Shown in pieces: positions 1 to 64,000 of a stretch of DNA of 64,000 bases (position 1 is its first letter; each line of letters starts with the position of its first letter). Made by a program: the position numbers and the translations under genes. The stretch spans positions 780,881 to 844,880 of the forward strand of contig NZ_FOOQ01000002.1 in NCBI RefSeq assembly GCF_900113245.1, given 5' to 3'. The notes beneath the pieces are model-generated. The model ran no database searches. It saw only the letters and a program-made list of their open reading frames with translations, and was not told where the DNA came from. This DNA comes from Halopelagius inordinatus. GTDB taxonomy: Archaea > Halobacteriota > Halobacteria > Halobacteriales > Haloferacaceae.

Positions 1-23
1 GGGCAGTCGAACGGGGGCCCGAA

Positions 24-278
24 TCAGCGCGCGTCGGCGAGAGAGACGTACGAACCCGACTTCGCGGATATCCACGTCGTCACCAACTCGTCTTCGGTGG
101 CGTCCGCGGGGTAGATTGTGCACTCGTCGGGTTCGTCGTCGTACGAGACGACGGTGGCTTCGTAGTCTGGCGGCGACACCGGGCCCCCGATTCGAGAGTC
201 GGGACGGGCCGGTGCCGCGAACGCGGCGTCGTTCGTCGCGTCGATGATGTCAGCCGTGAGATGCCGATTTGTATCCAT
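24..278 (-). CDS. Small acidic haloarchaeal protein, DUF7511-like
   Basis: An 84-residue protein. The C-terminal half has the pattern Y-E-x-V-V-x-Y-D-D-x-P-D-x-C-T-I-Y-P-A-D followed by TTWISA, which I associate from memory with the haloarchaeal DUF7511 family of unknown function. No signal peptide or membrane segment is visible. The reading frame stays open upstream to 491, but that part is Arg/Ser-rich and does not look coded. The ATG at 278 gives a normal acidic N-terminus. An A/T-rich block read as CATAAATAG on the minus strand (364-372) lies about 90 bases upstream and may be the promoter, leaving a leader of roughly 60 bases. The gene lies downstream of secD on the same strand, 261 bp away. 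The function is unknown. Confidence 0.7.
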   Translation of the reverse strand: MDTNRHLTADIIDATNDAAFAAPARPDSRIGGPVSPPDYEATVVSYDDEPDECTIYPADATEDELVTTWISAKSGSYVSLADAR

Positions 279-539
279 CGTTGTATCTTTGGCCCCCGTG
301 CGGAACCGACGAGGGGCGGCTTTGGTCGTCTCGCGGTGCGGTCGATAGTATCCCGTCGAGGACCTATTTATGTGGCGGCCGATTCCACGATTTCGGGAAC
401 GCCCCCCTGGCCGGACGAAACGGACGGAGATAGCTCGAAACACGGAGAGAAGCGTCGAAAACGGGCGTGACGGTCCGTCGAATCTGGACACGAATCGATA
501 TGTAACCGGCAGGTGTAACAGGCCCGAAAGTCGGGGGTC

Positions 540-2117
540 TCAGCGGTCCTTCGTCGTGAGAGCGCGCAGGATGTCGCCGTACGCCGGGCGCGTCACCAAG
601 ACGCCGACGAGGACGCCGAGGATGGTGAAGATGGCAAAGCCCTGGAGGTCACCGAGCGACAACACCGCGAGCGGTGACATGGCGATTATCGTCGTCGCGG
701 CGGCGGCACCGATGACCCAGAACGCCTTCTTGAATCGCGACTGGAAGACGCGCCGAGAGTCTATCTGGCCCTCGGCCATCACCTCGTCGGCGATGATTAT
801 CAGGTCGTCCACCCCCGTCCCGATGACAGCGATGAAGCCGGCGATGACAGACAGGTCGAGCGGATAGCCGATACCGGCGGCGAATCCGAGGAGGATGACC
901 ACCTCCGAAAGCGCCGTGACGATCATCGGCGCGGCGACGCGAGCCTTCTTGTAGCGGAGGAACACCACGCCCGCGACGGCGAAGACGGCGACGAGGCCGG
1001 TCAGAAGCGAGTTCGACTTGAAGTCAGCGCCCTGACTCGGTGAGACGTACGACGAGGTCCCTCCGTCCGGACCCGTGAGGTCGAGTTTCGCCGGAAGCGC
1101 GCCGGCGCGGAGGTTGATGGCGACGTCTTGGGCCTCAGAGAGGTTTCGCGTCTGGAGTTGGAACTCCGGCGCGTTCGCCCACTCGCCCGAACGCATCCCC
1201 TGTGCGAGGCCGGGACTCATCCCGAACGCGTTGACGACTTCGCCGTTGACGACGAGGAGCAGACACGGTTCGGTGCCGTTCGGGTTCTCCCTGTACGTAC
1301 AGGTCGTGCCGCCGGGTTGGGAGATGCCCGTCTCGACCGTCGCCTGTTGGAACCCGCCGGCCGCGGACTCTTTGACGGTCACCGGGACGAACGCTCCCCC
1401 GGAGGTCTGACTCTCGGAGGCGGTCCCGATGCTCTGGAAGTCGTCCTGTTGGAGAATCTCGCGCGATTCGTACCCGCTTCCGTTCTCGGCGGCGTAGTAC
1501 GCTTGGATGGTGACCGTCCCGCGTTCGCTCACGAGGTCGAGGACTTCCGAGCGGTCGCGGTTCGGCACTTCGATGAGGATGAAATGCTCGCCCGTCGCCG
1601 TCCGCACCTGTTGGACGGTACCGCCCGAGAGACCGGCCTCGTTGATCTTGTTTTCGAGGACGGAGACGGCGTCCCCTCGCGTCGTCTCGGTGACGCCGTC
1701 GCGGACGGTTCCGTATCCGTAACCCGCGTCGCCGAGTGCGGCTTCGAGTTCGGTCTGGGAGGTGTTCTCGACGGTCACCTCGACCGTACCGACGTTCTCG
1801 CCGGTCGGTCGCGCGATGACGTCCGACGGTGTCGCGTTCGACAGGCCGGAGGCGACGTTCCGTTCGACCGCCCGCGGTTGGTCGCTGCCGAACTGCACCT
1901 CCTCTGCGGTGATTCCGACGAGGGGCGCGCGCACGCGCGTCCCGCCGGAGAGTTGCAGGCCGTACTGGAGGTTCGTCATCCCGCCCTCGCCGGCCACGGC
2001 GCCGTCAGAACCGCCGCCGTCGTCCGGCGCGAGCGTCGGCGAGAACAGCGCGAACGTCGAGATGAGCACGAACACCACGAGCAGGACGATGCGCCAGTTG
2101 TCGCGGATCGAGGCCAT
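540..2117 (-). CDS. secD: Protein-export membrane protein SecD
   Basis: 525 residues. SecD pairs with SecF as an accessory of the Sec translocon and promotes preprotein export and release. The sequence shows one N-terminal membrane segment (about residues 9-28), the GLQLSGGTRV motif typical of the first extracytoplasmic domain, a large extracytoplasmic region of about 330 residues, and a hydrophobic block of several membrane segments from about residue 368. That block contains the G-T-G-V-D-D-L-I-I-I motif of the RND-like SecD/SecF fold. Its ATG (2115-2117) shares one base with the secF stop codon (TGATG), so the two are translationally coupled. A short hairpin (CCCGA/TCGGG, 523-535) lies just past the stop and could help 3' end formation. 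The length and the order secF-secD match haloarchaeal relatives. Confidence 0.96.
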   Translation of the reverse strand: MASIRDNWRIVLLVVFVLISTFALFSPTLAPDDGGGSDGAVAGEGGMTNLQYGLQLSGGTRVRAPLVGITAEEVQFGSDQPRAVERNVASGLSNATPSDVIARPTGENVGTVEVTVENTSQTELEAALGDAGYGYGTVRDGVTETTRGDAVSVLENKINEAGLSGGTVQQVRTATGEHFILIEVPNRDRSEVLDLVSERGTVTIQAYYAAENGSGYESREILQQDDFQSIGTASESQTSGGAFVPVTVKESAAGGFQQATVETGISQPGGTTCTYRENPNGTEPCLLLVVNGEVVNAFGMSPGLAQGMRSGEWANAPEFQLQTRNLSEAQDVAINLRAGALPAKLDLTGPDGGTSSYVSPSQGADFKSNSLLTGLVAVFAVAGVVFLRYKKARVAAPMIVTALSEVVILLGFAAGIGYPLDLSVIAGFIAVIGTGVDDLIIIADEVMAEGQIDSRRVFQSRFKKAFWVIGAAAATTIIAMSPLAVLSLGDLQGFAIFTILGVLVGVLVTRPAYGDILRALTTKDR

Positions 2118-3001
2118 CAGCGGGCCACCCCCTCGTACTTGTACCAGCGAAGGAGGCTCAGATTCAACATGTAGGTGTTCATCAGGTCGACGGCCAGTCC
2201 GAAGACGAGAACCGTCCCGATGGCCGCGAGCAGTTGGATGCCGAAGATAGTGGCAGTCACGGTCATCACTATCATCGCCGCGATGGAGGTGAGCGTCATC
2301 GTCACACCCGTCCGCATCGCGCGGTAGGTGGACTCGTAGAAGTCACCCGACCGCCGGAGAACGTGGTTGTTCAACAGGATGTCCGAGTCGACGGAGTACC
2401 CGATGAGCATCAAGAGTGCGGCGACCGTCCCCAAGGAGAGTTCGATTCCGAGGACGTTCATCATCGCAAGCGGGATGACGATGTCCGAGAACGCCGAGAT
2501 GACCACGGCGATAGAGGGGACGAACGTCCGGAACATCGCGAACACGAGGAGGCTCATCCCGAGGAACGCCGCCACCACGCCGCCGAGAGCGAGCGTCTGC
2601 GTGTCGCCGCCGAAACTCGGCGAAACCGAGGAGATGGCGCGGATTTCGAAGCCCGCGTCTTCGGCTTGCTGTTCGAGCATCGATGGGTTGACCGACGACC
2701 CGTCGTCGGACTGGAACGTCACGATGTAGGTGCTCTCGGTCGGAACCGAGCGGATGGACTCGGGTTCGACGGAGAACGCCTGCTGTATCTGTTCTTCGGC
2801 TTGCGCCGGCGGTGCATCGACCGCGACCTGTATCTCGGTGCCGCCGGTGAACTCTATGCCTTGGTTCACCGGTGCACCGGTCGCGACGTACCAGCCCGCG
2901 ATAACGAGGAGAGCGACCACGAGAACCGCGAGTGGGACCGCCGCGAGTTGGCGATTCGTGTACCGGGTGTAATCTACCTCCGGTACAGTGAACTCGACCA
3001 T
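2117..3001 (-). CDS. secF: Protein-export membrane protein SecF
   Basis: 294 residues, first gene of the secF-secD operon. It has a membrane segment at about residues 20-42, then Q-G-I-E-F-T-G-G-T-E, the SecF form of the conserved first extracytoplasmic motif. A short soluble domain follows, then five membrane segments including G-Y-S-V-D-S-D-I-L-L-N-N, the conserved TM4/5 motif. SecF works with SecD at the Sec translocon. The frame stays open upstream to 3382, but that region is coded on the other strand. The ATG at 3001 gives a natural N-terminus, and a TATA-like sequence read as CTTATTC lies 27-33 bases upstream on this strand, consistent with a leaderless mRNA. Confidence 0.95.
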   Translation of the reverse strand: MVEFTVPEVDYTRYTNRQLAAVPLAVLVVALLVIAGWYVATGAPVNQGIEFTGGTEIQVAVDAPPAQAEEQIQQAFSVEPESIRSVPTESTYIVTFQSDDGSSVNPSMLEQQAEDAGFEIRAISSVSPSFGGDTQTLALGGVVAAFLGMSLLVFAMFRTFVPSIAVVISAFSDIVIPLAMMNVLGIELSLGTVAALLMLIGYSVDSDILLNNHVLRRSGDFYESTYRAMRTGVTMTLTSIAAMIVMTVTATIFGIQLLAAIGTVLVFGLAVDLMNTYMLNLSLLRWYKYEGVAR

Positions 3002-3119
3002 GGAAGGCGTTGGTAATGGCCGCCGAATAAGCCTTCTTATACGTTGGCGACCCGCGGAGGGCCTCGTCCCCGCGAATACGAGCGCGAGAGACTTCCGCGT
3101 CGAGCCCGTATCCGTTCGC

Positions 3120-3473
3120 ATGAGTCCCGAAACCGCCAGCAAAGTCGTCGTCTCGTATCCGGACGAACTCAGCGCGTGGGGGCGCGACCAACTGGAGACC
3201 GACCGTTTCAGGTCGTACCTCCGCCGCGTCGTGGAGAACCCGAGCGTCGGCGACGAGTTCGAGGAGTTCGTCGATACGGGCTGTTGCGGCGACTCCTTGG
3301 ACGTGCCCCTCCGAATCGAGTCCGTGGACGGGCCGTCGAAGATGGGACCGGAGACGGAGATAGCGTACGCGCCCCGCGACACCGAACCCGACGAGATAGC
3401 GGGCGGATGGCAGGTACAGAGCGAAGGCGGGCCGGGCGCGACGACGGGGACGGCGCGCGACGGCGAGCGTTGA
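3120..3473 (+). CDS. Conserved haloarchaeal protein of unknown function
   Basis: 117 residues, acidic and soluble. It is divergent from secF, with 118 bp between the two starts. It contains a Cys-Cys pair in D-T-G-C-C-G-D-S-L-D-V-P-L and a D/E-rich C-terminal half. No catalytic motif, membrane segment or zinc-ribbon spacing is visible. The ATG at 3120 was chosen because the upstream part of the open frame (from 2988) overlaps the secF start and is not protein-like. Its neighbourhood is housekeeping. I have the impression it is a small haloarchaea-only family but cannot name it. It ends 8 bp before the end of the convergent gene at 3482. Confidence 0.65.
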   Translation: MSPETASKVVVSYPDELSAWGRDQLETDRFRSYLRRVVENPSVGDEFEEFVDTGCCGDSLDVPLRIESVDGPSKMGPETEIAYAPRDTEPDEIAGGWQVQSEGGPGATTGTARDGER

Positions 3474-3481
3474 CGGCGGCG

Positions 3482-3778
3482 TCAGGAGAGCACGGGGACG
3501 GATCCGAACACGTCGAAGAGTACGAGAGCGGCGTAGAGGACGCCCGCGGCGACGAGAGACCAAAACAGGGCGTCGTTCTCGACAATCGCGTCGAACTCGT
3601 CGTCGATGTCGCCGCGCGCGACGCTTCGCGCGAGAGCGACGAGCATCAGCAGTCCGCACGCCGCCGAGAGAACCGGCCAAACGGAGACGCCCGACGCGAG
3701 GAGGTCTGACGTGCCCCGGGCCGCGAAGTACAGGCCCGTGACGGCGTAGACGAACGCGACGATTCGCTGTCGCTCCAT
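3482..3778 (-). CDS. Small integral membrane protein
   Basis: 98 residues with three hydrophobic stretches (about residues 6-27, 32-50 and 72-92) and a short acidic cytoplasmic-type loop D-I-D-D-E-F-D-A-I between the second and third. No known motif was recognised. The minus-strand sequence CGGTTATCC at 3803-3811 lies 25-33 bases upstream of the ATG and fits the leaderless promoter seen at many genes here. It is convergent with the gene ending at 3473. The function is unknown. Confidence 0.65.
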   Translation of the reverse strand: MERQRIVAFVYAVTGLYFAARGTSDLLASGVSVWPVLSAACGLLMLVALARSVARGDIDDEFDAIVENDALFWSLVAAGVLYAALVLFDVFGSVPVLS

Positions 3779-3846
3779 GCCGATGGGTCTCTCGTCGGTC
3801 GGATAACCGTTTCTCGGTCAGCCTCGTCCGCCGTCGAATCCGGCGT

Positions 3847-4323
3847 TCAGGGCATATATCGCACGACGACGACGCCCGGTTCGGAGCGAATCTCCACGCG
3901 GTTGACGCCCAGACGCGCGGCGCGAGAGAGCGTCTCCTCCTCGTCGTCCGCGACGTCGGAGACGGCTTCCGCCGTCGTCTCCTCGGGGACAGTGATGACG
4001 TGCAGTTCGCCCGTCCCCGCCCGTTCTTCGCGCGTCAGTTCGCCCACCGGTTGGTCGGCGGCGATGTCTCGGGCGTGCGTCGTCGGCGACTCGTCGCTGA
4101 CTTCCAGAGAGAGCGGTGTGCGACTTCGCATCTCCACGAGTTGGTAGGAGACGTTCATCGGCGGGTCCGGGGAGACGACGCCGGAGACGGCGTCGTGGCG
4201 TTCGACGCCGGGGTTCGACGAGAGCGTGTGGACCTGCCCCGTATCGACGTCTTTCAGGACTGCCGAATCCTCGTCCGCGGCGGTCACGAGAAACGTGCCT
4301 TCGACCCGTTCTTCGTCGGTCAT
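3847..4323 (-). CDS. DUF5812-like haloarchaeal protein
   Basis: 158 residues from the chosen ATG. The N-terminal block E-G-T-F-L-V-T-A-A-D-E-D-S-A-V-L-K-D-V, the segment TGQVHTLSSNPG and the C-terminal R-L-G-V-N-R-V-E-I-R-S-E-P-G-V match my memory of the DUF5812 family, which occurs only in haloarchaea and has no assigned function. The fold is probably a small OB-like domain with a C-terminal alpha/beta part, but that is inference. An upstream in-frame ATG at 4365 would add 14 Arg/Pro residues. The internal start was preferred because it matches the usual N-terminus of the family. It follows the membrane-protein gene at 4417-4950 on the same strand. Confidence 0.75.
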   Translation of the reverse strand: MTDEERVEGTFLVTAADEDSAVLKDVDTGQVHTLSSNPGVERHDAVSGVVSPDPPMNVSYQLVEMRSRTPLSLEVSDESPTTHARDIAADQPVGELTREERAGTGELHVITVPEETTAEAVSDVADDEEETLSRAARLGVNRVEIRSEPGVVVVRYMP

Positions 4324-4416
4324 CGCCGAGAGGTACGGCGCGCGCACCCTTCCGGGTTTCGTCATCGGCGGACGCCGCGCCCCCGAGCGTTTGTCCGGCG
4401 CCGGGGGCGTTCACCG

Positions 4417-4950
4417 TCACCCGAGGATGCGGTGGACGGCCCCCACGAGGAGGGCACCGGCGAGTGGGACGACCCACGAGAACGCCGGCGGAATCGCGTA
4501 GAGAGCGGCGACGACGGGCGCGAAAACGCCCGCGGGCGCGGGGCGCGTGACCGTCTCGCCGTCGAGGACGAACGTCTCGGGCATCGACGCCACGAGACCG
4601 AGGTACAGAGAGAGCAAGAACAGAAAGCCCGCGACTGCGAGTGCCGTCTCGTACCCGTCTCTCGACTCGATATCACGTCGGTGCCGTCGCGCGACGACGA
4701 GTGTCGGGGCGATTGCGGGGAGGACGACGAGCAGTCCGACGACGATGTAGAACGCCCGCGAGAGCGTCAGCGACCCGCCTTGGACGGCGGCGGTGTTGCC
4801 GACGAGCACGACGACGCCTATCACCACGAGAAGCGAGACGAGCGAGACGGCCGCGGCACTCACGAGCACGTACGACTTGAAGAGAAGCGACCGACTCGAC
4901 CGGAACGCGTAGGGGAACGCGCCGAAGACGCCGTTGTAGCCGTCCGCCAT
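4417..4950 (-). CDS. Four-helix integral membrane protein
   Basis: 177 residues with about four membrane segments (near residues 28-52, 66-84, 104-122 and 140-175). It has a charged cytoplasmic loop R-R-H-R-R-D-I-E-S-R-D between segments two and three. No enzyme motif or transport signature is visible. It is a conserved-looking haloarchaeal membrane protein of unknown function. The minus-strand element CGCTTAATC at 4972-4980 is 22-30 bases before the ATG and supports this start. It is divergent from phosphoglucose isomerase, whose start is 128 bp away. Confidence 0.65.
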   Translation of the reverse strand: MADGYNGVFGAFPYAFRSSRSLLFKSYVLVSAAAVSLVSLLVVIGVVVLVGNTAAVQGGSLTLSRAFYIVVGLLVVLPAIAPTLVVARRHRRDIESRDGYETALAVAGFLFLLSLYLGLVASMPETFVLDGETVTRPAPAGVFAPVVAALYAIPPAFSWVVPLAGALLVGAVHRILG

Positions 4951-5047
4951 TAGTGGCGATAGGGTTCGGCCCCGATTAAGCGAACCGGTCCGCGTCCGCG
5001 TCTTCGGACCGCGCCGACCGGAGTCAGCGTCCGCCGTCGAAGCCCAT

Positions 5048-5054
5048 CTTTTTG
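5048..5054 (+). promoter_or_regulatory. TATA-like element of pgi
   Basis: CTTTTTG lies 25-31 bases before the pgi ATG, the spacing expected for a leaderless archaeal transcript. The same kind of element recurs in front of many genes of this window. Confidence 0.4.
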
Positions 5055-5078
5055 CCCGCCGCCGTCGCCTGTTGTGGT

Positions 5079-6371
5079 ATGTACGTCGATATCGGGAACG
5101 TCCTCGACGGGACGCCCGGCGTCTCGCGTGACGCGCTCGAACGGATGGACGAGTCGGTGGCCGCGGCGCACGAACGCATCGAGTCCGGCCGCGCTGACGC
5201 CGAACACGGCTACGCGGCGCTGAACCTGCCCGAGACGGCGGATGCCGACGAGATTCGGGCCGCCGTCGAACCGTTCGGTGACCCCGAGGCCGTCGTCACG
5301 GTCGGCATCGGCGGAAGCGCCCTCGGCGCGGCGACGTTGACCGAGGCGCTGGCGGACGAGAGCGACCCGGACGCGTACTATCTGGACAACGTCGACCCCG
5401 AACGCGTCTCCGCGCTCGTCGAATCGCTCTCGCTTTCGGACACCGTCGTGAACGTCGTCTCGCGGTCCGGGACGACGGCCGAGACGCTCTCGAACTTCCT
5501 CGTGGTCCGCGAGGCGATGGACGACGCGGGCGTCGATTGGACCGACCGGACGTTCGTCACGACGGGCCGAGAGGGCAACCTGCGAAGCCTCGCGGAGAAA
5601 CACGACCTGCCCGCGTTGGACGTGCCCGACGGCGTCCCCGGCCGGTTCTCCGCGCTCTCGACGGTGGGGATGGCCGTGGCGGCGATTCAGGGCCACGACT
5701 TGGACGCCTTACTGGCGGGGGCGGCGGACGAAGCGGACCGACTCTCGGGGTCGCTCTTCGAATCGCCGGCGTACGCCTACGGGGCGACGACGTACGCCCT
5801 CGCGCAACGCGGCGCACTGACGAACGCGATGATGCCCTACGCGGAGTCGTTGGAGTACTTCGCCGAGTGGTTCGCGCAACTGTGGGCAGAGAGCCTCGGA
5901 AAGGACGGCGTCGGTCAGACGCCCGCCCGCGCCCTCGGCGCGACGGACCAACACTCGCAACTCCAACTCTACCGCGCCGGGCCGCGGGACAAACTCGTGA
6001 CGCTCGTCCGCCCGCGCGAACGCGAGGACAGAGCGATTCCCGAGACGGAGTTGGAGGGGCTCTCGTATCTCGGCGGGTCGTCGCTCGGCGAACTGTTGAG
6101 CGCGGAGTTCGAGGCGACGGAGGCGAGTCTCGCCGCCGCGGGCGTCCCGAACGTCCGCGTGGAGATAGACCGAGTCGACGAGCGCGGACTGGGCGAGCTG
6201 CTCTACGGGATGGAGGCCGCCTGCGTCCTCTACGGCGAACTCGCGGACGTCTCGACGTTCACCCAACCCGCGGTCGAGTGGGGCAAGCGCGCCGCCCGCG
6301 GACTGCTCGGCGGCGGCGACTTCGAGGAGGCGGACGCCGTCGCGGAGAAGACGACGCTCGTCGTCGAGTAG
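5079..6371 (+). CDS. pgi: Glucose-6-phosphate isomerase
   Basis: 430 residues. It interconverts glucose-6-phosphate and fructose-6-phosphate, in haloarchaea mainly for gluconeogenesis. The SIS-type sugar-phosphate site is visible as GIGGSALG (residues 76-83) and SRSGTTAET (128-136). The family signature D-Q-H-S-Q-L-Q starts at Asp290, and V-E-W-G-K-R near residue 399 is the C-terminal PGI signature. The length fits bacterial/haloarchaeal-type PGI and not the cupin-type archaeal enzyme. The ATG at 5079 was chosen over one at 5052 because the added residues are Cys/Ala-rich and the TATA-like CTTTTTG at 5048-5054 is correctly placed for 5079. It is a single-gene unit followed by an independent protease gene. 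Confidence 0.96.
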   Translation: MYVDIGNVLDGTPGVSRDALERMDESVAAAHERIESGRADAEHGYAALNLPETADADEIRAAVEPFGDPEAVVTVGIGGSALGAATLTEALADESDPDAYYLDNVDPERVSALVESLSLSDTVVNVVSRSGTTAETLSNFLVVREAMDDAGVDWTDRTFVTTGREGNLRSLAEKHDLPALDVPDGVPGRFSALSTVGMAVAAIQGHDLDALLAGAADEADRLSGSLFESPAYAYGATTYALAQRGALTNAMMPYAESLEYFAEWFAQLWAESLGKDGVGQTPARALGATDQHSQLQLYRAGPRDKLVTLVRPREREDRAIPETELEGLSYLGGSSLGELLSAEFEATEASLAAAGVPNVRVEIDRVDERGLGELLYGMEAACVLYGELADVSTFTQPAVEWGKRAARGLLGGGDFEEADAVAEKTTLVVE

Positions 6372-6423
6372 GCGAACCGGAGATTCTATCCGGCGCGGCG
6401 GCCTACCGACTGCCGTATCCGCC

Positions 6424-7170
6424 ATGGCTACCGATCCTCAGTCTTCCTCGTCGTCGAGCGACGTGCGGACGCATCTCCGGGCGTTCGGCGGCGCCGTCTT
6501 CGTCGTCGCTCTCGCCTTCCTCGTGGCCGCCATCTTCGTCGCTCTCGGACGACCCGTCATCGAGGCGTTCGGCGTCGCGCCCGACAGCGCACTCGGCCGG
6601 GCACTGACGAGTGCGGCGCAGTTCGTCGGACTGGGCGTCGGAGCGGTGGGGTATCTCGTCGTGACGGACCAACGCGAGTTGGTGTCCGTCCGCGCGCCGA
6701 CGGCCCGCGACGCGGCGTGGGTGGTCGGCGGATTGCTCGGACTCGTCGGCCTCTACCTCGCGACGGTATTAGGGATGGAGGCTCTCGGCATCGAGGGTGC
6801 GGACAGCAACCTCATCGCGCAGGGACAAGACGAACCGCTGTACTACCTCTACCTCGTGCCCGTTACCGTCTTACTCGTCGGACCGGCGGAGGAACTCGTC
6901 TTCCGCGGCGTCGCACAGGGGACGTTCCGCCGCGCCTACGGCCCCGCCGTCGCCATCGCCGCCGCGAGCGCCATCTTCGCGGTCATCCACTGGAGTTCCT
7001 ACTCGGGAAGCGGCCGGTTCGTCACCCTCGGCGTCATCCTCCTCCTCGGGGCGACACTCGGCGCGTTGTACGAGAAGACGGAGAACCTCGTCGTCCCCGC
7101 CGCGGTCCACGGCCTGTTCAACACCACCCAGTTCGTCTACGCGTACGTGGCGGCGACGGGTCTGCTCTGA
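6424..7170 (+). CDS. CPBP (Abi/CAAX-type) intramembrane metalloprotease
   Basis: 248 residues, about seven membrane segments. The three CPBP/Rce1 motifs are present in order: EELVFRG (Glu156-Glu157), F-A-V-I-H near residue 190, and H-G-L-F-N near the C-terminus. Together these form the glutamate/histidine catalytic site of the family. An acidic Ser-rich N-terminus of about 15 residues precedes the first helix. Substrates of haloarchaeal members are not known; roles in protein maturation or sorting are possible. It lies 52 bp after pgi and is probably transcribed on its own. Confidence 0.88.
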   Translation: MATDPQSSSSSSDVRTHLRAFGGAVFVVALAFLVAAIFVALGRPVIEAFGVAPDSALGRALTSAAQFVGLGVGAVGYLVVTDQRELVSVRAPTARDAAWVVGGLLGLVGLYLATVLGMEALGIEGADSNLIAQGQDEPLYYLYLVPVTVLLVGPAEELVFRGVAQGTFRRAYGPAVAIAAASAIFAVIHWSSYSGSGRFVTLGVILLLGATLGALYEKTENLVVPAAVHGLFNTTQFVYAYVAATGLL

Positions 7171-7273
7171 CGGAGTCCGCTCTCGGCCCTCGTCGGCGTG
7201 CGCCGGACGCGGGCGGTGACTCCGGGCGTCTCCGAGCCAAACTGATTAGACCGAGCGACGCGAGGTGGGTCAC

Positions 7274-8179
7274 GTGCAGATAGACTGGTCCCTCGCGGAG
7301 CGATTTCTCTCGTACGTCGACGGCGACGAACCGCTCTCGCGGGTGTGGAGTCACCCCGGCTACGACGTCGTCAGAGAACACGCGGCCGTCCTCGGGCGGA
7401 CGGTGAGACGCGAAGACGTTGCAGAGACGGTCGACGGCGAGCGGAACCCGTTTCCGGAACTGGAGGGTCTCTCTGAGAACCGGAGGCGAATCGCTCGACT
7501 TCTCGACCGGGTTCGGTCCAAAGAAAGAGAGTGGACCGACGAAATCGAACGGCGACTCGAGCGAATCGTCCCGAACGCGGACACGTCGGACGTGACGGTC
7601 TATCTCGGCGTCGGGTACGAGACGGGAATCGGCGTCCGGAACGGTGCGTACGTCAACCTGAACGAACCGCTGTTCCTCCGGGAGCCTCGACAACTGCTCT
7701 ACGTCTGCGTCCACGAGAGTTCACACGTCCTCTACGAACGGGCGCACCGCTCGCTCGACAGATTCGGTCCCGACCCGTTACAGTCCGAGAACCGACGAGC
7801 GGTCTGGAACACCGTGTTTCACACGGAAGCGTTCGCGACGTACGCTCCCCTCGAACTCCGCCGGTCGGACGGAGCCCTCGGCGAGACGGACCACCCCGTC
7901 TGCGAAGATTACGCCGTGCTCTCGGACCGCGACCGACTCCGCGGCCTCGTGCGCGAGTACGATTCGTTCCGCGAAACGCTCCGTCGCGAATCGGTGTCCC
8001 CCGACGAACTGGCGTCTCGCCTCTTCGGAGGGTCGCGGTTACCCTACCGCGTGGGATGCGCCCTCCTCGCGGAGGTCGAACGGAGAGACGGCCCCGAGGC
8101 CGTTCGAGAGGCGTTCTCGGTCGAACCGGTTGAGTTCCCCGCACAGTACGACTGGGCGTTGGAGACGTACCGCGACTGA
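7274..8179 (+). CDS. Putative zinc metalloprotease with HESSH motif, family unassigned
   Basis: 301 residues from the GTG at 7274; another GTG at 7265 would add three. The sequence has H-E-S-S-H, an HExxH zinc-binding and catalytic motif (about residues 147-151). Some 35 residues later comes H-T-E-A-F-A-T-Y, which resembles the E-x-x-A-x-Y third-ligand motif of gluzincins. The segment V-C-V-H-E-S-S-H-V-L-Y-E before and after the motif is helical. No signal peptide or membrane segment is seen, so it is probably cytoplasmic. Arg and Glu are both abundant. I do not recognise the family. DUF2268- or DUF5700-type putative peptidases share this general layout, and that comparison is inference. Confidence 0.7.
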   Translation: MQIDWSLAERFLSYVDGDEPLSRVWSHPGYDVVREHAAVLGRTVRREDVAETVDGERNPFPELEGLSENRRRIARLLDRVRSKEREWTDEIERRLERIVPNADTSDVTVYLGVGYETGIGVRNGAYVNLNEPLFLREPRQLLYVCVHESSHVLYERAHRSLDRFGPDPLQSENRRAVWNTVFHTEAFATYAPLELRRSDGALGETDHPVCEDYAVLSDRDRLRGLVREYDSFRETLRRESVSPDELASRLFGGSRLPYRVGCALLAEVERRDGPEAVREAFSVEPVEFPAQYDWALETYRD

Positions 8180-8263
8180 GACGGTCGCGGCAGTCGGTTC
8201 ACACGTTCGGACGGGGGTCGAACCCGCTTCCGCCGCGCGAGAGGCCCCGGGAAAACGGCGGCG

Positions 8264-8722
8264 CTACGCCGGGTTCTTTCGCGCGAGGTCCATCCCGCAG
8301 ATGGGACAGCGGTCTTTGTGTTCGTCGAACTCGCGGCCGCAGCCCTGACACTGGTACTTCCAGTCACGTTGCTCCGTGATGCCGTCCTGTGCGATGACGT
8401 CGACCTGCACGTTGAGTTTCTCGGCGACGTTCTGCATCGCGTAGTCGTCGGTCACGAGGACGCCGTCGAGTTCGAACGCGGCCGCCAGAAGGCGGATGTC
8501 GGTGTCGGAGAGCGTCTCTCTGTCGCCCGTCTCGCCCGCCGCGCGGCGGACTTTCTCGACGGTGCCCGAGGCGGGGATGTGGATGTGCATCCCGGAGCCC
8601 TCCATGGCGTCGAAGCGGAACGACGCCTCCCCTTCGAGTTCGTCGTTGACCATGGGGATAGAGGCCGTCTGTTCTGAGGTGTGGTACTCGTTTATGAACG
8701 CAGAAGAATCGAGGATGTGCAT
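8264..8722 (-). CDS. nob1: rRNA maturation endonuclease Nob1
   Basis: 152 residues. The N-terminal PIN domain starts M-H-I-L-D-S-S-A-F-I with the first catalytic Asp at position 5. The other acidic residues lie in L-S-D-T-D-I-R-L and L-V-T-D-D-Y-A-M. The C-terminus is a zinc ribbon, C-Q-G-C ... C-P-I-C. PIN plus ribbon is the Nob1 architecture. In archaea and eukaryotes Nob1 cuts the 3' end of pre-16S/18S rRNA during small-subunit assembly. The gene follows the PRC-barrel gene by 9 bp on the same strand, so they are probably cotranscribed, and the divergent gene beyond is aIF5B. The length is normal. Confidence 0.93.
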   Translation of the reverse strand: MHILDSSAFINEYHTSEQTASIPMVNDELEGEASFRFDAMEGSGMHIHIPASGTVEKVRRAAGETGDRETLSDTDIRLLAAAFELDGVLVTDDYAMQNVAEKLNVQVDVIAQDGITEQRDWKYQCQGCGREFDEHKDRCPICGMDLARKNPA

Positions 8723-8731
8723 CGGCGTCGA

Positions 8732-8977
8732 TTAGCGTTGGATGACGATGTAGTCCTTGACCGCCTGAACGCGGGTGACGGGGACACGGAATCGGCCTCG
8801 GTCGTCCTGTTCGAAGGCGAACTGTCCCGAGCGAACCTCCTCGTGCGGGGAGACGAGAAGGTCGTGAAGCGCCCCGGTCTTCAGGTCCATGGTGATGTTG
8901 TACAACTGCCCGAGTTCGGTTCCGTCCGAACCCATGACGGCCTTCCCCGAGAGGTTTTCGGCGAGTATGTCGGCCAT
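8732..8977 (-). CDS. PRC-barrel domain protein
   Basis: 81 residues from the ATG at 8977. It covers one PRC-barrel: the N-terminal L-S-G-K-A-V-M-G-S-D-G-T-E-L-G and the later G-R-F-R-V-P-V-T-R-V-Q-A-V-K-D-Y are family hallmarks. Stand-alone archaeal PRC-barrels are linked to RNA or ribosome processes, and the bacterial relative RimM acts in 16S maturation. Its position directly upstream of nob1 (9 bp) and divergent from aIF5B supports a ribosome-assembly role, which is inference. An upstream ATG at 9013 would add 12 residues without family resemblance. Confidence 0.87.
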   Translation of the reverse strand: MADILAENLSGKAVMGSDGTELGQLYNITMDLKTGALHDLLVSPHEEVRSGQFAFEQDDRGRFRVPVTRVQAVKDYIVIQR

Positions 8978-9207
8978 GCAGGTGGGTACCGTGTGGGCCC
9001 ACATAAACGCCACGGGGCCGTCCGACGAGCGACCGACCGGTTTCGGAACCGCCGCGTCGGACGACCGAGACGGCCGGACCGTACTATCCGGGGCCGTAGC
9101 CGCCGAAGACGCCGCTCGCGGGAGAGCGGCGCTCCGGACGTGACGATGGACTTAACTGCAATCCCGAACAGGTTACGGACAAGAGAACTTCTCCGGGGTG
9201 ATTCTTC

Positions 9208-11028
9208 ATGTCTGACACAGACTCCGACGCCGACGCGAACTCAGCCACAGAACCGAACACGTTACGCACCCCCATCGTCGCCGTTCTCGGGCACGTCGAC
9301 CACGGGAAAACCACCTTGCTCGACAAGATACGCGGCTCCGCCGTCAGCGAGGGCGAAGCCGGCGCTATCACCCAACACATCGGCGCTACCGCCGTCCCCT
9401 TAGAGACGGTGTCCGAGATGGCGGGCAGTCTCGTGGACCCAGACGACTTCGACCTGCCGGGACTGCTTTTCATCGACACGCCGGGACACCACTCCTTTAC
9501 GACGCTTCGCTCTCGCGGCGGCGCACTCGCGGACATCGCCATCGTCGTCGTCGACGTAAACGACGGCTTCCAACCGCAGACGATAGAGGCGCTCGACATC
9601 CTCCGGCGGACGGGGACGCCGTTCGTCGTCGCCGCCAACAAGATAGACACGACGCCCGGATGGAACCCACAGGAGGGGTCGCCCATCCAGAAGACGTACG
9701 ATGCGCAGTCGCAGAACGCCAGCCAGCGACTCGACTCGAACCTCTACGAGATAATCGGCAACCTCTCGGACGAGGGCTTTTCCGCTGACCTCTACTGGCG
9801 CGTCCAGAACTTCCAGAAGAACGTCGGCGTCGTCCCCATCTCGGCCATCACGAGCGAGGGGATTCCCGACCTGCTCGCGGTGCTCATGGGTCTCTCCCAG
9901 CGGTACATGAAAGAGCAGATGGAGATAGACGTCTCCGGGCCCGGCGCGGGGACGGTACTCGAAGTCAAAGACGAACGCGGGTTCGGGACGACACTCGACG
10001 TGGTGCTGTACGACGGCACCGTGAGCGAGGACGACACCATCGTCGTCGGCGGGATGGACGGCCCCATCGTGACCGACGTGCGCGCACTCTTGCAACCGCG
10101 CCCGAACGCCGAGATACGGACGGAGAAACGCTTCGACAAGGTCGAATCCGTCACCGCCGCCTCCGGTATCAAAATCGCCGCCCCCGATCTCGAACTCGCG
10201 ATGGCGGGCGCGCCGATTCGCGTCGTCCGCGACCGGAACTTAGACGAGGTTATCGCCGAAGTCGAAGCCGAACTCGCGGAGATAGAGGTCGATACCGAAG
10301 AGGAGGGCGTCGTCGTGAAGGCGGACACCCTCGGCAGTCTCGAAGCGATGGCAAACGCCCTCAAAGAGGCGGAGGTGCCCGTCCTCCGCGCGGAAGTCGG
10401 CGATATCGCGCCGCGGGACGTGGCCGTCGCCTCGACGGCCCGAGAGGACGAGAACAAAGTCATCCTCGGCTTCAACGTCGACGTCCTCCCGAACGCGAAG
10501 GAGGAACTCGAACAGAGCGACGTGCGCCTGTTCGACGACGACGTCATCTACCAACTCATAGAGGAGTACGAGGAGTTCGTCGAGGAACGCAAGCGCGCCC
10601 AACAGGAGACGGTTCTGGACAAGATAATCCGGCCCTGCCGGTTCCGCATCCTCGAAGACCACGTCTTCCGGCAGTCGAGTCCCGCCGTCGTCGGCGTCGA
10701 AGTGCTCTCGGGCACCCTGAAGAACAACACGAACATCGCAAAGTGGGACGGGAACGAACCGAACCGGGTCGGGCAACTCTCCGGCATCCAAGAACAGGGA
10801 GAAGACGTCTCGAAGGCCCGCGCGGGCAAGCGCGTCTCCGTCGCCATCGACGGCCCGACGGTGGGCCGCCAGATAGAGGAGGGCGACGAACTGTGGGTCG
10901 AACTCCCCGAGAAACACGCGAAGATTCTCGAACAGGAACTGTCCGACGACATCCCGGCGGACGAACTGGAGGCGCTTACGGGCTACCTCGACAAACAGCG
11001 TCAACGCGACCCCTTCTGGGGGAAGTGA
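9208..11028 (+). CDS. infB: Translation initiation factor aIF5B (archaeal IF2)
   Basis: 606 residues. The GTPase domain begins at once: GHVDHGKT (28-35, P-loop), then switch II D-T-P-G-H-H and N-K-I-D. Beta-barrel domain II, the domain III segment around [10 protein letters not shown], and the C-terminal beta-barrel (from about residue 470) follow. aIF5B joins the ribosomal subunits and stabilises initiator tRNA. The long charged N-terminal extension of eukaryotic eIF5B is absent, as usual for archaea. No intein is inserted at the P-loop, a site where some archaeal homologues carry one. GGGGTGATT just before the ATG may act as a weak ribosome-binding site. The stop is 50 bp from the next small gene. 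Confidence 0.96.
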
Positions 11029-11048
11029 CGGCCTAACGGACGGCCCCG

Positions 11049-11053
11049 TTTTT
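11049..11053 (+). promoter_or_regulatory. TATA-like T-tract before a small membrane gene; possible infB terminator
   Basis: TTTTT lies 21 bases after the infB stop and 26-30 bases before the ATG at 11079. The spacing fits a leaderless promoter. A T-tract on the coding strand can also end archaeal transcripts, so both uses are possible. Confidence 0.3.
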
Positions 11054-11078
11054 GTGAGTTCCGCGCGAACGAGAGCGC

Positions 11079-11252
11079 ATGGTCTCTCGCGAGAACAAGA
11101 TAATCCTCGGGTTCGGAGTGTTGGCGTTGCTCCTCGTGGCCGTGGGCACGCAGTTCGCTTGGTGGAACACGTGGTTGTTACTCGCCGTCGTCATCGTCGT
11201 CGGCGTCCTCTTTCCGTTGGCTATCGTCGACGGACTCGACGGGGACGACTGA
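11079..11252 (+). CDS. Small two-helix membrane protein
   Basis: 57 residues. After M-V-S-R-E-N-K come two hydrophobic segments (about residues 8-24 and 31-50) separated by T-Q-F-A-W-W-N-T. The C-terminus D-G-L-D-G-D-D is acidic and probably cytoplasmic. The start is supported by the TTTTT element 26-30 bases upstream. It could be mistaken for a random frame, but the hydrophobic pattern, the acidic tail and the GC-rich third positions argue it is coded. The function is unknown. Confidence 0.55.
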   Translation: MVSRENKIILGFGVLALLLVAVGTQFAWWNTWLLLAVVIVVGVLFPLAIVDGLDGDD

Positions 11253-11350
11253 CGGGTCGAATGGTCGGTTACAGGAACGCCCGTCGGCGGCTTCCGGACA
11301 CTCATAAGTTATACCGACGTTCGGACGATGGGCTATCGCAGTTCGGAGTA

Positions 11351-11401
11351 ATGTTTACTACGGATACGCTCGTACGTTACCACGGAGGTGAGCGACGATG
11401 A
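11351..11401 (+). other. Possible 16-codon leader ORF coupled to the next gene
   Basis: ATG at 11351 opens a 16-codon frame ending in TGA at 11399-11401. That stop overlaps the ATG (11398) of the following gene as ATGA. The last codons of the small frame contain the ribosome-binding site GGAGGTGA at 11384-11391. A TATA-like CATAAGTTATA lies at about 11301-11311, placing transcription start upstream of this frame. It may be translated and coupled to the gene below, or may simply be the leader carrying the binding site. Confidence 0.25.
11384..11391 (+). promoter_or_regulatory. Strong Shine-Dalgarno site, rare in this window
   Basis: GGAGGTGA ends six bases before the ATG at 11398. Most genes here look leaderless, so a full Shine-Dalgarno sequence stands out and fixes the start of the following small membrane protein. 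Confidence 0.6.
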
Positions 11402-11628
11402 GCACGAGACAGACACCGACCGGAGACGCCATCCGACCGACGTTCGGGACGTGGTACGACGCCCTCCTGTTGTTGCTTCCGCTTCCCTTGCTACTCGGCG
11501 TCGTCGGTGCCGTGCTCACGTCCGCGCCGGTTGCGGTCGGTGCGGGCGTCGGCGGTCTGCCGTCTGCGGCGTTGCTCGCGTACGGTCTGTTCGTCGAACC
11601 GCCGACGCCCGGCCGGTCGAGTCGGTGA
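11398..11628 (+). CDS. Small membrane protein
   Basis: 76 residues. A polar N-terminus of about 20 residues ends in F-G-T-W-Y-D. Two hydrophobic segments (about residues 23-42 and 46-66) follow, then a short Pro/Arg-rich tail. GGAGGTGA six bases upstream fixes the start. No homologous family was recognised and there is no catalytic motif. It is a predicted inner-membrane hairpin of unknown role, convergent with the gene ending at 11708. Confidence 0.6.
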   Translation: MSTRQTPTGDAIRPTFGTWYDALLLLLPLPLLLGVVGAVLTSAPVAVGAGVGGLPSAALLAYGLFVEPPTPGRSSR

Positions 11629-11707
11629 CCGTCCCCGCGGCTATCGGACTATCGTCTCGAAGACTGCGGCGAAAAGCGGCACGTTCCGCGAGGAGGGTCG
11701 GGTTCGG

Positions 11708-12088
11708 TTACCGAGCGGTCGGAGTGAGTTCGTCGCCGACGGCGCTCATGACCTGAAACGCCGCGGAGGCCGCGAGTCCGCGAGCGACTTCGTCTCGGTC
11801 GTCGTCTGTGAGTCCCGACTCCAGGTCGTTCCCGTCGGGCGCGAACCCGGCGCTGACCGGTCGGCCGACGGGCGGGCGGACGGCCACCGTCGCCTCCGGA
11901 CCGTTCGCTCCGTTGGAGAGTTCCGATCCGATAGCGTATCCCTCCGGAAGGTACGACTGCGTGCGAGAGACGATTCCCGCGACGGCCTCGCGCAGCGTCC
12001 GGACCTGTTCCGTCGAGAGGTCCTCTTGGTTCGGGTGGCCCGCATCGACGACGCCGGGGGAACCCGCGTAGGGGTTGTTTCCGTTCAT
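11708..12088 (-). CDS. DUF5811-like haloarchaeal protein
   Basis: 126 residues starting M-N-G-N-N-P-Y-A-G-S-P-G, followed by a helix T-E-Q-V-R-T-L-R-E-A-V-A-G-I and the block A-T-V-A-V-R-P-P-V-G-R-P-V-S-A-G-F. This matches my memory of the DUF5811 family, haloarchaea-specific and without known function. It is soluble with no metal motif. Minus-strand AT-rich sequence (GCTTATGAAG) lies just before the ATG. Transcription is leftward, and the gene shares its direction with the arginine decarboxylase upstream of it. Confidence 0.75.
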   Translation of the reverse strand: MNGNNPYAGSPGVVDAGHPNQEDLSTEQVRTLREAVAGIVSRTQSYLPEGYAIGSELSNGANGPEATVAVRPPVGRPVSAGFAPDGNDLESGLTDDDRDEVARGLAASAAFQVMSAVGDELTPTAR

Positions 12089-12152
12089 GAGGATAAGTCA
12101 CTCTTCATAAGCGTAGTACGCTGATAAAGCCGTCGAACGGTGCGAAACGTTC

Positions 12153-12623
12153 TCACAGTATCGGCTCGCTCTCGCCGTAGGCCGCGAGGGTGACGGCCGT
12201 CGTGTACCCCTCGCCGTCGGCCTCCGCGGTCGTGACGACGGCGCGTTCGTCGTCGAACTCCCACTCGCGGAGTCCGCGCCCCGCCGCCAACCCCGCTTCG
12301 ACCGCCCGTCGGACGGCTTCGGGGTCCTCGCCCGACGCCTCGTAGAACAGGCCCGGCCCCGGTCCGGTCGCCCACCCGAGTCCGGCGGCGACGGTGCCCG
12401 CCTCGGCCGTCGTCTCCCGCGCTTCGACGACGGTCAGGCGGTTCCCGGCCGGGCCGAGATTCGGCGCGGTGTCGACTTCCTCGACTGTCGCTCCCGCGGG
12501 GACGATAGAGGAGACGGAGACGAGGTTGTAGTTGTGCACGTTCGCCGCGGCCAAGGCGGCGTCGTAAGACGCCATCTCGGTGGGGGCAGTGCCCACGCCG
12601 CGGACCACGTAGATGGTGCTCAT
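12153..12623 (-). CDS. pdaD: Pyruvoyl-dependent arginine decarboxylase
   Basis: 156 residues, the normal length of the proenzyme. It decarboxylates arginine to agmatine for polyamine (and, in archaea, tRNA agmatidine) synthesis. The proenzyme cleaves itself between two serines, here Ser38-Ser39 in L-V-S-V-S-S-I-V-P-A-G-A, and the second serine becomes the N-terminal pyruvoyl group of the alpha chain. Conserved glycine-rich segments near residues 80-95 are present. The minus-strand CGCCTTATTCC at 12644-12654 is 21-31 bases upstream of the ATG, giving a leaderless promoter. It lies between PAN and the DUF5811-like gene, all on the minus strand. Confidence 0.92.
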   Translation of the reverse strand: MSTIYVVRGVGTAPTEMASYDAALAAANVHNYNLVSVSSIVPAGATVEEVDTAPNLGPAGNRLTVVEARETTAEAGTVAAGLGWATGPGPGLFYEASGEDPEAVRRAVEAGLAAGRGLREWEFDDERAVVTTAEADGEGYTTAVTLAAYGESEPIL

Positions 12624-12678
12624 CGTCGAAGAACGGCGACGCGGGGAATAAGGCGTTACGAAAGCGCGGCGTCGAGCG

Positions 12679-13908
12679 TCAGTACTGGTAGTCCGTGTGA
12701 CCGGGCAGTACCGTCTTCTCGTCCGTGGATTCGAGTTTCTCGAAGGCGGCGTCGAAGTCCGCGCGAGTGACTTCGGTGCGTTCGTCTCGGATGGCGAACA
12801 TCCCGGCCTCGGTGGCCAGAGAGGCGATGTCCGCGCCGGAGTAGTCGTCGAGTTGCTCGGCGAAGTCGGCGAAGTCCACGTCGTCCGCGACGTTCATGTC
12901 GCGGGTGTGAATCTCCAGAATCTTCTGGCGGCCCTCGGGTGCGGGCTTGGGAACCTCGATGAGGCGGTCGAACCGGCCGGGGCGGAGGATGGCCTCGTCG
13001 AGCATGTCGAAGCGGTTCGTCGCGGCCATGATGCGAATCTCGCCTCTGTCGTCGAAGCCGTCCATCTCCGAGAGCAGTTGCATCATCGTCCGCTGAACCT
13101 CGGCGTCGCCGGACGTCTTCGAGTCCGTCCGCTTGGATGCGACGGCGTCTATCTCGTCGATGAAGATGACTGCGGGTTCGCGGTCCGCGGCCAGTTCGAA
13201 CAGGTCGCGGACGAGACGAGAGCCCTCGCCGATGAACTTCCGGACGAGTTCCGACCCGGCCATCTTGATGAACGTCGCGTCCGTCTCGTTTGCGACGGCC
13301 TTCGCCAGCATCGTCTTGCCGGTGCCCGGCGGACCGTAGAGGAGGACGCCCGACGGCGGGTCGACGCCGACTTCCGCGAACATCTCGGGGTTCGTGAGGG
13401 GGTCTTCGACCGCCTCGCGGACCTCCCGAACCTGCTCGTCGATGCCGCCGATATCCTCGTACCGGACCTCCGGAGAGGCGTCGACTTCCATCGCTTGCGC
13501 GCGCGAGTCCGTCTCGTCGTCGAGGAGCGTCTGGATGGCGAACGAGTCGTTGATGGCCACTCGGTCGCCGTTCTCGATTTCGGTGTCGAGATGCGGGGAG
13601 GCGTCGGTGAGTACCTCCTGGTTGTTGCCGTGCTGTTTGATGACGACGCCGTCGTCCGTCACTTCCTCGACCGTGGCGACGTACAGCGACGAGGTCTTCA
13701 GCGCCTCGTTTCGGTCTTTCAACTGGTCGACTTCGCCTTTGAGCTCTTCGCGGCGGTCGAGCGCCTCCGAAAGGCGGTCGTCCAGTTCGTCGTTCACCGC
13801 GACGAGGCGCTCGAAGTGCTGCCGGATAGCCGACAGGCGTTCGGCCTCGGACATCTCTGGGTCGAGGTCCAGACGGGGGCGGTCAGGGAGAGAGGGGCTT
13901 CTGGACAT
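12679..13908 (-). CDS. pan: Proteasome-activating nucleotidase PAN
   Basis: 409 residues. An N-terminal coiled coil (about 20-70) and an OB domain (about 75-130) come first. The AAA+ module follows with Walker A GPPGTGKT (192-199), Walker B A-V-I-F-I-D-E (Asp251-Glu252) and the arginine-finger region around R-P-G-R-F-D-R. PAN hexamers unfold proteins and feed them to the 20S proteasome. The C-terminus is H-T-D-Y-Q-Y, so the last three residues are Y-Q-Y, without the penultimate Tyr of the usual HbYX docking motif. The minus-strand CATTTACGC at 13932-13940 is at promoter distance. It is a single-gene unit upstream of pdaD. Confidence 0.95.
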   Translation of the reverse strand: MSRSPSLPDRPRLDLDPEMSEAERLSAIRQHFERLVAVNDELDDRLSEALDRREELKGEVDQLKDRNEALKTSSLYVATVEEVTDDGVVIKQHGNNQEVLTDASPHLDTEIENGDRVAINDSFAIQTLLDDETDSRAQAMEVDASPEVRYEDIGGIDEQVREVREAVEDPLTNPEMFAEVGVDPPSGVLLYGPPGTGKTMLAKAVANETDATFIKMAGSELVRKFIGEGSRLVRDLFELAADREPAVIFIDEIDAVASKRTDSKTSGDAEVQRTMMQLLSEMDGFDDRGEIRIMAATNRFDMLDEAILRPGRFDRLIEVPKPAPEGRQKILEIHTRDMNVADDVDFADFAEQLDDYSGADIASLATEAGMFAIRDERTEVTRADFDAAFEKLESTDEKTVLPGHTDYQY

Positions 13909-14045
13909 CAGTTGTACGCCCTACGAGTCGCGCGTAAATGTGCCTTTGGGTATCCCGAATCGTTCGCGACTTCCGTTTCGCGCGCGAAAGGGCCGGAGAG
14001 CGGGGAATCTACAACTCTCGGGGCGCGCAACGCGCCGTGCGGGAC

Positions 14046-15071
14046 TCAGGCGTCCGCGCCGTCGGCGACCCGGCGGAACTCCAACTCGAAGACGCTCCCC
14101 GTCGGGTCGCGGGGGCGGTACTCCACCGCCCCGCCGTAGAGGTCCATCAACCGGTCGACGAAAAAGAGGCTGAGGCCCTGGCCGTGTTGCAACGGCGTCT
14201 CCTCTCTGCGACCGAACAGTAGGTCCGCCCGGTCGGCGTCGATGCCGGGTCCGTCGTCCTCGACGGTCAGAAAGACCCGGTCGGCCGTCCGTTCGATGCT
14301 GACGCCGACCCACGGACGGGGCGTGTCGGCGTGTTCGATACCGTTCTCGACGAGAGCGGCGACGGCCCGTTGGACCGCCCCGTCGGCGAGGACGTACACC
14401 GGGTCGTCGGGGAGTTCGAGCGTCACGTCCGCGTCGGTTGGGGGGAGGCTCCGAACGGTCATCCGCGCGACCTCGTCGAGGCGAACGGGCGAGAGCGCGG
14501 CGTCTTCGGCGTCCTCCTTCGCGAGGAGGGCGTTCAGTTCGCGGGCCGTCTCCGCCCGGTCGAGGAGTCGATCGACGCGCCGCATCGCCCGGTCGAGGAG
14601 GTCACGTTCGGGTCGTTCCAGCGCCGGTCGAATCGTCTCGAGAACGCCCGCGACGACGTTGACGTCGTTGCGGATGTTGTGTCGGAGGAGGCGATTCAAC
14701 ACCTGTATCGTTCGAGTGTACCGTCGTCGGTCGCTCAGGTCCACGAAGATGCCGCCGTACCCGCGCAGTTCGCCGTCGGCGACGATGGGAAACGTCGCGC
14801 CGTACCCGAACGCTCGGTCGCCCGACTTCGTCACCGCCTCGACTTCCCCCTCCCACGCGCGCCTGTCGGCCAACGCCCGCGTAATCTCTCGGTACGTCTC
14901 CGAGTCGTTCACCAGAAACGACGGCGGCGACCCGAGAAGTTCCTCGCGCGAGTAGCCCGTAAACTCCACGCAGGCCCGGTTGACGTCGACGATTTGGAGG
15001 TTCTCGTCGGTGATGACCGTCGGGTTCGGCGTCTCGAAGAAGGTCAGCCGATAGCGTTCGGGGTCAGTCAT
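14046..15071 (-). CDS. PAS-domain sensor histidine kinase
   Basis: 341 residues from the ATG at 15071. A PAS domain (about residues 8-120) includes N-P-T-V-I-T-D-E-N-L-Q-I and the S-D-R-R-R-Y linker. The dimerisation helix carries the phosphoacceptor box L-L-R-H-N-I-R-N-D-V. The ATPase part has E-N-G-I-E-H-A (N box), E-D-D-G-P-G-I (G1) and the final G-Q-G-L-S-L-F. No membrane segment is seen, so it is a cytoplasmic sensor. The H-box form with R-H-N-I-R-N is typical of haloarchaeal kinases. No response regulator lies next to it, so it is probably an orphan whose signal is unknown. Confidence 0.9.
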   Translation of the reverse strand: MTDPERYRLTFFETPNPTVITDENLQIVDVNRACVEFTGYSREELLGSPPSFLVNDSETYREITRALADRRAWEGEVEAVTKSGDRAFGYGATFPIVADGELRGYGGIFVDLSDRRRYTRTIQVLNRLLRHNIRNDVNVVAGVLETIRPALERPERDLLDRAMRRVDRLLDRAETARELNALLAKEDAEDAALSPVRLDEVARMTVRSLPPTDADVTLELPDDPVYVLADGAVQRAVAALVENGIEHADTPRPWVGVSIERTADRVFLTVEDDGPGIDADRADLLFGRREETPLQHGQGLSLFFVDRLMDLYGGAVEYRPRDPTGSVFELEFRRVADGADA

Positions 15072-15154
15072 GAGTGCGGTGAACGCCCCCGTTCGAGAGA
15101 GCGTTCGGTCATTTACAGAGCGTTCGACCGGCACCTGTTAGCGTTTTTGTTTGT

Positions 15155-15622
15155 TCAATCGACACGTTCGCCCTGATACGACCCGTCGTACGTCTCCTCG
15201 TGGTCCGCCTCCGCGAGGACCAACTGCGCGACGCGCGCGCGCGGTTCGAGCGCTATCTCGTGGTGGACCTCCAACAGGCCCTCCCCCTTCCCCTGGTATC
15301 CGGCGTCCCAGACGGCGGTATCGAGCATACAGGAGTTACGCATCAGCGACGAACGGGGGTAGAGAAAGCCGACGTGTCCCTCCGGAATGTGGATGGTTTC
15401 GGCGTACTGGAGAACGTACCCGCCGGGCGAGAGGCGGTAGACGCCCTCCTCGTCGACGTCGAGTTCGCGTCGTTCTCCGATCTGTTTTCCCTCCGTCCCG
15501 ATTCTCCCCGGTTCGACCTGTTCGAGGACGGCGGCGGCGGTCAGATCCACCCCGTTCGGTTGTACCTGCGAGGCGTCGAGAGGGTCGATGTGTTCTGCGA
15601 CGAATCCTCCGGAGCGAAACAT
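15155..15622 (-). CDS. dut: dUTP diphosphatase / dCTP deaminase family enzyme
   Basis: 155 residues. It belongs to the trimeric dUTPase / dCTP-deaminase superfamily: Q-P-N-G-V-D-L, Y-P-R-S-S-L-M-R-N, D-A-G-Y-Q-G-K-G-E-G and R-V-A-Q-L-V-L are the conserved nucleotide-site motifs in the usual order. Haloarchaeal relatives are annotated as deoxyuridine 5'-triphosphate nucleotidohydrolase, which keeps dUTP low and supplies dUMP. A separate dCTP deaminase activity cannot be excluded from sequence alone. It is divergent from aconitase with a 199-bp AT-rich gap that holds both promoters. Confidence 0.86.
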   Translation of the reverse strand: MFRSGGFVAEHIDPLDASQVQPNGVDLTAAAVLEQVEPGRIGTEGKQIGERRELDVDEEGVYRLSPGGYVLQYAETIHIPEGHVGFLYPRSSLMRNSCMLDTAVWDAGYQGKGEGLLEVHHEIALEPRARVAQLVLAEADHEETYDGSYQGERVD

Positions 15623-15787
15623 ACCGAGAGAGTCGCGCCGAGCGAAAAAGCGCTGTCGTTGTTCCGCCGCGGTCCGGTGACCGTCGATAGAACAGAGGAA
15701 ATCGATAGACTGAGGCGTTGTTCATGATTATCGTGGATATAGTATTAATGTGGTTAAGTGACATACCTCTATCCTCAAACACGCGGG

Positions 15788-15797
15788 ATTTATAATC
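15788..15797 (+). promoter_or_regulatory. TATA box of the aconitase gene
   Basis: TTTATAAT within 15788-15797 lies 26-34 bases before the aconitase ATG at 15822. It is the best TATA box in the window and predicts an mRNA starting at or a few bases before the ATG. Confidence 0.6.
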
Positions 15798-15821
15798 GTA
15801 GACGGCCGACTTCGGGACGTT

Positions 15822-17798
15822 ATGGGACAGACGCTTACGGAAAAAATTCTCGACGACCACCTCGTCGAGGGCGAACTCGAACCGGGCGAGGAGATCGGAA
15901 TCGAAATCGACCAGGTCCTCACGCAGGACACGACGGGGACGATGGTCTGGCTCCAGTTCGAGGCGCTCGGACTCGAAGAACAGCAGACCGAACTGGCGGC
16001 GCAGTACTGCGACCACCAGACGTACCAGTTCGACTTCAAGAACACGGACGACCACCGCTTCCTTCGCTCGGCCGCGGGGACGTACGGCGCTCACTTCTCC
16101 CGACCGGGCAACGGTATCTGCCACAACGTCCACAAGGAGAACTTCGCCGCGCCCGGCAAGACGCTTCTCGGCTCGGACTCTCACACGCCGACACCGGGCG
16201 GCCTCGGCGAACTCGCCATCGGCGCCGGTGGTCTCGACATCGCAGTCGCCATGGGCGGCGGCGCGTACTACGTCGAGATGCCGGAGGTCGTGAACGTCCG
16301 CCTCGAAGGCGAACTCCAAGACTGGGCCTCCGCGAAGGACGTCATCCTCGAGATGCTCCGACGCCTCTCCGTGAAGGGCGGCGTCGGCAAGGTGTTCGAG
16401 TACACCGGCCCCGGCGCGGAGTCGCTGTCGGTGCCCGAGCGAACGACCATCACCAACATGGGGACGGAACTCGGCGCCACCTCCTCTATCTTCGAGACCG
16501 ACGAGAAGACGAAAGACTACCTCGAACGGCAGAACCGCGGCGAGGAGTACGTCGAACTCAAAGCAGACGAGGACGCCGAGTACGCCGACGAAGTCGTCAT
16601 CGACCTCTCTGAGATCGAACCCCTCATCGCACAGCCGTCGATGCCCGACAACGTCGTCCCCGTCCGCGACGTCGCCGGTACCGAAGTCGACCAGGTCATC
16701 GTCGGTTCCTGTACCAACGGCGGCTACGAGGACGTCCTCCCGGCCGCGAAGATGGTCAAGGGCCGCGAAGTCGCAAAGAGCACGGACCTCATCGTCGCGC
16801 CCGGTTCGAAGCAGGCCGGCGAACTGCTCGCCCGCGAAGGCTGGACCGCGGAGATGATGGCGGCCGGCGTCAACGTCTCCGAGGCGACGTGTGGGCCGTG
16901 TATCGGTATCGGCCACGTGCCGGCCTCCGACTCCGTCTCCGTGCGGACGTTCAACCGCAACTTCGAGGGTCGCTCCGGCATCGAGGACGACTCGGTCTTC
17001 CTCTCGTCGCCGCAGGTCGCCGCCGCGGCGGCCCTGAAGGGCGAAATCGTCGACCCGCGTGACCTCCAAGACGAACTCGACGACCTGGACGCGCCCGGCG
17101 TCGAACTCCCCGACAAGTACGACGCGTCGAAGGCCGACCTCATCGCGCCCGACGAGGCCATCGACGACGAACTCATCAAGGGCCCGAACATCGGCGAAGT
17201 GCCCCTGAAAGACCCCATCCAGGCCAACATCGACGGCGAGGCCATTCTGAAGATGGGCGACAACATCACGACCGACCACATCATCCCGGCCACCTCGGAC
17301 ATCCTCAAGTTCCGCTCGAACATCGAGCGTCTCTCCGAGTTCACCCTCTCGCGCGTCGACGAGTCGTTCGCGACGCGAGCGAAAGAGGCCGACGGCGGCT
17401 TCCTCGTCGCCGGTGAGAACTACGGTCAGGGGTCCTCCCGCGAACACGCCGCGATGTGCCCGATGTACCTCGGTATCGAGGGCGTCCTCGCGCAGTCGTT
17501 CGCGCGAATCCACAAGGCCAACCTGTTCAACTTCGGTATCGTCCCCCTCGCAATCGACGAGGAGACGTACGAGAAGATAGAGCAGGGCGACGACGTCGCA
17601 ATCGTCGACGACGTCGCGGAAGGCGTCGAATCCGGCCAAGAGGAGTTCACGGTCCGCATCAACGACGACTGGGAGGCGACGGCGACGCTCGACGCCTCCG
17701 AGCGCGAACGTCGTATCCTCACCGCCGGCGGCAAACTGTCGCTGACGAAACAGCAGTACGAAGAGGAGTCCGGCGGCGCGGCACCCGCGGACGACTGA
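15822..17798 (+). CDS. acn: Aconitate hydratase
   Basis: 658 residues. It converts citrate to isocitrate in the TCA cycle using a 4Fe-4S cluster. Cluster cysteines are visible in G-S-C-T-N-G-G and in C-G-P-C-I-G-I-G. The substrate-site region L-G-S-D-S-H-T-P-T-P-G-G is near residue 120, and the swivel domain (from about 490) has G-E-N-Y-G-Q-G-S-S-R-E-H-A. The length fits the monomeric aconitase A-like/homoaconitase subgroup found in haloarchaea. A strong TATA box at 15788-15797 drives it. A TTTTTT tract 30 bases past the stop is a likely terminator. It is a highly expressed type of gene, monocistronic here. Confidence 0.96.
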   Translation: MGQTLTEKILDDHLVEGELEPGEEIGIEIDQVLTQDTTGTMVWLQFEALGLEEQQTELAAQYCDHQTYQFDFKNTDDHRFLRSAAGTYGAHFSRPGNGICHNVHKENFAAPGKTLLGSDSHTPTPGGLGELAIGAGGLDIAVAMGGGAYYVEMPEVVNVRLEGELQDWASAKDVILEMLRRLSVKGGVGKVFEYTGPGAESLSVPERTTITNMGTELGATSSIFETDEKTKDYLERQNRGEEYVELKADEDAEYADEVVIDLSEIEPLIAQPSMPDNVVPVRDVAGTEVDQVIVGSCTNGGYEDVLPAAKMVKGREVAKSTDLIVAPGSKQAGELLAREGWTAEMMAAGVNVSEATCGPCIGIGHVPASDSVSVRTFNRNFEGRSGIEDDSVFLSSPQVAAAAALKGEIVDPRDLQDELDDLDAPGVELPDKYDASKADLIAPDEAIDDELIKGPNIGEVPLKDPIQANIDGEAILKMGDNITTDHIIPATSDILKFRSNIERLSEFTLSRVDESFATRAKEADGGFLVAGENYGQGSSREHAAMCPMYLGIEGVLAQSFARIHKANLFNFGIVPLAIDEETYEKIEQGDDVAIVDDVAEGVESGQEEFTVRINDDWEATATLDASERERRILTAGGKLSLTKQQYEEESGGAAPADD

Positions 17799-17827
17799 AC
17801 GCCTCGCCTCGCAGACTACCGTTCCCG

Positions 17828-17833
17828 TTTTTT
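17828..17833 (+). terminator. T-tract terminator after aconitase
   Basis: Six T residues lie 30 bases after the acn stop in a GC-rich context. Archaeal RNA polymerase ends transcripts at such U-tracts. The next start is about 90 bases further on, so promoter use is unlikely. Confidence 0.4.
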
Positions 17834-17891
17834 CGCCCGTCGTGACCGCCGCCCGGAGCGTTAGCGCCGTCTCCGCCCCCGAGTCGTCGCG

Positions 17892-17896
17892 CTTTT
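17892..17896 (+). promoter_or_regulatory. TATA-like element of rimI
   Basis: CTTTT sits 26-30 bases before the GTG at 17922 and helps to choose that start over an ATG at 17895, which overlaps the element. Confidence 0.4.
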
Positions 17897-17921
17897 GCGG
17901 ACGCCTCTCGAAGGTCCGGCA

Positions 17922-18464
17922 GTGAACGAGAGGACAGGGAATCGGGACGAGTCGGCCGACCGGAGCGTGCGGGCCGACGGGTCGGGCGCGGGGGACGCCG
18001 CGCCGGGTGACACGGTCGTTCGCGGGGCGACGCGGTCGGACCTCCTCGACGTCTACCGCATCGAGAAGCGTTCGTTCTCTCAGCCGTGGCCTTACTCGGC
18101 GTTCGAGACGTTCCTCGACGAACCGGGCTTTCTCGTCGCCGTCCGGGGACCGGTCGTCGTCGGGTACGTCGTCGCCGACGTGATGCCGAACCACGGGCGC
18201 GGTATCGGCCACGTCAAAGACATCGCCGTCCGTCCCGACGCGCGCGGGATGGGTCTGGGTCGGTATCTCCTCGAACGCGCACTCGTCGCCGTCGCCATCG
18301 AGGGCGCGACGCTCGTGAAGTTGGAAGTTCGCGTCGGCAACGACGCCGCCCTCTCTCTGTACCGCGACGTCGGCTTCGAACCGGCGCGTCGCATCTCCGG
18401 GTACTACTCCGACGGCGAGGACGCGTTGGTGATGGTGTTGGACGTAGACGCGTGGCGGGCCTGA
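17922..18464 (+). CDS. rimI: Ribosomal-protein-alanine N-acetyltransferase RimI
   Basis: 180 residues from the GTG at 17922. After an acidic linker of about 35 residues comes a GNAT domain: Y-R-I-E-K-R-S-F-S-Q-P-W (the RimI/NAT substrate signature), H-V-K-D-I-A-V-R-P-D-A-R-G-M-G-L-G (acetyl-CoA pyrophosphate loop) and N-D-A-A-L-S-L-Y-R-D-V-G-F (motif B). Archaeal RimI/Ard1 acetylates protein N-termini broadly. The placement of CTTTT 26-30 bases upstream supports the GTG start. It is followed by a zinc-ribbon gene on the same strand. Confidence 0.9.
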   Translation: MNERTGNRDESADRSVRADGSGAGDAAPGDTVVRGATRSDLLDVYRIEKRSFSQPWPYSAFETFLDEPGFLVAVRGPVVVGYVVADVMPNHGRGIGHVKDIAVRPDARGMGLGRYLLERALVAVAIEGATLVKLEVRVGNDAALSLYRDVGFEPARRISGYYSDGEDALVMVLDVDAWRA

Positions 18465-18583
18465 GACGACATTTCGGGGGCACGGACACTCGCGACCGTG
18501 CCTCGGACCGACGCGCCTCCGGAACGCCGACCGCCCGCCGTTCGACCGCACGGCCCTTGTACGACGGACGCCAACCGACGCCC

Positions 18584-19033
18584 ATGGGGTACGCCTGTCC
18601 GGTCTGCGACACGCCGCAACGAGACGCAGAGCACCTCGCGAACCACCTCGCGTTCACCGCGATGCTCCACAACGACGACCACGAGTCGTGGCTCGACGAA
18701 CGCGTCGACGCGTGGAGTTCGAAGAACGCCGAGGAACTCGGACCGGTCGTCGTCGAGTACGCAGAGGAGACGGAGTACGAGGAGGTGTTCGAGGACACGG
18801 TCCACGACCACGGCGGACACGGCCGCACGGGACACGACCACGGGTCGCCCGTCGAGGGCGCGCCCGACGCGACGTCGGGGTTCGACGCGGCGGCCGCCGG
18901 GACGGGCGACGCGGCGATGGACGACGACGCGCAGTCCGTCCTCCAAGAGGCGAGAGAACTCACGGCGCAGATGCGAGCCGAGCGTTCGGAGGGCGACGAG
19001 ACGGGCGACGACGAGGACGCCGAAGAGCGGTAG
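18584..19033 (+). CDS. DUF5810-like protein with N-terminal zinc motif
   Basis: 149 residues. M-G-Y-A-C-P-V-C-D-T-P at the N-terminus plus following histidines (E-H-L-A-N-H) form a C-x2-C-x(n)-H-x3-H zinc-finger-like unit. The middle is a helical domain. The C-terminal half is an acidic, His/Gly/Asp-rich linker with G-H-D-H-G, ending in a helix E-L-T-A-Q-M-R-A-E-R. It matches my memory of DUF5810, a haloarchaeal family of unknown function. The next gene, a DUF5809-like protein, is its usual neighbour, which points to a shared role. Nucleic-acid binding is possible, by inference. Confidence 0.72.
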   Translation: MGYACPVCDTPQRDAEHLANHLAFTAMLHNDDHESWLDERVDAWSSKNAEELGPVVVEYAEETEYEEVFEDTVHDHGGHGRTGHDHGSPVEGAPDATSGFDAAAAGTGDAAMDDDAQSVLQEARELTAQMRAERSEGDETGDDEDAEER

Positions 19034-19082
19034 CCGCCGACCGACGGAAAGCGGTTAGTGACCGCGCCGACGAAAGAGAGGC

Positions 19083-19556
19083 ATGGAGACAGAGGGAACC
19101 CTCGAACCCGAGAGCGAGGCGACCGCCGAAGCGGCGTTCGAATCCGCCGGACCGACCGCCCAGTCGGTCGTCCGCGAGGTGGCGAAGGCGATGGAGTTCG
19201 ACCGCGAGGAGTACCGCGACAGGGTGACCGGCGACGTGGTCGAGACGGCGCGGAACGTGCTGTTTGCGGACCGACTCGCCGTCACGGTCGGGAGTCGCGA
19301 GGAGTTCGACGCGTGGTGCGAGGAGAACCCCGAGTACGAGGTGACGGAGTTCGGGAGCGACTCGGTCGAACGCGTCGTCTGGCACGCCGCGCCGTTCGCG
19401 GGGGAAGTCGTCGCCGCCACCTTCCAGAACGAACGCGAGGCGGCCGTCGGAACGCTCAGACGGCGCGCGTTCTCCCGCCTCTACCGCCCGCGGTTCGAGG
19501 AGTCGGGCGACGCCGACGGAGAGAGCGAAGACACCGACGCGACGACCGACGCCTGA
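19083..19556 (+). CDS. DUF5809-like haloarchaeal protein
   Basis: 157 residues. An acidic N-terminus precedes a compact alpha/beta domain with F-D-R-E-E-Y-R-D-R-V and V-V-W-H-A-A-P-F-A-G-E-V-V-A-A-T-F. The tail from residue 145 is D/E/T-rich and probably disordered. From memory it belongs to DUF5809, with no known activity. No metal motif or membrane segment is seen. It lies 49 bp after the DUF5810-like gene and 56 bp before a NUDIX gene, all rightward, so a small operon is likely. Confidence 0.72.
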   Translation: METEGTLEPESEATAEAAFESAGPTAQSVVREVAKAMEFDREEYRDRVTGDVVETARNVLFADRLAVTVGSREEFDAWCEENPEYEVTEFGSDSVERVVWHAAPFAGEVVAATFQNEREAAVGTLRRRAFSRLYRPRFEESGDADGESEDTDATTDA

Positions 19557-19612
19557 GTCGGCGCGCGTGCGAGTGGAACTAAGGGTTCGCGCGACCGACA
19601 GAGGGGCAACGC

Positions 19613-20176
19613 ATGGCCGACGATGGACGCAGACACGAGTCGCTGGCGGACCCCGAGTGGCCGGTCGTGGAGTCGAAGACCGAGTACGAAACGGGGTGGT
19701 TCACCGGCGGGTACGACCTCGTCGAACAACCGGACGGGAGCACGAAACGCTACTACTGGGCCGAACTCGCGACGGCCGTCGTCGTCGTCGCAGTCGAGGA
19801 CGGGCAGGTCGTCTTCGTCGAACAGTACCGACCGACGGTGCGCGAGACGCAGCTAGAACTGCCCGCCGGAATCGTCGAAAACGGAGAGTCGTACACCACG
19901 GCCGCCGCCCGCGAACTCCGCGAGGAGACGGGGTTCGACCCGTCCGCAACGTCGCTCCTGCAGGAACTGTGGTGTTCGACGGGCGTTCTCCGGCACCGGC
20001 GGGCGTTCGTCTTCGCGGAGGGTCTCTCGGCGGTGGACCGAGAGCTAGACGAAAACGAGTTTCTCTCCGTCCGCGCCGTCCCCGTGGCGGACGCACTCGA
20101 CGTGGCGCGCGAGAACCCGACGAACGACGCGACGGTCGAAGGCGTCCTCCTCGCCCGCGAGGAGGGACTGCTGTAG
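19613..20176 (+). CDS. NUDIX hydrolase, ADP-ribose pyrophosphatase-like
   Basis: 187 residues. The Nudix box is complete: G-I-V-E-N-G-E-S-Y then A-A-A-R-E-L-R-E-E-T-G-F, matching G-x5-E-x7-R-E-U-x-E-E-x-G-U. Upstream F-V-E-Q-Y-R-P-T-V and the following L-Q-E-L-W-C-S-T-G-V are the pattern of ADP-ribose pyrophosphatases. Those split ADP-ribose to AMP and ribose 5-phosphate using Mg2+. The N-terminal beta-strand region resembles the dimerisation domain of that group. Substrate choice cannot be proved from sequence. It follows the DUF5809-like gene by 56 bp. Confidence 0.88.
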   Translation: MADDGRRHESLADPEWPVVESKTEYETGWFTGGYDLVEQPDGSTKRYYWAELATAVVVVAVEDGQVVFVEQYRPTVRETQLELPAGIVENGESYTTAAARELREETGFDPSATSLLQELWCSTGVLRHRRAFVFAEGLSAVDRELDENEFLSVRAVPVADALDVARENPTNDATVEGVLLAREEGLL

Positions 20177-20224
20177 TCCCGCAGACGGCCGAGGCGTCGG
20201 TTGTGGACCCGGCACAGAGGAGGA

Positions 20225-20230
20225 CTTTTA
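20225..20230 (+). promoter_or_regulatory. TATA-like element of the rhodanese gene
   Basis: CTTTTA lies 25-30 bases before the ATG at 20255 and supports that start against an ATG at 20201. Confidence 0.4.
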
Positions 20231-20254
20231 CCCGACGACGCGCTTCTCGGAGAT

Positions 20255-20620
20255 ATGGACGGCGAAGTCGACCCACAGGAAGTCGAAACGCTCCTCGACG
20301 AGGAGCAACCGCCCCGGGTCGTGGACATCCGCTCTCCCGGCCAGTTCGCCCGCGGACACATCCCGGGGAGCCTCAACATCCCCTTCGGAGAACTGCCGAC
20401 GCGCGTCGCCGAAATCGACGACGCCGACCGAATCGTCACCGTCTGCCCACACGGACAGGCCAGCGTCCAAGCCGCCCGCCTCATCAAATCCTACGAGGGG
20501 ACGGCCGACGCCCGCGTCGAGAGCATGTCGGGCGGACTCACGGAGTGGGGCGGACCGCTCGAAACCGACGACGGCGGCGAGACTGCTGACGGAGACGAGG
20601 GGCCGCAGGCCCCCTTCTGA
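20255..20620 (+). CDS. Single-domain rhodanese-like protein
   Basis: 121 residues. It is one rhodanese domain: V-V-D-I-R-S-P-G-Q-F-A-R-G-H-I-P-G-S-L-N-I-P is the N-terminal CH2A-type motif. The active-site loop is V-C-P-H-G-Q-A-S with Cys64 as persulfide carrier. The C-terminal M-S-G-G-L-T-E-W is the usual closing motif, followed by an acidic tail of about 22 residues. Such proteins carry sulfur for thiosulfate/cyanide chemistry or for tRNA and cofactor thiolation. No sulfur-transfer partner gene is adjacent. The start is fixed by CTTTTA 25-30 bases upstream. Confidence 0.88.
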   Translation: MDGEVDPQEVETLLDEEQPPRVVDIRSPGQFARGHIPGSLNIPFGELPTRVAEIDDADRIVTVCPHGQASVQAARLIKSYEGTADARVESMSGGLTEWGGPLETDDGGETADGDEGPQAPF

Positions 20621-20742
20621 GCGGGACGCCCGCGCTGGCAGCGCTCCGAGTTCGAATCGGCGACGAGAGAACGGACGGCGCGGTCGCTCACGGGAGGTAG
20701 CATCCGTAAAACGACTCGACGCCGGGCTGGGTTAGAGGACGG

Positions 20743-21162
<420 letters not shown>

Positions 21163-23397
21163 TCAGTTTCGCCGGAGGCGTCTCAGCACCGGCGTCGATT
21201 CGCGTACCAAGCGGTCGACGACGGCGACGGCTTCGTCGGCTTCCTCGCGGGTGACGCCGTCGCCGTACCGGGCGCGTTCGTACGCCTCGCTCACCCGGCG
21301 CGCGTCGTCGTCCAGACCGGTTCGGGCGAGCGATTCGACGTAGGCCCGCGGCGTCTCGCCCGTCCGTCGGCTTCTGTGCCGCCGTTCGAGGAGGGCCTCC
21401 AGTCGCCGGTACGCCCGGACGGCGTCGTCTGCAGGGTCGTCGCGCGCGCCCTGATACTGAATCGAGAGCAGGCGGTACGCGCGTTCGGTCACGCCCGTTC
21501 GCCGGGCACCGGCGACGAGTCCGGCGAGTGCGACGAGTCCGAGAGCGAACGTCCGTCCCGGCGGGAAAGTCGGGAGGGAGGACCCCTCGTCCGTCTCGGT
21601 CGTCGTGTCGGCGCCCGGAACCGCGCCCGGCGGCGGCGTGGCGTCTCCCGAGTCGTCGGTGTCGTTAGACGGCGTCGGCGTCGCCGTCTCCGAGTCCGAT
21701 TCCGTGTCTGCGTCCTCCTCGTCGGTGGGTTCGGGGTCCGGCGTCGGCGTCGGCGTGGCGGTGGTCTGCGTCTCATCTGTGTCTATGCCCTCCTCTCCGT
21801 TCTGCCGCGCTTCTGTGAGGCGGGTGGATTCGACCGTCTCTCGCGGCCCCGACGGCGTCGGGTCGAAGCGGACCCAGCCCACGTCCTCGAAGTACGCTTC
21901 GACCCACGCGTGAGAGTCGAGTCCCCTGACGACGCGCGTCTCGTCGTCGGCCTGTTCTCCGGGCGTGTATCCTGTGACGAACCGCGCCGGGACGCCCTCA
22001 GACCGGAGGAGGACGGTCATCGTCGTGGCGTAGTAAACGCAGTAGCCCGCGTCCATCTCGAAGAGGAACGCGTCGGCGGTGTTGCCCGACGGTTGGTTGA
22101 CCGAAAGCGAGTAGCGCTTGTTCTCTTCGAGGTACGTCTCGATGGCGACGGCCTTGTCGTAGGGGTTGTCCTCGTCGCCCGCAATCTCGCTCGCTCGTTG
22201 CCGGACGCGGTCCGGAGTGCTGTCGGGGAGTTGCAGATACCGCTCTTCGATTTCGTCGGGATACTCGGTACTGGACCGTCGGAGTTCTTCTGACGTGTAC
22301 AACGGCACGCGACTGGTGACCGTGTACTGTTCGCCCTCTCGGAGCGTCCGCGTGGGTCTGAGATTCCCCTGTTGGGTCACCTCGGCGTCGGAGGCGACGT
22401 CGCCTTCGAGAGCGACCGGTCGCCACGCCGACGGGAGGATGGAGATGCTGTCTTCGGCGGTCACCGTCTGTTCTACCGTCTCGGCGGCCCCCGGCGGGCC
22501 GCGCAACCGACCCGAGTAGCGGTTCGTGCTCCCGGTTCGAACCCACCCGTCGCCCGTGTAGCGGTCGTACGCCGCGGTCTCCCAGTAGTCGGCGTCGGAG
22601 CTTTCGACCGTAAAGCGAACTTTCGGCGACAGTCGGATGCTGCCCACCACGCTGATGCGGTCTTGGGCGTCGACGAGGTTCGCCTCCATCGTGGGCGACC
22701 CGCGGTTCGGGAGAAGCGGCGTGCCCTCCGCGCCGGGCACGACGGAGACAGTCGCCGCCGAGAGAACCATCGCCGCGAGCAGTATCGTCACCACGTCCAC
22801 CTGCGCGACGCCCGCGCCGTACCGGTCGAACGTGGCCGCCGCGACGGCGACGGTTCCGGCGACGACGCCGACGAGCGTCGTCAGTTCCCCGGCGTCACCC
22901 GTGAGAACGAACAGACAGAGCGTGAGGCCGCCGACGGCGACGGCCGCGACGTACCGCCGCCTGACGGCGAGATACCACGAGAGAAACACCGGTCCGGGAG
23001 CGATGGCTATCGCCCAGACGCCCGCCCCGGTCAGTCGGAGAACGGAGAGACCGGTCAGAAGCGCGACGGTGTCGGCGACGATTCGTCCGGGCGTGAGCAG
23101 TTCGAGTTGGCTCCGCGGGAGGGTGTACACGTAGAGGACGAACCCACCGAGGAGGAGGGAGACTGTGACGAGGACGGCGGCGCGGACGCCGAGGAGCCGT
23201 CCGAAAAGCGTCGCGAACAGGAACGCACCGGCGACGATGCCGACGAAAGTCGTCCGCCCGCCGACGACGTTCGTCACGCGGTAGAGGACGCTCAGGTACG
23301 TGCCGGTCAAAACGAGGATGGAGACGAGTGCGACGGTGCGCGCGCCGGGGCCGCGGGTCGAGAGCGACCCGACCCGCTCTCGTGCCTCTGTGCTCAC
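21163..23397 (-). CDS. Transglutaminase-like membrane protein, TgpA (DUF3488/DUF4129) type
   Basis: 744 residues. Six to eight membrane segments occupy about residues 15-230. An extracytoplasmic part follows with a transglutaminase-like core whose catalytic triad is visible: Cys453 in A-G-Y-C-V-Y-Y-A-T-T-M, His496 in D-S-H-A-W-V-E-A-Y-F and Asp512 in R-F-D-P-T-P. A Thr/Pro/acidic spacer (about 530-600), one more membrane segment and a cytoplasmic DUF4129-like helical tail come after. It is the third gene of a MoxR / DUF58 / transglutaminase operon; its ATG overlaps the DUF58 stop by 4 bases. Bacterial relatives are essential membrane proteins of unclear substrate. A role at the cell surface is inference. 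Confidence 0.9.
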   Translation of the reverse strand: MSTEARERVGSLSTRGPGARTVALVSILVLTGTYLSVLYRVTNVVGGRTTFVGIVAGAFLFATLFGRLLGVRAAVLVTVSLLLGGFVLYVYTLPRSQLELLTPGRIVADTVALLTGLSVLRLTGAGVWAIAIAPGPVFLSWYLAVRRRYVAAVAVGGLTLCLFVLTGDAGELTTLVGVVAGTVAVAAATFDRYGAGVAQVDVVTILLAAMVLSAATVSVVPGAEGTPLLPNRGSPTMEANLVDAQDRISVVGSIRLSPKVRFTVESSDADYWETAAYDRYTGDGWVRTGSTNRYSGRLRGPPGAAETVEQTVTAEDSISILPSAWRPVALEGDVASDAEVTQQGNLRPTRTLREGEQYTVTSRVPLYTSEELRRSSTEYPDEIEERYLQLPDSTPDRVRQRASEIAGDEDNPYDKAVAIETYLEENKRYSLSVNQPSGNTADAFLFEMDAGYCVYYATTMTVLLRSEGVPARFVTGYTPGEQADDETRVVRGLDSHAWVEAYFEDVGWVRFDPTPSGPRETVESTRLTEARQNGEEGIDTDETQTTATPTPTPDPEPTDEEDADTESDSETATPTPSNDTDDSGDATPPPGAVPGADTTTETDEGSSLPTFPPGRTFALGLVALAGLVAGARRTGVTERAYRLLSIQYQGARDDPADDAVRAYRRLEALLERRHRSRRTGETPRAYVESLARTGLDDDARRVSEAYERARYGDGVTREEADEAVAVVDRLVRESTPVLRRLRRN

Positions 23398-24407
23398 GCG
23401 GTCACCCCCTCTCGTCGGGCGGTTCGGCCCGCGGCGTCGTCGGGTCCGAGGGCGTCGGAACCGCGGACGAGTCGGTCGAACGTCGTCTCTCGGTCGCCCA
23501 GACGGACGGTCGTCGTCGTCTCGCCCGCGTCCACGACCACGTCGGCCGACGCGTCGGGGATGCGACCGCTCTCGGCGCGGGCGAGATGTTCCAAGAGCGG
23601 TTTCTCCTCGCCCGGTTCGGCCGCGACGACGCCCGAGGGCGTCGAGAGCGTCACCGGGACGCCCCGCCGCACGAGGGCGACGGCGAACGTCGCCGCGGCC
23701 TCCGCCATCCGGTCGCCCGCGGAGCGAACGCCGCCCGCGGAGACGGCGACGCTTTCGGTGTCCGCCTCCGGGACGTACTCTTTGACGATGAGGTCGCGTC
23801 GCTTGGCGCTGGACTTCCAGTGGACGTCTCGAAGCGCGTCGCCGCGGACGTACTCGCGGAGGTGGTCGAACTCGTCGCGCCGGGCCGACGGGCCGGGGTC
23901 GTGGACGGCGGAGAGTTCCTGCGTCGCAGACCCCGTGAGGTGACGGACGGGCGGGTAGACGAGCACGGAGTCGGTGCCGTCTGCGACCGTCTCGCTTCGG
24001 ACGAGTCCGAGGAGGTCCTGTGCGACGAGAGAGAGCGGTCCGAGTTCGTGTTCACCGCGCGTTCGGTAGGTCACCTCGTAGGAGACGGGCGCGCCGCCGA
24101 CGACGGCGTCGGCGGTCGAATCGCCCTCCAGTCCGACCGGAAGCGCGTCGGTCACCGTCGCGGGGTAACTCCGCGCCGCGTCGAGATGGAGCGTCACGGT
24201 TCCGGTGGCGTCGGGAAAGCCGTCGGCGGGCGTCTCGCGTTCGACGCGCGGCGGGTCGGCGCGATACACCTGTACGGCGGCGGCGACGAGGGCGACGACG
24301 GCGGGGAGAACGAGAGCGTTCAGAGACCGGGGACCGAACCACGCCGCGAGGACGACGCCCGACGCGACGACAGCCAAGAGCGCGACTCCGCGTCGAGTCA
24401 GGCGCAT
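23394..24407 (-). CDS. DUF58 (VWA-like) membrane-anchored protein
   Basis: 337 residues. Two hydrophobic segments (about 9-24 and 30-46) anchor it. A beta-rich region follows, then the DUF58 core with R-E-Y-V-R-G-D-A-L-R-D-V-H-W-K-S-S-A-K, the defining motif. DUF58 proteins resemble von Willebrand A domains and are nearly always encoded next to MoxR ATPases, which are thought to act as their chaperones. It overlaps the transglutaminase gene by 4 bases (ATGA) and starts 3 bp after the moxR stop, so the three form one operon. Confidence 0.92.
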   Translation of the reverse strand: MRLTRRGVALLAVVASGVVLAAWFGPRSLNALVLPAVVALVAAAVQVYRADPPRVERETPADGFPDATGTVTLHLDAARSYPATVTDALPVGLEGDSTADAVVGGAPVSYEVTYRTRGEHELGPLSLVAQDLLGLVRSETVADGTDSVLVYPPVRHLTGSATQELSAVHDPGPSARRDEFDHLREYVRGDALRDVHWKSSAKRRDLIVKEYVPEADTESVAVSAGGVRSAGDRMAEAAATFAVALVRRGVPVTLSTPSGVVAAEPGEEKPLLEHLARAESGRIPDASADVVVDAGETTTTVRLGDRETTFDRLVRGSDALGPDDAAGRTARREGVTA

Positions 24408-24410
24408 CGG

Positions 24411-25379
24411 TCACTCCACCGCGACCCTATCGAGCGTCTCGTCGACGAGAGCCGACGAACTCTCTCCGTCGCCGGTCCGCACGCGGTGGCCCCAGACGGA
24501 GCGAATCTCCGTCTGCACGTCGTCGGGGACGACGTAGTCGCGGCCGTTCAGGACGGCGCGCGCCTGCGAGGCCCGGACGAGGGCGATGGCACCGCGGGGA
24601 CTGACGCCGAGTTCCGCGTTCTTCCGAGTGTACGCCGCGAGTCGGGAGACGTACGCGCGGACCGGTTCGCGGACGGTCACCCGCGAGACGGCCCGTTGGG
24701 CCCTCCGGACGTCCTCCGTGGACGCGACGGAGTCGAGCGAGTCGATGGGGTGGTCGCCCGCGACGCGCCCGAGAAGTTCCGTCTCTTCGGTCTCCGAGGG
24801 GTAGCCGAGGCGTATCTTCTTCATGAACCGGTCGATTTCCGCGACGGGGAGTTCGTACGTCCGCCCCGGTTCCACGTCGTTTTGCGTCGCGATGACCGTG
24901 AACGGTTCCGGGACCGAATGCGTCTCGCCGTCGACCGTGACCTGTTTTTCCTCCATGACCTCCAGAAGCGACGACTGCGTCTTCGGCGGCGCGCGGTTTA
25001 TCTCGTCGCCGAGGACGACGTTCGCGAAGATGGGACCCGGTCGGAACTCGAACTCGTTCGTCTTCTGGTTGAACACGTTGACACCGGTCACGTCCGAGGG
25101 GAGCAAGTCGGGCGTGAACTGGACGCGCTTGAACGACCCGTCGAGCGACGTTGCGACGGACCGAGCGAGCATCGTCTTGCCCACGCCGGGGACGTCCTCC
25201 AAGAGGAGATGTCCGCGCGCGAGGACGGTCACGAGGATGTGGTCTATCGCGTCGGACTGTCCGACGATTACGCGTTCGACGTTCTCCGTGATTCGCGTCA
25301 CGAGGTCCGACGCGTCCGCTACGTCGAACGACGCTGTTCGGTCTATCTCCGGGTCGGATACTGCATCTGCGTCAGTCAT
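24411..25379 (-). CDS. MoxR-family AAA+ ATPase
   Basis: 322 residues. Walker A is in D-V-P-G-V-G-K-T-M-L-A-R-S, Walker B in L-G-D-E-I-N-R-A-P-P-K-T-Q-S, sensor 1 in V-I-A-T-Q-N-D, and a C-terminal lid domain carries S-P-R-G-A-I-A-L-V-R. These are the standard MoxR features. MoxR ATPases help assemble or activate VWA proteins, here presumably the DUF58 product encoded next. First gene of the operon, divergent from mutS across 236 bp. Confidence 0.93.
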   Translation of the reverse strand: MTDADAVSDPEIDRTASFDVADASDLVTRITENVERVIVGQSDAIDHILVTVLARGHLLLEDVPGVGKTMLARSVATSLDGSFKRVQFTPDLLPSDVTGVNVFNQKTNEFEFRPGPIFANVVLGDEINRAPPKTQSSLLEVMEEKQVTVDGETHSVPEPFTVIATQNDVEPGRTYELPVAEIDRFMKKIRLGYPSETEETELLGRVAGDHPIDSLDSVASTEDVRRAQRAVSRVTVREPVRAYVSRLAAYTRKNAELGVSPRGAIALVRASQARAVLNGRDYVVPDDVQTEIRSVWGHRVRTGDGESSSALVDETLDRVAVE

Positions 25380-25585
25380 GGATCAGAGAGGACTGCGGGC
25401 GGACCGCACGCCGCGGCCGGTCTGACGGCTCGCCGTGCGAGGGGCCCACACGCACACGCAAGTCGGTTAGGCCCGAACGACCGTAACTTTGCTGGGTAGA
25501 GACCGCGCGTTCCGCGCCCGGCGACGCTCTCGGACCCGGAGCGGTCCCCGACCGGCGCCCGCCTCCGTGCGACGGTTCCCGTTTG

Positions 25586-25590
25586 CTTTT
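25586..25590 (+). promoter_or_regulatory. TATA-like element of mutS
   Basis: CTTTT lies 26-30 bases before the mutS ATG, fitting a leaderless mutSL mRNA. Confidence 0.4.
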
Positions 25591-25615
25591 GTCCCTTCGT
25601 CGCCCTCGATAGCAC

Positions 25616-28450
25616 ATGCACGACGCGGACGGAACCGAGACGCGCGCGGACGAGGGGGGAGAGTCGCCGGACGCGGGCGCGTCGGACGGGAACCTCCGAC
25701 CCGAGGGACCGCCGCAGAAACTGCGTTCGAACCGCGAGGAGTTGACGCCGATGCTGTCGCAGTATCTCGACCTCTGCGAGGCGCACCCCGAGGCGGTCGT
25801 TCTCTTTCAGGTCGGCGACTTCTACGAGGCGTTCTGCGAGGCGGCGGAGATGGTCGCTCGCGTCTGCGAGGTGACGCTGACGAAACGCGAGGACTCGACC
25901 GGCCGGTATCCGATGGCGGGCATCCCCATCGACAACGCGGCGTCGTACCTCGAACCCCTGCTCGACGCTGGCTACCGCGTCGCGATAGCGGACCAAGTCG
26001 AAGACGCAGAGGAGGCGTCGGGGTTGGTGGACCGCGCGGTGACGAACGTCGTCACCCCCGGCACCGTCGTCGAGGACGAACTGCTCGACGCCGCGACGGC
26101 GACGTACGTCGGCGCGGTGACCAGCGAGGGCGACACCTACGCCGTCGCCGCCCTCGACGTATCGACGGGCGACTGTCAGGTGACGAGCGCGAACCGGCCC
26201 CGAATCGCCGACGAACTCGAACGACTCGAACCGGCGGAACTACTCGTCGGCCCCGGCGTCGATTTCGACACCGACTCGCTCGCCTTCGAGACGATGGTCA
26301 CGGACCACGACCCCGCGGCGTTCGACGCCGAGGCGGCCGCTGAGACGCTCTCCGCGTACCTCGCGAATCCCGAGGCGGTCGTCGCCGACGCGACGGAACG
26401 GCGCGCCTGCGGCGCACTGCTCGATTACGCGGAGTACACGCAGGGCAACGACGGCGCTCTCGACTACGTCTCTCGGGTCCGCCGGTACGACCCGCGCAAA
26501 ACGCTTCAACTCGACGCGACGGCGCTGAGAAGCCTCGAACTGTTCGAGTCGCGGAGTCACCGCAGCGGAGACACCCTCGCGGACGCGGTAGACGAGACGG
26601 CCTGTGCGCTGGGTCGGCGGCGACTCGTCTCGTGGCTTCGCCGTCCCCTCGTCGAAAGGTCGGCCATCGAACGCCGCCACGACGCCGTCGCGGAGTGGGT
26701 GGACCGGCCGATGGCCCGGGAGACGGTCCGAGACGCGCTTGCGGACGTGTACGACATCGAACGCCTCGTCGCGCGCGTCTCCCGCGGCAGAGCGAACGCC
26801 CGCGACCTGCGCTCTCTGAAGGCGACGCTGGACGTGGTGCCCGAGGTGAAAGCGGCCATGTCGGACGTAGAGAGCGACGCGCTCGTCTCCCTGCGCGACT
26901 CGCTGGACGAACTCGAAGACGTCCGAAGCCTCGTCGGCGACGCCGTCCGACCCGACCCCCCACAGGAGATAACCGAGGGCGGCGTCATCTGCGAGGGGTT
27001 CGACGACGAACTCGACGACTTACGCGGGACCGAACGGGAGGGCCGCGAGTGGGTGGCCGACTTGGAGGAACGCGAACGAGAGCGGACCGGAATCGACTCC
27101 TTAGACGTGGGGTACAACCAGGTCCACGGCTACTACATCGAGGTGACGAACCCGAACCTCGACAGGGTTCCGGACGACTACACGCGACGACAGACGCTGA
27201 AGAACTCAGAGCGGTTCTACACGCCCGAACTGAAGCGACGCGAAGACGAGATTCTCGGCGCGGCGGAGAAAGCCGACGCGTTGGAGTACGAGGTGTTCTG
27301 CGAGGTTCGGGACGCCGTCGCCGCGGAGGCGAACAGGGTGCAGGCCCTCGCGGATTCGCTCGCGGAGTTGGACGTACTGACGTCCTTCGCCGCCGTCGCC
27401 GCCGGACACGGCTACGTCCGCCCGGAGATGGGCGCCGCGGACGTTCGAATCGAGGGGGGTCGCCACCCGGTGGTCGAACGCACACAGGAGGAGTTCGTCC
27501 CGAACGACGCGGACTTCACGGACGGCCGCCTCGCGGTCATCACCGGCCCCAACATGTCCGGGAAATCGACGTACATGCGGCAGGTAGCTCTCGTCTCCAT
27601 CCTCGCGCAGGCGGGGAGTTTCGTCCCCGCCGACGCCGCCGAACTGCCGATACTCGACCGGGTGTTCACCCGCGTCGGCGCGTCCGACGACATCGCGGGC
27701 GGGCAGTCCACGTTCATGCGCGAGATGGCCGAGTTGACCGACATCCTCCACGACGCCACGGAGGACTCTCTGATCCTTCTCGACGAAGTCGGCCGCGGCA
27801 CCTCGACGGCGGACGGTCTGGCCATCGCCCGCGCGACGACGGAGTTCGTCCACGACGAGGTGGGCGCGACGACGCTGTTTGCGACGCACTACCACGACCT
27901 GACCGCCCTCGCCGAGGAGTTGCCGGACGCGTTCAACCTCCACTTCACCGTGAGCAAACGCGACGACGGCGGACCACTCGACGACGCCGACGGCCCCGAC
28001 GTGACGTTCCTCCACCGCGTCGCGGCGGGCGCGTCCTCGTCGTCCTACGGCGTCGAGGTGGCGAAGATGGCAGGCGTTCCGGACACCGTCGTCGAACGGG
28101 CCAGAGAGTACGTCCGAGAGGCAGAACGGGGCGCGGAGTCGGAGTCGCCCGGCGAAAGCCAAAACCCCGCCGAACGCCAAGAGGAAGAGACGACGAACGG
28201 CCGAGCAGAAGACGGCGCGTTCGGCGACGGCCCGTCCGCGAACGGCGACACCGGCGCAGACGACGAACCGCCCGCGGACGAGACGCTCGCCGCATACGTG
28301 GACGGGTTGGACGCGTCGGACGACGACGCGGACGCGACGCCCGCAGAACGCGACGTCGTCGCGGAGATACGCGAACTCGACGTCGCGGGGACGACGCCGC
28401 TTGAGGCCCTGAACACCCTGAACGAACTCAAACGAAGACTGGATGACTGA
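25616..28450 (+). CDS. mutS: DNA mismatch repair protein MutS
   Basis: 944 residues. After an acidic N-terminus comes the mismatch-reading domain with the Phe-x-Glu motif (Phe69-Tyr-Glu71). Connector, lever and clamp domains follow. The ABC-type ATPase has Walker [10 protein letters not shown] (644-652), Walker [13 protein letters not shown] and the A-T-H-Y-H-D motif. Near the C-terminus an acidic spacer of about 80 residues (E-S-P-G-E-S-Q-N-P onward) links to a conserved helical end, [13 protein letters not shown]. It overlaps mutL by 8 bases. With MutL it corrects replication errors. The N-terminal extension of about 45 residues is typical of haloarchaeal MutS. Confidence 0.96.
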
Positions 28451-30152
28451 GGATTCGACCGGAACCGAAGCGGGGGTCCGACGACTCGACGACGAGACGG
28501 TGGCACGGATAGCCGCGGGCGAAGTCGTCACCCGACCCGAAGACGCGGTCGTAGAACTCCTGGAGAACGCCATCGACGCCGGTTCGACGCGAGTGACGGT
28601 GACCGTCGAGGGCGACGGGACCGACCTGCTCCGCGTCCGCGACGACGGGCGCGGGATGAGCGAATCGGACGCCGCCCTCGCCGTCGAACGCCACACGACG
28701 AGCAAACTCGGCGGGGCGGACCGAGCGTCGTCGGACCCCGCAGACGCCCTCGAAACGGTCGAAACGCTCGGATTTCGGGGCGAAGCGCTCCCGAGCATCG
28801 CCGCCGCCGGAACGCTCGAACTCGTGACGAACGACGGCGGCCCGCGCGGAACCCGCGTCCGCGTCGAGGGCGGAGAGAAGACGGTCACCGCCGCGGGGCG
28901 GGCGCGGGGCACCACCGTCGAAGTCCGCGACCTGTTCGCCGAGATGCCCGCCCGGCGGCGGTCGCTCGCCTCCTCTCGCGCGGAGTTCGCACGCGTCTCC
29001 GACGCCGTCTCCCGGTACGCTCTCGTCCACCCGGAGGTGGCCTTCACGCTCGTTCACGACGGCAGCGAGGTGTTCACCACCCCCGGGTCGGGGGCCGACG
29101 CCGACGCCGTCCTCGGCGTCTACGACCGCGACGTGGCCGGACAGAGCACGACGTTCGAGGCGGAACGAACCGTCGAAGACGACGGGGAGTCGGTGACGGT
29201 TACGGTCGATGGACTGCTCGCGTACCCCTCCGTGACGCGGGCGCGCCGCGACCACGTCTACACGGCCGTCAACGGCCGGGCGTTCCCCTCGAACGCGCTT
29301 CGTCGCGCCGTCGTCGAGGGGTACGGCGACCTGTTGCCGGACGGCCGCGCACCCGTCGCCGTCGTCCGCGTCTCGCTTCCGCCGTCGTGGGCGGACCACA
29401 ACGTCCACCCGGCGAAGCGCGAGGTGCGACTGCGGGCCGGAGCGGCGGTTACCGAGGCGGTGCGCGACGCCGTCGCGGAGGCGCTTGCGACGGCGGACCT
29501 CAGGAGAAGCGGCGAACTCGACTTGGACCTCGAACGGTCGCTCGAACCGCTCTCGGAGACGGAGTCCGAGTTCGAGGACGCGACCGTCATCGGGCAGTAC
29601 CGCGGTCTCTACCTGCTCTGTGAGTCCGACGGCGAGTTGCTCGTCGTGGACCAACACGCCGCGCACGAACGGGTCAACTACGAGCGACTCCGGGCCGCGA
29701 CGGAGGGAGCGCCCGACTCCGCGGCGGTGGACCCACCGGCGACGGTGTCGCTGTCGCCCGCACTCGCCGCGACGGCGGCCGAGAGGCGCGAGGAACTGGC
29801 GGCACTCGGATACGATATCGACCCGTTCGGCGGCGGGACGGTGCGCGTCGCCGCGGTGCCCGCGCCGATGGGTCGCGCCGCGTCGCCCGAGAGCGTCCGC
29901 GACGCACTCGACGCTCTCGCGAACGGCGAGACGCCCGACGCCGGGCGCGAGGAGATGCTGAAGGACCTCGCGTGTCACCCGTCGCTGAAGGCTGGCGAGG
30001 AACTCTCAGACGAGGACGCGGCGGCGTTGGTCGAACGGCTCGGCGAGTGCGAACGGCCCTACGCCTGCCCGCACGGCCGTCCGACGGTCCTCACCATCGA
30101 CGAGGAGACGTTGGTGCGCGGGTTCGGTCGGCGGGCGACGCGGATGGGGTAA
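28443..30152 (+). CDS. mutL: DNA mismatch repair protein MutL with endonuclease motif
   Basis: 569 residues. The GHKL ATPase part has [16 protein letters not shown] and T-L-G-F-R-G-E-A-L. The C-terminal domain carries the metal-binding nuclease motif [12 protein letters not shown] starting at Asp403, and the later A-C-H-P-S and C-P-H-G-R motifs (Cys542). So this MutL should nick DNA itself, as expected for an organism in which no MutH is known. Its ATG lies inside the mutS end (8-base overlap), so the two are translationally coupled. Confidence 0.96.
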
Positions 30153-30184
30153 CCGGGAGGGAACGGCGAACCCGAATCGGCGAC

Positions 30185-30391
30185 TCAGCGGTACCCGGCT
30201 ATGATGAGGGCGATTCCGAAGATCAAGCCGACCGTGATGAGGGCGACGCCGCCGACCGCGTAGAGTTCAGCGGCGGTGTACTGAAACCGCTCGCCGTATC
30301 TCATGATCGCCGCCGACAGCAAGAGCGTGATTCCCGACCCGGTCAGGACCGTCGCGACGTCGAATCCGGCGGGGTTTCCGATATCAGGCAT
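30185..30391 (-). CDS. Small two-helix membrane protein
   Basis: 68 residues from the ATG at 30391. Two hydrophobic segments (about 12-30 and 44-66) flank the polar loop M-R-Y-G-E-R-F-Q-Y-T-A-A-E-L-Y. The upstream open frame to 30739 is Arg-rich and is the shadow of the next gene. The function is unknown. It is convergent with mutL (32 bp between the stops) and follows the zinc-ribbon gene at 30448 on the same strand. Confidence 0.6.
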   Translation of the reverse strand: MPDIGNPAGFDVATVLTGSGITLLLSAAIMRYGERFQYTAAELYAVGGVALITVGLIFGIALIIAGYR

Positions 30392-30447
30392 ATAAACGAA
30401 CTGTGAGGTGGGACCGGCATAGAACTGGTGCCCGGCCCCCGCCGGAC

Positions 30448-30684
30448 CTACCACTCCTTGCACGCCTCGCAGACGAACCCGCCGTCGGCGTTCCAGAGGC
30501 GTTCGACGGACTCCCCGCAGGCGGCGCAGTCGACGCCCTCGGGGTCCCACCGGTACGTGGCGACGGCCGCGGACGCGTCGCCGTCGGCGGCGTCGGACGG
30601 TTCGGCGTCTCTCTCCTCGGTCTCCGCGTTGTCGTCCGCGGAACGCTCCCCGGTGAACTCTTCGAGCGACCGGTCCTCGGTCAT
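30448..30684 (-). CDS. Small zinc-ribbon protein
   Basis: 78 residues. The first 45 are acidic and probably disordered. The C-terminal end holds two C-x2-C knuckles, C-A-A-C-G-E-S-V-E-R-L-W and V-C-E-A-C-K-E-W, enough for one zinc ribbon. The start at M-T-E-D-R-S-L-E-E-F was preferred over an ATG 12 bases upstream. It resembles a haloarchaeal short zinc-ribbon family (possibly DUF7573, from memory). The role is unknown; protein or nucleic-acid contact is possible. Confidence 0.65.
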   Translation of the reverse strand: MTEDRSLEEFTGERSADDNAETEERDAEPSDAADGDASAAVATYRWDPEGVDCAACGESVERLWNADGGFVCEACKEW

Positions 30685-30902
30685 AGTCGAGTCCACGGGG
30701 GCCAGCCTTTAACCTCGTCTCATCTCGTCCGACGGCCATCTGGGGTCACCGCTCCGTTTCGAATCGCTCCGAGGCGACGCGTCGAACGAGGACCGCTCTC
30801 GGGCGGTCCGGGAACCGCCGTCTCGGGGTGGCGGTCAGCGGATTCCCGGCGGTGGGGAGGTATCCATCAACACACAAATACGGGGAACCCGAACGGTCCC
30901 GC

Positions 30903-31145
30903 ATGGTCACGGTACTGGACTTCGTCGTGATGCTGCTCGAAAGCGCCGTCGAACTGCTCGTCACCGGTGGACTGCGGATTCTCGGCACCGGCGACCCCCT
31001 CACGATACTGTCGTTCCTCGTCGGCGGGGCGTTGATAGCGTTCTCCGCCGTCGTCTTCGGCTTCCTCGCCCTCGGCGGGATAGTGAACTGGGCGACCGGT
31101 CTCGGGGCTAGCGCGCCGAGTCGTACGCCTCGGCCGCGAGAGTAA
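30903..31145 (+). CDS. Small membrane protein
   Basis: 80 residues with two hydrophobic segments (about 4-25 and 34-66, the second perhaps two helices) and a short basic tail R-T-P-R-P-R-E. ACAAATAC at about 30871-30878 is at promoter distance from the ATG at 30903. The last 38 bases overlap the end of the reductase gene on the other strand. The tail is encoded only in that overlap, so the true C-terminus could be questioned, but no earlier stop exists. The function is unknown. Confidence 0.5.
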   Translation: MVTVLDFVVMLLESAVELLVTGGLRILGTGDPLTILSFLVGGALIAFSAVVFGFLALGGIVNWATGLGASAPSRTPRPRE

Positions 31146-32100
31146 TCGCCTCGTCGGGGTCGGGGCCCAACGGAGACCCGACGACGATGCCGTCGGCGTG
31201 GTCCGAGACGGCGGCCATGCGGTCTGCGACCTCTTCTTCGGTTCCGGCCATCGCGAAGGCGTCCACCATCGCGGGCGTCACGAGTTCGAACGCCTCCGAG
31301 AACGCGCCCGAGCTTATCTTCTCGCCGATATCGCCCGCCAGCGACCGGTCGAGTCCGTGTCTGTCGAGTACCGGCGGCGCCGCGCCCGCGGCGATGAACG
31401 CCACCGGGGGACGGGCCGCCTCGCGGGCGGCCTCTCGGTCCTTCGCGACACTGACGCTCGCGTACGCGAGCAGTTCGAAGTCGCCGCGTTCGTCGGGGCG
31501 GTCCGAGACGCCCTCCGCGGCGCGTTCGCGCGCCCACGCCACGTCGTCGGGGTGCGACCCGTTGAACAGCAATCCGTCCGCGTGCTTTCCCGCCATCCGA
31601 CACATGTGCGGCCCCTCGCCGCCGACGTAGACGGGAATCTCGCCCGGCACCTCGAAGTTGAGTCCGGCGTCCGTCGCCTCGAACGTCCCGTCGTGAGAGA
31701 CGCGTTCGCCCGCCCACAGTCTCTGTGCGACTTTGAACGACTCCAACACGGAGCGCAGGCCGCGTTCGTCTTCGAGTCCGAGATTCCGGAGCGTCGAGGG
31801 GTCGCCCGGGCCGATGCCGAAGACGGCGCGGCCCGCCGACAGTTCCGCGACGGTGGCCGTCTTCGACGCCAGCGTCACCGGGTGGAGTTCGTAGGGGTTG
31901 GCGACGCCCGGACCGATGCGGATGTCCGTCGTCTCTGTGGCCAGTCGCGCGAGGACGGCGAACGGGTCGCGGTTGTTGTAGTGACAGGAGACGAACGCCG
32001 CGTCGTAGCCCGCGGACTCGGCGCGGACGCCGCGTTCGACAACCTCCGGAACGGGATGTTCCGGCGTCAGTTCGACGCCCAAGAACCCCTCATCCGTCAT
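31108..32100 (-). CDS. F420-dependent luciferase-like oxidoreductase (Mer-like)
   Basis: 330 residues. It is a bacterial-luciferase-like TIM barrel: G-V-E-L-T-P-E-H-P-V-P-E at the start, R-I-G-P-G-V-A-N-P-Y, A-V-F-G-I-G-P-G-D, V-Y-V-G-G-E-G-P-H-M, and a C-terminal G-T-E-E-E-V-A-D-R-M. These are shared with methylene-tetrahydromethanopterin reductase (Mer) and other F420-dependent enzymes. It starts inside the end of cofE (11-base overlap), so a coenzyme made partly by CofE is very likely its cofactor. In haloarchaea Mer-like proteins act in one-carbon folate metabolism. The exact substrate is uncertain. Confidence 0.87.
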   Translation of the reverse strand: MTDEGFLGVELTPEHPVPEVVERGVRAESAGYDAAFVSCHYNNRDPFAVLARLATETTDIRIGPGVANPYELHPVTLASKTATVAELSAGRAVFGIGPGDPSTLRNLGLEDERGLRSVLESFKVAQRLWAGERVSHDGTFEATDAGLNFEVPGEIPVYVGGEGPHMCRMAGKHADGLLFNGSHPDDVAWARERAAEGVSDRPDERGDFELLAYASVSVAKDREAAREAARPPVAFIAAGAAPPVLDRHGLDRSLAGDIGEKISSGAFSEAFELVTPAMVDAFAMAGTEEEVADRMAAVSDHADGIVVGSPLGPDPDEAITLAAEAYDSAR

Positions 32101-32845
32101 ACTCCCACCCCCTGAGGGCCTGCCGGACGAAGTCGCCCTCCACGTCGCGGAAGTGGGCGTCGCTTCCCCCGTGGTCGCCCCACTCGAAGTCGCGGACGAC
32201 GACGACCGGCGTGCCGCCCGCCCCCTCACCGGCCACGAGGTTTGCGGCCGCCGCGAGTTCGTCGACGACGCTCTCTACGGTCACGCCGAGTTCTCGGCCG
32301 TCGCGGTCGGACTCGCCGCGCCAGTCTCGGGACGCCTGCAACCCGGCCCACCCGAGTGCGACGCCGCGTTGCCCGTGGCGGAACGGTCGCCCGCAGGTGT
32401 CGGTGACGACGACGCGGTCGGCGGGTAGTTCCCGACGGAGTCGCTCCGCGCTCTCTGCGGGTCGCTCCGGCAGGAGAAGCAGGTCGTGGTCGGGGACGTT
32501 CGAGCGGTCGATACCCGCGTTGACGCCGACGTGACCGAACCGCGTCTCGGTCAGGAGAAACGGCGACTCCATCAACAGGTCGACGCTCTCTTCGAGGACC
32601 GCCTGTGCGAAGCGCGGGTCTTTCTCCTCGCCCGTCGCCGCGCCGATGGTCGAGGCTATCTCCGTCGCTCGCGGGCCCGCCGGGAACTCGGAGAGGTCGG
32701 CCTGTCTGCCCTCGGCCTTCGAGACGACGGTGGAGGCGACGCAGACGACGTCGTCCTCGCGGAGGTCCACCCTGTCTCGGACGATGGCCGCCAGGTCGTC
32801 CCCCGGACGGATTTCCGGCACGTCGGGGACGGCGAATAGTTCCAT
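32090..32845 (-). CDS. cofE: Coenzyme F420-0:L-glutamate ligase
   Basis: 251 residues. CofE adds glutamate to F420-0 using GTP, the last step of F420 synthesis. The conserved N-terminus I-R-P-G-D-D-L-A, then L-R-E-D-D-V-V-C-V-A-S-T-V-V-S-K-A-E-G, the G-V-D/N-type motif G-H-V-G-V-N-A-G-I-D-R-S-N and D-T-C-G-R-P-F-R-H-G-Q are all present. The minus-strand CTTTTTAC at 32869-32876 is 24-31 bases upstream, giving a leaderless promoter for the cofE-reductase pair. The length matches archaeal CofE. Confidence 0.93.
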   Translation of the reverse strand: MELFAVPDVPEIRPGDDLAAIVRDRVDLREDDVVCVASTVVSKAEGRQADLSEFPAGPRATEIASTIGAATGEEKDPRFAQAVLEESVDLLMESPFLLTETRFGHVGVNAGIDRSNVPDHDLLLLPERPAESAERLRRELPADRVVVTDTCGRPFRHGQRGVALGWAGLQASRDWRGESDRDGRELGVTVESVVDELAAAANLVAGEGAGGTPVVVVRDFEWGDHGGSDAHFRDVEGDFVRQALRGWEYDG

Positions 32846-32982
32846 ACTGCGACGTGGGGACGGGCCAGTAAAAAGCGAGGAGATGTTGGAGAATGCGGCC
32901 GGTATTCGGACGGCGGTATCGTCCGTTCGTCCCGGGCGAAAGCGGGCGCAAGACCCGTTGTCTCGGGGGACGTACCGGGCGT

Positions 32983-34287
32983 ATGGCCCACGTCGTGACC
33001 TGCTTCGTTCGGAACCGCGGTGCGATTCTCCTGACGCGCCGAAGCGATAGCGTCGGAACGTTCGCCGACCAGTGGGCGGGCGTTTCGGGGTACGTAGAGG
33101 GCGACCCCTCAGACGCCGACGACGACGCGCGGCGCGAACTCAGAGAGGAAGTCGGACTCTCCGAGTCCGACCTGCGCCTCGTCCGCGTCGGCGCGCCGTT
33201 GGACGTCTCCCACGATGAGGGCGAGTTCACCGTCCACCCGTTCCTGTTCGAGACGGAGACCAGAGCGACATCGCCGGACGAGGTCCGGCGGGCCGACGAA
33301 CGGGGTCCGTCGACGACGACGAACGAGGAACTCGCCGCGGTGACGTGGGCCGACCCGACCGAGATGAGAGAGCGCGAGACGGTGCCTCGACTGTGGGACG
33401 CGTGGAGGCACGTCGCCCCCACCGTCGCGGACGTCCGCGAGGACGAGACCCACGGGTCGGCGTGGATAGCGGCGCGCGCACTCGAAGTGCTGCGCGACGA
33501 CGCCGCCGACGCCGACGACTGGGACTCGGTCGCTCGAACGGCCCGCAAACTCCGCGACGCCCGGCCCAGCATGGCCGCCGTGTCGAACCGCGTGAATCGC
33601 GCGATGGCGACGGCCGACCGGACGCCCGAGTCGGTCCGAGAGCGGTGTATCGACCTCCTCCGAGCGTCGTTCGACGCCGCCGACGGCGTCACGACGGCGG
33701 CGACAAATCGACTCGCAGATTCGGACGCGACGGCCGTCGCCACCATCTCGCGGTCCGGAACCGTCCGACGGGTGCTCCGAGAGTCGGACCCGGACGCCGT
33801 GGTCGTCGCCGAGTCGCGCCCGGAACGCGAGGGCGTCGGCGTCGCCGAGTGGGCGGCGACAGAGACGGACGCGCGAGTCACGCTGACGACCGAAGCCGCG
33901 CTTCCGGCCGCGTTCTCGCGACTCGACGTCGACGCCGCCGTCGTCGGCGCGGACGCCGTCCTCCCGGACGGAGGCGTCGTCAACAAGACCGGAACGACGG
34001 GACTCGCACTCGCCGCACGGGAGGCGGGCGTCCCCGTCTACGCCGTCGCGACGTGCGACAAGGTCAGACCGACGGGCGAGGACGGCGTGGGCGACGAATC
34101 GTCGGGGTGGGCGGACGTCTACGACGGCGAGGCGTCGCTGTCGGTGTTCGCGCCGACGTTCGAGGCGACGGCCCCGACCCTCCTCGACGGCGTCGTGACG
34201 GAAGCGGGCTTCGCTGACGAAGCGGACGTCCGCGATATCGCCGAGGAACACGCCGAAAACGCCGCGTGGGACGACGCGGGAGGGTAG
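32983..34287 (+). CDS. NUDIX domain fused to an eIF2B-like domain
   Basis: 434 residues from the ATG at 32983. Residues 1-150 form a NUDIX domain ending its box with R-R-E-L-R-E-E-V-G-L. The catalytic R-E-x-x-E-E is kept, but the first half of the box (G-Y-V-E-G-D-P-S) is off register and lacks the usual first Glu. From about residue 180 to the end is an eIF-2B/ribose-1,5-bisphosphate isomerase-type domain with V-V-G-A-D-A-V-L-P-D-G and V-V-N-K-T-G-T-T-G-L-A. The second domain fits sugar-phosphate or nucleotide-related isomerases better than a GTP-exchange subunit. The pairing suggests nucleotide clean-up feeding an isomerase, which is inference. No clear TATA element was seen. Confidence 0.85.
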   Translation: MAHVVTCFVRNRGAILLTRRSDSVGTFADQWAGVSGYVEGDPSDADDDARRELREEVGLSESDLRLVRVGAPLDVSHDEGEFTVHPFLFETETRATSPDEVRRADERGPSTTTNEELAAVTWADPTEMRERETVPRLWDAWRHVAPTVADVREDETHGSAWIAARALEVLRDDAADADDWDSVARTARKLRDARPSMAAVSNRVNRAMATADRTPESVRERCIDLLRASFDAADGVTTAATNRLADSDATAVATISRSGTVRRVLRESDPDAVVVAESRPEREGVGVAEWAATETDARVTLTTEAALPAAFSRLDVDAAVVGADAVLPDGGVVNKTGTTGLALAAREAGVPVYAVATCDKVRPTGEDGVGDESSGWADVYDGEASLSVFAPTFEATAPTLLDGVVTEAGFADEADVRDIAEEHAENAAWDDAGG

Positions 34288-34504
34288 CGTCGGACCGTCG
34301 CGGCGCGAGAAGCGCCCGGAACCGAGAGGAGTGGATTCTTGACGCTCCGGCCTCACTCTCGACTCGGTGGCAGTGAAGACAGTTACCCCCTCCGAGCCCC
34401 TTGTGACGAGGACCACTCCCGAGCCACCGTCTACAGACGACGCGCGACTGCGGTTCTCGGTCTGATTCCGCCCGTAGCGAGACGCTCGGCGTTCCGCGCC
34501 CGAT

Positions 34505-35125
34505 TCAGCTGACGAACTTCAACAGGTCGTCGCGCTTTTGGTCGTGAAAGTGCGTTTTCAGCGCCGAGAGTAGCGGTTCGACGTTCCCGCGCTTCGCGGA
34601 GATGGGCGCGATGGTGTCCTGCCACTGTCTCCACGGCGGTAGCAGTCCGAGTCGGTCGCACAGGTCGTCGAGACGTTCGTCCTCGTCGTCTACCTTGTCC
34701 ATCTTGTTCACCGCGACGACGGTGGGAATCTCCAGTTCGCGGAGAAAGTGGAACAGTTCCACGTCGTGCGGTATCTCGTCGGGACCGGAGTGTCGGTCGA
34801 TGATGTCGACGACGCTCTTGCCGTCGACGACGAGGACGCCCGCGAGGATGTCGTCGGCGTTGGCCTCGACGTACCGGACGATGTCCGTCGCGATCTGTTC
34901 GCTTCGGCTCTCCTCGACGCCGGACATGAACCCGAAGCCGGGCAGGTCGGTGAACATGAAACTCTCGGGGGCCCAGTCGTAGTGGTTCGGCTTGCGCGTC
35001 ACGCCGGGTTTCTTGCCCGTCGTGAACTTGCTGTGGCCCGTCAACTCTCGCATCAGCGTCGACTTGCCGACGTTTGAACGCCCGACGAGGACGACTTCCT
35101 GTCGGTCCGGGCGGTCTTCGAACAT
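34505..35125 (-). CDS. engB: Ribosome-assembly GTPase EngB (YihA family)
   Basis: 206 residues. G1 is GRSNVGKST (15-23), G2/G3 are G-V-T-R-K-P and D-L-P-G-F-G-F, and G4 is N-K-M-D-K. This is the EngB pattern. EngB GTPases help assemble the large ribosomal subunit in bacteria; the archaeal role is presumed similar. The C-terminus ends D-L-L-K-F-V-S. The 217-bp gap before it toward the NUDIX-eIF2B gene shows no gene. It is divergent from the small gene at 35303. Confidence 0.92.
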
Positions 35126-35302
35126 GTGTGAACGGACGCCGCCGCGGCGGTTAATGCTGACGTTGACGACTCCGTGGAGTGCTCTCTCGAACCGCGCCCG
35201 AAACTGCTAACTGACACTCCACAGAGAACATCTCTATCTTCAAACACTCTTTCCTAAGCAACAATCTTATTACGGTTGCTGTGTAGGCTGAGACAGAGTC
35301 AC

Positions 35303-35647
35303 ATGCAACGGACTTCCGACCAGCCCTCGAACGGACCTCAGCCGGGCGACTCCCCGGAGGAACTCCGGCAGGCGCTTCGCGACGCGACCGCTCTCTTGAA
35401 CGACGACGTCGAACGGCCGCAGTCGTTCTTCGTGGCGATGCAGTACGGCAACGGGACGGACTACGTCCACGCCCACGCCGACACCAACGACGACCACCTC
35501 GACCGGAAGGTGTACGACCTCTTCTCGCCGCTTGCGGTCCACGTCCAACAGGTCGCCGAGGCGGCCAACGCCGACCCGGAGAAGGTGCTCGAGTGCACCG
35601 CGGAGATACTCGGAAGCATCGAGGAACCCGCGCGTCTCGGTGAGTAG
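35303..35647 (+). CDS. Conserved haloarchaeal protein of unknown function
   Basis: 114 residues from the ATG at 35303. A Ser/Pro/Gln-rich start leads to a helical and strand-rich region: E-E-L-R-Q-A-L-R-D-A-T-A-L-L, then S-F-F-V-A-M-Q-Y-G-N-G-T-D-Y-V-H-A-H-A-D, and a final helix E-K-V-L-E-C-T-A-E-I-L. The H-A-H-A-D stretch could bind metal, but nothing else supports it. CTTATTA at 35266-35272 is a plausible promoter. The domain name is not recognised. Confidence 0.68.
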   Translation: MQRTSDQPSNGPQPGDSPEELRQALRDATALLNDDVERPQSFFVAMQYGNGTDYVHAHADTNDDHLDRKVYDLFSPLAVHVQQVAEAANADPEKVLECTAEILGSIEEPARLGE

Positions 35648-35688
35648 TCGGAGCGACGCGAGTTCTCGCCGCCGCGGCGTCTACCGTC

Positions 35689-36858
35689 TCACGGCGTGAA
35701 CACCGGTCTGACGCAGCCGTCGGCTTTCTGTTTGAACATCTCGTACCCCCGCGGCGAGTCCTCAAGCGAGAACTCGTGCGTCGCCAGATACGAGGGGTCC
35801 ATCTCGCCTTCCTCGACGTGTTCGAGCAGTTGCGGCACGTACCGCTGGCCGTGCTGTTGTGCGGTGCGGACGGTGAGGCCCTTGTTCATCACGACGCCCA
35901 TCGGGAACTTGTCCATCACGCCGTAGACGCCGAGAACCGACAGCGTGCCGCCCTTCCGACAGGCGCGTACCGCCTGTCGAAGCGCGTCGCCGCGGTCGGT
36001 GTGGAGTTTCAACTGTTGTTTCGCGCGGTCGTACGCGTGGGCGACGCCGGTGCCGTGCGCCTCCATCCCAACCGCGTCGATGCAGGCGTCCGGTCCGCGC
36101 CCGCCTGTCATCTCTTTCAGCGTCCGGACGACGCTGTCTACCTCGGTGTAGTCGATGGTCTCCGAGCCCGCTTCGTTCCGCGCCATCCGCAGTCGTTCGG
36201 GGAAGCGGTCGATGCCGATGACTCGTTCCGCGCCCATCAGCGCGGCGCTCTGTTGGGCCATCAGGCCGACGCCGCCGCAGCCCCAGACGGCGACGATATC
36301 GCCGGGTTCGATGTCGCAGAAGTCCGCGCCCATGTAGCCGGTGGGCCACGCGTCGGAGGCGAAAAGCGCCTGTTCGTCGCTCAGACCGTCGGGAACGTGA
36401 AAACAGTTCTCCTCGGCGTGCGGCACGCGGACGTACTCTGCGTGCGACCCCGCGTATCCGCCGAACGCGTGGGTGTAGCCGTAGATGCCCGCGGTCGAAT
36501 CGCCGAGCAGGGGCTCTTGTAACTCCGCGTTCGGGTTCGTGTTGTCGCAGAGCGACCACAGGTCGTCCTGACAGTAGCCGCAACTGCCGCACCCGACGAA
36601 CGAGGGGACGACCACCCGGTCGCCCTCTTCGAGGTGTTCCACTTTACGCCCCACCTTCGCGACTTCGCCCATGAACTCGTGGCCGATGACGTCGCCCTCC
36701 TGCATCGTCGGGAGGTAGCCGTCGATGAAGTGGAGGTCCGAACCGCACGCCGTCGTCATCGTCACGCGGAGGACCACGTCGCGCGGGTTGACCAGTTCGG
36801 GGTCGGGGACGGTCTCTACGCTCAGGTCGTTGACGTCGTTCCAGCAGAGTGCTCTCAT
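35689..36858 (-). CDS. Zinc-dependent alcohol dehydrogenase family protein
   Basis: 389 residues, MDR superfamily. The catalytic zinc site includes Cys38 (T-A-C-G-S-D) and His60-Glu61 (G-H-E-F-M-G-E). The structural zinc lobe has C-G-S-C-G-Y-C-Q-D-D-L-W-S-L-C. The Rossmann fold has W-G-C-G-G-V-G-L-M-A. The length and the insertion around T-D-R-G-D-A-L-R-Q-A resemble glutathione-independent formaldehyde dehydrogenase-like enzymes, so an aldehyde or alcohol substrate with NAD(P) is likely. It follows the SRPBCC gene by 12 bp in one operon. Confidence 0.92.
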   Translation of the reverse strand: MRALCWNDVNDLSVETVPDPELVNPRDVVLRVTMTTACGSDLHFIDGYLPTMQEGDVIGHEFMGEVAKVGRKVEHLEEGDRVVVPSFVGCGSCGYCQDDLWSLCDNTNPNAELQEPLLGDSTAGIYGYTHAFGGYAGSHAEYVRVPHAEENCFHVPDGLSDEQALFASDAWPTGYMGADFCDIEPGDIVAVWGCGGVGLMAQQSAALMGAERVIGIDRFPERLRMARNEAGSETIDYTEVDSVVRTLKEMTGGRGPDACIDAVGMEAHGTGVAHAYDRAKQQLKLHTDRGDALRQAVRACRKGGTLSVLGVYGVMDKFPMGVVMNKGLTVRTAQQHGQRYVPQLLEHVEEGEMDPSYLATHEFSLEDSPRGYEMFKQKADGCVRPVFTP

Positions 36859-36870
36859 TGTCGTACGCTC

Positions 36871-37656
36871 CTATATCAGGTCTCCGCGTCCGCGAGCGGA
36901 TGGATTGCTCTCGAGCGTCGGTATCTCGCCCGTCTCCGCGAGGCTCTTGAACCGGTGCAGCGCCTTCTTCGCGAGGACGGCGGGGACGAACCCCGCAAAC
37001 TCCATCGCCGCGCGTCCGAGTCGCCCGCCGGGCGGGTCGAATCGGAGGCGGAGCGTCACTTCCGTCCCCTGGTCGCCCGGCGCCGACTCGAAGCGAACCG
37101 ACCCCTCGTTGGCCACCGCGGCGTCTTCGAGCGACTCCCACCGCAGGAACTCGCCCGAGTGACTCTCGACGAAGCGAGTCTTCCACTCCATATCGCGGCC
37201 GAACGGGCCGGAAACGGTCCAGTGGAAGCGGTCCTCGTCCACCGGCGACACGTCCGCGAAGTGCCCCATCACCCGACTCAACTGCTCGGGGTCGCGCCAC
37301 ATCTCGTACAGTTCGTCGGCGGGTTTCCCGACGGTGATGGTCCGTTTTACGTCCGTCTCGACGGGGGCGGCCTCGCTCTCGTCTTCTCCGTCTTCGGCGT
37401 CGTCGCCGTCGTCGAACGCGTCCGGGAGGGGGCTTCGACCGGGGACGCTTCGGTGGAGCAACCACCCGCCGACCAACGCGGCGAACGTCCCCGGGAGCGT
37501 CCGCCGCCTGACGCCGAACACGAGAAGCGCGCCGCCGACGACTGCGGAGGCGATTCGCGTCCCGCGCCCCACGTCGTCTCCGGCGGCCAAGTCGGCCGGA
37601 ATCGGCGTCTCGGCGTCCGACTCCCGGTCCAGCGCGTCCCGGATTCGAGCGATCAT
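36871..37656 (-). CDS. SRPBCC (START-like) domain protein
   Basis: 261 residues from the ATG at 37656. An N-terminal part has one or two membrane segments (about 35-70: I-A-S-A-V-V-G-G-A-L-L-V-F-G onward), then an acidic spacer. The C-terminal START-like domain (about 105-245) begins V-K-R-T-I-T-V-G-K-P-A-D-E-L-Y-E-M-W-R-D and holds W-E-S-L-E-D-A. Related proteins bind hydrophobic ligands or lipids; no catalytic site is seen. A GTG at 37776 would lengthen it by 40 residues of low-complexity sequence. It sits 12 bp upstream of the alcohol dehydrogenase gene. Confidence 0.82.
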   Translation of the reverse strand: MIARIRDALDRESDAETPIPADLAAGDDVGRGTRIASAVVGGALLVFGVRRRTLPGTFAALVGGWLLHRSVPGRSPLPDAFDDGDDAEDGEDESEAAPVETDVKRTITVGKPADELYEMWRDPEQLSRVMGHFADVSPVDEDRFHWTVSGPFGRDMEWKTRFVESHSGEFLRWESLEDAAVANEGSVRFESAPGDQGTEVTLRLRFDPPGGRLGRAAMEFAGFVPAVLAKKALHRFKSLAETGEIPTLESNPSARGRGDLI

Positions 37657-37847
37657 GGCGAGAACCGTCCGGCGTTCCCTCTCGTCGAACGACGCGTTCG
37701 ACCGCCGCGCGTTCGACGTTCGACCGCGGTTCGCCGCTTCTCTCGATGTGTTCGCTGTACGGACATTAACTAGCACACCTCACCGAGGGGTATCAGGGCG
37801 TGGACTTGTGCATTGGGCCTGCAAACGCCGCGCAGGGGGCAAGGAGC

Positions 37848-37868
37848 CTCCGAGTTCCCGCCTCGGAG
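37848..37868. repeat. Perfect 7-bp stem hairpin in an intergenic stretch
   Basis: CTCCGAG (37848-37854) and CTCGGAG (37862-37868) are exact reverse complements with loop TTCCCGC. It lies in the 250-bp gap between the SRPBCC gene and the cyclo-ligase gene. It could be a terminator, a regulatory hairpin or a relic of a mobile-element end. No transposase frame is next to it. Confidence 0.4.
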
Positions 37869-37906
37869 ATACCGACGTACTAGTAGGGGGCGTCGCAACT
37901 GACGGC

Positions 37907-38611
37907 ATGGAGAAACAGGACCTCCGCGAACGGGTATGGGACGAGTTAGAGGAGAGCGGAGAGGCACGCTTTCCGTATCCACCTCACGGGAGAATTCCCA
38001 ATTTCGACGGTGCAGACGAGGCGGCGGAGCGATTGGCGGCGAACGAGACGTGGCGGGAAGCGGACGTGATCAAGTCCAATCCGGACTCGCCGCAACTCCC
38101 GGTGCGACGCGCCGCGTTGCGAGCGGGCAAAACCATCTACATGGCGGTGCCTCGATTACGGGACGAGAACTGTTTCCTCCGATTGGACCCCGACGAAATC
38201 GAGGACATCGACCACGCGACGACTATCGGCGGGTCCTCGGAGGTCGGCGTACAGGTCGGCCCCGAGGAGATGGAATCGATCGATCTGATCGTCTCGGGAA
38301 GCGTCGCGGTGAACAGCGAGGGCGCGCGGGTCGGAAAGGGCGAAGGGTACAGCGACCTAGAGTTCGCCATCCTCCGGGAGTTCGGACTCGTCGACGACGA
38401 GACGGCGACGGTGACGACGCTCCACGAGACGCAGTTCGTCGACGAGGAGATTCCGACGACGCCGCACGACATACCGATAGAGTGGGTGTTCACGCCCGAA
38501 CGGAGCGTTCGGACGGACGCTCCGGCGAGCAAGCCGGAAGGGATCGAGTGGGACGTTCTGACCGAGGAACGGATGAACGAGATACCGATTCTCCGTCGGT
38601 TGAAACCGTAG
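37907..38611 (+). CDS. 5-formyltetrahydrofolate cyclo-ligase
   Basis: 234 residues. The ATP-dependent cyclo-ligase turns 5-formyl-THF into 5,10-methenyl-THF. The features are K-S-N-P-D-S-P-Q-L-P-V-R near residue 65 and the ligand-site glycine segment V-G-K-G-E-G-Y-S-D-L-E, the family signature. The chosen ATG at 37907 gives M-E-K-Q-D-L-R-E-R-V-W-D-E-L; the frame is open upstream to 37334, but that is the shadow of the SRPBCC gene. It links to folate one-carbon chemistry, as the F420-type reductase at 31108 may. It is convergent with a small membrane gene (38626). Confidence 0.88.
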   Translation: MEKQDLRERVWDELEESGEARFPYPPHGRIPNFDGADEAAERLAANETWREADVIKSNPDSPQLPVRRAALRAGKTIYMAVPRLRDENCFLRLDPDEIEDIDHATTIGGSSEVGVQVGPEEMESIDLIVSGSVAVNSEGARVGKGEGYSDLEFAILREFGLVDDETATVTTLHETQFVDEEIPTTPHDIPIEWVFTPERSVRTDAPASKPEGIEWDVLTEERMNEIPILRRLKP

Positions 38612-38625
38612 TCGGGCGGTCGGTC

Positions 38626-38985
38626 TCAGAGAGTTCCGATCAGCGTTCCGATAGTCGCCGTACCGACCATCAGTCCGGCACCGAACCCGCCGACGCGCGC
38701 CATCGCGCGCCGCGAACTGCGCTCGGTCCACCGGGTTCCGGTGTCGAGTCGTCGCTGTGCGGCCTCGACGGCGTCGCCGACGGCGACGGACCCGGCCCAC
38801 CCGAGCAGCCCGAACCCGAACCAAAGCGCGCCGAACGCGAATCCCGTTTCAGCTCCGGCGAAGGGGTCGGCGCCTGCGAGCAACACGAGCGCTGCGACGA
38901 TGAGCGGTGCCGCGAGGAGACCGACGATGCCCGCGCCGCAGACGAGTCGGGTACGGGCGCGTAGCCACGTCGGTATCGACGCCAT
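38626..38985 (-). CDS. Small membrane protein at the end of the dipeptide transporter operon
   Basis: 119 residues with about three hydrophobic segments (14-38, 46-70, 95-117). The loop between the second and third is charged (R-R-L-D-T-G-T-R-W-T-E-R). Gly is frequent in the helices. It starts 3 bp after the dppC-type permease stop, so it belongs to that operon by position. No function is recognised. It is not an ABC subunit. It may be a conserved haloarchaeal DUF protein that simply shares the transcript. Confidence 0.65.
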   Translation of the reverse strand: MASIPTWLRARTRLVCGAGIVGLLAAPLIVAALVLLAGADPFAGAETGFAFGALWFGFGLLGWAGSVAVGDAVEAAQRRLDTGTRWTERSSRRAMARVGGFGAGLMVGTATIGTLIGTL

Positions 38986-38988
38986 CCC

Positions 38989-39912
38989 TCAGTCGACGGC
39001 CTCCCGCATCCGGGGGTCGAGGGCGTCGCGCATCCCGTCACCGAGCAGGTTGAACCCGAGGACGGTCAACGCGAGGAACAGACCGGGGAAGAACGACCAC
39101 CACCACACGCCGGTGAGAAGCCCCTGACTCACGCCGTTCGAGAGCATCAGCCCCCACGACGGCGTCCCGGCCGAGGCACCGAATCCGAGGAACGACAGCG
39201 CGGCCAAGTCGATGATCGCGAGCCCGAAGTTCAGCGTCGACTGGACCGTGATCGGTGCCAGACAGTTCGGGAGGACGTGCCTGACGAGCACTCTCGGGTT
39301 GGTCGCGCCGAGTGCGACCGTCGCGTCGATGTACTCGTTTTCGAGGACGGTCAGCGCCGCACCGCGCACGACGCGGGCGAACCGCGGCGTGTACACGAGC
39401 GTCAGCGCCGCCACCGCCCGCCACAGTCCGAGTTCGTCGGGGAAGATGGAGACGAGAGCCAGCGCCAACAGAAGCGACGGGAACGCCAACAGCACGTCCA
39501 TCGTGCGCATGATGACGTTGTCGGTGACGTCTCCGTAGTAGGCCGCGACGATGCCGAGTCCGACGCCGAGCACCGTCGAAGCGCCGACCGTGACCGTTCC
39601 GAACAGCATCGCGTACCACGCGCCGTACGCGACGCGGGGCAGGAGGTTACGCGCCTGTCCGTCGGTTCCGAAGGGGTACGCCAGACTCGGCGACGCCCGA
39701 TTCGGGTTCGTCCCCAACTGCGACCGGGCGATAACGTCCAAGTCGAGCGTTAGCCGCGCGTACAGCGCGACGACGAGCATCGTCACGATGATGACGATAC
39801 CCACGATTGCGAGGCGGTTCGACAACAGTTGTGAGAGGAACGGCGAGGCGCGGACGCGGGCGGCTATCCCCCGGCTCTCCGTCTCGCTCTCGGAGATGGT
39901 TTCGGTGCTCAT
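38989..39912 (-). CDS. dppC: Dipeptide/oligopeptide ABC transporter permease, DppC/OppC type
   Basis: 307 residues. An N-terminal cytoplasmic part precedes about six membrane segments. The binding-protein-dependent transport signature is present around E-Y-I-D-A-T-V-A-L-G-A-T-N-P-R-V-L, which is the EAA loop that docks on the ATPase. An N-terminal R-S-Q-L-G-T-N-P-N and a P-F-G-T-D-segment identify the DppC group. Its ATG overlaps the stop of the DppB gene by 4 bases. Confidence 0.92.
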   Translation of the reverse strand: MSTETISESETESRGIAARVRASPFLSQLLSNRLAIVGIVIIVTMLVVALYARLTLDLDVIARSQLGTNPNRASPSLAYPFGTDGQARNLLPRVAYGAWYAMLFGTVTVGASTVLGVGLGIVAAYYGDVTDNVIMRTMDVLLAFPSLLLALALVSIFPDELGLWRAVAALTLVYTPRFARVVRGAALTVLENEYIDATVALGATNPRVLVRHVLPNCLAPITVQSTLNFGLAIIDLAALSFLGFGASAGTPSWGLMLSNGVSQGLLTGVWWWSFFPGLFLALTVLGFNLLGDGMRDALDPRMREAVD

Positions 39913-40928
39913 TGTTCGATCCTCGGATCGAGATACGAGTAGGTGATGTCAACGCCGAGATTCACGAGGGTGAACAGGAACGCGAACGTCAGGACCGTCC
40001 CTTGGACGATGGGGTAGTCGCCGACCTCGATCGCCTCGACCAACAGCGTGCCGATTCCGCCGATGGCAAAGACCGTCTCGGTCAGGACCGCACCGCCGAG
40101 CAGGCTCCCGAACTGGATTCCGATGATCGTGACCACGGGAATCAACGCGTTACGGAAGCCGTGTTTCAACACGGTGATCTTCGCTCCCTGCCCCTTCGCG
40201 CGGGCGGTTCGCATGTAGTCTTGGCGGATGACTTCGAGCATCGACGAGCGCATCATCCGGGAGATGAGCGCCATCGAGTAGACGCCGATGACGAGCGACG
40301 GCAACAGCATGTGCCGGACGGCCGACTTGAACATCTCCCAGTCGCCCGCGAGTAGCGTGTCGACCGTCACCAGTCCGGTCACGCGAACCGCGGAGACGTT
40401 GTATATCGCGGAGATCCGACCGCTCGTCGGGAGCACCCCGAGTATCTGCGCAAACAGCAAGATGAGAAGCGGGCCGCTCCAGAAGATGGGCACGCTGATT
40501 CCGGTCAGCGCGCCGACGCGAGTGGCGTGGTCGGTGATCGTGTCCTGTTTGACGGCGCTCAACACGCCGAGGGGAATCCCGAACACGATGCCGAAGAACT
40601 GCCCGAACATCGCGAGTTCGAGCGTGACGGGAAGCTTGTTGGCGAGCACCTGCCGGACGGTCGTGTTCCGGTTTATGATGTACGACTCGCCGAAGTCGAA
40701 CTGCGCGACGTTGACGAGGAAGTCGAGATACTGACGCCAGAGGGGCTGGTTCAACCCGAGGTCGGCCCTGATCCGTTCGACGAACTCCTGGCTCGCACGC
40801 TCGCCCGCGATGGTGAGCGCCGGATCCCCCGGAGAGAGGTGGAGAATCGCGAACACCAGCGTCGCCACTCCGGTCAACACCGGGACCAGCAACAGCAACC
40901 GCTTGAGTACGAATCGTTTTGGAAACAT
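39909..40928 (-). CDS. dppB: Dipeptide/oligopeptide ABC transporter permease, DppB/OppB type
   Basis: 339 residues. A first membrane segment (about 8-28) is followed by the DppB-specific periplasmic-side region with L-S-P-G-D-P-A and L-G-L-N-Q-P-L-W-R-Q-Y. Five further membrane segments follow, with the EAA loop Y-M-R-T-A-R-A-K-G-Q-G-A. It pairs with DppC to form the channel. It lies 24 bp after the substrate-binding protein and overlaps dppC by 4 bases. Confidence 0.93.
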   Translation of the reverse strand: MFPKRFVLKRLLLLVPVLTGVATLVFAILHLSPGDPALTIAGERASQEFVERIRADLGLNQPLWRQYLDFLVNVAQFDFGESYIINRNTTVRQVLANKLPVTLELAMFGQFFGIVFGIPLGVLSAVKQDTITDHATRVGALTGISVPIFWSGPLLILLFAQILGVLPTSGRISAIYNVSAVRVTGLVTVDTLLAGDWEMFKSAVRHMLLPSLVIGVYSMALISRMMRSSMLEVIRQDYMRTARAKGQGAKITVLKHGFRNALIPVVTIIGIQFGSLLGGAVLTETVFAIGGIGTLLVEAIEVGDYPIVQGTVLTFAFLFTLVNLGVDITYSYLDPRIEQ

Positions 40929-40952
40929 CGGGAGAGAGGTGGGGTGGCTCGT

Positions 40953-42668
40953 CTACTCCAGCGAGACGAGGTTGAGGTACGGACCGCTGATCGCGGCGAT
41001 CTGGAAGCCGCTCACGCGGTTCGCGACGCCCCGAAGCTCCTCGGCGTAGTCCAGATAGACCCACGGCGCCTCGTCGTGAGCGATCTGCATCGCCTCGTTG
41101 TACAGTTCGGCACGTTCGCTCTCGCCGGTCGTCCGCTGACCGGTTTCGACGGCGTCCATGTAGTCGCGATTCGCCCAGCCAGACCGGTTGCTCGTGTTGT
41201 ATCCTTCGGCGTCGAAGCTAACCCAGTCTTCGCCCTCGGTGAGTTCGCCCTCTTCGACCTGCGGGTGCAAGAGGACGTACGCGAAGTTGTCGGGGTCGGC
41301 GTTGTCGGTGTACCAGCCAAGGAAACACGCGTCGTGTCGCCCCTGTGCCGTGTATTCGAGGAACGGCGAGAACGACTGCTGGTTGATCTCGACGTCGATA
41401 CCGATCTCAGAGAGGTTGGACGCGACGGTCTCTGCGGTCTGGATCGGCGAGGGGTTGTACCCGCGCGGGTTCTGGAACGTCGCCAACTCGAACGAGAACC
41501 CGTCGCCGTAGCCGGCCTCTTCGAGGAGGCTCTGGGCCTGTTCGGGGTCGTACGGGTACGGGTCGAGGTCTTCGTTGTGCCCCAGCACGTTCGGGGGCAG
41601 CGGCTGGCTCGCCTGCGTCGCGAACCCGGCGTATATCTCGTTTACGATCGCCTCGGTGTTTATCGCGTGGCTGATCGCCTGCCGGACGCGGCGGTCCTGG
41701 AACTCCTCGACTTGGGCGATGTTGAACGCCATGTAGCCGATGTTGATTCCCTCGGTTCGGACGAGTTCGGCGTTTCCGGCGCCCTCGACCTGTTGGGACG
41801 ACTGCGCGCCGAGGCCGTCGATGATGTCGAGTTCGCCGCTGGCGAGCGACTGCGCCCGCGTGGAGTTCTCGCCGACCGTGACGAACACGACTTCGTCGAC
41901 GTTCGGCCCCTCGCCCCAGTAGTCGTCGTAGGCTCTGAGTCGAATCTGCTCGTTGGAGTCGTCGAGGGTATCGAGTTCGAACGGACCGGTACCGACCGCG
42001 TTCGAAGAGAGGTCGGTTCCGTACTCTTCGATCGCCGCCTCGGAGTGGACCGCGGCCGCGAACATCGCGAGGTTCCGGAGGAACGGCGCGTACGTCTGCG
42101 TGAGCTGAATCGTCATCTCGTAGTCGCCGTCGACCTGAATCTCGTCGATCCACGACCCGAGCGTGAACGGGCCGTACGCCGAGACGTAGTCGTCGCCGGC
42201 GTAGTGCTCGTAGTCGGAGTCGACGAAGCGACGGTACGTCGCGACGAAGTCCTGTGCGGTGAACTCCTCGCCGTTGTGGAACGTGACGCCCTCCTTCAGG
42301 GTGAGCGTCGCCGTCTCGCCGTCGAGCGAGTAGTCCGACGCGAGCCCCTCGGTCAGCGTCGACTCGCCCGGCTCGAAGTTGATGAGCGTGTCGTAGATCT
42401 GTTCTGTGACCTTCGCGACTTCGCCGCTCGTGCTGTTCTGGAAGTCCACCGTCGAGGAGTGGCTCCCGCGACCGTAGCGGAGGAGACTCGACTCGCCGTC
42501 GCCGCCGTCTTCGGTCCCGCTTCCGTCTTCCGTCGCGGCACCGCCGTCTCCGGTGCCGTCGCCGTTTCCGGAGTCGTCGGTACAACCGGCCAGCCCGACG
42601 CTGACCGACGCGCCGCCTGCGGCAGCGAGGAACCGCCGTCGCGAAACTGTATTGTCAGAGGATCCCAT
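40953..42668 (-). CDS. dppA: Dipeptide/oligopeptide ABC transporter substrate-binding lipoprotein
   Basis: 571 residues. The N-terminus has a twin-arginine signal, S-R-R-R-F-L-A-A-A-G-G, and a lipobox L-A-G-C with Cys29. A Gly/Asp/Glu-rich linker (about 30-60) follows. The rest is a family-5 solute-binding protein with F-E-P-G-E-S-T-L-T-E-G-L-A and L-T-L-K-E-G-V-T-F-H-N-G-E-E. Tat export of lipoproteins is the haloarchaeal norm. It has its own TATA-like box at 42691-42701, so it can be made in excess of the other subunits. The peptide substrate is inferred from the family. Confidence 0.93.
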   Translation of the reverse strand: MGSSDNTVSRRRFLAAAGGASVSVGLAGCTDDSGNGDGTGDGGAATEDGSGTEDGGDGESSLLRYGRGSHSSTVDFQNSTSGEVAKVTEQIYDTLINFEPGESTLTEGLASDYSLDGETATLTLKEGVTFHNGEEFTAQDFVATYRRFVDSDYEHYAGDDYVSAYGPFTLGSWIDEIQVDGDYEMTIQLTQTYAPFLRNLAMFAAAVHSEAAIEEYGTDLSSNAVGTGPFELDTLDDSNEQIRLRAYDDYWGEGPNVDEVVFVTVGENSTRAQSLASGELDIIDGLGAQSSQQVEGAGNAELVRTEGINIGYMAFNIAQVEEFQDRRVRQAISHAINTEAIVNEIYAGFATQASQPLPPNVLGHNEDLDPYPYDPEQAQSLLEEAGYGDGFSFELATFQNPRGYNPSPIQTAETVASNLSEIGIDVEINQQSFSPFLEYTAQGRHDACFLGWYTDNADPDNFAYVLLHPQVEEGELTEGEDWVSFDAEGYNTSNRSGWANRDYMDAVETGQRTTGESERAELYNEAMQIAHDEAPWVYLDYAEELRGVANRVSGFQIAAISGPYLNLVSLE

Positions 42669-42690
42669 AGATATTGGCTATTCAGTAAAG

Positions 42691-42701
42691 TAAATAAATT
42701 T
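42691..42701 (-). promoter_or_regulatory. TATA box of the substrate-binding protein gene
   Basis: Read on the minus strand the sequence is AATTTATTTA, 23-33 bases before the ATG. It lies in a 65-bp gap inside the transporter operon and predicts a leaderless internal transcript. Confidence 0.55.
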
Positions 42702-42733
42702 GCCGAACTAATTGCACGAGGGTCGGCGGCGAA

Positions 42734-45442
42734 CTACTCGACGAGATGGCACGCCGCAGGGTGTTTCTCGCCGTCGAGCGTCGGCGGTTCTCGCTCGCAG
42801 ATGCTGGTGAATCGGTCGGCGAGAAGCGACTCCGCGCCCTCCCAGTCGCCCTCGGCCACCAGTCGCAGGGCGCGGTCGACGGTTTCACCGGGCTTCCCCT
42901 CGGGGAACCGGTCGAACTGGGATTCGCGGAGTGCGGCCGCGACGGCGTCCGTCGACGCCGCGCCGCCGTCCGTCGTCGCGGTTCGTCCGTCCTCGGCGAC
43001 CCGACGCCCGTCACCGGCCGCCGTCTCCCGCGCGGTGTCGACGTCTATCGACCGTCGCTCGACCCGTTGCCGGAAGTCCATGACCTCGCGGTACGCCTCC
43101 TGGTCGATATCCATCTCCTCGGGGGGGATGACCTTCGGGCACCGCGTCCGGAAGTGACAGCCCGACGGCGGGTTCGTCGGCGACGGAACGTCGCCTTCGA
43201 GGATGATTCGGTCGTCCGTGTCGGCGGTCGGGTCGGGTTCGGGGATGGCCGACAGAAGCGCCTGCGTGTACGGATGCATGGGGTCTGCGAACAGTTCGTC
43301 CGTCGGTGCCACCTCGACGATTTCGCCGAGATACATGACCGCGACCCGGTCGGAGATGTGCCGGACGACCGAGAGGTCGTGAGCGATGAACAGGTACGTC
43401 AGGTCGAACCGGTCCTGTAGCTCCTCCATCAGGTTGAGAATCTGCGCTTGGACGCTCACGTCGAGCGCCGACACCGGTTCGTCGGCGACGATGAACTCGG
43501 GGTCGACCGCGAGGGCGCGGGCGATTCCGACCCGCTGTCTCTGCCCGCCCGACATCTCGTGGGGGTAGCGGTCGTACTGACCGACTTCGAGCCCCACCGC
43601 TTCGAGCAGTTGACGGACGCGACGGCGACGACGCAGACGGTCGGTATCGCCCGCGGACAGCGTGACCGACACGCGCTCTATCTCCCCGCGGTCGGTCCGG
43701 TCGACGCTCGCGTCCACGCCGAGATGCTCGCGCACCTCTACGTCCACCTCGTCGTCGACGACGGTGACCGTCACGTGCGCCGTGGCGACGCCGCCGCCCG
43801 ACCCGACGACGGCGTCGATTTCGTCGCCGACGGTGACGTCGACCCGATCGCGGGCGATTCCCGAGACGGTCACCTCGGCTTCGGTGCCGACGCTCGGGTC
43901 GCTCTCGGGCAGGTCGTGGATATCCAGCGGTTCGCGGACCGTCGCCCCCACCGTCTGGCGCGGGTCCAGCGAGGACAGCGGGTCCTGGAAGATCATCTGC
44001 AGGTCCTTTCGGGTGTCTCGGAGCGCCGAACCGTCGAGTTCGGTGAGGTCCGTCCCGGCGAACAGGACGCGCCCCCCGGTCGGTTCGGTGAGATGCAGTA
44101 GCGCGCGCCCGGCGGTGGACTTCCCGCAGCCGGATTCGCCGACCAGCCCGAGCGTCTCCCCTCTGTACACCGTGAAATCGACGCCGTCGACCGCTTTCAC
44201 GCTCCGGCCGTTCCCGCCGAGGAACCTGTCGAGTATCCCGTCCTCTTGATCGTAGTACTTCCGGAGACCGTCGAGTTCGACGAGCGGTTCGTCCCGCAGG
44301 CGGTGGTCGGCGTCCGCGGCCAGCCCTTCGGAGCCGTACTCGCTCTCGTCGAAGTCTTCGAGGATACATTTCGCCCGGTGGTCGACGTCGTCCCCCCCGT
44401 GTTGGAGGAACGGAATCTCGCCGCTCGTGCACTCCTCGGTGGCCCACGGACACCGCGGCGCGAAGTGGCAGCCGTCGGGCATGTCGACGAGGTCCGGGAC
44501 GTTCCCCTCGATGGGGGTGAGCCGGTCTTTCTCCTCGGACGGGAGCGACTCCAACAGCGTGTACGTGTACGGGTGCGAGGGGTTGCCGAATATCTCCTCG
44601 ACCGGTCCCTCCTCGACTATCTCGCCCGCGTACATCACCGCGACGCGGTCGCACGTCTCGGCGACGACGCCGAGGTCGTGAGTGATCATCAGGACGGACA
44701 TCCCGAGGTCCTCTTGGAGGCCGTCGATGAGGTCGAGAATCTGCGCTTGAATCGTCACGTCGAGCGCCGTCGTCGGTTCGTCGGCGACGAGCAGGTCCGG
44801 CTGGCACGCCAGCGCGATAGCGATGAGGACGCGCTGGCGCATCCCGCCGGAGAACTCGTGCGGATACTCGTCGATTCGAGCGCCCGGTTCGGGGATGCCG
44901 ACGTCCTCTAACACCTCTATCGTCCGCTCTCGAACGTCCTCGTCGATGTCGCGACTTATCTTCGGGAGAATCTCGCGGACGGCGTTGAACCACGAGTCCT
45001 TCCGACGGCCGCCGTACTGGTGAAGCCGGAGACTCTCTGCGACCTGTTCGCCGACGGTCACCGACGGGTTCAGCGACGTCATCGGGTCCTGGAAGATCAT
45101 GCTGATCTCCTGACCGCGGATGAACCGCAACGCTTCCTCCGGCGCGTCGGTCAGATCGACCGTGTCGCCGTCGACGAACGAGGGGGAGTCGTACCGCTCG
45201 CGGAAGGTCGCCGCGAGGTCGCTGTCGGTCAGTTCGACGGAGCCGGAGACTATCTCACCCGGGTCGTCTACGAGCCCCATCGTCGAGAGCGCGGTGACGC
45301 TCTTGCCCGACCCGGACTCGCCGACGAGGCCGACGGTTTCGCCCTCTCGAACTTCGAGGTCGACGCCGTCGACTGCCTTCACCTGGCCTCTGTCGGTCGA
45401 AAACTGCGTCCGAAGGTCAGAGACCGAGAGTAACGGAGACAT
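42734..45442 (-). CDS. dppDF: Fused dipeptide ABC transporter ATPases (DppD-DppF) with an insertion in the second domain
   Basis: 902 residues from the ATG at 45442. First ATPase: Walker A in [11 protein letters not shown], signature E-F-S-G-G-M-R-Q-R, Walker [10 protein letters not shown], then the Opp-type C-terminal C-H-F-A-P-R-C. Second ATPase: [10 protein letters not shown]-loop [21 protein letters not shown] and C-H-F-R-T-R-C. Most bacteria use two separate genes. An extra stretch of about 90 residues (about 512-602) is inserted between Q-loop and signature of the second domain. The minus-strand AAAGATATTTG (45467-45477) is the likely promoter and supports this start. First gene of the operon. 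Confidence 0.93.
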
Positions 45443-45540
45443 ACGGCGGGATTTTCCGTCTCGGTGCAAATATCTTTGCTTTCCGCGTCCGACGCCGCCC
45501 GAGAGGAACCTTTACCCGGGACAGTTGGCCTATGCCAGAC

Positions 45541-46041
45541 ATGGACGTTGACGAACACCCGCTGGCGGAAGAACGAGACGAGTGGGAGACCGTCGTCGAG
45601 GAGTGTCGAGCGCTGGCCGACGACTACCGCGAGCGCGGATGGGAGGTGTTCACCGCCGTTCCGGGCGACGTCGTCCCGGTTCCGGCCCCGGGCGACTCCC
45701 GGACGGAGAAGACCGGCATAGACGTACTGCTCTCGGGAGAGGAGTTCGCGGAGTTGTCAGCCCTCGTCGACGCAGTCGATTTCGACGAGTTCGAGGCGTT
45801 CCGGGCTTACGAGAACGGAATCGTCTACCTGACGCTGCTGTTTCGAGCCTCCGACGCGGAGACGGCGGTCTGTCTGCCCCTCTACTACCGGGTGACGGAA
45901 GCCGACCGGATGCTCGAACGCGTACGCGCCGGGGACGCGATGAAGACGTATCTCCACCCGCTGTCCGGCGAGGAGCGTCTCGAGTTCGACCACGAGGACC
46001 CGACGCCGCTTTTCCCGCCGCAGGACGTCTCCGAGGAGTAG
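45541..46041 (+). CDS. Conserved haloarchaeal protein (possible DUF7529)
   Basis: 166 residues from the ATG at 45541. A helix A-E-E-R-D-E-W-E-T-V-V-E-E-C-R-A-L-A is followed by an alpha/beta domain with W-E-V-F-T-A-V-P-G-D-V-V-P-V and A-V-C-L-P-L-Y-Y-R-V. CCTTTAC at 45509-45515 lies 26-32 bases before the ATG at 45541 but only 17-23 before the ATG at 45532, so the later start was chosen. No catalytic motif is seen. I associate it loosely with DUF7529. The function is unknown. Confidence 0.68.
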   Translation: MDVDEHPLAEERDEWETVVEECRALADDYRERGWEVFTAVPGDVVPVPAPGDSRTEKTGIDVLLSGEEFAELSALVDAVDFDEFEAFRAYENGIVYLTLLFRASDAETAVCLPLYYRVTEADRMLERVRAGDAMKTYLHPLSGEERLEFDHEDPTPLFPPQDVSEE

Positions 46042-46358
46042 CCCCGAACGCCGGTCTCTCCGCGCCGACTGCTCGCCGGGCCGAACCGCTCGAAGCGAGC
46101 GGGGCCGTCGGGCACCCGCCGCCGGAAAGTGTCGGCGAGAGAGGACAGACGCATCCCACCCGTCTCGGTCGGGTCGAGGAGTGCAGCGCGAAGAGTAATC
46201 CGCCGTCTCTCGGGGGGTGACGCCCCATATACACGTATTCTGGAACGAACGGCCACACCAGTTATCCGTTTTTGTGCCGAACCGTTGTCACTGACTGGAG
46301 TTGTCGACTGCCGCCCGTCGGGGCGAACTGAACGACGAACCAGCGGAGACCTGAAGCC
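46042..46358. other. 317-bp intergenic stretch before the gas-vesicle cluster
   Basis: No convincing gene is seen. A perfect hairpin, CCGCTCG (46086-46092) with CGAGCGG (46096-46102), lies 45 bases after the upstream stop and may mark a 3' end. An AT-rich part with C-A-T-A-T-A-C-A-C (about 46227-46240) and TTTTT at about 46269-46273 could hold promoter elements for the acidic gene starting at 46359, but none is at the leaderless distance. A 77-codon frame here (46129-46362) has no protein-like pattern. Confidence 0.5.
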
Positions 46359-47264
46359 ATGAGCGAAACCCAATCACAGACGGACGCGGTAGAGACGGTG
46401 CTCGATCACGCACAGACAGACACGTCGCCGGAGGACGCCGGTATCGCCGAGGTGTCGCGGGCGGTGTTGCAGGACATAGACGACATCAACGACGGCGACC
46501 TCTCCGTGGAGGTGGTCGGACGCGCGATCGGCGAGGCGTTGGGGCGCGAAATCGGCGCGCGCCTCGGGAGCGAACTCGGCGAGTGGATCGGACTGCGGAC
46601 GCGAGACGCGATACGGGGCGGCGACAGCGACGACGCAGGGTCGTTCACGGAGATGCTCCGGTCGTGGGTGAGCGCCATCGTCGAGTGGCTTCAAACGGCC
46701 GTGGGAGGAGCGATTCCCGGCGTCGGCGAGAGCGCCCGAGAGGCGATTCCCGACGCGGGAGAGGAGGCGGAAGACGTAATCCCCGTTCTCGGCGGGGAGG
46801 CGGAGTCCGACGGCGCCGACGACGAGAGCGGCGAGGACAGTCGCGACTCCGACGAGTCGGCGACCGACCCCGCCGACGTCGACCCCGACGCCGAGTCCGT
46901 GCTCGTCGAATCCGACGAATCCGACGACTCCGACGACTCCGAGACGGACCAGTCCGAAGAGAGCAACGACGGCGACGACGCGTCGGGCGACGACGGAACC
47001 GCCGACGAGACGGCGAGCACCGAGTCCGAGGAGAAAGCGGGCGGCGAAGAGCGACCCGAAGAGTCGGACACCGACGCATCCGACGCAGACGAGTCAGAGA
47101 CATCCGACTCCGACGCGGCCGAAGCGAACGGAGACGGGTCCGACGGAGACGCGACCAAAGAGGGGATGAGCAAGCAACTGGACGAGATGTCGAAAGAGGA
47201 CCTCCAGGGACTCGCACAGGACCTCGTCGACGAACTCAAACAGCGACAAGAAGAGACGGCCTGA
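46359..47264 (+). CDS. Acidic accessory protein convergent with the gvp operon, unassigned
   Basis: 301 residues, not recognised as a standard Gvp. Residues 1-50 are acidic. Residues 51-90 form a glycine-zipper-like amphipathic block (V-G-R-A-I-G-E-A-L-G-R-E-I-G-A-R-L-G). A second amphipathic region (about 95-125) follows with W-V-S-A-I-V-E-W-L-Q. From about 130 to 268 it is almost all Asp, Glu, Ser and Thr. The end is a helix S-K-E-D-L-Q-G-L-A-Q-D-L-V-D-E-L-K. Part of the acidic tract (46814-46918) is a near-identical copy of gvpJ. It is convergent with gvpM, 6 bp between stops. The position and shared segment suggest a gas-vesicle accessory, which is inference. Confidence 0.72.
   Translation: MSETQSQTDAVETVLDHAQTDTSPEDAGIAEVSRAVLQDIDDINDGDLSVEVVGRAIGEALGREIGARLGSELGEWIGLRTRDAIRGGDSDDAGSFTEMLRSWVSAIVEWLQTAVGGAIPGVGESAREAIPDAGEEAEDVIPVLGGEAESDGADDESGEDSRDSDESATDPADVDPDAESVLVESDESDDSDDSETDQSEESNDGDDASGDDGTADETASTESEEKAGGEERPEESDTDASDADESETSDSDAAEANGDGSDGDATKEGMSKQLDEMSKEDLQGLAQDLVDELKQRQEETA
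46814..46918 (+). repeat. 105-bp inverted repeat, copy 1 (in the acidic accessory gene)
   Basis: Direct base-by-base comparison shows 102 of 105 bases identical to the reverse complement of 48780-48884 in gvpJ. It codes residues about 152-187, with E-S-G-E-D-x-R-D-S-D-E-S-A-x-D-P-A-D-V-D-P. The first base is the third codon position in both genes, so the copies are in the same phase. Confidence 0.93.
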
Positions 47265-47270
47265 CGCCGA

Positions 47271-47561
47271 CTACCGTTCGTTCGGCTTCGGTTTCTTCTC
47301 CGACGTGGAGACGCGGTGAGATTTGAGCGGGTGTCTCGACTCGTCCTCTCGGTTCAACTCGCGTTGAATCTCGTCCCACTCTTCGAACATGCCGTACTCC
47401 CGCATCGTCGCCATCCCCGCCAAGGCGGCCCGGAGTTTCAGCCCGACGAGCGGGATATCCGCGACGGTGATGAGCACGTCCGCCTCGACGACGGCGCCTT
47501 TGTCGAGGAGCATGTCCACCAGATCGACGATGGCGTGTTGGTCGCCCTTGCTCGGCTTCAC
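47271..47561 (-). CDS. gvpM: Gas vesicle protein GvpM
   Basis: 96 residues from the GTG at 47561. It is a GvpA/J/M-family protein: A-I-V-D-L-V-D-M-L-L-D-K-G-A-V-V-E-A-D-V-L-I-T-V-A-D-I-P-L-V-G-L-K is the core amphipathic domain. The C-terminal R-H-P-L-K-S-H-R-V and K-K-P-K-P tail is basic. GvpM is a minor protein thought to act early in vesicle nucleation with GvpF/J/L. The GTG overlaps the gvpL stop as GTGA. Last gene of the leftward gvpFGHIJKLM operon, 6 bp from the convergent acidic gene. Confidence 0.92.
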   Translation of the reverse strand: MKPSKGDQHAIVDLVDMLLDKGAVVEADVLITVADIPLVGLKLRAALAGMATMREYGMFEEWDEIQRELNREDESRHPLKSHRVSTSEKKPKPNER

Positions 47562-48397
47562 GGCGACGCTCCCTCCAGGTCGTCGAGTTCCGGAGCGAAC
47601 GTGTACGGCGGCCACGGACCGCTGAACCGCACCTCGACGCCGTCCTCGGCGGCGATGTCGTCCAGTATCGCCCCGACGTCGTCCTCGCGGTCCAACGGGG
47701 CCAAAATCGCGAACCGGACCGAAACGGTCGAATCGTCGTCGTCGGACTCCGCGCCGACGAGAGAGGCGCTCCGGTTCTCTCCCAACCGGCGGATTCGGTC
47801 CGCGTACCGGGCCAGTCGCTCGGCGATGTCTTCGGCCTCGGTCTCGCGGTGGTCGCGGACGAGGTCGTCTAACCGCTGTTCGTACTGCTTTCCGACGAGG
47901 AATCCCGTCCCTTCGCCGGACTCCTCTTTTCGCGTCCGGAGTTCCCCGAGGCGGTCGTCCGTCTCCGCGAGGCGGTCGGCCAACGCGTCGTAGTCGCGGC
48001 GCACCTCGATGCGGTACTCTCTGAGTCCGGCGAGTTCGTCGAGGGCGTCGCGGAGTTCCGCGTCGGACTCGCGGAGCCAGTTTCGGACGACGCCGTCGTC
48101 GCCGGTCAACACCGTGTCGAAGCGGACCGGAAGCGGCGTCCCGAAGGCGTCCGCGGCGGCGTCTATCACCCGCTGGTGAGCCAACAGCCAGCGTTTCAGC
48201 GTCGTCGGGTCGTCGCTGTCGTACAGCGAGTCACATCGGTGAACGACCGCGCCGAGAGCTCCGTCGGTCACGACGTGGACGGGTTCGTCTTCGATGCCCT
48301 CGACGTCGAACTCGGCGTCGTCGTCCACGCGGACGACGCAGTAGAGGTAGCGTCCGTCCTCGAACTCGGTGTCGGATGCGGGGGCGGCGTCACTCAT
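47558..48397 (-). CDS. gvpL: Gas vesicle protein GvpL (GvpF/L family)
   Basis: 279 residues. The GvpF/L family start R-Y-L-Y-C-V-V-R and [10 protein letters not shown] is present, then [18 protein letters not shown], a long charged coiled-coil region (about 125-195) and the closing G-P-W-P-P-Y-T-F. GvpL is an assembly factor that interacts with many other Gvps. It overlaps gvpK by 8 bases and gvpM by 4. The length is typical. Confidence 0.93.
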
Positions 48398-48719
48398 CGC
48401 GTTCGACCTCCGGTGCGGGCTCTACCCAGTTCGTATCTTCGACCTGTCGGATGGCGTCTTCGACCAGTCCGTCCAAGTCGGCTCTGAGCTCTTCGACCGG
48501 TTCCTCGATTCCCTCCTGTTCTTTGAGCCCCTCGATTTCGGCTTCGATCGCGGCGAGTTGTTGGCCGAGTCGCTCTATCTCCTCGTCCGTGAGGTGGCCG
48601 GACTCCATGCGTCGGACCGCCTCGCGTTCGAGCGCCTCCACGAGCAGTTCGACCACGGTGACGACTAACGCCACGAGCCCGGTTCCGGCGCTCTCCTCGT
48701 CTATCTCGATGGTGGTCAT
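48390..48719 (-). CDS. gvpK: Gas vesicle protein GvpK
   Basis: 109 residues. [21 protein letters not shown] is the conserved hydrophobic helix, and [18 protein letters not shown] is the GvpK core. The rest is acidic. GvpK is an accessory protein of vesicle assembly. The start overlaps the gvpJ stop by 4 bases (ATGA) and the end overlaps gvpL by 8. Confidence 0.93.
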
Positions 48720-49363
48720 CTGTCGTCTCGGTCTCCGTCGTCTCGGCTCGTCCGTTCTGCGGCCTGTTCGCCGTCCTCGTCGTCGGATTCGACGAGCACG
48801 GACTCGGCGTCGGGGTCGACGTCGGCGGGGTCGGCAGCCGACTCGTCGGAGTCGCGACCGTCCTCGCCGCTCTCGTCGTCGGCGGAGTCGTCCGACGCGG
48901 CGGGCGTCTCCTTCGTCGCCGGGGTCTGACCGCTCGCGGGCGTCTGAGCGGTCACGGGAGATTTCTCGGTCAGAAACTCCGCTTCGTCCCAGTCGTCTTC
49001 CCCGTCTCCCCCGTCTTCCTCGTCTTCGGCCTCGTCTCTCTGCGTTCCTCTGGCCTCCGCGGCGTCCAGTTCCGCCTCCGACGACTCGGTCACCGTCACG
49101 GGCGCCTCGGCCTCCGAGATGCCCTCGCGGCGTCCGCCCTTGGCGGCGGCCTCGACGCGGTCCATGTCGGTCCCCTCGGGGAACTCAAGTCCGTACTCGG
49201 CGGCCGTCTCGAAGGAGGCGATGGCCGCGCGGACTTTCACGCCGAGCAGTTCGGTGTCGCCGATGGAGACGACGATGTCGGCGTTGACGACGACGCCTTT
49301 GTCCAAGAGCATCTCGACCATCTCCGCGAGGTCGGTCTTCTGGCGGGAGGGTTGCTCAACCAT
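48716..49363 (-). CDS. gvpJ: Gas vesicle protein GvpJ with a long acidic tail
   Basis: 215 residues from the ATG at 49363 (a GTG at 49372 is possible). Residues about 8-65 are the GvpA-like core: [24 protein letters not shown]. Haloarchaeal GvpJ is usually near 110 residues. Here about 100 more follow: an E/D-rich part, a T-P-A[12 protein letters not shown] run, then an acidic segment that is the second copy of the 105-bp inverted repeat, and a charged end. GvpJ is a minor shell or nucleation protein. It overlaps gvpI by 8 bases and gvpK by 4. Confidence 0.9.
48780..48884 (-). repeat. 105-bp inverted repeat, copy 2 (in gvpJ)
   Basis: This is the reverse-complement partner of 46814-46918 with three mismatches. 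It codes residues about 160-195 of GvpJ. The two copies enclose the rest of the acidic gene, gvpM, gvpL, gvpK and the end of gvpJ (46919-48779). Confidence 0.93.
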
Positions 49364-50372
49364 CGGACTCACCCGTCTCCGAGTTTCCGGTCTCTTGGTC
49401 GAACCGAGAGCCGTAGATGCGCTTTCTGTTCGGAGCCGTCGAGTAGCGCGTCTCCCGCGGAATCGTCGAGTAGTGGGTCGCGTGCCCGATGTCCCCGCGG
49501 TCGTTCTGGATGGTCCTGACCGCGGTGGGGTTCCGCGACGAGGTGCCCTTGCTCCGATTGCTGGTGCGCTGTTGGTTCTTCTCGTACACCTTCTTCAGCT
49601 TCTCGTGGGCCTCCAACATCCCCGCGCGGAACTCGTCTACGGCGTCCATCGCCTTCGACTGAATTCCCATCTGGACCGCCCGCTGGTCGTACTCGTCGAA
49701 GCCGATTTCGTCGTCGCCGCCGACGAGTCCGCCGTCGGAGTCGCCGGCGTCGGACCCGCCGAGGAGTCCGTCGTCTTCGGCGTCGTCCGCGTCGCCGGTG
49801 AGAGCGTCCGTCGCACTTTCGACGAATCCGTCGTCTTCGTCCCCGTCGTCCTCGGCGATGAGGCCTTCCAGTTCCGCGATTACGTCGTCTTCCGCGTCGT
49901 TTGCCTCCGCGTCCTCCGAGTCGTCGAGGAGTCCAGAGCCGAGGACACCGTCGCTCTCGCCGTCGCCTTCGTCCCCGAGGATGCCGGAGTCGTCCGACTC
50001 CCCGCCGAAATCGAGGTCCTGTGACTCCTTCCAGAGTCGGCGCAGGTCCGTGGCACCCAGCATCTCGCGGAGTTCGACTGCGCCGAGGAGTTGCCGGTAA
50101 TCGACCGCGTCCCCGAGTTCGCCGTCGCGAACGGCGTCCGGAACCTCGCCGGCCTCGATGGCCTTCAGGAGTTCCCCGCCGTCGACGGCGTCGGGGAGTT
50201 CGCTCACGTCGACGGCGTCGACGACGTCCTCCACTTCGTCGGCGGTGTGAATCAGTTGCCTGAGAGTCCGGATGGCGTCTTCGAGACTCCCCTCCTCGAC
50301 CGAGTCTTCGAGGTCAGCCATCTCCTCTCGGGTCCGGGTCAGCAGTTCGTCGATGTCGACGTCGTCAGTCAT
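49356..50372 (-). CDS. gvpI: Gas vesicle protein GvpI with a long N-terminal repeat extension
   Basis: 338 residues. The last 110 or so are GvpI-like: a helix E-A-H-E-K-L-K-K-V-Y-E-K-N, then basic R-N-P-T-A-V-R-T and R-Y-S-T-A-P-N-R. The first 120 are a separate domain: helices to residue 50, then seven tandem nine-residue repeats (53-115) such as AVDGGELLK and AVELREMLG. An Asp/Gly-rich spacer (about 120-225) joins them. Known GvpI proteins are short and basic. The start ATG overlaps gvpH by 8 bases, and the end overlaps gvpJ by 8. It is placed in the normal gvpI slot between H and J. Confidence 0.8.
   Translation of the reverse strand: MTDDVDIDELLTRTREEMADLEDSVEEGSLEDAIRTLRQLIHTADEVEDVVDAVDVSELPDAVDGGELLKAIEAGEVPDAVRDGELGDAVDYRQLLGAVELREMLGATDLRRLWKESQDLDFGGESDDSGILGDEGDGESDGVLGSGLLDDSEDAEANDAEDDVIAELEGLIAEDDGDEDDGFVESATDALTGDADDAEDDGLLGGSDAGDSDGGLVGGDDEIGFDEYDQRAVQMGIQSKAMDAVDEFRAGMLEAHEKLKKVYEKNQQRTSNRSKGTSSRNPTAVRTIQNDRGDIGHATHYSTIPRETRYSTAPNRKRIYGSRFDQETGNSETGESDG
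50028..50216 (-). repeat. Seven tandem nine-residue repeats in GvpI
   Basis: Residues 53-115 read as seven gap-free units of nine with pattern A-[VIT]-x-x-x-[EQR]-[LVM]-x-x: AVDVSELPD, AVDGGELLK, AIEAGEVPD, AVRDGELGD, AVDYRQLLG, AVELREMLG and ATDLRRLWK. The DNA is diverged between units, so the repeat is old at protein level. Confidence 0.88.
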
Positions 50373-50880
50373 CGCCACCGGCCTCGTCGGAGTGGATGCG
50401 AACCTGGAGGACGCCGTTGTTGATTCGCGCGTTCGTCCGGTCGTACGACGGGAGGTCGATGGGAATCCGGTCGAGTCGGCGGCCGTCGACGGTGACGACC
50501 AACTCACCGTCGTCCAGTCCGACCTTCACGTCGTCGGGGTCGAAGTCGCTGAGGTCGACGGTCACGACGGCCGTATCCCCCTCGTGGGAGACCGTCGACG
50601 GGAGGTCGGCGCTCGCGTGGCGTTTCGTCCGCGAGCGCTCCGTGCGCGGCGTACGCTTCGGCCCGTCGCGGTCCGGTCTGTCGTTCAGCCCGGTGTCGAC
50701 CGAGTACCGGTACTCGACCGAGGACCGGTCGGTATCGAACAGGCCCGAACCGCTGTTTCGGCCGCGGTTTCCGAGCGCAGACAGTACGTTCGTCAGCGCC
50801 CGAAACCCCGCACCGAGCGACACGCCGTCCCGGTCGTCGGATCGGTTCTCGTCGTCGTTTGGGTCGTTTTCGTCGTGCAT
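50365..50880 (-). CDS. gvpH: Gas vesicle protein GvpH (Hsp20-like)
   Basis: 171 residues. The N-terminal 85 are polar, Arg/Asp/Ser-rich. The C-terminal part is an alpha-crystallin/Hsp20-like domain: A-V-V-T-V-D-L-S-D-F-D-P-D-D-V-K-V-G-L-D-D-G-E-L-V-V-T-V, then R-I-N-N-G-V-L-Q-V-R-I, the usual final strands. GvpH is described as a chaperone-like accessory of vesicle assembly. Its ATG shares one base with the gvpG stop (TAATG) and its end overlaps gvpI by 8. Confidence 0.9.
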   Translation of the reverse strand: MHDENDPNDDENRSDDRDGVSLGAGFRALTNVLSALGNRGRNSGSGLFDTDRSSVEYRYSVDTGLNDRPDRDGPKRTPRTERSRTKRHASADLPSTVSHEGDTAVVTVDLSDFDPDDVKVGLDDGELVVTVDGRRLDRIPIDLPSYDRTNARINNGVLQVRIHSDEAGGDD

Positions 50881-51134
50881 TAGCGTTTCACCTCTATCTT
50901 ACCGCCGGACAGTTGGTCGCGCACTTCCTCGGCCAGTTCTAACTCCTCCTCGAGTTCCTCTTTGCGGCGCTCGTACTCCGGTTTCGAGCGTTCTCCCAGT
51001 TCGTACAGCAACTGGTTTTCCTTCAGTTCGTCCCGCAGCGATTCGATGTCGTACATCTCCTCTAACGCCAGTTGCTGGAGGACGTCGAGAAGCGAGACGA
51101 ACGGCCGGACGAGCAAGTCGTCGAGGAGGAACAT
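50880..51134 (-). CDS. gvpG: Gas vesicle protein GvpG
   Basis: 84 residues. It starts M-F-L-L-D-D-L-L-V-R-P-F-V-S-L-L-D, the GvpG hallmark, and continues as a long charged helix with Y-E-R-R-K-E-E-L-E-E-E-L. It is an accessory protein in vesicle assembly that interacts with GvpF and others. It begins 3 bp after the gvpF stop and overlaps gvpH by one base. Confidence 0.93.
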   Translation of the reverse strand: MFLLDDLLVRPFVSLLDVLQQLALEEMYDIESLRDELKENQLLYELGERSKPEYERRKEELEEELELAEEVRDQLSGGKIEVKR

Positions 51135-51137
51135 GGG

Positions 51138-51764
51138 TTATCTGTCGACGCCGACGTGGATGTCGACGAAGTTGTAGGGCGCCCACGGACCGGTGTACTG
51201 GACCAACACGTCGCCGAGTTCGGCTTCGAGTTCGTCGACCGCTTCGCCGAACTCGTCTTGGTTTTCGCGTTCGACCAGATACGAGCGATTCAACAGCAGT
51301 CGGTCGCTGAACTGGCCGTTCTCGACTTCGTTTATGCTCGCGTCCGTGAGGCGTTCGGCCGCCGCTTCGACGGCGTCCTGCGAGAGGTCGGTCCCCTCTT
51401 GGGAGACGACTTTCACGCCGAGTTCGACCGTTCCTTCCACGTCGTTGAGCGCTCGCGTGAACGCCGGGCGGGTGCCCCGAAGGACGTTCTTCAGCGCCCG
51501 CGCGTCTTTGAACGCCATACCGAACTGCATCGGAACGACCGTCCGGCCGTCGCCGTGTTCCATCACCTCCCGGAGCACCTCGTCGTGGGTCTGTACGTTC
51601 TCGTCGGTCCGTTCGGGGTCGGTCGTGTCGATGTCGGAGACGATAGCCGAGATGGACTTGTGGGTGATAGTGTACACCCGGTCTGCACCTCCGACTCCGG
51701 ATAGCTCTAAATCGAGGTCCTCTGCGTCGGTTGCTCCGTAGACGTACAGGTTCTCTTCGCTCAT
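51138..51764 (-). CDS. gvpF: Gas vesicle protein GvpF
   Basis: 208 residues. L-Y-V-Y-G-A-T-D at the start, [30 protein letters not shown] and the final G-P-W-A-P-Y-N-F-V are GvpF family motifs. It is related to GvpL (same C-terminal G-P-W-x-P-Y). GvpF binds the major protein GvpA and probably keeps it from aggregating. First gene of the leftward operon, divergent from gvpA over 246 bp. Confidence 0.94.
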
Positions 51765-52010
51765 GTGAATGGTCGCGCGGAACCACTGCCGTCAGCGGCG
51801 GCTATCCGCACACCAGTCTCTGAGGGGTGCGAGCGGGATAAGCGATGGTGTATATCAAACTCGATGAATGAAATATGGACGAATACGGGTTCGACTCCGG
51901 CAGTCGTTCAGGAAATAAAAACAATCACGGCACATTCCCTGTTCATCTTCACATCTCGGCCTCAAGCCTCATTACGGTGGGCGCTCGAAGATGATTTCAG
52001 GTCTATCACA
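51765..52010. promoter_or_regulatory. Divergent gvpF / gvpA control region
   Basis: 246 bp, AT-richer than the coding DNA. For gvpA, GAAATAAAAAC at 51912-51922 is the best TATA-like block, about 90 bases before the ATG, giving a leader of roughly 65 bases. For gvpF, TTTGATATAC read on the minus strand (51850-51859) is similarly about 90 bases from its ATG. The two blocks are about 60 bp apart, so factors bound between them could control both. No strong Shine-Dalgarno sequence precedes gvpA. Confidence 0.45.
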
Positions 52011-52277
52011 ATGGCACAACGAACACCGAACGCGTCAAGTCTGGCGGAAGTCCTCGACCGGGTCCTCGACAAAGGCGTCGTCATCGACGTCTGGGCTCGA
52101 ATCTCCGTCGTCGGCATCGAACTGCTCACCGTCGAGGCGCGCGTCGTCGTCGCGTCCGTCGACACCTTCCTCCACTACGCGGAGGAGATAGCGAAGATAG
52201 AGCAGGCGAGCGCATCCGGCGACATCGACGAACTCGAGGAGATAGAAGTCGAAACCGAGCCGGCGCAGACACAGTAA
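52011..52277 (+). CDS. gvpA: Major gas vesicle structural protein GvpA
   Basis: 88 residues. [24 protein letters not shown] followed by [13 protein letters not shown] is the highly conserved shell subunit that forms the ribbed wall. [10 protein letters not shown] is the C-terminal helix. The tail after it is longer and more acidic ([13 protein letters not shown]) than in the 76-residue Halobacterium protein. First gene of gvpA-N-O; gvpN starts 8 bp after its stop. The normal next gene gvpC is missing. Confidence 0.97.
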
Positions 52278-52285
52278 CCGACTGA

Positions 52286-53305
52286 ATGACCGACGGCTCC
52301 GACCACAAACGGAAGGTGCGCGGCCTCAGCGTACGGTCCGACGGCAAAGAGACGAAACGTCGCAGTCGCGAAAAGAAGGACCTCGACAAACAGCGGTCCG
52401 AAGTCGACGGCGACGACGGAAACGACGGACCCCAATCGGCCCAGAAGGTCGCCCGACGGTTCGAGCCGTTCGTCGAAACCGACGAGACCGAAGCGCTCGT
52501 AGAGCGCATCCGAAACTGGTGGGGTGCCGAGCAACCGGTCCATCTCATCGGTCCGACCGGGTGCGGCAAGACGACGATGGCCGTCCAGTCGGCCGTCGCC
52601 CGCGGACGGCCGATCGTCTGGCTCGAAGGCGACGACGCCGTGGACACGGCCGCACTCGTCGGCGAACACGCCGGTAAAGAGCAGTACGCAGAGCGCGACC
52701 AGTACGTCAGAGACGTCGTCAAAAAGAAGTCCATCGTTCGGGACCGCTGGGTCGACAACCCCCTGTCGGTCGCGGCCCGAGAGGGAGCGACCCTCATCTA
52801 CAACGAGTTCTCGCGGTCGAAACCCGCAGCGAACAACGTCCTCCTCTCGGCGTTCGAAGAGGGGATACTCGAACGCTCCACCGGGCGCGGGGCTGACCGA
52901 ACCATCGACGTCCACCCCGATTTCAGGGCGATACTCACCTCGAACTCCGTCGAGTACGCGGGCGTCCACCGGCCGCAAGACGCCTTACTCGACCGACTCG
53001 TCGGAATCCACCTCGGCTTCTACGACCGAGAGACCGAGGTCGAAATCGTCGACTCCAGAGTCGACGACTTGGACCGAGAGAACATCGAGAAGATAGTGAC
53101 TATCGTGCGCGGCCTCCGCGAGGAGATGGACGTGACCGTCGGAACGCGGGCGGCGGTGATGGCGGCGCGCGGACTGACGGCGTTCCCGCCGAGAGACGAC
53201 CTCATCGTCGATATCTGCACGGACGTCCTCGCCTCGAAGGTGTCCTCTCGCGAGGAAGTCGAGGAGCTGAGGGACCAGATTGATTCCATAGTGGGAGGAA
53301 TGTGA
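52286..53305 (+). CDS. gvpN: Gas vesicle ATPase GvpN
   Basis: 339 residues. About 55 charged residues lead into a MoxR-like AAA+ domain with Walker A GPTGCGKTT (89-97), Walker B region E-G-A-T-L-I-Y-N-E-F-S-R-S-K-P, and sensor 1 A-I-L-T-S-N. GvpN is needed for full vesicle growth in halophiles. It lies 8 bp after gvpA and 4 bp before gvpO. Confidence 0.94.
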   Translation: MTDGSDHKRKVRGLSVRSDGKETKRRSREKKDLDKQRSEVDGDDGNDGPQSAQKVARRFEPFVETDETEALVERIRNWWGAEQPVHLIGPTGCGKTTMAVQSAVARGRPIVWLEGDDAVDTAALVGEHAGKEQYAERDQYVRDVVKKKSIVRDRWVDNPLSVAAREGATLIYNEFSRSKPAANNVLLSAFEEGILERSTGRGADRTIDVHPDFRAILTSNSVEYAGVHRPQDALLDRLVGIHLGFYDRETEVEIVDSRVDDLDRENIEKIVTIVRGLREEMDVTVGTRAAVMAARGLTAFPPRDDLIVDICTDVLASKVSSREEVEELRDQIDSIVGGM

Positions 53306-53309
53306 CACT

Positions 53310-53873
53310 ATGGGCGACGACACAGAGACGAGCGACGAGACCGAGCAGTGCATCGCTCTCACCGGCGGCGGAGAGCGCTGCTCTCGGGAGGCCGAGGACG
53401 GCGATTTCTGCTATCAACACGACGAGAGCGACGAAACCGTGGACGGGTCGGCGGCCGCCGACGGCGGTTCCGGCACCGAAAGCGAGAGTCGAGACAGCGA
53501 GAACGACGAGGAGTCGGACGTGGACAAAGTAAACGAACTGGAAGACGCCGCCGGTGGAATCGAACCTGACGACGAAGCGGAGGACGACGAATCCGAGGGA
53601 AGCGACGACGAGTCCGTCGACATCCTCGAAGTCCGGAAACTGGTCGAGACGACCGCCTCGGACCTCATCGGTCGGGAGTTAGACGGTATCTCCGAGATCA
53701 GAGCCGAGGAGGACGGCTGGTTGGTCGTCGTCGACCTGATAGAACGTCCGGCGGTGCCCGACTCACAGGACATCCTCGGGAGCTACGAGATAGAACTCGG
53801 AACCGGCGGCGCTATCCACGGCTACCGCCGCATCAACCGCTATCGACGAAGCGACACGGCCGATGTCGAGTGA
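53310..53873 (+). CDS. gvpO: Gas vesicle protein GvpO with an N-terminal Cys3His motif
   Basis: 187 residues. The C-terminal 90 are the GvpO domain: E-V-R-K-L-V-E-T-T-A-S-D-L-I-G-R-E-L-D-G-I and W-L-V-V-V-D-L-I-E-R-P-A-V-P-D. The N-terminus has Cys14, Cys24, Cys34 and His37 (C-x9-C-x9-C-x2-H), with G-G-G-E-R-C-S-R-E-A and F-C-Y-Q-H, which looks like a small zinc-binding unit of the DUF5763 kind. An acidic linker (about 40-95) joins the parts. GvpO is an accessory protein. The zinc unit may bind DNA, RNA or protein, which is inference. Confidence 0.91.
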   Translation: MGDDTETSDETEQCIALTGGGERCSREAEDGDFCYQHDESDETVDGSAAADGGSGTESESRDSENDEESDVDKVNELEDAAGGIEPDDEAEDDESEGSDDESVDILEVRKLVETTASDLIGRELDGISEIRAEEDGWLVVVDLIERPAVPDSQDILGSYEIELGTGGAIHGYRRINRYRRSDTADVE

Positions 53874-53984
53874 GAGCGTTCCCGTCGGAACCGACCGTTT
53901 TCTGACCGACAGCGCGGGTCCGTGGTCTCCGCGTTCCGAACGGTAATCCCCTGAAGTTTTCCCCTCCCCCGCCAACTCTCAGAC

Positions 53985-55385
53985 GTGCGTCTCGTACAGG
54001 TCATGGTTCCGACGGGAAAGCGCGAAGCCGTCGTTGGCGTCCTCGACGAGGAGGGCATCGACTACGCCCTCTCGGCGGAGTCGAGCAACCGTCAGTACGC
54101 CGCAATCGTCACGTTTCCCATCCCGAAGGCGGCGGTCGAACACATCATGAACCGCCTCCGAGACGTGGGTATCGAACGGGACTCGTACATCGTGGTCCTG
54201 TCCGCCGAGACGGTCGTCTCCCGGCGGTTCGACGAGCTCGAACAGGAGTGGGAAGACGAGAACCCGGACGGCGAGAACCGAATCGCCCGAGAGGAACTCA
54301 TCGCCCGCGCCGAGGAGATGGCCCCCGAGACGACGACGTTCGTCGTGATGACCGTCATCAGCGCCCTCGTGGCCACCGCGGGCGTGCTCCTCGACTCGCC
54401 CGCCGTCGTCGTCGGGTCGATGGTCATCGCCCCACTCGTGGGGCCGGCGATGACGACGAGCGTCGGCACCATAATCGACGACCGAGAGATGTTCCTCCGC
54501 GGAGCGAAGTTGCAGGTGTCCGGCGTCCTCCTCGGCATCGTAAGCGCCGCCGTCTTCGCGGTGATACTCCGGACGACGAGCATCGTCCCCCTCAGCGGAC
54601 CGGAGGTGTTCTCCATCGGCGAGGTGGAGTCGCGCCTCTCGCCGGACGTCCTGTCTCTCGTCATCGCCCTCGGCGCGGGGGCCGCCGGTGCGTTTTCTCT
54701 CGCCTCGGGCGTCTCCACCGCTCTCGTCGGCGTCATGATAGCCGCGGCGTTGGTGCCGCCGATGGCTGTGGTCGGTATCGGCTTCGCGTGGGGGTCACCC
54801 ATGGCGGTGCTCGGATCGGCCGTTCTCGTCCTCGTGAACGTCCTCTCGATCAACGCCGTCGCACTCATCGTGCTGTGGCGGATGGGATACCGACCGAAAC
54901 TGTGGGTCCAACAGAACGAGGCGCGGTCGATAATGATGACGCGCGTCACCACGTTCGCCGTGATTCTGCTCATCCTCACGTCCGTCCTCGGCGTCGCCAC
55001 GTACGGGTCGGTTCGGAGCGCGGCGTTCGAAGAGGACGCGCGGGCCGCGATCGACAAAGCGCTTCCGCCGGACGCGTCGCTGGTCTCGATGGACGTCGGA
55101 TACCGGAGTTTCCCGCTTTTAACCCCGGAACGGATCACGGTTACCGTCGGCTATCCGCCGGGCGAACCGCCGCCGCGCGTCGGCGACGAAATCGAGCGCC
55201 GACTCAACGAACAGGCGCCGGAGACGATCGACCCGTGGAGAGAGGGAGGCGTCCAAGTCGAACTTCGGTACATCGCCATCGAACGACCGGGCGGTGCGGC
55301 GGACTCGACGGCCGAGGACGACCCCGAACGCCCCGCGGTGGCCGCGAGGGGAGTCGGACCGACCCCGCGTTCGCCCGCGGTCTGA
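53985..55385 (+). CDS. DUF389 family membrane protein (TIGR00341 type)
   Basis: 466 residues from the GTG at 53985. An N-terminal ferredoxin-like domain (1-80) starts R-L-V-Q-V-M-V-P-T-G-K. Then come about five to seven membrane segments with V-M-T-V-I-S-A-L-V-A-T-A-G, S-P-A-V-V-V-G-S-M-V-I-A-P-L-V-G-P and A-L-V-P-P-M-A-V-V-G. The P-L-x-G-P motif is the family signature. The C-terminal 130 residues are soluble. Its function is not established. It stands 111 bp after gvpO, outside the gas-vesicle cluster. Confidence 0.92.
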   Translation: MRLVQVMVPTGKREAVVGVLDEEGIDYALSAESSNRQYAAIVTFPIPKAAVEHIMNRLRDVGIERDSYIVVLSAETVVSRRFDELEQEWEDENPDGENRIAREELIARAEEMAPETTTFVVMTVISALVATAGVLLDSPAVVVGSMVIAPLVGPAMTTSVGTIIDDREMFLRGAKLQVSGVLLGIVSAAVFAVILRTTSIVPLSGPEVFSIGEVESRLSPDVLSLVIALGAGAAGAFSLASGVSTALVGVMIAAALVPPMAVVGIGFAWGSPMAVLGSAVLVLVNVLSINAVALIVLWRMGYRPKLWVQQNEARSIMMTRVTTFAVILLILTSVLGVATYGSVRSAAFEEDARAAIDKALPPDASLVSMDVGYRSFPLLTPERITVTVGYPPGEPPPRVGDEIERRLNEQAPETIDPWREGGVQVELRYIAIERPGGAADSTAEDDPERPAVAARGVGPTPRSPAV

Positions 55386-55447
55386 GTGACTGAAAGAGGT
55401 CTTTGTCTCTACGGCGGGTTGAATAGCTGAGCCGTCGATATACGTTC

Positions 55448-56176
55448 ATGCGACAACGAGCGTACGTAGTTCCGATTGCACTGGCCGCCCTCGTCCTGTT
55501 ATCCGGGTGTCTCGCACCTCTGCAGGCGGGCGGCGGAAGCGACGCCGGGGCGAGTGACCCCGCGACCATCTCCGCCACCGGGTCCGGGGAAGTGACCGCG
55601 GAAGCCGATCTAGCGGTCGTCTCCGTCTCGGTGACCGCCACCGCCGACTCGGCCGACGCCGCCCGCCAGCAGGTCGCGACCGACGCAGAACAGATGCGAC
55701 AGGCCCTCCGTGACGCCGGCATCGCGGACGACGCCGTCGAGACGGTTGCCTACCGCGTCAACCCCGAGTACGACCACTCCGGAGATAGCCGCGATATCGT
55801 CGGCTACCGCGCGGTCCACACCTACAGCGTCGAAGTCGAACCCGACCGCGCGGGCGAAGTCGTGGACGTCGCCGTCGGCAACGGTGCGGACCAGATCGAC
55901 AACGTCGCCTTCACCCTCACCGACCAAACGCGCGCCGAACTCAGAGAACGGGCGATAGAGAACGCCGTCGACGCCGCCCGCACGGACGCCGAGACGGTTG
56001 CGTCCGCGTCCAATCTCACCCTCGGCGACGTTCGGTCCGCCTCGACCGACGGCGGCGTCCAGCCGATGTACTACGAACGCGCCGCCCTCGAAGACACCGC
56101 CGGCGGCGGCACCTCCTTCGAACCCGGCCCGGTGACGGTGACCGCGACGGTCAGCGTCACGTACGAAGCCGAGTAA
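55448..56176 (+). CDS. SIMPL-domain (DUF541) lipoprotein
   Basis: 242 residues. A signal peptide ends in the lipobox L-L-S-G-C with Cys21. The SIMPL domain starts I-S-A-T-G-S-G-E-V-T-A-E-A-D-L-A and has Y-R-V-N-P-E-Y and Y-R-A-V-H-T-Y-S-V-E-V, the family pattern. It is an exported, membrane-tethered protein of unknown substrate; bacterial relatives act under oxidative or envelope stress. It follows the DUF389 gene by 62 bp. Confidence 0.9.
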   Translation: MRQRAYVVPIALAALVLLSGCLAPLQAGGGSDAGASDPATISATGSGEVTAEADLAVVSVSVTATADSADAARQQVATDAEQMRQALRDAGIADDAVETVAYRVNPEYDHSGDSRDIVGYRAVHTYSVEVEPDRAGEVVDVAVGNGADQIDNVAFTLTDQTRAELRERAIENAVDAARTDAETVASASNLTLGDVRSASTDGGVQPMYYERAALEDTAGGGTSFEPGPVTVTATVSVTYEAE

Positions 56177-56376
56177 TCGGAGAACTCCCGGTCCGGCACT
56201 CGCCCGACCGAAACCCCGCAAAACCCATCTTTCCGGTCGTCTCGAAAACGTCGGTCTGTGCCTCCGTTTCAGCGGCCGTCCTAAACACAGCACGCCAGTC
56301 AGTCGTGCGAATTACCGTGTCTTCACTGGGGGTAGTGAGACGGGTTCGGTGGTCGCCAGTTCGAAGTCTCTGGGCG

Positions 56377-56589
56377 TCAGTTCGAGTCGTGCTCTACGTA
56401 GAGACGGGTGAGTCCGCACTCGGGGCAAACGTGTGCGGTCGGTGTGAGTTTCTCTTTCGCGCCGAGTCCGCCGAGTATGCCCTGTTTCGGTTCGTTCGTC
56501 TCGACGTGGAGCGTGAACCCTTCAGCCGTCCGTATTTCGAGCGCTTCTAGTTCGACTCCACAGTCGGGACACCGTTTCTGTGAGTACAT
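56377..56589 (-). CDS. Small zinc-ribbon protein
   Basis: 70 residues with C-P-D-C-G-V-E-L near the start and C-P-E-C-G-L-T-R-L near the end, forming a single zinc ribbon around a short beta segment. The middle L-G-G-L-G-A-K-E-K-L is a probable loop. The start M-Y-S-Q-K-R-C is reasonable. The function is unknown. It lies in a region of weak coding on both sides (200 bp and 121 bp empty). Confidence 0.7.
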   Translation of the reverse strand: MYSQKRCPDCGVELEALEIRTAEGFTLHVETNEPKQGILGGLGAKEKLTPTAHVCPECGLTRLYVEHDSN

Positions 56590-56710
56590 CAGTACGGTGA
56601 CAGTCGGGGGTGAGTCATAGGGTTACTGCCGAGCCGACTCGGCCGTATCGACCACGAGGCGGTCAAAACACGTCGCTCGGTGGAATCTCAGCGGATACGT
56701 CCGTCCGACC

Positions 56711-57679
56711 TCACTCCTTTCGCGACGGCGGGATGTCGGGTTCGTATCCGACCGCGTCCACCGCGGCGTCTAACACTTCGTCGACGCCCTCGTGATTCGT
56801 GACGCTCATGTACAGGTCGGCCTCCACGTCCGTCGAGCGGTCGCTCTTGTTGCAGACGGTCAGCACGGGGACGGAGCCGAACCGGTCTTCGACGGCGTCG
56901 CGGAGTTCCAACTGTACGTCGAGGGGGTAGCCGCAGGCCCCACTCGCGTCGACGACGAAGATGACGGCGTCCGCGAGATGTTGAAGCGCGCTCGCGGCCT
57001 GCCGTTCGATGTCGTTTCGCTCTTCTTCGGGCCTGTCGAGGAGTCCCGGCGTGTCGATTATCTGGTAGCGAACTCTGTCGCGTTCGAAGTGTCCGATCTG
57101 GACGCCGCGCGTCGTGAAGGGGTAGCGCGCGATTTCGTTCGAGGCGCGGGTGACGGTGTTGACGAACGACGACTTGCCGACGTTCGGGTAGCCCGCGACG
57201 ACGATAGCCGGTTCGTCGGTTCGGATGTCGGGTAGGTCCCGCAGGTCGTCGCGTGCCTGACCGATGAGAAGCAGGTCGTCGGCCACTTCCTCGACGATGT
57301 CGGCCATCCGGGCGAACGCCTGCTTTCGGTGCTTCCGCGCCTTGTCGGGGTCGGTCTTCCGGAGTTTCGGCTGGTACTCGCTTCGAATCTCCGAAATCTG
57401 CCGGCTCGCCCACGTCACTTCCGACAGCGCCTGTCGGAGTTCGTCCACGTCGACGATGGCGTCGGCGAGTTCGTAGTAGAAGGGGTCGACGGTGCCGAAA
57501 TCGGGCCACTCGGTGACGACGTTCTCTAAGTTGTCCGAGAGGATGGAGGAGGCCGTCTGGAGCATCGACTGCTGGGCCTCTAACCCGGACTTGGAGCGAC
57601 CGGAACGCGCCGCGCGAGAGAACGCCTTGTCGATAAGTTCCTCCGACCGCGGCGTCGTCGGTAGGGACTCGAAAATCAT
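56711..57679 (-). CDS. Nog1-type GTPase
   Basis: 322 residues. An N-terminal helical domain (1-150) with D-P-F-Y-Y-E-L-A is followed by a GTPase domain: G1 GYPNVGKSS (163-171), G2/G3 in T-T-R-G-V-Q-I and D-T-P-G-L-L-D-R-P, and G4 in N-K-S-D. This layout is that of eukaryotic Nog1 and its archaeal relatives, which act in 50S/60S ribosome assembly. A minus-strand CTTTTACCC (57703-57711) lies about 24-32 bases before the ATG. The eukaryotic C-terminal extension is absent, as in archaea. Confidence 0.92.
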   Translation of the reverse strand: MIFESLPTTPRSEELIDKAFSRAARSGRSKSGLEAQQSMLQTASSILSDNLENVVTEWPDFGTVDPFYYELADAIVDVDELRQALSEVTWASRQISEIRSEYQPKLRKTDPDKARKHRKQAFARMADIVEEVADDLLLIGQARDDLRDLPDIRTDEPAIVVAGYPNVGKSSFVNTVTRASNEIARYPFTTRGVQIGHFERDRVRYQIIDTPGLLDRPEEERNDIERQAASALQHLADAVIFVVDASGACGYPLDVQLELRDAVEDRFGSVPVLTVCNKSDRSTDVEADLYMSVTNHEGVDEVLDAAVDAVGYEPDIPPSRKE

Positions 57680-57757
57680 GTTGCACCGTCTACTCGGCCG
57701 AAGGGTAAAAGAGCGTCCTTTGGCGGCCCGGCCCGAGACGGCGTCTCACGGCCGCGT

Positions 57758-58555
57758 TCACCACGGCGGCCGTTCGCTCACCGCCAGTCGGACCCGGTAC
57801 GGGAAGTCGCCGCCGTCGCGGCCTCCGTCTCCGTCGCGACTCTCCGCTCTGTCGTCGCGGCGTGAGACGCTCACGTCCCCCGCGAGGATCCACGTCCCCG
57901 CCCCGCCGCGTCCGAGTTCGTACACCGTGCCGACGGTTTCGCCCGGACTCACCGCGATTTCGGTTCCGAGACCGGTGACCGAGAGAACGCGGCGGCCGAC
58001 CGTGCTCACGCCGCGGGCGTCGCGGTACTCGTCGCTCCAAAGCGTCGTTTCGGTCTCTCGGTCGTCGGCCCGGTGCGCGCCGACGACGCCGAACGGCATC
58101 GGCGGCCCCTCGGAGACGCGAACCGTCTCCGCGCCGTCGTTGCGGAGGGAAAGCGAGAACGCGGCGGGGTCGAACGGCGCGCGGGCGGACTCGCGGACGG
58201 TGGCCTCGACCGAAAGGGGAACGTCGCGCACGTCGCTGACGTACGTCGTGTAGTACCGGCCGTCCGCGCGGAGGAGTTCCGCCTCGCGCAGGCGTTCGAC
58301 GGCGGAGTCGGGCAGGTCGTTCGCGCCGAAGACGCCCGGTACCGCGGCGGCCGCCCGGAGAGTCGGGCGGACCGGCGCGGAGAACGCCGAGAGTTCGACG
58401 CTCTCTCCGCGTTGGTCCGTCCCCAGGTCGTTGAACCGGAGTCCGTAGTCGAACCGTTCGGCTCTCGCGGCGAGTTCGTACCGCCGAGAGCGGTAGACGA
58501 CGCCCGCACCGACCGACAGACCCGCGGCCGCGACGAGGAATCGGCGGCGATTCAC
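57758..58555 (-). CDS. Secreted or membrane-linked protein of unknown function
   Basis: 265 residues. The N-terminus M-N-R-R-R-F-L-V-A-A-A-G-L-S-V is a twin-arginine-like signal without a lipobox cysteine. The body is beta-rich, with F-N-D-L-G-T-D-Q-R-G-E-S-V-E-L and a late segment V-Y-E-L-G-R-G-G-A-G-T-W-I-L-A-G-D-V that looks like an exported beta-sandwich. A Ser/Arg/Asp-rich loop is near residue 235. The minus-strand GCGTTTTCC at 58578-58586 is 23-31 bases upstream. No family was recognised. Confidence 0.7.
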   Translation of the reverse strand: MNRRRFLVAAAGLSVGAGVVYRSRRYELAARAERFDYGLRFNDLGTDQRGESVELSAFSAPVRPTLRAAAAVPGVFGANDLPDSAVERLREAELLRADGRYYTTYVSDVRDVPLSVEATVRESARAPFDPAAFSLSLRNDGAETVRVSEGPPMPFGVVGAHRADDRETETTLWSDEYRDARGVSTVGRRVLSVTGLGTEIAVSPGETVGTVYELGRGGAGTWILAGDVSVSRRDDRAESRDGDGGRDGGDFPYRVRLAVSERPPW

Positions 58556-58621
58556 GGAGACGGGTCCGCCTTCCGACAGGAAAACGCTTCCGGGGTCCGA
58601 GACGAACTGACCGCCACGACG

Positions 58622-58626
58622 CTTTT
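58622..58626 (+). promoter_or_regulatory. TATA-like element of a small membrane gene
   Basis: CTTTT lies 26-30 bases before the ATG at 58652 and fixes that start. Confidence 0.4.
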
Positions 58627-58651
58627 GCTCGCGAAGACGCTACGCTCGACT

Positions 58652-59020
58652 ATGGCAATAGATTGGCGCGCGGTAGCCGTCGGCTTCGTCGTCATCGTCG
58701 TCGTCGGAGCCGTCGGTCTGAGTCTGCCGGTCGTGGGACAGATAGGCGCGGGACTGCTCGGCGGGTTCGCCGCGGGCTACCTCGCGGGCGGGAGCGTCGG
58801 GCACGGCGCGTGGAACGGACTCGTCGCCGGGTCGGTCGCGGGCATCATCCTCACGGTCGGACTCGCCCTGTTGGGCAGTCTCGTCGGCCTCGCGGGCGGC
58901 CCGGTCGGGTCGATACTCGGCGGCGCGGGCGTCTTCGTCGTCGGACTGTTCGTGACGCTGCTTTTCGCCGTCGACAGCGCACTCGCGGGCGCAGTCGGGT
59001 CGTGGGCGAAGGGCGTCTGA
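58652..59020 (+). CDS. DUF5518-like membrane protein
   Basis: 122 residues with about four membrane segments and many Gly residues: G-A-G-L-L-G-G-F-A-A-G-Y-L-A-G-G, then A-W-N-G-L-V-A-G. It resembles DUF5518 from memory, a common haloarchaeal membrane family of unknown role. The CTTTT element 26-30 bases upstream fits the ATG at 58652. Its stop abuts the Tsr3 stop (59021) on the other strand with no gap. Confidence 0.8.
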   Translation: MAIDWRAVAVGFVVIVVVGAVGLSLPVVGQIGAGLLGGFAAGYLAGGSVGHGAWNGLVAGSVAGIILTVGLALLGSLVGLAGGPVGSILGGAGVFVVGLFVTLLFAVDSALAGAVGSWAKGV

Positions 59021-59566
59021 CTACCCCTCGCCGCGCTCTAAATACTCGCGCTGAATTTCGACGACGTCGGTCGAGTCCTCGCAGTCGGCGTAGCGCCGCA
59101 AGGGTTCCTCGTTGAGTTCGAGGAAGGTGTGGCCCCACGTGAACTTCGAGAGAAGCGCCTCCGCGCGGTCGTTTCGGCCGAAGATGCAAAGCGCCGCGGC
59201 CAACGCCTCGACGGTGGTCAGTTCCATCGGCCGCCCGAAGTTGACGGGGTTCGCGGCGACGAGATACGGGAGGGCGCGGTGGTCGCCAGGAAGCGAAAAC
59301 ATCGCTTCGCCGGCCGACTCCCACGAGCAGTCGAGAGCGACCAGATTCGACGCGTCGCGGTCGGCCGGAGAGAGTGCGCGTTCGGCGTGGGGGTTCAACA
59401 CGACGCCGTACGGCGTCGCGCGGTCCGACCGATGGAGGTCCGCGAGGCCGAACTTCGCGAGTTTTCGCGCGGTGCACTTCTTCGGGTCGTCGTCGCCCTC
59501 GTAGCGGACGTGGATGTCGTACTCCCGGCCGCCTCGCCTTCCGTCGGCGTCTCTGTCCGCGGTCAC
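59021..59566 (-). CDS. tsr3: rRNA aminocarboxypropyltransferase Tsr3 (DUF367)
   Basis: 181 residues from the GTG at 59566. The DUF367/Tsr3 motifs are visible: [35 protein letters not shown] and [11 protein letters not shown]. The enzyme moves the aminocarboxypropyl group of SAM to a small-subunit rRNA base late in ribosome assembly. The open frame extends upstream, but a minus-strand CTTTTGTCGG (59588-59597) 22-31 bases upstream supports the GTG start. Confidence 0.9.
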
Positions 59567-59652
59567 GTCCTGTCGCAGGCGACGCGCCGACAAAAGGGGT
59601 TCGTCGTGCCGCGGGCGACAGAGGCATGCGTCTCCTCGGAGAGGAAGTGGGT

Positions 59653-60087
59653 ATGGAACCGACGGACGCCGACGAGACGCAGAGCACTTCGTCCGCCGGC
59701 CGGAACGCGGACCGTTCTGGTGACGACGACGGAAGCGGCGCGGACGGAACCGAACGAGACGAAGGGGCGGTCGCACGCGACTACTACGAGGCCATCGACG
59801 CGGGCGACTACGACCGCCTCGCGTCGCTTCTGACCCCCCGGTTCGTCCAGCACCGGCCGGACCGGACGTTCGAGGGGCGAGAGGCGTTCGTCGCGTTCAT
59901 GCGCGAGGACCGCCCCGAGACGGAGACGAGACACGACGTGGTCGAAGCGTACCGCGCCGCGAACGGCGACGGGCGGGCGGTCCACGGGCGACTGGTCGGC
60001 GCGGACGGCGAAGTGCGCTTCGAGTTCGTCGACGTGTTCGCGTTCGACGGCGGGCGAATCCGTCAGATAGAGACGTTCACGCGGTGA
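59653..60087 (+). CDS. NTF2/SnoaL-like protein
   Basis: 144 residues from the ATG at 59653; an ATG at 59626 would add nine. A Ser/Asp-rich start of about 35 residues precedes an NTF2-like alpha+beta cone: [19 protein letters not shown], then [11 protein letters not shown] and [15 protein letters not shown]. Such SnoaL-type domains bind small hydrophobic ligands; the ligand is unknown. It is divergent from tsr3, 86 bp apart. Confidence 0.85.
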
Positions 60088-60096
60088 CAGAGAGCG

Positions 60097-60363
60097 TCAC
60101 GTGTCGGTTCTGACCGCGATGACGCCGTCCGTGTCCACTTTGACCTCTCTGTCCGCGATTCGCAGCGACACCGAGAGGTCGGTGTCGGCCTCCCGGGCGG
60201 TGGCGAGTAGGTTCTCCGCCGCCTCGGGGTCGACGCCGTAGCGTCGGCTGACGCGTCGAGCGTCCACGCCGAGCGAGAGCGCGAGGGACGCGTCGAGTTC
60301 GTCGGACGCGTCGAAGCGGTGGCGTCCGACCGCGTCCCACTCCGCCTCTTCGTCGAGCATCAT
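60097..60363 (-). CDS. Small protein of unknown function
   Basis: 88 residues. It has a helical core: L-D-A-S-L-A-L-S-L-G-V-D-A-R-R-V-S-R-R-Y-G-V-D-P-E-A-A-E-N-L, resembling a helix-turn-helix-like pair, and a beta-hairpin tail V-S-L-R-I-A-D-R-E-V-K-V-D. No family was recognised. It is convergent with the NTF2-like gene and lies downstream of serS on the same strand, with 153 bp between. Confidence 0.6.
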   Translation of the reverse strand: MMLDEEAEWDAVGRHRFDASDELDASLALSLGVDARRVSRRYGVDPEAAENLLATAREADTDLSVSLRIADREVKVDTDGVIAVRTDT

Positions 60364-60516
60364 CGACTCTCACCCGGGTCGGTGCAGTGGGTCCGTCTGG
60401 GCATATTCGATGCTCACCGCGAAGGGGTAAGTAACGAACCGTCTGTGACTGCGAGTTTCGTCTGTTTCAGCCGAGTTAGCCCGTTAAACGACCGATTAAA
60501 CGAGAACGCGTCGCGG

Positions 60517-61896
60517 TCAGTCCGTTCCCGCGCCGAGGGCCGACTCGCCGACCGGGTCGTGTCCCTCGATGCGTTCGCGGCCGCCCATGTACGGACGGAG
60601 GGGTTCCGGAACGGTGACGGTGCCGTCGTCGTTCTGGTAGTATTCGAGGATGGCGACCATGACGCGCGGGACGGCGAGGCCCGACCCGTTGAGCGTGTGG
60701 AGGTACTCCGCCGACTCGTGGCGTTCGGGCCGGTAGCGCAGTCCGGCGCGGCGGGCTTGGAACGCCTCGAAGTTCGACACCGACGACACTTCGAGCCACC
60801 GACCGCCCTCCTCGGGGCCGTCCTCCATGTCGTCGCCGGGTGCCCACACCTCGATGTCGTACTTTTTCGCCTGCGTGAAACCCAAATCGCCGGTACACAT
60901 CTCCAAGATGCGGTACGGGAGGCCGAGGCGACGAAGGACCTCCTCCGCCTCGTCGACGAGTCCCTCGAATCGCTCGTAACTCTCCTCGGGGCGGACGAAG
61001 TTGACCATCTCCACCTTGTTGAACTGGTGGACGCGGACGATGCCGCGCGTCTCCGTGCCGTGTTCGCCCGCCTCGCGCCGGAAGTTCGGCGTGTACGCCT
61101 GCAGTTTCAGCGGCAGGTCGTCGTCGAGCAGAATCTCGTCGCGGTACATGTTCGTGACGGGTACCTCCGCCGTCGGGCACAACCACAGGTCGTCGTCGTC
61201 GTACGGGGCTTCGTTCGACTCCCCGAGGCGGTAGGCGTCCTCTGTGAACTTCGGGAACTGGCCGGTTCCCTCCATCGACCGCGAGTTGACCGGAACCGGG
61301 GGGAACACGTCCGAGTACCCCTGCTCGCGGTGCGTTTCGAGGAAGAACTGGATGAGCGCGTGTTCCAACATCGCGCCGTCGCCTTTCGTGAAGTAGAACC
61401 CACCGCCGGTCACCTTCGCGCCGCGTTCGAAGTCCAAGATACCGAGTTCCTCGCCCAGGTCGTAGTGCGGCGTCACCTCCTCGGGGAGGCCTCGCAGGTC
61501 CTCGAACCCCTCGCGGCGGAGTTCGACGTTCTCGGACTCGTCCTCGCCGACGGGAACCTCCTCGTGGGGAATCTGGGGAATCTCCATGAGAGCGTCCTCC
61601 AGTTCCGCCTCCAGTTCGTCGGCCCGGCTCTCGACGTCGGCCAGTTCGTCTTTGAGCTTTTGGGACCGTTCGATGGCCGCCTCCGCCTCCTCCTCCTCGC
61701 CGGCGGCTTTGAGTTCGCCTATCTTCGACGACGTCTGGTTGCGTTCGTGCCGCAGGTCGTCGCCGCGGTTCTTCAGCGACCGCCACTCCTCGTCGACTTC
61801 GAGAACTCGGTCTAAGTCCACGTCGTCGACGCCTTTATTCTGTAGCGCCTCCCGAACGGTCTCCGGGTTCTCGCGGAGGAACTGCCTGCTGATCAT
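60517..61896 (-). CDS. serS: Seryl-tRNA synthetase
   Basis: 459 residues. The N-terminal coiled-coil arm (about 30-110) is rich in K/E/R. Class II motifs follow: motif 2 includes F-R-R-E-A-G, and the catalytic-domain region has M-C-T-G-D-L-G-F-T-Q-A and the late G-S-G-L-A-V-P-R. This is the bacterial/common type, not the rare methanogen type. The frame stays open upstream to 63399, but the ATG at 61896 gives the canonical M-I-S-R-Q-F-L-R-E-N. A minus-strand GGTTTTGCC at 61919-61927 is the likely leaderless promoter. Confidence 0.95.
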   Translation of the reverse strand: MISRQFLRENPETVREALQNKGVDDVDLDRVLEVDEEWRSLKNRGDDLRHERNQTSSKIGELKAAGEEEEAEAAIERSQKLKDELADVESRADELEAELEDALMEIPQIPHEEVPVGEDESENVELRREGFEDLRGLPEEVTPHYDLGEELGILDFERGAKVTGGGFYFTKGDGAMLEHALIQFFLETHREQGYSDVFPPVPVNSRSMEGTGQFPKFTEDAYRLGESNEAPYDDDDLWLCPTAEVPVTNMYRDEILLDDDLPLKLQAYTPNFRREAGEHGTETRGIVRVHQFNKVEMVNFVRPEESYERFEGLVDEAEEVLRRLGLPYRILEMCTGDLGFTQAKKYDIEVWAPGDDMEDGPEEGGRWLEVSSVSNFEAFQARRAGLRYRPERHESAEYLHTLNGSGLAVPRVMVAILEYYQNDDGTVTVPEPLRPYMGGRERIEGHDPVGESALGAGTD

Positions 61897-62018
61897 TGCC
61901 CCGAGATTTCGACGGACGAGGCAAAACCGTGTCGCATCCGCGTGCCGGCGTCGCGGTGCGAGCCGACTGCTCGGGACGGTACCGAACCGAGGCCGGGCCG
62001 CCGCACCCGTCCGAACGC

Positions 62019-62022
62019 TTTT
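62019..62022 (+). promoter_or_regulatory. TATA-like element of the MBL-fold gene
   Basis: CTTTTGG (62018-62024) with its TTTT at 62019-62022 lies 25-28 bases before the ATG at 62047 and supports that start over an upstream ATG at 61942. Confidence 0.4.
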
Positions 62023-62046
62023 GGCGCCGGGCGTCCCCCCTCTCGC

Positions 62047-62973
62047 ATGGCGATTGGCGACGTGAAGGCCGTACCCGGCCACGACGACATCTACTACTTG
62101 GACACCGGGATGTACGACACCGAAGCGTACGGGTCCGTCTACATCGTGGACGCCGACCGGCCGACGCTGGTCGATTCGGGCATCGGGACGCACTACGAAC
62201 GAACCCTGGAGGCTCTCGACGAGGTGGGAATCGACCGAGAGGACGTCGAGTTGATACTCCCGACGCACATCCACCTCGACCACGCGGGCGGGGCGGGATA
62301 CCTCGCGGAGGCGTGCCCGAACGCGACGGTGATGACCCACGAAATCGGCGTCCCGCACCTCGTGGACCCCGAACGCCTCGTCGAGGGGACGAAAGCCGCC
62401 GTCGGCGACCAGTGGACGTTCTACGTCGACCCGAAACCGGTCCCCGAGGGGCGAATCGAACCGCTCTCCGACGGCGACGAGATATCGCTCGGCGACCGGA
62501 CGCTCGACGTGATCGAAGCGCCGGGGCACGCGCCGCACCAGACGATGTTCTACGAACCCGGCGGGGAGGTGCTCTTTACCGGCGACGCCGCGGGTATCTG
62601 GGTACCCTCGACGCGCGACATCCGCCAGACGTCGCCGCCGTCGCAGTTCGACCTCGAAGCCTGTCTGGCGGACGTTCGGACCATCGAGGAACTGTCGCCC
62701 GAGACCCTCTGTTTCGGTCACTTCGGCCCCAGAGAGTACGACGACGACCTGATGGAGGCGTACAAGCGAACGCTCGTCGAGTGGGTCGAAGCGGTCAGGC
62801 GGAAACGCGACGAACTCGGCGACGACGACGCCGTCGTCGAACACTTCGCCGAACACACCGAGATGATAGACGTGTGGGGCGAGACGAAAGCCCGCGAGGA
62901 GGAACGCCTGAACACCCGGGGGGTCCTCGGCTATCTCGACTGGCGGGCGAAACAGGACGAAACCGAGGAGTGA
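62047..62973 (+). CDS. MBL-fold metallo-hydrolase
   Basis: 308 residues from the ATG at 62047. The metal motif is T-H-I-H-L-D-H-A-G-G with H74-x-H76-x-D78-H79. Further ligands are in A-P-G-H-A-P-H-Q and F-T-G-D-A-A-G, and a C-terminal C-F-G-H-F-G-P. This is the glyoxalase II / beta-lactamase-like fold. The C-terminal helical extension of about 70 residues (Y-K-R-T-L-V-E-W) is typical of a haloarchaeal subgroup. The substrate is unknown; thioester or phosphoester hydrolysis is possible. A TTTT box sits 25-28 bases upstream. Confidence 0.9.
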   Translation: MAIGDVKAVPGHDDIYYLDTGMYDTEAYGSVYIVDADRPTLVDSGIGTHYERTLEALDEVGIDREDVELILPTHIHLDHAGGAGYLAEACPNATVMTHEIGVPHLVDPERLVEGTKAAVGDQWTFYVDPKPVPEGRIEPLSDGDEISLGDRTLDVIEAPGHAPHQTMFYEPGGEVLFTGDAAGIWVPSTRDIRQTSPPSQFDLEACLADVRTIEELSPETLCFGHFGPREYDDDLMEAYKRTLVEWVEAVRRKRDELGDDDAVVEHFAEHTEMIDVWGETKAREEERLNTRGVLGYLDWRAKQDETEE

Positions 62974-63058
62974 CCCGGCGTCGGCGGGCGTAAAACAACT
63001 CCTTTCGAGGGACGGCCAGTTCAACGACGAACAACGTTCGACTACACGAACGTGCATC

Positions 63059-63064
63059 GTTTTA
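63059..63064 (+). promoter_or_regulatory. TATA-like element of the acyl-CoA synthetase gene
   Basis: GTTTTA lies 26-31 bases before the ATG at 63090, the same spacing as in its neighbours. Confidence 0.4.
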
Positions 63065-63089
63065 CGTGGGGAACGACCGAGTGAGGAGT

Positions 63090-64000
63090 ATGGACTGGCG
63101 GGACGCCGAATCGGCCTTCGACGACGAGGCCATCGGCCACACGACGCTTTCGAGAATGTTCGAAGACAGCGCAGAGCGGAACGCAGAGCGCGTCGCCCAA
63201 CGGTACAAAGGCGGCATCTACGACCGGTCGCTCGTCGGACGCGGCGTCGTCCCCGAAGCGCCGGACGGCGACTACGCCGACCTGACGTACGGAGAGATGC
63301 GCGGCGTCGTCCGCGCCCTCGCGGCGGGCTTTCGCGAACTGGGCGTGACGACGAACGACCGCGTGGGAATCTTCGCGCACACGCGGATGGAGTGGGCACA
63401 GTGCGACTTCGCGCTCCTCGCCGCGGGTGCGGCGGCCACGACGGTCTACACGTCCTCTTCGGAGCGACAGGTGCGGTATCTCCTCGACGACCCGAACGCG
63501 ACGGGCGTCGTCGTCGAGAGCGCGGACCACCTCCGGCGCGTTCTCGCCGTCGAAGACGACCTGGACCTCGAGTTCGTCGTCGTGATGGACGAGATACCCG
63601 ACGGAAGCGGGATGGCCGGGGCCGTCCGCGACAGAGACGACCTGCTGACTCTCGGCGACGTGCACGAACTCGGCGCGGCGGCGTTCGACGAGGCGACGTA
63701 CGAGGGGTGGCTCGACGAACGCGACCCGGAGGACCTCGCGTCTCTCATCTACACGTCGGGGACGACGGGGACGCCGAAGGGCGTGCGACTCTCCCACCGG
63801 AACTTCCGGTCGAACGTCAACCAGTGTTACCGGCGGTTCGGACCGCGACCCGACAAAGGCGACGCGCCACGCATCGCTCCGGGGTCGGTCACGCTGTCGT
63901 TCCTGCCGTTGGCGCACGTCTTCGAACGCCTGGCGGGACATTACCTCATGTTCGCGGCGGGCGCGACTGTCGCGTACGCCGAGAGTCCCGACACCCTCAG
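63090..64000 (+). CDS. Long-chain acyl-CoA synthetase / AMP-dependent synthetase (partial, 3' end off the window)
   Basis: 303 codons are visible before the window ends, about half of the 600-670 expected. The AMP-binding signature Y-T-S-G-T-T-G-T-P-K-G (starts at residue 221) is clear, after the adenylate-forming N-terminal fold (R-V-G-I-F-A-H-T-R-M-E-W). L-S-F-L-P-L-A-H-V-F-E-R near the edge is characteristic of long-chain fatty acyl-CoA synthetases. It activates a carboxylic acid with ATP and CoA. The TATA-like GTTTTA at 63059-63064 supports the start. The C-terminal domain is not in view. Confidence 0.92.
   Translation, partial: MDWRDAESAFDDEAIGHTTLSRMFEDSAERNAERVAQRYKGGIYDRSLVGRGVVPEAPDGDYADLTYGEMRGVVRALAAGFRELGVTTNDRVGIFAHTRMEWAQCDFALLAAGAAATTVYTSSSERQVRYLLDDPNATGVVVESADHLRRVLAVEDDLDLEFVVVMDEIPDGSGMAGAVRDRDDLLTLGDVHELGAAAFDEATYEGWLDERDPEDLASLIYTSGTTGTPKGVRLSHRNFRSNVNQCYRRFGPRPDKGDAPRIAPGSVTLSFLPLAHVFERLAGHYLMFAAGATVAYAESPDTL

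Follow-up and report, generated by a model that had tools for sequence, protein, structure and literature searches.

A near-identical inverted repeat in gvpJ and a convergent acidic gene of a haloarchaeal gas-vesicle cluster, probably the product of recent ectopic copying

The window, the whole 64-kb stretch of DNA that was analysed, belongs to a 3.5-Mb genome assembled as 14 contigs and carries a gas-vesicle gene cluster. The genes gvpF-G-H-I-J-K-L-M run on the minus strand from 51764 down to 47271, and gvpA-N-O lie on the plus strand. In both this cluster (51765–53305) and that of G063, the same-genus genome used for comparison, gvpN follows gvpA directly, and neither gvpC nor gvpDE turned up in the gvpF–gvpA or the gvpA–gvpN interval. 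A gene for an acidic protein of 301 amino acids (the acidic gene, 46359–47264, plus strand) is convergent with gvpM. The gas-vesicle gene names given in the first-pass annotation were right, with GvpJ, GvpL and GvpM scoring above their NCBIfam cut-offs and GvpK above its Pfam cut-off. The features of the region are as follows.

46359–47264, plus strand: acidic gene, 301 amino acids (open reading frame; G063 ortholog at 61% identity)
46814–46918, plus strand: left arm of the inverted repeat, acidic linker residues 153–186 (self-BLAST and repeat finder)
46919–48779, no strand: spacer between the arms, 1861 bp, which recombination of the arms would flip (inversion simulated in silico)
47271–47561, minus strand: gvpM, GTG start at 47561 (NF046091, 120.7 bits, cut-off 109)
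47558–48397, minus strand: gvpL (NF045778, 328.5 bits, cut-off 200)
48390–48719, minus strand: gvpK, whose start overlaps the gvpJ stop in ATGA (PF05121, 91.4 bits, cut-off 25)
48716–49372, minus strand: gvpJ, 218 amino acids, conserved core plus cluster-specific acidic tail (NF046090, 142.9 bits, cut-off 125)
48780–48884, minus strand: right arm of the inverted repeat, gvpJ tail residues 164–197 (self-BLAST and repeat finder)

The inverted repeat reported by the first-pass annotation was recovered by self-BLAST and by a repeat finder. Its arms agree at 102 of 105 positions (97.1%), lie 1861 bp apart and gave a self-BLAST E of about 8e-45. Extending them to 46808–46918 and 48780–48890 lowered the identity to 95.5% over 111 bp, again in inverted orientation. 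The genome holds exactly two full copies; further matches in it were rejected as short composition matches. This was also the sole near-identical repeat in the window, the next best being a 75% match between the halves of an ABC-transporter ATPase. As had been claimed, the arms share a reading frame, with 32 identical residues in 34 codons. The three mismatches, at arm positions 26, 49 and 50, comprise two non-synonymous changes and one silent change, and the uninterrupted matches around them are 25, 22 and 55 bp long. D, E and S make up 62% of the repeat peptide, and both tails that carry it are rich in these residues and sited where homologs fail to align.

The acidic protein has no Pfam or NCBIfam match. 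It consists of an N-terminal glycine-zipper-like segment, an acidic low-complexity linker and a short conserved C-terminal motif (MS..DLQ..A.D). Its N-terminal part was matched in 64 of 392 genomes of the order, mostly weakly. Judged by sequence, the acidic gene is a member of a loose haloarchaeal family, whose examined members have in common the glycine-zipper-like segment, an acidic linker that varies in length and the C-terminal MS..DLQ..A.D. The repeat falls within this variable linker, a stretch that probably tolerates change easily. Two scans of genome contigs, with the acidic protein alone and with it aligned to its G063 ortholog, gave no confirmed relative. A paralog lies in the same genome at C1:950749. 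The relatives adjoin other acidic proteins, and no gvp genes were detected in their loci. A locus of three to four acidic proteins recurs around them in haloarchaea (L055, L056, L057, L062 and L063, together with the paralog's own locus, L066 2794–4717). It encodes a VLHLDLDGLFLDLLGLEVNL-type-segment protein, a glycine-zipper protein, the acidic-gene relative and a protein ending in ...RHSTMPKRN, the last of which weakly resembles the end of GvpI (pairwise BLASTP E 0.002).

Haloarchaeal genes use few codons, so similar peptides resemble each other in their DNA as well, and for this reason codon identity in the arms was compared with an expectation computed from the codon usage of 14 neighbouring genes, with the repeat masked. 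Identical codons were found at 31 of the 32 shared residues vs 18.2 expected (P about 3e-8). An excess of this size indicates that the identity of the arms stems from recent copying or conversion of DNA. The first-pass annotation had drawn the same reading from identity at silent sites, and it is supported both by the codon excess and by the absence of the repeat from G063 and 390 other genomes. In gvpJ, gvpK, gvpL and the acidic gene, the source genome and G063 have the same third codon base at only 75–78% of the residues that they share, compared with 31 of 32 in the arms, which places the copy after the split from G063. As a rough guide only, its age would be about a tenth of that of the split. 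The direction of copying was addressed by a donor test, in which neither arm clearly outscored its codon-shuffled copies when aligned with either of the G063 tails; the arm flanks do not reveal the donor gene either.

The distribution of the repeat among relatives was then considered. G063 is collinear with the source genome over acidic gene-M-L-K-J-I-H-G-F, in the same order and orientation, and its GvpJ is 78% identical, but the inverted repeat is absent from its acidic gene and gvpJ. The same-genus comparison rests on this one genome, and a second orientation in close strains could thus be missed. At family level, J-K-L-M is collinear on one strand in all 19 distinct gvp loci (L020–L038; L039 and L041–L043 are longer extracts of places already counted), and none of the 19 contains a comparable inverted repeat between genes. 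A search for a 53-bp core of the repeat that tolerated three mismatches found it in none of 390 other genomes of the class. The repeat peptide has no real match elsewhere among 170 family genomes. Weak peptide matches in genus g9 and in G051 (E about 2e-3) lie opposite to or overlap unrelated genes, such as that for an NADH-dehydrogenase-like subunit, and were therefore dismissed as composition matches. An exact 24-bp arm pattern had no match in viral contigs, and plasmid records compared with the gvp clusters gave 60–90% matches only, none spanning most of the query. Tandem direct repeats were observed in acidic stretches near gvpI in other genomes (L021 3639–3822; L039 3860–3982). Several of the family gvp loci have such tandem repeats, which measure 66–111 bp at 90–92% identity (one of 111 bp is 90% identical, another of 66 bp 92%); this suggests that acidic gvp DNA of this kind is prone to rearrangement.

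We consider it likely that the repeat is a lineage-specific, recent ectopic copy between low-complexity acidic tails, made by template switch or gene conversion, and that it serves no dedicated switch; within this account, we infer how the copy arose and that it has no function. Some 105 bp coding for part of an acidic, probably disordered tail would have been copied between gvpJ and the convergent acidic gene, ending up inverted, once the lineage had diverged from the closest relative sequenced. Ectopic gene conversion is a likely route, as is template switching in the course of repair, and the many short GAC/GAG/TCC codon runs common to both tails may have primed the event. The copy was presumably accepted because both sites tolerate changes in length and sequence, and the inverted repeat itself would be a by-product of the copying. 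Gene conversion in polyploid Haloferax volcanii likewise copies sequence non-reciprocally and is very efficient there (PMC8223754). The conversion described there involves alleles carried by the several genome copies and tracts no shorter than 600 bp, whereas here the event would have been short and ectopic.

Selection on the peptide would be another way to keep the arms alike. The shared 34-residue peptide could be functional, for example as a docking motif for GvpJ and the acidic protein, and be maintained by selection or by recurrent gene conversion. Nearly the same sequence does stand in frame in both proteins, and it includes a hydrophobic VLV between acidic residues, which is unusual for these tails. 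However, selection on protein leaves the 31 of 32 identical codons unexplained, and the peptide is missing from the G063 orthologs of both genes and, barring weak unrelated matches, from the other family genomes searched. We therefore regard a functional peptide as improbable.

The first-pass annotation had further proposed that recombination between the arms works as a switch that inverts gvpK-L-M. The predicted in-frame exchange of tails proved correct, as both fusions stayed open when the inversion was carried out in silico. The resulting acidic protein has 207 amino acids and ends in the GvpJ tail, while the resulting GvpJ has 312 amino acids, carries the tail of the acidic gene and is encoded on the strand opposite to gvpK-L-M. 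These three genes remain intact on the plus strand, where they come immediately after the acidic gene and the ATGA overlap of stop and start is preserved. The arms are thus placed so that inversion yields two coherent states. The expected uncoupling of gvpK-L-M from its present promoter was half right. With the acidic gene immediately 5' of them, the three genes would be re-coupled to its promoter and not left promoterless, so the promoter is exchanged and not lost.

As a working switch, flipping of 46919–48779 would put gvpK-L-M under the acidic gene's promoter, swap the GvpJ and acidic tails and alter gas-vesicle formation in a subpopulation. Such a tail swap could matter, since Halobacterium salinarum makes no gas vesicles once GvpJ has lost just its five C-terminal residues (PMC8716928); with the GvpJ end essential there, the exchange could be either harmful or switch-like. 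In Thermococcus, moreover, an integrase is active on identical segments down to 104 bp in length (reviewed in PMC8371274). No positive evidence for a switch was found, however. The genome has eight sites with tyrosine recombinase domains (PF00589), none within the 64-kb window and the nearest, at C2:881464, about 52 kb away (window base 46814 corresponds to C2:827694), so that no recombinase is adjacent; serine resolvases (PF00239) were not found in the whole genome. The source assembly contains one orientation and exactly two copies, although an assembly built from short reads would conceal an orientation present in a minority of molecules. The search of related genomes for both orientations found one orientation in G063 and the family loci and no relative with the repeat or an inverted gene order. 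The arms, moreover, are already diverging, and two of their three differences are protein-changing. These observations make a working switch very unlikely. Rare RadA-dependent homologous inversion of gvpK-L-M over the 105-bp arms would be possible in principle. Its use, without a dedicated recombinase, as a homology-driven switch inside the gvp operon, exchanging the GvpJ tail and bringing gvpK-L-M under a second promoter, is likewise very unlikely.

Known inversion systems resemble the locus in part. In the tail-fibre region of haloviruses phiCh1 and phiH1, inverted repeats at two related genes allow inversion to exchange gene ends (PMC6210493), but these viruses carry an XerD-type recombinase gene between the repeats, whereas none lies near the gvp repeat and no inverted form was seen. 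Unstable gas-vesicle phenotypes caused by DNA rearrangement are known from Vac variation in Halobacterium (PMC4390858), which differs in arising from ISH insertion sequences and not from a short inverted repeat. An earlier paper cited in PMC4390858 (Ng, Kothakota and DasSarma, 1991) likewise ties inverted repeats to gas-vesicle DNA, in the inversion isomers of the Halobacterium gas-vesicle plasmid pNRC100. In the present genome, by contrast, a 1.9-kb segment inside the gvp operon is concerned. The pNRC100 repeats span tens of kilobases, and a large part of the plasmid is inverted by them.

An artefact of assembly or sequencing is the least credible reading: repeats are risk points in assemblies, here one of 14 contigs, but the copies differ at three sites, each occupies an open frame of its own between unique flanks, and the arrangement matches the collinear relative G063.

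Herein, our findings point to recent ectopic copying between two acidic tails. If the copy event is all there is, the locus offers a clear, young case of sequence moving between unrelated genes via acidic low-complexity tails, which are abundant in haloarchaeal proteins. If the segment does flip, it would constitute a gas-vesicle switch with no need for a dedicated recombinase. The repeat, with its 105-bp arms and longest perfect run of 55 bp, is a natural substrate for measuring short-repeat inversion in a haloarchaeon.
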